Shown: piece by piece, positions 1-20,465 of the stretch
Numbering within the stretch: position 1 is the first letter of the stretch
Layout of the letters: each line of letters opens with the position of its first letter
Source of the DNA: a virus
Virus record (IMG/VR): IMGVR_UViG_3300035099_000192
Location: 1-20,465 of that record
DNA length: 20,465 bases
Strand: one strand, 5' to 3'
The notes under the pieces: generated by a model
Told to the model about the DNA's origin: nothing
What the model saw: the letters and a program-made list of their open reading frames with translations, nothing else
The model's database searches: none
Program-made: the position numbers and the translations under genes

Positions 1-1
1 A

Positions 2-730
2 GTATCTAAATTATTAAAAGGTATACCTCGTTCACAAGAAGTCAGAAATAAAATTTCATTAGCTAAGATGGGTAAACCTAGCAAATTGAAAGGTAGACAC
101 CATACTGAAGAAGCCATAGCAAAAATAAAGGCTAATCATCATAAAATAATCTATACTGATGAAGTACGCAAGAAATTGTCTTTAGCTAATAAAGGAAAAC
201 ATCCAACTAAAGAAACTTTGCTGAAACGTGGATTAGCTTTGAAAGGTAAAATTCCCTGGAATAAAGGTAAATCAAGTCCAATGAAGGGCAAACACCAATC
301 TGAAGAAGCTATATTAAAGAATAGACTGGCTCATATAGGTTTACAAACAGGAGAAAAACATCCCATGTGGGGTAAACATCGTACAGAAGCAACGAAGAAA
401 AAAATACGGGAGACTAGTATAGGTAAATTCTCAAAAGAGAAACATCCAAATTGGAGAGGAGGACTTTCTTTTGAATCTTATGGAGAGGAATTTTCTTATG
501 CTTTAAAATTAATTATTAGACGAAGGGATAATTTTACTTGCCAGGAATGCGGAAAAACCGAATTTGAATTGAACAGGGATTTAGATATTCATCATATAGA
601 TTATAATAAAAAGGATAATAATCTTAATAATTTAATCAGTTTGTGTCGCTCTTGTCATATGAAAACTAATTTTAAAAGAGAAGATTGGAAAATATTGTTT
701 AAAAATATTATTTGGAGGGAATATGAATAA
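2..730 (+). CDS. NUMOD3-repeat HNH homing endonuclease, 5' end outside window
   Basis: The reading frame is open from the left edge, and the residues before the first ATG (position 68) already form a NUMOD3-like unit (KGIPRSQEVRNKISLA), so the gene most likely begins upstream. About six NUMOD3-type units follow one another (for example GEKHPMWGKHRTEATKKKI). In this family they are small DNA-binding modules. The C-terminal third is an HNH nuclease fold: CQEC zinc pair, DIHHID catalytic histidines, NNLISLC with the HNH asparagine, and the second zinc pair CRSC. Known role of the family: free-standing or intron-borne endonucleases that cut a specific DNA site and spread their own gene. The last 8 bases overlap the next gene, whose Shine-Dalgarno lies inside this one. 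The target site and any intron cannot be seen. Recognition of the family is secure; the start is not. Confidence 0.88.
   Translation, partial: VSKLLKGIPRSQEVRNKISLAKMGKPSKLKGRHHTEEAIAKIKANHHKIIYTDEVRKKLSLANKGKHPTKETLLKRGLALKGKIPWNKGKSSPMKGKHQSEEAILKNRLAHIGLQTGEKHPMWGKHRTEATKKKIRETSIGKFSKEKHPNWRGGLSFESYGEEFSYALKLIIRRRDNFTCQECGKTEFELNRDLDIHHIDYNKKDNNLNNLISLCRSCHMKTNFKREDWKILFKNIIWREYE
714..720 (+). promoter_or_regulatory. Shine-Dalgarno of the glycosyltransferase, inside the HNH gene
   Basis: GGAGGGA lies 4 bases from GGAGG to the ATG at 723 and fixes that start. It is coded within the final codons of the endonuclease, so the two genes are translationally linked. Confidence 0.75.
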
Positions 731-1481
731 CTCTAATTATCCTTTAGGGATGCGTCTAGGATTGGCAATTCCACTTTCATGGAACTATATTCACACATGG
801 ACACATTTAAGTTTATTAAGTATGGATAAACCTGATTTTATCTATTTGGATGCTCCCAGGGGAGGAGATTTAGAAGGCAAACGTGAGGCTCAGATAGAAA
901 AAGGTATGGATAAAGGATGTACTCATTTTTTTATAGGTGACGCAGACATGATGTATCCTCATAGCACTTTAAAAGATTTGGTAAATCTAGTAGAATATAA
1001 GGGAGCAGATTTAGGAAGTGTAATCTGCTATAGAGGTTATGAACCTTATGATCCTATTATTTGGGAAAAGGGAGGACATAAGTTATTAAAACCTTTTGAA
1101 GATTTCCAGTTCGGGGACATAGTAGAAGCGGGAGCTACAGGATGTTCCTGTTTACTGGTGAAAAGGAGGGTCTTTGAGGAGCTACCTAAACCGTGGTTTC
1201 GAGTTTTGGAAGAGGAGAAAACCGTAGATGGTAAAAGAATGTATTACCGTTCAGGTGAAGATTTCTATTTTACCAGTAATGCCGTTAAAGCCGGGTTTAA
1301 ACTCAAAGTGATAACGGAATACGATATTGGTCATATACGTGAGGCAGTGGTCACACGGCACATGTATATGATTTGGAATACGGTTTCAGGATTAACTGGA
1401 GAACAGATGATCCAACTCTTTCTAAAGACAAGAGATCCGAATTGGGTAGTGCGGGAATTAGGCGAAGCAAATAAAGATTAA
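723..1481 (+). CDS. GT-A-type glycosyltransferase
   Basis: A 252-residue protein that resembles phage-encoded glycosyltransferases of the GT-A/GT2-like type. Visible signs are the DxD motif in GDADMMYP (D73, D75), which in this fold binds the metal and sugar nucleotide, a glycine-rich acceptor-side segment EAGATGCSCLLVKR (about 135-148), and an SGED motif (177-180) in the place of the usual catalytic acidic residue. A histidine-containing segment GHIREAV follows near residue 203. No membrane segment is seen, so it should be cytoplasmic. It sits between a homing endonuclease and the tail tube gene, which suggests a late-expressed enzyme that glycosylates a virion protein or alters a host glycan. 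The donor and acceptor are unknown. Family assignment is fairly sure from motifs; substrate is not known. Confidence 0.75.
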   Translation: MNNSNYPLGMRLGLAIPLSWNYIHTWTHLSLLSMDKPDFIYLDAPRGGDLEGKREAQIEKGMDKGCTHFFIGDADMMYPHSTLKDLVNLVEYKGADLGSVICYRGYEPYDPIIWEKGGHKLLKPFEDFQFGDIVEAGATGCSCLLVKRRVFEELPKPWFRVLEEEKTVDGKRMYYRSGEDFYFTSNAVKAGFKLKVITEYDIGHIREAVVTRHMYMIWNTVSGLTGEQMIQLFLKTRDPNWVVRELGEANKD

Positions 1482-1501
1482 ACTATAAGGAGGTTCTTAT
1501 C

Positions 1502-1912
1502 ATGGGAACACCATTAAGTGGAAGATGGGCTTCAGTAAAATTGGGCAACAATCTTGTCGCTAATTTGGGAAGGTGGACGGTAAACTTCACCCTAGATGAG
1601 ATTGACGTTTCGGTGTTCGGAACTGTCTGGAAGAAAAGTATGACAGGTATGCAAGGATGGAAAGGAACATTGGAGGGTTTCTATGATCCTGCGGATACTC
1701 AGCAAAACTCCCTTCAAAGTGATGCGTTGGCAGGAACTAAAATTACAAACATTCGTTTTTATGTAGACAGTTCAAGTTATTGGACACCAAATACATCATC
1801 TGATTCTTTGGCTGGATGTTATATTTCTTCTGTTGATGTCACTCACGATAAAGCAGGAGCAGCAACCGTTACAATGAATGTGTTAGGGTTCGGTGAGTTA
1901 ACGTTCGTATAA
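1502..1912 (+). CDS. Major tail tube protein
   Basis: A 136-residue, almost all-beta protein that should form the stacked hexameric rings of the tail tube. The opening GTPLSGRWASVKLG, the stretch WTVNFTLDEIDVSVFG and the later MTGMQGWKGTLEGFYD match the tube-protein pattern of siphophages, in which the polymerising loop and beta sandwich are followed by a final strand pair (here AATVTMNVLGFGELTFV). Size and position, directly before the chaperone pair and tape measure, support this as strongly as the sequence. An AAGGAGG site 8 bases upstream marks the ATG. There is no Ig-like decoration domain, so this is a minimal tube subunit. Confidence 0.8.
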   Translation: MGTPLSGRWASVKLGNNLVANLGRWTVNFTLDEIDVSVFGTVWKKSMTGMQGWKGTLEGFYDPADTQQNSLQSDALAGTKITNIRFYVDSSSYWTPNTSSDSLAGCYISSVDVTHDKAGAATVTMNVLGFGELTFV

Positions 1913-1926
1913 TCTAAGGAGGGCAC

Positions 1927-2340
1927 ATGAAACTTAAAAAGGTAACTGAGGGAGTTTGGTTCGATTATCCTGAAGAAAAAGGTGTTAGACTTAAAATCAG
2001 GTCTGTACCTTGGAGCAAAGCTCTAGACATACGTTCTTCTGTAAGAAAGAAGATAGTAATGAATATGCCTGATCCCCTCGATCCTACGAAAGTCATTCCT
2101 CAAATCGTAGATGATTACGATGAAGGAATAGTAGGAAAACAATTGTTTTACTACGCTTTGGAGGCTTGGGAGGGTATTGAATTAGAGTCTGCAGCTACAA
2201 CTGATGAGATTAAAGAGGCTATGTTTGATTATGCCCCCATAAGGGAATTCGTAATTGAAAAGGCTTCTGAATTAGCTAAACTTGATGCTAAGATAAAGGA
2301 TGATGAACTAAAAAACTCAGAGACCTCGCAGAGTGGGTGA
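1927..2340 (+). CDS. Tail assembly chaperone, short form (gpG-like)
   Basis: A 137-residue protein in the position of lambda gpG, between tube and tape measure. Short forms of this kind coat the tape measure during tail assembly and are absent from the finished virion. The sequence is mixed alpha/beta with a charged helical C terminus (SELAKLDAKIKDDEL). It has no recognisable catalytic motif, so the call rests on position, size and the two-frame arrangement. Codons 128-130 read CTA AAA AAC, giving the heptamer A_AAA_AAC. The -1 frame is closed by a TGA at 2304-2306 and then stays open to 2630. The start has the Shine-Dalgarno TAAGGAGGGC. The last 4 bases overlap the next reading frame. Confidence 0.75.
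   Translation: MKLKKVTEGVWFDYPEEKGVRLKIRSVPWSKALDIRSSVRKKIVMNMPDPLDPTKVIPQIVDDYDEGIVGKQLFYYALEAWEGIELESAATTDEIKEAMFDYAPIREFVIEKASELAKLDAKIKDDELKNSETSQSG
2310..2316 (+). other. -1 ribosomal frameshift slippery heptamer A_AAA_AAC
   Basis: In the frame of the upstream chaperone the bases read ct[A AAA AAC], the X_XXY_YYZ pattern. The -1 frame has a TGA at 2304-2306, so the switch can only occur between 2307 and the zero-frame stop at 2338-2340, and this heptamer lies in that gap. A -1 shift in the tail chaperone pair is established for lambda G/GT and many other long-tailed phages. The fusion would be 130 + 104 = 234 residues. Confidence 0.8.
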
Positions 2341-2630
2341 AAGATAGACGTAAGACAAAACGTTGGTGCCCAGATTGTCGTGAACATTACAAGCGAAAGT
2401 CCCTTGAACAGGGACTTTCGCTCAGCCCTCATTGCGAGGTTTGTTGGCCAGGGATAACAGATGCAAATATTGAAGCTTGGATGGTATTTATGTCAGCTTC
2501 TAAAGATCCATGGGGAATTAATCCTATGGGTATATGGGCAGTAATGCAAGCATTTGATATTGAAAATCAAAAAGATTGTATGGAAAAAGTGTTATTTTTG
2601 GCGAGCGAATCTCAAGATGAATCTAAATAA
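2316..2630 (+). CDS. Tail assembly chaperone, -1 frame extension (gpT-like) with zinc motif
   Basis: This frame is probably made only as the C-terminal part of a 234-residue fusion, continuing from the slippery heptamer with LRDLAEWVKDRRKTKRW. Read as a free gene it would begin at a GTG (2337) with no good Shine-Dalgarno, which favours frameshifting. The T-like part has two cysteine pairs, CPDC and CEVC, 18 residues apart, a probable zinc ribbon, followed by a hydrophobic stretch WMVFMSASKDPWGINPMGIW. In lambda the longer fusion recruits the tape measure while the short form coats it; the same division of work is inferred here. The gene ends 10 bases before the tape measure start. Confidence 0.7.
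   Translation, partial: LRDLAEWVKDRRKTKRWCPDCREHYKRKSLEQGLSLSPHCEVCWPGITDANIEAWMVFMSASKDPWGINPMGIWAVMQAFDIENQKDCMEKVLFLASESQDESK
2321..2442 (+). promoter_or_regulatory. Possible frameshift-stimulating RNA stem
   Basis: Bases 2321-2330 (AGACCTCGCA) can pair with 2433-2442 (TGCGAGGTTT): ten pairs including one G-U, eight of them contiguous Watson-Crick (2323-2330 with 2433-2440). The 5' arm begins 4 bases after the heptamer, the spacing usual for stimulators. The enclosed loop of about 100 bases contains the perfect hairpin at 2392-2422. No folding energy was computed; the role is inference. Confidence 0.4.
2392..2422 (+). repeat. Perfect 13-bp inverted repeat (hairpin) inside the chaperone extension
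   Basis: AGCGAAAGTCCCT, loop TGAAC, AGGGACTTTCGCT. All 13 pairs match. It encodes the linker between the two CxxC pairs. No T-run follows, so it is not an ordinary intrinsic terminator. It lies within the span closed by the possible 2321-2330/2433-2442 stem. Confidence 0.8.
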
Positions 2631-2640
2631 GGTTTAAATA

Positions 2641-5600
2641 ATGGCTTTAAAAGATGAATTAGAAACTATTATACGAGTTCATACAGAAGGTTTTGAAAGA
2701 ACCAAAGCGGAAATTAAATCCACCCAACAAAGTTTAGATAGTTTGCATGGCAAGACTGTTCCCATAAATATTGTACAAACAGGAAAATATCCTATTGGAG
2801 TGGGTACAAGATTTGGTTCTGCAGGCAGGGCGACTTATGATTTAGTTCAACAAATTACTGCTGAAGAACAACGGGTTCTTGAAATGATTCGCCCGAGCAA
2901 GGCTCAAATTGCAAGTCAATTAAGTGCTCCGATACTTGCAGGCACTCCAACAATTCTACGAAAAGGTGCGCCTGGTCTAATAGCTCCTATGATAGCCGAA
3001 ATGGAGCAAGCAGAAAAAGCTATGACTAATTTTTCTAATGTAGTAAATTCTGGTTTTATGCAATCGGCTACTGCTATGGAACAATTTAGTAAAAATGTTA
3101 CCGCTAGTACAGAAACTATAGGTCAATTAGAACAAAAGGCTTCTGCGGCAGCTGCTGCAGCTATGGGTATTGGGCTACCTCCAACTACTATAGGTCAATT
3201 AGCTTCAGCATCTCAAGCAGCCAAGCAAGTAAGTAATAATATGACAAATATATCTACTAGCGCTACTGTAGCAGCTTCTTCATTTGAAACGATAAATAAG
3301 AAATTCGCTACTAATATGATTAGGAAAGAATTGACAGGACTCCAAAGACAGCTCGTATTAACAGGAGATGTTACTGGAGATATTGGCAATAAAATTGCTT
3401 CACTCAGAACTAGATTTATAGATTTGGGTTTGGGAGGTTCTAAAAGTTTTGATGCATTAATTGAAAAATCTCAAAAATTGGGTAAAAATGCAACTTTTCT
3501 TCATCGTACATTTGAACGTATGGGTCGTACAATAGTGGCTTTCTTTGGGGTAACAGCTATATTTGGAGGGGCAGGTCTGTTTGTAAGAGCTATTGCTGAA
3601 GGAATTAAATTTAATGAAACATTAGAAAGAGCTAAGTTAGGAATAGCTTCAATTTTAACATCTCAAGGAGAATTTACAGATGCTACAAATAGATCAGTTC
3701 AAGGTTACACCAAACTAATTGCAGCTCAACAACTATCGGGTAATGTAATTAGACAATTACAAAAAGATAATCTTGAAACTATGGCTACTCTCGAACAATT
3801 AGTTACGGCATATCAACAAGCTGCAGCTTTTGGCTTATCTAAAGGATATAGTCCTGAACAAATTAGACAATATACTGTAGCTATGGTGCAGGCAGGTGGA
3901 GCTATTGGTATTCAATTGGATAGAATGGCTGAAGAAGTTCGTTCTTTAATGACAGGTGTGATTAGACCTGGGCAATCTTTAATAGCAGGGGTATTGGGTA
4001 TTACATCTGCAGATTATCAAAAATATAAAAGCGATGCCGCAGGTTGGTTTAATTTTATTATGGATAAACTTGAGGCTTTTAGAGAAGCAGGAGTAGAAAG
4101 TCAAAAAACATTTGCTGGTTTAATCTCAAATTTAAAAGATGCTTTTTCTATTGCTCTTGGAGAAGGTCTCGAACCTTTCTTCGAATATGCAAAGTCTGAG
4201 ATGTTTGGTTTGCAGAGAAATTTGGTTAGATGGAATGATGTTACTAAAAAGATGGAAGTTAATCCTAACTTTATTGAAGGTATGAAGGAAGTAAATAATC
4301 AATTAATAGGTACAATCGAATTAATAAAAGATTTATGTAGATTAATAGCAAATATACCAGGAATGGATTTCCTTTCAATAACATTAGGAGCTGTAAGTTC
4401 AATTTTAGCTTATGTCATAAAAAAATCTGCTGACGCTGAAGAAGAACTTAATAATCTTATTACTAAGGGACAGATGTTGAAAAAAGAACAGTGGGCCGGA
4501 GCTCCTCCTTTACGTGAGCCTTATAAAATAGATTTACCTAGATGGTTAAAAGAATTAAATGTAAAGATTATGGGTTATTTGGATCCACAAGCGGCAAAAG
4601 AATTTGACGAATTTATGTCCGATTTGCAAAAAAAGGGACAATTACGTATTACTCCTGTATTGGATACTTCTGCTATAAATAAAGATCAATTTATAAACAC
4701 TTTGTTGGAACAATTAGATATAAGTTCCAATCTTAAAGACATAACCGAAGAACAAGTTAAAGCTATTTATGAAGGTTTATCAAGTGGACAAAAAAAAGAA
4801 ATTGAAAAACTTTCTAATGTTTTTGTTACAGAACAAAAACGATTAGCTGAACAAGACATCTCCACTAAACCAGGAGGAATGTTTAGTACCAAAAGTATAG
4901 ATGAATACACTAAAAAATTAAATACTCTTCGAGATTCAATGTTAGCTTGGTTAGGGTTACTGCAATACAAAATAACTTCAAAACCTACAGAAGCTAAAGA
5001 ATCAGAAATAAATAAACAACAAGCAGCTATTGATAAACTTATTATAGCTACAGGACATCTTAGTGAAGAGAATAAAAAAGATGTCGAAGAATTATTAAAA
5101 AAACCAGAACTTTTAGAAAAATTTAATCAATTACTCTTATCCCAAAAAGTATCAATAATTGATATAATTCAAAGTAACAAAGACTTATTAGATATAGGAG
5201 ATCAAACTCTTGCTCAAAAGATAAAAGAGTTAGAGTTAATCCGAGTGAAGCAAATTCTTAGCGATTCTGAATTACAGAACCAAAATGAAATTTTAAAAGT
5301 ATGGGAAAATATAGATGAGCAACTGGGATTAACAAAACTCAAAGCTGAAAGCACTGCAAAAATATTTGAAAATATGGCAAATATGCAAGCCCCCAAATTT
5401 GATAGACCTAAAGGATTATCTAATCTCGAATTTATTGATCAAAAATTAAAATCAATTAAACAAAATACAAATACTGAAACTGAAGTAACAAAATCAGAAC
5501 GGGCTGTGGATGATCTTCGTAGTAAGTATGCTGATATGACTGGAGATATAGAGGAGCAGATTCGACTTTTGTATAAATCACTTGAAACGGATAATATAAA

Positions 5601-7167
5601 ATTACAGATTTATACCGATTTGGTAAACAAACAAAATCAACTGGCACTTTTGCAAGAAATGGTTGCTAAAGCAGGACCTACTGCATCTCCAGAAGAAAAA
5701 GCAATTACTGCTGAAATGACCAAAAGAATTGAACTTCTTGAAGATGAAGTTCAAAAATTACAAAAATTATCTGATCAATTCGATAAGACAGCAAAAGATG
5801 TTGTGGATTTTGAAGCGGCTCAAAAAAGGGCTTCAGAAGCATCGAATATAGCCGATTTGAATTATCAACTCCAACAATTAGTTGGAAGTTGGGAAGATGT
5901 GAAAAATGCCGAAATAGAGGCAGTAAAAGTTAAAGCTGAAATAGATAAACTAGGTAAAGATGAGAAACAAAAAAAACTTATAGATCAAATTACAGCTGCT
6001 AATGTATCCTACTTACAAGCTCAAAAGGACCTTAATTTTCAAATTCTTGCCGAACATGGATTAATTCAAACATCTCTCAAATTTAATCAAGAACTAGCAG
6101 ATCAATATGAAAATCTTATACCTAATGCGATAAGTACGACCACCGATGCCTTCCAAGCCTTTCTTGAGGATTTACAGAAAGGCACTGAAAAACCTTTTAC
6201 AAAATTATTAGATAATCTTCGTACAGGTTTAAATCAAATTTTTACTGATATATTTAAAACAAAAATTAAGCAAGTTGTTATTGATGTGGCTAAAGGTGGA
6301 AACATATTTGAAGCTATTATGGGTAAAAATAAAAATTTATTAGATATATTTGGATTGGGTCAAAAAGGAATTAATGAAGTCAAATTGGAAGGAGGATGTG
6401 TTCCTGTTGTTGTAAAAAATTGGAAGACAGAAGTAGGAGCAACTACTTCCTTTGGTGTAGGAGGGGCATGGGGAAGGACAACGGAATATCCTGACATTAT
6501 TGGGAAACTTCTTGAAGAAGCTAATTTACATCGGATGACAACTAACTGGAAGTATCCTTCAGGAACAAAATCTCCATTAGGAAATATGGAAGGAATAAGT
6601 GGAATTACTGGAGAAATGGGTAATATTGCAAGCAATATTCCAGGTGGAGGAGGAGTAGGAAACATATTAGGTAATATCTCAAATATTTTTGGGTCTTTTG
6701 CTAGTATAGCTAAAATATTGCCAGAATTGTCAAAATTTTGGTCTTGGTTAACAGGGCTGTTTGGGTTGATTGCGTTTCATGAGGGAGGAGAAATAAGACT
6801 TCATAAAGGAGGAGTGGGAAAACTCCGTCCTGGAGAAGTTTTGAGGATTCTTGAAGTTGGAGAAATAGTAACTAGAAAAGAATCAGTAAACTCAGAAACA
6901 AAACCTATGCTTGATTATATAAATGCTTACGGAAAAGTTCCATATCGTCCTGATAATTTTCGTATGCACAATGGAGGAAGTACTTCACTTGCATTCAAAC
7001 CAGATACTGCTGGGGTGCGAGCTTCAATAAAAGGAACAATTCCACAAAAACCAGCAGTAGTAAATGTAACATTGAATATAGCTACTCCTGATGCTTCATC
7101 TTTTAGGCGTTCTGAAAGGCAGATAAGAGATGAAGTAATGAGAGGAATAAAAGAAGGGATTCGTTAA
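2641..7167 (+). CDS. Tail tape measure protein
   Basis: By far the longest gene, 1508 residues, directly after the chaperone pair, as expected for the tape measure that sets tail length and later leaves through the tube. At about 0.15 nm per residue (the lambda rule) it predicts a tail near 225 nm. The sequence is mostly helical with long Gln/Glu/Lys/Leu-rich coiled-coil stretches (about 90-290 and 700-1230). Hydrophobic segments near residues 297-323 (TIVAFFGVTAIFGGAGLFV), 574-592 (FLSITLGAVSSILAYVI) and 1365-1381 (WSWLTGLFGLIAF) could insert in membranes during ejection. The C-terminal FHEGGEI...LHKGG...LRPGEV...VGEIVTRKES is the Gly-rich beta segment typical of tape measure ends. No peptidase or transglycosylase motif was recognised. 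The Shine-Dalgarno is weak (TAAGG, 8 bases before ATG). Confidence 0.92.
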   Translation: MALKDELETIIRVHTEGFERTKAEIKSTQQSLDSLHGKTVPINIVQTGKYPIGVGTRFGSAGRATYDLVQQITAEEQRVLEMIRPSKAQIASQLSAPILAGTPTILRKGAPGLIAPMIAEMEQAEKAMTNFSNVVNSGFMQSATAMEQFSKNVTASTETIGQLEQKASAAAAAAMGIGLPPTTIGQLASASQAAKQVSNNMTNISTSATVAASSFETINKKFATNMIRKELTGLQRQLVLTGDVTGDIGNKIASLRTRFIDLGLGGSKSFDALIEKSQKLGKNATFLHRTFERMGRTIVAFFGVTAIFGGAGLFVRAIAEGIKFNETLERAKLGIASILTSQGEFTDATNRSVQGYTKLIAAQQLSGNVIRQLQKDNLETMATLEQLVTAYQQAAAFGLSKGYSPEQIRQYTVAMVQAGGAIGIQLDRMAEEVRSLMTGVIRPGQSLIAGVLGITSADYQKYKSDAAGWFNFIMDKLEAFREAGVESQKTFAGLISNLKDAFSIALGEGLEPFFEYAKSEMFGLQRNLVRWNDVTKKMEVNPNFIEGMKEVNNQLIGTIELIKDLCRLIANIPGMDFLSITLGAVSSILAYVIKKSADAEEELNNLITKGQMLKKEQWAGAPPLREPYKIDLPRWLKELNVKIMGYLDPQAAKEFDEFMSDLQKKGQLRITPVLDTSAINKDQFINTLLEQLDISSNLKDITEEQVKAIYEGLSSGQKKEIEKLSNVFVTEQKRLAEQDISTKPGGMFSTKSIDEYTKKLNTLRDSMLAWLGLLQYKITSKPTEAKESEINKQQAAIDKLIIATGHLSEENKKDVEELLKKPELLEKFNQLLLSQKVSIIDIIQSNKDLLDIGDQTLAQKIKELELIRVKQILSDSELQNQNEILKVWENIDEQLGLTKLKAESTAKIFENMANMQAPKFDRPKGLSNLEFIDQKLKSIKQNTNTETEVTKSERAVDDLRSKYADMTGDIEEQIRLLYKSLETDNIKLQIYTDLVNKQNQLALLQEMVAKAGPTASPEEKAITAEMTKRIELLEDEVQKLQKLSDQFDKTAKDVVDFEAAQKRASEASNIADLNYQLQQLVGSWEDVKNAEIEAVKVKAEIDKLGKDEKQKKLIDQITAANVSYLQAQKDLNFQILAEHGLIQTSLKFNQELADQYENLIPNAISTTTDAFQAFLEDLQKGTEKPFTKLLDNLRTGLNQIFTDIFKTKIKQVVIDVAKGGNIFEAIMGKNKNLLDIFGLGQKGINEVKLEGGCVPVVVKNWKTEVGATTSFGVGGAWGRTTEYPDIIGKLLEEANLHRMTTNWKYPSGTKSPLGNMEGISGITGEMGNIASNIPGGGGVGNILGNISNIFGSFASIAKILPELSKFWSWLTGLFGLIAFHEGGEIRLHKGGVGKLRPGEVLRILEVGEIVTRKESVNSETKPMLDYINAYGKVPYRPDNFRMHNGGSTSLAFKPDTAGVRASIKGTIPQKPAVVNVTLNIATPDASSFRRSERQIRDEVMRGIKEGIR

Positions 7168-7176
7168 GGAGAACCA

Positions 7177-7839
7177 ATGTCTTTTCATGAAGTCCGATTT
7201 CCAACAGATATTTCATATGGTAGTAAAGGTGGTCCAGAATTCAATACCAATATTGTAGAAACTGCAAGTGGATATGAACAACGAAATGCCTACTGGACAT
7301 ATGCAAGACATAAATATGATGTTGCTTATGGAATTAAACTTGCTTCTCAGCTTACTGCACTGATAAAATTCTTTAATGCAAGAAGAGGAAGAGCTTATGG
7401 TTTTCGTTATAAGGATTGGGCAGATTATCGGACATTAGGAGGATCGGGAGTTGTAAATGGTTATGGAATCGCTATAGATCCTAATGATCCTGATGAAAAA
7501 CACTATCAGGTATATAAACGTTATACTGATACTGGTGCAACTTATGACAGAATACTAAGAAAGATTGTAGATAATTCCTGGATTGTGTATATTGGTCCCA
7601 ATCCCATAACCATAACAAAGGATAACAACGATCCCCCAGCAGGGAATACAATAAATACAAACACAGGAATAATCACTTTTGCTAATCATCCTTCTGGTGA
7701 AGTAACAATTACTTGTGAATTTGATGTTCCAGTTCGTTTTGATGTGGATTATCTTCCTGTAATATTAGAAAACTGGAATCCAGAAACAGATAATTTCGTT
7801 GGGCAGCTCTCTGTACCATTGATAGAGATAAAATGCTAA
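7177..7839 (+). CDS. DUF2460 distal tail protein (RcGTA gp12-like)
   Basis: A 220-residue protein whose first 90 residues match DUF2460/TIGR02217 very closely: FHEVRFPTDISYGSKGGPEF, SGYEQRNAYWTYARHKYDV, and FFNARRGRAYGFRYKDWADY. The end, VPVRFDVDYLPVILENW...VPLIEIKC, also fits. In the Rhodobacter gene transfer agent the homologue is the distal tail protein that joins tube to hub. The Shine-Dalgarno AAGGAG overlaps the tape measure stop codon, so the two are coupled. Length is usual for the family. Confidence 0.9.
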   Translation: MSFHEVRFPTDISYGSKGGPEFNTNIVETASGYEQRNAYWTYARHKYDVAYGIKLASQLTALIKFFNARRGRAYGFRYKDWADYRTLGGSGVVNGYGIAIDPNDPDEKHYQVYKRYTDTGATYDRILRKIVDNSWIVYIGPNPITITKDNNDPPAGNTINTNTGIITFANHPSGEVTITCEFDVPVRFDVDYLPVILENWNPETDNFVGQLSVPLIEIKC

Positions 7840-7890
7840 TAGATAATGAAAATAGAAACAAAAGTTTGTGTAATTGAATAGAAGGTATTT

Positions 7891-9549
7891 ATGAAAACGG
7901 TTCAACAAATTTCTGGTCATCCTACAGGTTCAGACAAAACAATAATTGAACATCTTGCGGAAGAAGTTACTACTGTTGCTCATTGTTGGAAAATAGTACG
8001 CAAAGATGGAACGATTTTAGGATTTACTGATGCTGATATTGATATAACTTTTGATGATGGAGATGGAAATGATGTTACTTATGTTTCGATAGTAGGACAT
8101 ACAACTTCGGCTATTGTAACTGCTACTGGTCTGGAAGTAGATAATGTTGAAATTATGTCTTTTTTGTCTTCTGATTATATTAGTGAAGCTGATTTGATGG
8201 CGGGATTATATGACGGAGCATTGCTTAATATTTATTTGGTAAACTATAAGGACTTGACTCAGGGTTATCTTATCCTTGCTGGAGGATGGAAATTTGGTGA
8301 GGCGACACTACAAGATTATCAATTCAAAGTTCAAGTAGAAAGTAAAACCAAATTATTGGAACAGAAAGTAGGTGAAATCTTTTCTCCTACATGCAGGGCT
8401 GAATTTGGTGATGGAAGATGTAAAGTAAAAACCCAGCCAGAAGCTCTTGATGATTACTGGCTTCCTTTCACTGAATACACTCTTCCAAAAACAATCAGAT
8501 TTGCTGATGAGGAAGGAAATCGGGTCTGGACAAATAGAAGGTATGTATTAGTACAAACAGGAAGGTCAGGGACAAAATGTCCATTCAAGCCATATACTGT
8601 TGAACAGGATGGAACAATTCGTCCTGAAAATTATGCAGTAAATGATCCTGATCCTGAAAATTCAATTATTGATGATGGTGGAAAGGGGGCAACTGGATAT
8701 GCAGTAATGAAGTCCCCTCCAAATAACGATCAAGTAGATCATGTTGAGATGATAGATCAGGGGGAAGGATATGTTAGTGCTAGTGTTGAATTTATTGGGG
8801 ATGTTGCAGAGGGAGGACATTTTGCTACAGGAACACCTATAATTAATCCAAATACCCATAAAATAACAGAAGTGACAATTACTGATAGTGGTGATGGATA
8901 CATTCTTCCACCAAAAGTTAAGTTTACTGATACTGGTGGATGTAAATGGAGAGTTGAATATGCTGACTTAGTCTATCGGTATCCCAACACTTATTATTAC
9001 AACAATAAACGGGGGTATGGGGCAGAAATTTGCAGGGTTGCAGCTAATCCTTATAACAACAGAAGATATAAATTAACTACGCAAGGAAAGAGTGGAAGTG
9101 GGACGCCATCATGGAATACTACCATAGGAGGAACAACAACAGATGGAACGGTAGTGTGGACATGTGAAAAAGCCTGTTATATTACTAATGGAGTGGTGTC
9201 TAGTTTGGGTTCTGATGCCTATAGGATATTTATTGATAGTAATCGTCCAGAAACAACTACAGATTGGTTTAGCTATGGATATGTTATTTGGAAGGCATTG
9301 CGGGTTAATGGATCGGCGTGTGCAAATGCTGGGAGAAAGATGGAAATCAAGGATTACGATGGCGCTGGAAAATTTACATTGTTCCTTGCTATGCCTAATG
9401 CTATTGCTATTGGAGATCAGTTTTATGCCTTTGTGGGTTGTAACAAAACAAAGGGAGATTGTCAAAGTAAATTTGATAACTATCTCAATTTTCGTGGAGA
9501 ACCATATGTTCCTGGTACTGATGAATTATTAATGCATAAGAAAAAATAA
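7891..9549 (+). CDS. DUF2163 tail hub protein with Fe-S cysteines and large insertion
   Basis: The N-terminal 180 residues and the C-terminal 70 are a DUF2163/phage BR0599-type hub protein (RcGTA gp13-like, related to lambda gpL). Four cysteines, C168 (SPTCRAEFGDGRC), C177, C517 (FVGCNKTKGDC) and C524, have pair spacings of 9 and 7, like the Fe-S ligands reported for lambda gpL. The FDNYLNFRGEPYVPG ending is the family hallmark. The usual length is about 270-300 residues; this one has 552. The extra part, about residues 190-480, lies between the cysteine pairs. It holds two units of the type [VI]-x-[MI]-x-D-x-G-x-GY (VEMIDQGEGY, VTITDSGDGY) and a PSWNTTIGGTTTDGTVVW element common in phage surface proteins. 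The likely role is a ring below the distal tail protein, with surface-exposed decorations. The ATG has a modest AGAAGG site; the 51 bases before it hold no clear gene. Confidence 0.85.
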   Translation: MKTVQQISGHPTGSDKTIIEHLAEEVTTVAHCWKIVRKDGTILGFTDADIDITFDDGDGNDVTYVSIVGHTTSAIVTATGLEVDNVEIMSFLSSDYISEADLMAGLYDGALLNIYLVNYKDLTQGYLILAGGWKFGEATLQDYQFKVQVESKTKLLEQKVGEIFSPTCRAEFGDGRCKVKTQPEALDDYWLPFTEYTLPKTIRFADEEGNRVWTNRRYVLVQTGRSGTKCPFKPYTVEQDGTIRPENYAVNDPDPENSIIDDGGKGATGYAVMKSPPNNDQVDHVEMIDQGEGYVSASVEFIGDVAEGGHFATGTPIINPNTHKITEVTITDSGDGYILPPKVKFTDTGGCKWRVEYADLVYRYPNTYYYNNKRGYGAEICRVAANPYNNRRYKLTTQGKSGSGTPSWNTTIGGTTTDGTVVWTCEKACYITNGVVSSLGSDAYRIFIDSNRPETTTDWFSYGYVIWKALRVNGSACANAGRKMEIKDYDGAGKFTLFLAMPNAIAIGDQFYAFVGCNKTKGDCQSKFDNYLNFRGEPYVPGTDELLMHKKK

Positions 9550-9550
9550 G

Positions 9551-9967
9551 ATGCCTACAAGACAAGAAATCGTTGATGAAGCCCGTAGTTGGTTAGGTAC
9601 TCCCTTTAAGCATAGAGGGAGAACAAAAGGAAAGGCTGTGGATTGTGTAGGTGTAGGCGTAAAAACGCTGGAAGCGAAAATGGGGTGGACAGATATAGAT
9701 GTCAAAGACTATTCCAGATTGGGAAATTCAAAATTATTATTAGAACTTTTGCTTAAATACCTTGTGCCAAAACCTGTAAAAGATAAGAAACCAGGAGATA
9801 TTGCTTGGATGAAACTTGATGATAATGAGCCCACTCATATTGGAATTATTTCTGACAAGGGGATCATTCATGCTACTGTAGAAGCAAGACGATGTGTTGA
9901 ACACCCAATAGATGATTATTGGGAAAGTCGTATCATTAGAATTTTTGAGATACCTGGGGTAATGTAG
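9551..9967 (+). CDS. NlpC/P60 cell-wall peptidase of the tail tip
   Basis: A 138-residue cysteine peptidase of the phage NlpC/P60 type (TIGR02219-like, RcGTA gp14-like). Catalytic residues are visible: C32 in AVDCVGVG, H96 in PTHIGII, and H107 in GIIHAT as the third, polar member. The opening EIVDEARSWLGTPFKHRGR is the family start, and KKPGDIAWM precedes the active-site histidine strand as usual. The expected activity is cleavage of peptide stems in peptidoglycan during infection, carried in the tail tip; there is no signal peptide. The start is one base after the hub stop, and only 3 bases separate its stop from the next ATG, so the tail-tip genes form one translational unit. Confidence 0.9.
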   Translation: MPTRQEIVDEARSWLGTPFKHRGRTKGKAVDCVGVGVKTLEAKMGWTDIDVKDYSRLGNSKLLLELLLKYLVPKPVKDKKPGDIAWMKLDDNEPTHIGIISDKGIIHATVEARRCVEHPIDDYWESRIIRIFEIPGVM

Positions 9968-9970
9968 AAA

Positions 9971-12900
9971 ATGGAATTGTCATTTGGATTGACTTTTGTA
10001 GTTCTTTTTTTTATTGTTATTGGATGTTTTACTATTTATTTTCTTGTCAAGAAGAAATTACATGTCAAATCATGGAACATTCACGATACTCCTACGACAG
10101 AACCTTGGCTTTTTGCAGCATTTCTTATAATTGCAGCAGTTTCTTCCATTGGAAACACTATTTATAATCTTGTCAAGGGTAAACCGAATGTTGAAGGATT
10201 TAAGATTCACGATATTCCTATAAACGCTTCAACCTATGGAACAACAATTCCAGTGATTTATGGTGGAGATCGTGTCCCTGGAAACTTAATTTGGACAGAG
10301 GGAATAAAACAACATAAAAATACTGATAACGTGTCTGGCGGTTGTGGTGGAGGGGGATCGGTAACTACCTATTATTATACCTGTACATTTATTATGGCTT
10401 TTTGTCAGGGACCAATGGCGAAAGTCCTGCGTATTTGGGGTGATACAAAATTAATTTATGATATTACTTTAGGAAACGAAAAAGTAACGAAAATAAAAGG
10501 TATTAAAAATACAGTCTTCTATCCTGGATCTGAAGATCAATATCCTGATCCTGACATGGCTGCAACTTTAGGTACAGACATTCCTGCTGGAAGAGGAATG
10601 TGTTGTATAAAATTTAAAGACTTGGAATTAGGTCAATTTGGAAATAGAATTCCTAATATTACAGCAGAGATCGTATATCAGGCTAAATCAGCAGAAGAAA
10701 CAAATGTCTGGAGTGATTTTGATCAGACAGATACCACAAATTCATTGGTTGTTGTCAAGAGTAATAGAATGGATAATATGGCGATCCTTCCTGATAATCA
10801 TATATTAGTTTTAGATGTTGGTGGTTCTGAAAAAGTGGGAGGATGGTGGTCTATCCCATTAGTAGCTACTCAAGATGAAGAAACAGGACAACCTGCTCTT
10901 AATATTGCTCCGATAAAAGGAATTGGAGATAGTAGTAATGATCACAGTACTTTAGTTGCTGGTTATTGGACAGGAGGTGGACCAGTAGGGGGATGGGTGA
11001 TTTTTACCAGTACACAACATTCGAAAAATACCGACCAATGGTTTCCCTTCATACGAGATGACCAAAATGGGGGTTTGATTGGAAGTCAAATAGGACAAAA
11101 TACAGGTGTTGGCTACCCAATAATAGAAGGAATTCCAGAAGGCTACCCAGCTTTTACCCGTCTTCAAGTAAATAATGACCCCGCGGGCAATAACCCATTT
11201 TTGTGGGGAGTAACTACTGATAGAAAAAAATTATTAGTTTGGGACAAAAATACTTTGTATCCCATGTGGAAGTTTCATGCGACTAATAATTCCTATTTTC
11301 TGGATTTATCTAATGCCAATGCCCACTATGGTTATGAAATGACTAACTACAGAATTATGCAAATAGCTATAGATAGGTTTGGGAATGCCTGGATTGTTGC
11401 CGTAAATCCTGATAATGTGAAGAAATGTCGTTTGATAAAAATAGAAATTAAGAGCGTTGTTATGCCTAAGAAGGCAAAGGATCTGGCATCGGTTACACAA
11501 GACAATTTTGGGAGTATTAGGTTTACACAGCTTGAAACAGAAGTAGAACCAGGAGTAAAAACATATTTACCTTATTATGATTTTAATTGGAAGTGGCAAT
11601 ACTGTGGACATGATTGGGATACCACTTTTGTCATCAAGGCTGCAAATAGGATAACAATAGACACCCAATCAGATATTTTTATAATAGGAACAACAATTAA
11701 TGATTTAGAAAGCCAAGATGATGGGAATGGAAGATTGGTATCATGGACACTTGCCAATGCTGATACTGCTGTAAAAACTTTTCCACTTCAGTCATGGACA
11801 GTAGGACACGAACCATCAGGAATAACAGATCCTGTTTTTATATTAGATACATATGATGGAACAGGTCAAGGTCTTGGAGATGGTGATCTTAGTGGTTTCG
11901 ATTGTTGGTCGGCTTTCAATGCAGGTCCTAAAAACAATAAATTATGGGTTCGTGGTTGGTATAAGAGTAAAGATGAGAAAGACGAAAACGGAAATCCTGT
12001 TAATGCTTGTGATGTCATAGAAATTGATACAAAGGATGGAACATTAGTTCGTTCTATAAATTTGGATCCTGATATATTTTATGGGGGCGTTTTTGATCCT
12101 GTTTTTATGGCTTTCTGGAGTTGGAGGAAATATACTACATATGATATTTATGGTAGTCCTATTTATTCCTATCGGTTGATTAAACATTCTTTAGATAGAG
12201 GAGAAAATGAACCCCCAGCTTTGTCTGAGGTGCTTACAGACCTTTGTAATAAGGTGGGAATAGATAGTTCTGAAGTTGATTTCTCTGCGTTGGATGATAT
12301 TTTTATTTCTGGTTGGGGTATATTACAACGAACATCCTTAAAAGAAGCAATAGAACCTTTACAAGCTGTTTACTTTTTTGACATTGTAGAAATAGATGGA
12401 AAACTTGTAGCAGTAAAACGACAAGGTAAAACATCTATTGCAACTATTGAAGATTATGAAATGGGTATACATGAGCCAGGTCAAGATACTCCTGACACTA
12501 TGCAGAAACAGATTATGAATGAGATTGACCTTCCAAAACAAATAGACTTGAAATACATAGATGCAAATTCTAATTATCATCAAGATGTCCAATCGTCTCT
12601 TCGCAGGACTGTCAATACTGACGAAATGATGACAATTGATCTTCATTTGGTTCTTACTGATAGCGAAGCCAAAACGTTTGTTGAACAACTTCTATATATA
12701 ACTTGGAAAGAAAGAGTCCTATTTACATTTAGCCTTCCACCAAAATATTGTTATCTTACCCCTACTGATGTTATTACGGTAAATAATAATAAGAGTGGAG
12801 CTGTTCATATCATCAGATTGACTAAAATGACTTATGGGTCTAATGGTGAAATAAAATGTGAAGGGCGTCCAGAAGAACTTTCAATATATGATCTTGTTGC

Positions 12901-14095
12901 TATTGGTGGTGCTAATGAACCAAATGAACCCCCAGCAATCGAAGATCCTGGGCCCACTAAATTTTTCTTGTTAGATTCCCCATTACTTGCAGATTCTCAT
13001 GATATGTATAAGGCTTCTGGTTACTATGTGGCAGCCTGCGGCATAGATCCTGATTGGAAATCCGCCATGTTGTGGAAGAGTTTAGACTCTGGAATACACT
13101 GGCAAGAACTTATGCTCTTAAATAAGATTTCTATGATAGGTATTCTTACTAAGGATTTGGGTGCTCCTGTACGAACAACCGTATGGGATCGGAAGAACAC
13201 CATTACGTTAAGAGGATTTTCTAAAGGGGCTTATTCTTCTGATAATACCGAATTTGAACTTCAATCAGCTGATTCGGACCTAGATGTTTTTAATGGTGCT
13301 AATCTTGCCATGATTGTTTATGAGAGCGTAGAAGAAGGAAGTCCATATAAGAAATTTGTGTTTGGCGAATTGTTACAGTTCAAAACAGCTACTGTTAATG
13401 AAGATGGGACATGGGAGCTTTCTAATTTGCTACGTGGAAGAAAAGGCAGAGAAACAAATCTAGCTCATCCGAATGGTTCTTATTTTATCCTTATAACTGA
13501 CAGCAATTTAAACAATCTCATTCACAGAATTAATGATAGTGATAGTTTGTTTGTAGACCGAGTTTACAAAGCCGTGAGCACGGGTTGGAACTTTGAGAGT
13601 GGTCAACAGGCATGGTTTAAAAACAAGGGCATGGATAAAAAACCTCTGTCTCCTGTTCATATCACTTCTGTCACCGATTCTGAAACTGGAGATGTAACAA
13701 TCTCTTGGATTCGTAGAGATAGAAAAGGACAGGGATGGTTGAACGTTATGGGAGTTCCCATGAGTGAAACCGTTGAACAGTATGAGATTGTTATTTATAT
13801 TCCTGAAGAGGTTGTTACTTGGGATGATGTTATCCAAGCTTATGTTGATTATGCTAATGGTAATATAACTTGGTCAGAAGTTATAGCTGTTTATAATGCT
13901 TATACAAATCAGGATAATGTACCTTATAGGACGCATACTTATCAATCAAATTTAAATACTCCATCGTTTGTTTATACACGAGATGCTATGATTCAGGATT
14001 TTGGTTCTGTTCCACAGAATTTCTGGGTAGGAATAGCCCAGATTTCTGATCTGGTTGGAGCAGGAGATTATGGATACAAATTAATTATGGTGTAA
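9971..14095 (+). CDS. Giant tail hub/'megatron' protein (lambda J / RcGTA gp15-like)
   Basis: A 1374-residue baseplate hub protein. It has two hydrophobic segments (about 5-26 and 46-67), then the family core STYGTTIPVIYGGDRVPGNL (87-106), a Gly/Cys-rich strip VSGGCGGGGS and the ...GQFGNRIPNITAEIVY end of the first hub domain (about 220-236). Residues about 245-745 are an insertion of repeated beta units that looks like a propeller (for example ILPDNHILVLDVGG, FGNAWIVAVN, QSDIFIIGTTI, KLWVRGWYK). The phage-tail core resumes at PALSEVLTDLCNKVGID (about 748) and ends with LSNLLRGRKGRETNLAHPNG (about 1146-1165). A fibronectin-III-like domain fills about 1225-1374 and contains a helical tandem repeat. 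No TIM-barrel hydrolase like that of RcGTA gp15 was recognised. Role: closes the tail tube and forms the tip that meets the cell envelope. Confidence 0.87.
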   Translation: MELSFGLTFVVLFFIVIGCFTIYFLVKKKLHVKSWNIHDTPTTEPWLFAAFLIIAAVSSIGNTIYNLVKGKPNVEGFKIHDIPINASTYGTTIPVIYGGDRVPGNLIWTEGIKQHKNTDNVSGGCGGGGSVTTYYYTCTFIMAFCQGPMAKVLRIWGDTKLIYDITLGNEKVTKIKGIKNTVFYPGSEDQYPDPDMAATLGTDIPAGRGMCCIKFKDLELGQFGNRIPNITAEIVYQAKSAEETNVWSDFDQTDTTNSLVVVKSNRMDNMAILPDNHILVLDVGGSEKVGGWWSIPLVATQDEETGQPALNIAPIKGIGDSSNDHSTLVAGYWTGGGPVGGWVIFTSTQHSKNTDQWFPFIRDDQNGGLIGSQIGQNTGVGYPIIEGIPEGYPAFTRLQVNNDPAGNNPFLWGVTTDRKKLLVWDKNTLYPMWKFHATNNSYFLDLSNANAHYGYEMTNYRIMQIAIDRFGNAWIVAVNPDNVKKCRLIKIEIKSVVMPKKAKDLASVTQDNFGSIRFTQLETEVEPGVKTYLPYYDFNWKWQYCGHDWDTTFVIKAANRITIDTQSDIFIIGTTINDLESQDDGNGRLVSWTLANADTAVKTFPLQSWTVGHEPSGITDPVFILDTYDGTGQGLGDGDLSGFDCWSAFNAGPKNNKLWVRGWYKSKDEKDENGNPVNACDVIEIDTKDGTLVRSINLDPDIFYGGVFDPVFMAFWSWRKYTTYDIYGSPIYSYRLIKHSLDRGENEPPALSEVLTDLCNKVGIDSSEVDFSALDDIFISGWGILQRTSLKEAIEPLQAVYFFDIVEIDGKLVAVKRQGKTSIATIEDYEMGIHEPGQDTPDTMQKQIMNEIDLPKQIDLKYIDANSNYHQDVQSSLRRTVNTDEMMTIDLHLVLTDSEAKTFVEQLLYITWKERVLFTFSLPPKYCYLTPTDVITVNNNKSGAVHIIRLTKMTYGSNGEIKCEGRPEELSIYDLVAIGGANEPNEPPAIEDPGPTKFFLLDSPLLADSHDMYKASGYYVAACGIDPDWKSAMLWKSLDSGIHWQELMLLNKISMIGILTKDLGAPVRTTVWDRKNTITLRGFSKGAYSSDNTEFELQSADSDLDVFNGANLAMIVYESVEEGSPYKKFVFGELLQFKTATVNEDGTWELSNLLRGRKGRETNLAHPNGSYFILITDSNLNNLIHRINDSDSLFVDRVYKAVSTGWNFESGQQAWFKNKGMDKKPLSPVHITSVTDSETGDVTISWIRRDRKGQGWLNVMGVPMSETVEQYEIVIYIPEEVVTWDDVIQAYVDYANGNITWSEVIAVYNAYTNQDNVPYRTHTYQSNLNTPSFVYTRDAMIQDFGSVPQNFWVGIAQISDLVGAGDYGYKLIMV
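10043..10093 (+). repeat. Hub N-terminal duplication, copy 1
   Basis: 51 bases coding LVKKKLHVKSWNIHDTP. About 36 of 51 bases match the copy 126 bases downstream, in the same frame; CTTGTCAAG and ATTCACGATA are identical in both. Confidence 0.65.
10169..10219 (+). repeat. Hub N-terminal duplication, copy 2
   Basis: 51 bases coding LVKGKPNVEGFKIHDIP, which leads straight into the conserved STYGTTIPVIYGG core. This copy is the one that matches the family; copy 1 looks like the added unit. Each copy follows a hydrophobic segment. Confidence 0.65.
13814..13915 (+). repeat. Two tandem 17-residue W-x2-V-x3-Y-x2-Y units in the hub C terminus
   Basis: Codons 1282-1315 read VTWDDVIQAYVDYANGN then ITWSEVIAVYNAYTNQD: period 51 bases. 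W1284/W1301, V1287/V1304, Y1291/Y1308 and Y1294/Y1311 repeat exactly. The pair interrupts a fibronectin-III-like domain between the strand YEIVIY and RTHTYQSN and looks like a small helical hairpin. Confidence 0.65.
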
Positions 14096-14096
14096 T

Positions 14097-16580
14097 ATGG
14101 CAAGAACTCCAAAACTAAATCTGAATAAAATATATCCTCAACAGGAAGACAATGAAGGAAAAATAACTGATTCCTTTCGTATTCTGGATTCATTAGTACA
14201 ACCTTCAGTTCTTGATATGAATTTGAACTCTCCACCTGCAAATCCAAACGAAGGTGATTGTTATGTGGTAGGAACATCTCCTACAGGGGCGTGGGCTGGA
14301 CATAAGAACCACATAACTGAATATTATGAAGGTGAATGGAGGTTTATCGTCCCTCGTAATGGTTGGATGGTTTGGGCTATTGATGAAGGGAAAGCTTATT
14401 ATTTTGATGTGGACCGATGGAAAAAAGCCATTGGCTGGTCTGCAGAAATTGGTACAACTGATTTAGAAAATTTTGCCGTTGATGCATCTAAATTATGGAC
14501 TAATGTAATTATGCTAGAAGGAGATACATGGACATTCACTAGTGGGAAGTTAACATGGAATCAGCACAATCTCTATTTAAATGGAACAAAATATGTTATT
14601 GCAGCAGGAGTATTACCAGATACAAATAAAAGATATGTGTATTGGAGGAAAGGTGCTCCCACTATCTATTTATCATCTACTTCTCATCCTGCTGATAATG
14701 GGACAATAAATAGTGATCCTAGTAGTGCTAATTATGGATTTCTGATAGCAATTCAATATGGAGCAAATAGTTATGAGCTTGCTTGGAACTCCTTTGCGAA
14801 TGCTGTAATAGGAACTGCTTATATTTCAGATGCAGCTGTTACTAATGCCAAGATTGCGAGCATATCTGCGGATAAAATAACTGTTGGAGATATTGATACC
14901 GCACGAATGCAGGGCAATGCTGCGAATGCTGTAAATGCAGGCTATGTTAAGATCATTCCTGGACAAGTTCTAATTTCTGGAAATACCTCACTTTCTGATT
15001 GGAGACATGGTACTGATTATACAAAAATAGCGGGAGCAGCTATTTATACAGGTTCAATCACAGCAGATAAGATAACTATAGGTAATAGAAATATTGCTAT
15101 ATCAGGATTAGGATTTTATACCCATCCATCTTATCCAAACAAACTATTTTGGGAAGCTGGAACAATTTCTTATCTTGATGACAATTTGACTCCTGTTACC
15201 AAGAACATAAGTGCTAATGCCCCACCAAATGGAGTACAATGGACAAATGGGACAATCTGGATATATTGGGTTAAGGATGCTACTACATTGAGTTCGGGGA
15301 CAGTTTCTCAGGCATTTGGAGATGCCAATCATCCGAATAATCTGGTTTTGGGTAGTTATAGTGGAGGAAAAAGTTATGTAGAAAATTATGGTCGAACAAT
15401 CATAGATGGTAGTCATATAACAACAGGAACAATTCAATCATCTGATGGTAATGTCTATTTTAATCTCGATAATGCTACTATATCTGTTAATAAATTAGGT
15501 GGATTACATATATTAGGTAGTGGTGGAATAGCTATCGATGATGGTGGCGATATTGCTGTAGAAACTACCACTTCTGATACGGGGGAGCTTTATTGGTGGA
15601 GAGAAGATGCTTATACAGGAACTAAAAAACTTCTTCGTATGTATGCATCATACGAAAAACAAGAACCAATTCCAGGAAGTCCTGCATATCTAAATTATGT
15701 TTATGTTAAAGGTGTTGCTGGTACTAATTCGACTGAGACGTTGGAAGTTTCTGCTTTTAATTATATTGGTATTACTGCCATTAATAAGATTTCTTTTACT
15801 GTTCCTTCTTTTGATTTAACTGGTACATTTCGTCTAACTGGAAATGCTTCATTAGGTGGGAAATATTACACTTTTCCTACTACAGGCACAGTGGGAAATT
15901 TTTTAAAGATTGCAAGTGGAACTGGTACAAGTAGTGATCCTTTTATACTTAATTGGGCTACTGTAAGCGGTGGCGGGGATGTATATAAATCTGGCTCTCC
16001 TGCTGCTAATCAAGTTGCCTTCTGGACTGATGGAACTCATATTGGCGGTTATTCTGGTTTTACTTATGACTCTTCTAATGGTGTCCTTACCGTAGCAGGA
16101 AGCATAAATACTCCTGTTTTTGCAAGGGGAAGCGGTCAACACTTTGATTGGAATATTGGTTCTGTAAATAGGATGTATCTTTTTGCAGACTCTTGGGGAA
16201 TTCAACTTACCAGTGGAGGACTTGCAAGTTTTACTTCTGGTAATACAACTTTTACTGTATACGATACAGCAGGTGGTGGAGTTTATTTTCAGGCTGGATA
16301 CTCTAATGCCTATCATCGTTTCCAAATTCTGGATGCAGGTGGCTCAAATCGAAATGTTGCTATTTTTGGTTTAAATACTATTAGTTTAGGCTGGACTTCA
16401 ACAAACAGAGTAAATTTCATTGCTGGCGCAACCTCACCCAGTGTTCCTCCAAACGGGGCTACTGGATCGCCTGGTATCTGGAGATATGGAATTAATAGTG
16501 ATTCCTGGTTAGGAACTCCAAATGGTTGGCTTGATGTACAGATAAATGGAACTGCTGCAAAAATCCCTTACTATATATAA
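14097..16580 (+). CDS. Tail fibre / receptor-binding protein with N-terminal DUF2793 domain
   Basis: An 827-residue protein whose first 115 residues are a DUF2793 domain (RTPKLNLNKI, NSPPANPNEGDCYVVGTSPTG, YYEGEWRFIVPRNGW), found at the base of phage fibres. Two diverged copies of one beta module follow, about residues 141-264 and 335-448, each with a WIYW/YVYW-type strand and each ending in a short helix-strand motif (SISADKITVGDI, GSITADKITIG, HITTGTIQSSDG). The rest is Gly/Ser/Thr/Asn-rich beta structure of trimeric fibre type, with GGDVYKSGSPAANQVAFWTDG near 625-645. It ends in WLDVQINGTAAKIPYYI, a common fibre end that is not an intramolecular chaperone. The start is one base after the hub stop. 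The role, host recognition, is inferred from domains and position. The receptor is unknown. Confidence 0.82.
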   Translation: MARTPKLNLNKIYPQQEDNEGKITDSFRILDSLVQPSVLDMNLNSPPANPNEGDCYVVGTSPTGAWAGHKNHITEYYEGEWRFIVPRNGWMVWAIDEGKAYYFDVDRWKKAIGWSAEIGTTDLENFAVDASKLWTNVIMLEGDTWTFTSGKLTWNQHNLYLNGTKYVIAAGVLPDTNKRYVYWRKGAPTIYLSSTSHPADNGTINSDPSSANYGFLIAIQYGANSYELAWNSFANAVIGTAYISDAAVTNAKIASISADKITVGDIDTARMQGNAANAVNAGYVKIIPGQVLISGNTSLSDWRHGTDYTKIAGAAIYTGSITADKITIGNRNIAISGLGFYTHPSYPNKLFWEAGTISYLDDNLTPVTKNISANAPPNGVQWTNGTIWIYWVKDATTLSSGTVSQAFGDANHPNNLVLGSYSGGKSYVENYGRTIIDGSHITTGTIQSSDGNVYFNLDNATISVNKLGGLHILGSGGIAIDDGGDIAVETTTSDTGELYWWREDAYTGTKKLLRMYASYEKQEPIPGSPAYLNYVYVKGVAGTNSTETLEVSAFNYIGITAINKISFTVPSFDLTGTFRLTGNASLGGKYYTFPTTGTVGNFLKIASGTGTSSDPFILNWATVSGGGDVYKSGSPAANQVAFWTDGTHIGGYSGFTYDSSNGVLTVAGSINTPVFARGSGQHFDWNIGSVNRMYLFADSWGIQLTSGGLASFTSGNTTFTVYDTAGGGVYFQAGYSNAYHRFQILDAGGSNRNVAIFGLNTISLGWTSTNRVNFIAGATSPSVPPNGATGSPGIWRYGINSDSWLGTPNGWLDVQINGTAAKIPYYI

Positions 16581-16590
16581 AGGAGGCTCT

Positions 16591-16662
16591 ATGCAACCCA
16601 TAATTGAAAAATTTAAATTATTAAAAATTGAAGAAAAGAAGAAGGCGTCCTATGGAAAATGA
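16591..16662 (+). CDS. Possible 23-residue micro-ORF with strong Shine-Dalgarno
   Basis: AGGAGG (16581-16586) lies 4 bases before an ATG that opens a 23-codon frame, MQPIIEKFKLLKIEEKKKASYGK. Its stop overlaps the start region of the next gene. This is the best ribosome site in the region, better placed than that of the gene behind it. It may be a real small protein or a leader that feeds ribosomes to the next start by coupling. The sequence is a lysine-rich amphipathic helix. No family was recognised. Confidence 0.4.
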   Translation: MQPIIEKFKLLKIEEKKKASYGK

Positions 16663-16894
16663 AACTGGGACTTTTTTTGATCTCACAACCTGTCCTGTGA
16701 TTTATAAATCATCAGTCGATCCTATAGTTTATAAATTATCAACCTATCATTGTAAAATACATGGGGATGTAGAACAGGTATTTAATTTTATTTTTGATAA
16801 TACAACTGAAGTTTTCTGTTGCCGTTGTGTGTGTGAACTATTAAAGAAACATATTGAACCAGTACAATCAAAGGAGGAAATCGAAAATAAATAA
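16652..16894 (+). CDS. Small Cys-rich protein, probable zinc-binding
   Basis: An 80-residue protein. The frame extends 24 bases further to a TTG, but the ATG with GAAGG 6 bases ahead of it is preferred. It has a C-x2-H pair (YHCKIHG, about residues 33-38) and a second cluster CCRCVC (about 59-64) ahead of a helix ELLKKHIEPVQ. This C-x2-HG...CxxC plan recurs in tiny uncharacterised phage proteins and suggests a one-zinc fold. A function cannot be named. It overlaps the stop of the micro-ORF by 11 bases and sits at the head of the accessory cluster after the fibre gene. Confidence 0.6.
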   Translation: MENETGTFFDLTTCPVIYKSSVDPIVYKLSTYHCKIHGDVEQVFNFIFDNTTEVFCCRCVCELLKKHIEPVQSKEEIENK

Positions 16895-17001
16895 AAACAA
16901 CTTATAATTTTCTAATTTTATTGCTATTGATAATAGTAATGTAAAAATGAATGGTATAGCAATCGAAATTCCATATTACATTTAATTTAAAGGTGAAAAA
17001 G

Positions 17002-17310
17002 ATGAAAAAATTTTTCATAAATATATTAATAATATTTGGATTTTTAACAGTGGCACAAGCTGAATGTATTACAGCAGAACAGATAGTGGAGCAAATACGT
17101 TATTCCTTAAAAGAGATTCCTCAAAGTATGGAAACTCTTTATCAGATAGAATATTTTGCTAATCAGCATTACAATACAGATTGGAATACTGTTATGGACG
17201 CTTATAATAATTATAGCGATGATGGGGAATGGGGATGGTTAATAATTGAAGAGTATTATCGAGAATATCAAGATTGTATAAATCAACAAAAGGAGGGTCG
17301 CAATGAATGA
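17002..17310 (+). CDS. Small secreted protein with Sec signal peptide
   Basis: A 102-residue protein with a clear signal peptide: KK, a hydrophobic core FFINILIIFGFLTV and AQA before E21, a type I cleavage site. There is no lipobox. The mature part is about 82 residues, acidic and tyrosine-rich, with two cysteines (C22, C92) that could form a disulfide in the periplasm. W61-x2-V64-x3-Y68-x2-Y71 and W79-x2-I82-x3-Y86-x2-Y89 repeat a motif also seen in the tail hub. The ATG has AAAGGTG 6 bases upstream; a GTG three codons earlier is less likely. It overlaps the next gene by 8 bases. It was not recognised as a spanin or holin. A role at the host envelope, such as blocking superinfection, is speculation. 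Confidence 0.65.
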   Translation: MKKFFINILIIFGFLTVAQAECITAEQIVEQIRYSLKEIPQSMETLYQIEYFANQHYNTDWNTVMDAYNNYSDDGEWGWLIIEEYYREYQDCINQQKEGRNE

Positions 17311-17560
17311 AAAAAACGAAAAAAAGAGACATCAGGAAGAACGACAGAGACAAAATGAGCAATTTATCGTTACCAGAGGGCAGATAGAAGAAATTATCAA
17401 TCGTATGGAACAATTAGGAACAGCTTTTTCTCGTGACCAATTAGGGCAGGTCCTGACTCAATTTGTCCTTATGAGTTTCACCAGTCTCTATAATCAAAAC
17501 ATTGATTTATTAAGAAACATTTTACAACAGCCTTCAGTTCCTGAGAAGGAGAAAGTATAA
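17303..17560 (+). CDS. Hypothetical 85-residue helical protein
   Basis: The ATG is backed by a strong AAGGAGGG site inside the end of the secreted-protein gene, so the two are a coupled pair. The N terminus is very charged (NEKNEKKRHQEERQRQNEQ). It is followed by two predicted amphipathic helices (GQIEEIINRMEQLGTAFS, QLGQVLTQFVLMSFTSLY) and a short tail. There is no cysteine, no signal peptide and no convincing membrane segment, although QVLTQFVLMSFTSLY is fairly hydrophobic. No family was recognised. About 100 very AT-rich bases without a gene follow. Confidence 0.6.
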   Translation: MNEKNEKKRHQEERQRQNEQFIVTRGQIEEIINRMEQLGTAFSRDQLGQVLTQFVLMSFTSLYNQNIDLLRNILQQPSVPEKEKV

Positions 17561-17661
17561 AATAAAAAATACAATTATAAAACACACAGAATGAATAATA
17601 AAAAAATTATTAATTATTAGATTATTTATTTTAAAATTAGAATTAGAAAGGAGAAAAAATT

Positions 17662-17997
17662 ATGTCAACACCACGCTTAAATTTGGATGAATTAGAAATA
17701 GGGCAGGCACAACCAGAAGTAACGTTCAATGAAGCCATGAAAAAACTTGATGTATTTGCTATGCCCGTAGCTCTAGCAATACAAAATAGTCCTCCAACAT
17801 CTCCAGCGGAGGGAAACATTTATATTGTAGGAACATCGCCAACAGGAGTTTGGCAAACTCATAGTGGTCAAATAGCTCAATATTACAATGGTGCTTGGGT
17901 ATATTATACCCCAAGTGCAGGATGGTGTTTCTCTGTTGTTGCAAATGGCTTATACGTATATATAAATACAATTTGGACAAGAAAAATAACATACTAA
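17662..17997 (+). CDS. Stand-alone DUF2793 protein, paralogue of the fibre N terminus
   Basis: A 111-residue protein made only of DUF2793: STPRLNLDELEIGQAQPEVT, NSPPTSPAEGNIYIVGTSPTG, AQYYNGAWVYYTPSAGW. It aligns along its whole length with residues 1-112 of the fibre gene at 14097, sharing VGTSPTG-x-W-x2-H, YY-x-G-x-W and P-x2-GW. The stop follows directly after the domain, so it lacks a fibre shaft. It may bind where the fibre binds, be a second small receptor-contact protein, or be a remnant of a second fibre. It has its own AAAGGAG site 8 bases before the ATG after a gene-free gap of about 100 bases, so separate expression is possible. Confidence 0.78.
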   Translation: MSTPRLNLDELEIGQAQPEVTFNEAMKKLDVFAMPVALAIQNSPPTSPAEGNIYIVGTSPTGVWQTHSGQIAQYYNGAWVYYTPSAGWCFSVVANGLYVYINTIWTRKITY

Positions 17998-18010
17998 TAC
18001 TAAGGAGGGT

Positions 18011-18058
18011 ATGGTGATAAAAAGTAAAATTGTTCTTGTAACAAACAGAAGTTCATAG
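18011..18058 (+). CDS. Possible 15-residue micro-ORF or leader
   Basis: An AAGGAGGG site just after the DUF2793 stop precedes ATGGTG and a 15-codon frame, MVIKSKIVLVTNRSS. The site is only 2-3 bases from the ATG and 5-6 from the in-frame GTG, which may be the real start. It could be a tiny gene, a leader for the next one, or the remains of a lost gene. Without coding statistics it is a weak call. Confidence 0.25.
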   Translation: MVIKSKIVLVTNRSS

Positions 18059-18072
18059 GTGAATAGGACTCC

Positions 18073-18414
18073 TTGACAAAGAAAAATAGATTACATGATA
18101 GACGTTATATTTATAAAATGAAACATAAATTATTGGGATTGTGTACATATTGTTCGGAAAAAGCAGAGCCAAACCATACTTTATGTTTCAGACATAACGA
18201 ATTACAAAAAATTAGAAAAAAGAACATGCAACAAAAATATAAAAAAGAAAATCTTTGTGCATGTTGCGGGAGCAAGCTTGATAAAGATATTGATGAAAAT
18301 AGAAATAGTTGTTGGTGGTGTAGACATCCAAAAAAACGATTACCCAGAATTTTAAAACACCTTTCCGAAAGAAGTGAATATGCAGCTTATTACCTGCAAA
18401 AAATTCCCCGTTAA
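18073..18414 (+). CDS. Small double zinc-finger protein
   Basis: A 113-residue basic protein with regularly placed cysteines: CTYC (24-27) with C-x2-H (CFRH), then CACC and CWWC. This gives two probable zinc sites joined by a Lys/Arg-rich helix (RKKNMQQKYKKENL). Basic small proteins with this plan occur in many phages and are thought to bind nucleic acid; no HNH catalytic signature is present. The start is uncertain: the frame begins at a TTG with a poor ribosome site, and the next ATG (18118) would remove 15 residues just before the first cysteine pair. Its end overlaps the phosphoesterase by about 40 bases, a long overlap for this genome. Confidence 0.6.
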   Translation: MTKKNRLHDRRYIYKMKHKLLGLCTYCSEKAEPNHTLCFRHNELQKIRKKNMQQKYKKENLCACCGSKLDKDIDENRNSCWWCRHPKKRLPRILKHLSERSEYAAYYLQKIPR

Positions 18415-19228
18415 TTTCGATTTGTATATGATTAGTGATACTCATGAAGGAAGTTGTTTAGCTTATGAAAAAGGTAGAAAAGAATTGTATAGAAAAATAT
18501 TTTTAGATTCAAATAGTTATATGATGCATTTAGGAGATGTAGCAGAAGCAATTGCTGTAGATGATATACGATACAATCCCAAAATTACAAAAGGGGATCC
18601 ATTATCTCAATATCAAACTGTAGAGGATGAATTAAGACCTTTAGCGGAAAAGGGTAAAATAATCTCAATTAATGAAGGAACTCATGATAAAAGATGGGGT
18701 AGAATTTTTGGAGATATGGTAGAAAGATTATGTCGCAATCTAAAAGTTAATTATGGAACATTTGCCTGTAAAATTAGATTGGAAGATAGAAAAGGTAATT
18801 TATTATTCAAAATATACGCTACACATGGTCATAAATTACTACGTTCTACAGCCCATGATCCCATACGAAAGGAAGCTAATATGGCATATCAGTTAAAGTG
18901 TCATTTGTATCCAATTGTGGGGGATTGTTTAATAATGGCCAAAGCCCATAATCATCATTTATTAATTCAGCCTCCAATACCCACCCTTTATTTAACTGAT
19001 GATGGAGAAGAAGAAGTAGAGAGATTTACAAAACCAGGTTCAGAAGATGTTTATATTCATCCTGATCACAGATGGTATGTAGCTACGGGATCATTAGTAA
19101 AATCTCGTGGAATAGGATTTTCTAGTTACGCTGAAAGAATGGAATTACCTCCTACCGATTTGGGTTGTGCTAAATTAATCATTAGGGATAAACAATTAAT
19201 AAACATAGAAAAAGTTACAAATTTTTAA
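18374..19228 (+). CDS. Calcineurin-like metallophosphoesterase
   Basis: A 284-residue enzyme of the calcineurin-like phosphoesterase fold. Metal-binding motifs appear in order: SDTHEG (D22, H24), HLGDVAEA (D55), EGTHD (102-105), ATHGH (149-153) and KAHNHH (190-195). The usual third motif is GNHD/E; here the asparagine position is threonine, T103. Phage members include nucleic-acid phosphatases and nucleases, but the substrate cannot be told from sequence. The start is a GTG; an ATG two codons later (18380) is equally possible. It faces the Rad50-like gene across 39 bases. This convergent placement, and a length shorter than usual SbcD/Mre11, argue against it being the nuclease partner. Confidence 0.8.
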   Translation: MNMQLITCKKFPVNFDLYMISDTHEGSCLAYEKGRKELYRKIFLDSNSYMMHLGDVAEAIAVDDIRYNPKITKGDPLSQYQTVEDELRPLAEKGKIISINEGTHDKRWGRIFGDMVERLCRNLKVNYGTFACKIRLEDRKGNLLFKIYATHGHKLLRSTAHDPIRKEANMAYQLKCHLYPIVGDCLIMAKAHNHHLLIQPPIPTLYLTDDGEEEVERFTKPGSEDVYIHPDHRWYVATGSLVKSRGIGFSSYAERMELPPTDLGCAKLIIRDKQLINIEKVTNF

Positions 19229-19267
19229 TTACGAATATAGTTGTCTGTAAAGAATATAATTTACAAG

Positions 19268-20465
19268 TTAATATTGGATAACAGATTCTCCATCTTTTTT
19301 CACCACTAAAATAGAATTATCTCCTCGATTTTTGAACAAAGCGTCATGATCTGTTATCATAACTAGTTTACCATTTTTAGCTAAATCATTGAAAAGATTA
19401 AAATTTATTTCTTTGGCTACATTATCCAAAGCGTCATTTGGTTCATCAAAAGCAATAAATCCTATGTCAGTATTACATTCTGTTTGAATCATTTTAGCTA
19501 GTGCCATAGATATGGCTAATTTTATTTTCTGGCGTTCTCCACCTGAATACATTTCGTAACTTAAAGATCTATTTTTAGAATCTAATACTTCAATAATGAA
19601 TTCATCTTTTATGTTTCCATCTTTGGTTTCTCTTTGAGTACTATATCGCACGTTCAAATTATTGGAATATTTAGTTAATAAAGAATTAGTAAGAGATTCA
19701 AATTTATCTAACATAGAATCAAATAGCATAAGTCGTATTTTACGAAATCCTGTAATCCAAAATTCATAAAGAGTTTTTTCTTTTTCTAGAATTTCAATCT
19801 CTTTTGTTTTATTATTAATTATTTCTTCGCCTTCCTGTATTTTAGTTTGTCGTTCTTGTTCTAATTTCTTGTATGGATTCTCTTTAATTTTTATTTGTTC
19901 TAAATTCTTTTCAATAGATTCTAACTTTTGATTATACAACTGTAAATTATATTTTAAATCTATGTTATCTAATGTTAATTGATAGTTTTTTAATAATTTT
20001 TCTTTCTCTGCTTTCTCTCTGCGAATCTCTTTTAATTTAATTTGTTGTTGTTGTAAATTATATTGATCCTGTTCCAGAGCTCTAATTTTGTTTTTAATAT
20101 CCAACATATTGGAATCTTCTATCTTCTTTTGATTAGAAAGTTTTAAAATTTCTTGTTTTTTATGTTCTTCAGTAATAGGTTGTTTACAAAGAGTGCAAAC
20201 CCCTGTTATTCCTTCCATTTCTTTTATCTGAGAAGAAATATTACAAATATTAGCAAATATCAATCCCTCATTTTTGTGTAGTTCCATTAATAAATTTGTA
20301 ACCTTTGTTAAATTGTCCTGTAATATTTCTCCTTCGTGTTCAGAAGAAAAAAGAGACATTTCTTCTTCTATTTTAAAAATCCTTTCTATTAATTGTTCTT
20401 TTTCTTTTTCTTTTTGAGATTCGGCATTTAACTTTTGTTGTAATATTTCTACTTTTAAATTTTCC
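19268..20465 (-). CDS. Rad50/SbcC-type recombination ATPase (gp46-like), C-terminal part, cut by window edge
   Basis: On the minus strand the frame is open to the right edge, with coiled-coil residues (ENLKVEILQQKLNAESQ) before the first ATG at 20359, so the true start lies outside. Numbering from that ATG: zinc hook CTLC (C55, C58) between heptad-rich arms, descending coiled coil about 61-200, ABC signature YSGGERQKIKLAIS (271-284), Walker B FIAFDEP (301-307), D-loop NDALD, and the switch histidine in MITDHD (H338). The Walker A half is off the window. Family role: with an Mre11/SbcD-type nuclease it processes DNA ends for recombination-dependent phage replication. The change of strand marks a separate transcription unit, probably early genes. 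Confidence 0.9.
   Translation of the reverse strand, partial: ENLKVEILQQKLNAESQKEKEKEQLIERIFKIEEEMSLFSSEHEGEILQDNLTKVTNLLMELHKNEGLIFANICNISSQIKEMEGITGVCTLCKQPITEEHKKQEILKLSNQKKIEDSNMLDIKNKIRALEQDQYNLQQQQIKLKEIRREKAEKEKLLKNYQLTLDNIDLKYNLQLYNQKLESIEKNLEQIKIKENPYKKLEQERQTKIQEGEEIINNKTKEIEILEKEKTLYEFWITGFRKIRLMLFDSMLDKFESLTNSLLTKYSNNLNVRYSTQRETKDGNIKDEFIIEVLDSKNRSLSYEMYSGGERQKIKLAISMALAKMIQTECNTDIGFIAFDEPNDALDNVAKEINFNLFNDLAKNGKLVMITDHDALFKNRGDNSILVVKKDGESVIQY

Follow-up and report, generated by a model that had tools for sequence, protein, structure and literature searches.

A Probable Programmed -1 Frameshift Signal with a Large Branched RNA Stem in the Tail Assembly Chaperone Genes of a Phage Contig

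The tail assembly chaperone genes of the virus record studied here probably use a programmed -1 ribosomal frameshift to produce a 234-aa G-T fusion, with a branched RNA stem serving as the stimulator. The RNA structure downstream of the slippery heptamer was stronger than coding or composition predicts, and it was located at the expected spacing. Chaperone frameshifting has long been known and is an established feature of long-tailed phages (PMC5009743), of which this site is a clear new example, distinguished by its large RNA stem. The signal is well formed and strongly structured, and the phage lineage that contributes it is isolated.

Genome Context and the Chaperone Proteins G and T

The window, which means the whole stretch of DNA analysed, was the 20,465-base IMG/VR virus record IMGVR_UViG_3300035099_000192. 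It carried a tail module and had a GC content of 35%, and its source appears to be an uncultivated, long-tailed phage. The gene of the major tail protein (1502-1912, matching phrog_1407) was located directly before the G ORF. The tape measure protein, the expected partner of the chaperone, was assigned from length and position to an ORF of 1508 aa on the plus strand (2641-7167), whose first 586 aa weakly matched a PHROG of 1572 aa. The arrangement by which G/G-T pairs are recognised, namely two ORFs between the major tail protein and tape measure genes with the second in the -1 frame, was found here.

The G ORF (1927-2340, plus strand, frame 0) ran from the ATG at 1927 to the TGA at 2338-2340 and encoded 137 aa. 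Its assignment as the tail assembly chaperone was based on its position between the major tail protein and tape measure genes, on its match to the PHROG "Tail assembly chaperone" (phrog_313, E 4.7e-8), and on its predicted fold (pLDDT 77), for which the BFVD matches were annotated phage tail assembly or pre-tape measure chaperones (best E 6e-4). The comparison of this fold with the PDB gave nothing significant. T was the extension in the -1 frame (2307-2630, plus strand), adding 104 residues to 130 of G. The T protein had no match in the family databases, and its structure was predicted with low confidence (pLDDT 52). Furthermore, T showed weak sequence likeness to the T proteins of remote relatives, and the profile comparison was also weak; BLASTP against the T of the relative L021 gave an E value of 0.013, a figure for one single comparison. 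Judged by sequence, T was not demonstrably homologous to the T proteins of the relatives, which counts against the frameshift reading.

Slippery Heptamer and Predicted Fusion

The heptamer A_AAA_AAC at 2310-2316 on the plus strand was in the frame-0 phase (CTA AAA AAC), and it was the only in-phase X_XXY_YYZ heptamer inside the overlap of G and T. The initial annotation had proposed that the TGA at 2304-2306 closes the -1 frame and leaves a shift window of about 30 bases that contains this heptamer. The sequence agreed with the stop codon, after which the frame was open from 2307 to 2630, and with a heptamer in the correct phase and the sole one of its kind; the overlap was also there, with its length corrected to 34 nt. 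Slippage at this site would join 130 and 104 residues, which agrees with the 234 residues predicted earlier. The junction reads ELKN/LRDLAEW, and the peptide LNLRDL given before lacked a K, the translation being LKN/LRDL.

Moreover, an SD-like AGGA (2297-2300, plus strand) was located 9 nt before the heptamer and may be an upstream stimulator. It agreed with the list of stimulatory SD motifs and with the spacing in a previous study (PMC4066793), although 12% of in-gene positions paired equally well with the anti-SD. According to the same study, A_AAA_AAC and G_GGA_AAC have low efficiency in E. coli, yet IS elements very likely make use of them (PMC4066793). Elsewhere in the window, A_AAA_AAC (17311) and A_AAA_AAG (17320) also occurred in phase close to the start of the ORF at 17303-17560; both are probably there by chance in this AT-rich genome.

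Geometry and Stability of the RNA Stem

The long-range outer stem was formed on the plus strand by a 5' arm at 2318-2331 and a 3' arm at 2432-2446. Its core (2321-2330/2433-2442) comprised 10 bp, including one G-U, and the pair probabilities for 2321-2330, computed in a 244-nt context, were 0.93-1.0. The stem was extended outward by three pairs (2318-2320/2444-2446) past a one-base bulge and inward by a G-U pair (2331/2432). It enclosed a perfect 13-bp hairpin with a 5-nt loop (2392-2422, plus strand), in which 2392-2404 and 2410-2422 were paired at 13 of 13 positions. Both the pairing of the 10-base arms and the perfect hairpin had been described in the initial annotation, and both were borne out. 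The outer stem began 1-4 nt after the heptamer, and its first C-G pair was 7 nt after it. In a search for exact complements within 2447-2560, no partner of more than 6 bases was found for any loop as a possible pseudoknot, and the Rfam search gave no match. An intrinsic terminator was considered for the hairpin and rejected, as by reading no T run followed it on either strand.

The segment 2317-2450 had a folding energy of -51.6 kcal/mol, with a z of -4.5 against dinucleotide shuffles. Among about 2030 segments of 134 nt, those starting at 2311 and 2321 were more stable than all others of the contig, and after correction for GC the one starting at 2311 was still first. The contribution of the coding sequence was assessed with synonymous nulls in which the T protein was fixed, comprising 1000 codon-usage samples and 1000 permutations of the codons of T itself. 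In each of them, the MFE and the hairpin energy were matched by 0 of 1000. The energy of the outer arm was matched by 3-4% of the synonymous recodings, a test with restricted freedom at the 3' arm, which overlaps the codons for C-E-V-C. When the downstream sequence was shuffled, the outer arm was equalled in 7 of 2000 cases and the stretch 2321-2330 alone in 1 of 2000. In addition, a perfect 13-bp inverted repeat with a loop of 3-10 nt occurred 0 times in 60 shuffled contigs. As a feature of the RNA, the hairpin thus had strong support from these synonymous and shuffle nulls, and the outer stem had moderate support. The structure exceeded what composition and coding account for, just downstream of the in-phase heptamer.

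The hairpin rules of the previous study, made for finding IS3-type stimulators, require 17-140 nt, a start 4-10 nt after the motif that is formed by a G-C pair and followed by at least 3 more pairs, and at least 7.6 kcal/mol (PMC4066793). Under these rules, a 116-nt structure of 45.8 kcal/mol was found from 2324, and 0 of 150 random positions were as strong. The excess stability per nt was 0.081 kcal/mol, as calculated in steps of 3 nt and with another version of the program, and the published minimum of the IS set was 0.09. The position of this excess just under 0.09 and the 3-4% of recodings that reached the outer arm were counted against the main reading.

Chaperone Pairs in Remote Relatives

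In viral_contigs, none of the four proteins used as queries (G, T, the major tail protein and the tape measure protein) led to a relative, and the exact hairpin pattern was absent; the tblastn searches of G and T in phages returned none. In the collections scanned, there was no close relative that could be aligned at the DNA level. The search with the DUF2460 protein (7177-7839) gave remote relatives only, with a best full-length match of 44% and one partial match of 63% (L039). The named phages matched by this protein were mostly from alphaproteobacterial hosts, yet the contig had a GC content of 35%.

The chaperone pairs picked from the DUF2460 loci mostly had -1 overlaps with A_AAA_AAC or G_GGA_AAC; one had G_GGA_AAG and one A_AAT_TTA. 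The downstream fold was outstanding among the positions of the same contig in L027, L048, L058 and L067 and unremarkable in most others, and the mean z over 17 junctions, which were not all independent, was -0.83. The absence of an outstanding downstream fold in most relatives was also counted against the main reading. In the chaperone -1 overlaps of L058 (3188-3897), L027 (4466-5043) and L048 (3518-4050), A_AAA_AAC was followed closely by unusually stable hairpins, that of L058 being a perfect 11-bp stem. In the L061 group, about 60 nt were enclosed by a long-range stem about 9 bp in length, and the variation within this sister group, a single G-U change together with broken pairs in L086, was too small to count compensatory changes.

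In Microcystis phage Mwe-JY26 (L067, 4991-5374; PP438418.1, 83803-84186), G_GGA_AAC was followed by a strong fold. The protein annotated in this phage as "pre-tape measure chaperone" begins at 83938, so that 135 nt of the -1 open frame lie before its start. The annotation therefore probably misses a frameshift product.

Proposed Mechanism and Alternative Explanations

We infer the occurrence of frameshifting, its efficiency and the stimulatory role of the structure from these elements. Most ribosomes would translate G and terminate at 2340. In a minority, the tRNA-Lys and tRNA-Asn bound to AAA AAC would re-pair one base back, and these ribosomes would go on into T. The weak A_AAA_AAC would be offset by the outer stem capped with the 13-bp hairpin, which would hold the ribosome and raise shifting to the required level. 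Combining a weak motif with a strong branched stem would then fix G-T at a modest level, which is the most economical reading. By analogy with lambda, in which the two products are made at 30:1 (PMC5009743), the tape measure protein would be coated by many copies of G and few of G-T, which would also recruit the major tail protein. The structure-stimulated -1 frameshift of the initial annotation was supported by the gene order, by the matches of G in PHROG and in the fold comparison, by the -1 overlap with its in-phase heptamer, and by the fold excess and the spacing. Furthermore, this reading is favoured because remote relatives have -1 overlaps with A_AAA_AAC or G_GGA_AAC, several of them with strong stems.

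The frameshift might be real and the heptamer, perhaps with the SD-like element, enough for it, in which case the stem would have no role or would serve another purpose, for instance RNase III processing or the stability of the mRNA. We regard this as unlikely. Several relatives with the same heptamer type lacked an outstanding fold, and prokaryotic -1 frameshift regions do not always show structures (PMC4066793). However, the heptamer is a weak motif, the outer arm starts directly after it, and the strongest fold of the contig sits exactly at this place.

The other two alternatives dispense with ribosomal slippage. Separate production of T by termination-reinitiation, as a protein of 97 aa from the GTG at 2337, would be suggested by the overlap of this start with the stop codon of G (GTGA), but its SD was weak (-2.9 kcal/mol, where several other tail genes had values between -9 and -13), and the in-phase heptamer would be left unexplained. 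Moreover, a start was absent at the corresponding place in most relatives. The lack, in most of them, of a plausible T start close to the stop of G favours a fusion, and we consider reinitiation very improbable. Transcriptional slippage on the A6 run could also put G and T in one frame, and a run of six A is indeed present at the site; such a run is short for efficient transcriptional slippage. The G_GGA_AAC of the relatives is not a single homopolymer, however, and the downstream stem would not be needed, which makes this explanation the hardest of all to believe.

Comparison with Known Frameshift Systems

Stimulators of this kind are already known from IS elements and dnaX. Branched ones have been described, including the three-way junction of IS911 (PMC5009743), and conserved hairpins were predicted in 3 of 5 phage clusters (PMC4066793). 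The pair studied here resembled lambda G/G-T (PMC5009743) in the gene order, in a -1 shift late in G and in a minority fusion as the deduced outcome. Unlike lambda, which uses G_GGA_AAG, it had A_AAA_AAC and a strong branched downstream stem, and its T was without detectable sequence similarity to described families. As in the IS3 family and IS911 (PMC4066793, PMC5009743), a branched hairpin, with a size in the range of 17-140 nt, followed the heptamer after a few nt. A_AAA_AAC is also found in IS elements, and the IS911 signal is a three-way junction. In contrast to those elements, the present signal was in a phage tail gene and not in a transposase, was predicted from the sequence and had no pseudoknot partner in our search. 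The pairs of the remote relatives (L027, L048, L058, L067 and the L061 group) likewise had a -1 overlap, an AAC-type heptamer and downstream stems of various shapes, whereas the sizes and positions of their stems differed and their DNA was too distant for an alignment with the window.

Judging from this small set, AAC-type heptamers in chaperone genes may be accompanied by large downstream stems, an association that could be tested across many genomes. It is a tentative and rather doubtful proposal that weak AAC-type heptamers in phage chaperone genes are offset by large branched long-range stems, so that a fold of more than 120 nt within the T coding region would set the ratio of G to G-T and influence tail assembly.

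Other Features of the Window

The major tail protein gene was directly preceded by two ORFs, an HNH endonuclease ORF carrying NUMOD3 repeats (68-730) and one (723-1481) whose match to a glycosyltransferase was below the threshold. In addition, the N-terminus of a large tail-fibre-like ORF (14097-16580) was, by reading, apparently duplicated in a small ORF (17662-17997), and the two had the motif ...PPxxPxEGxxYxVGTSPTGxW... in common.
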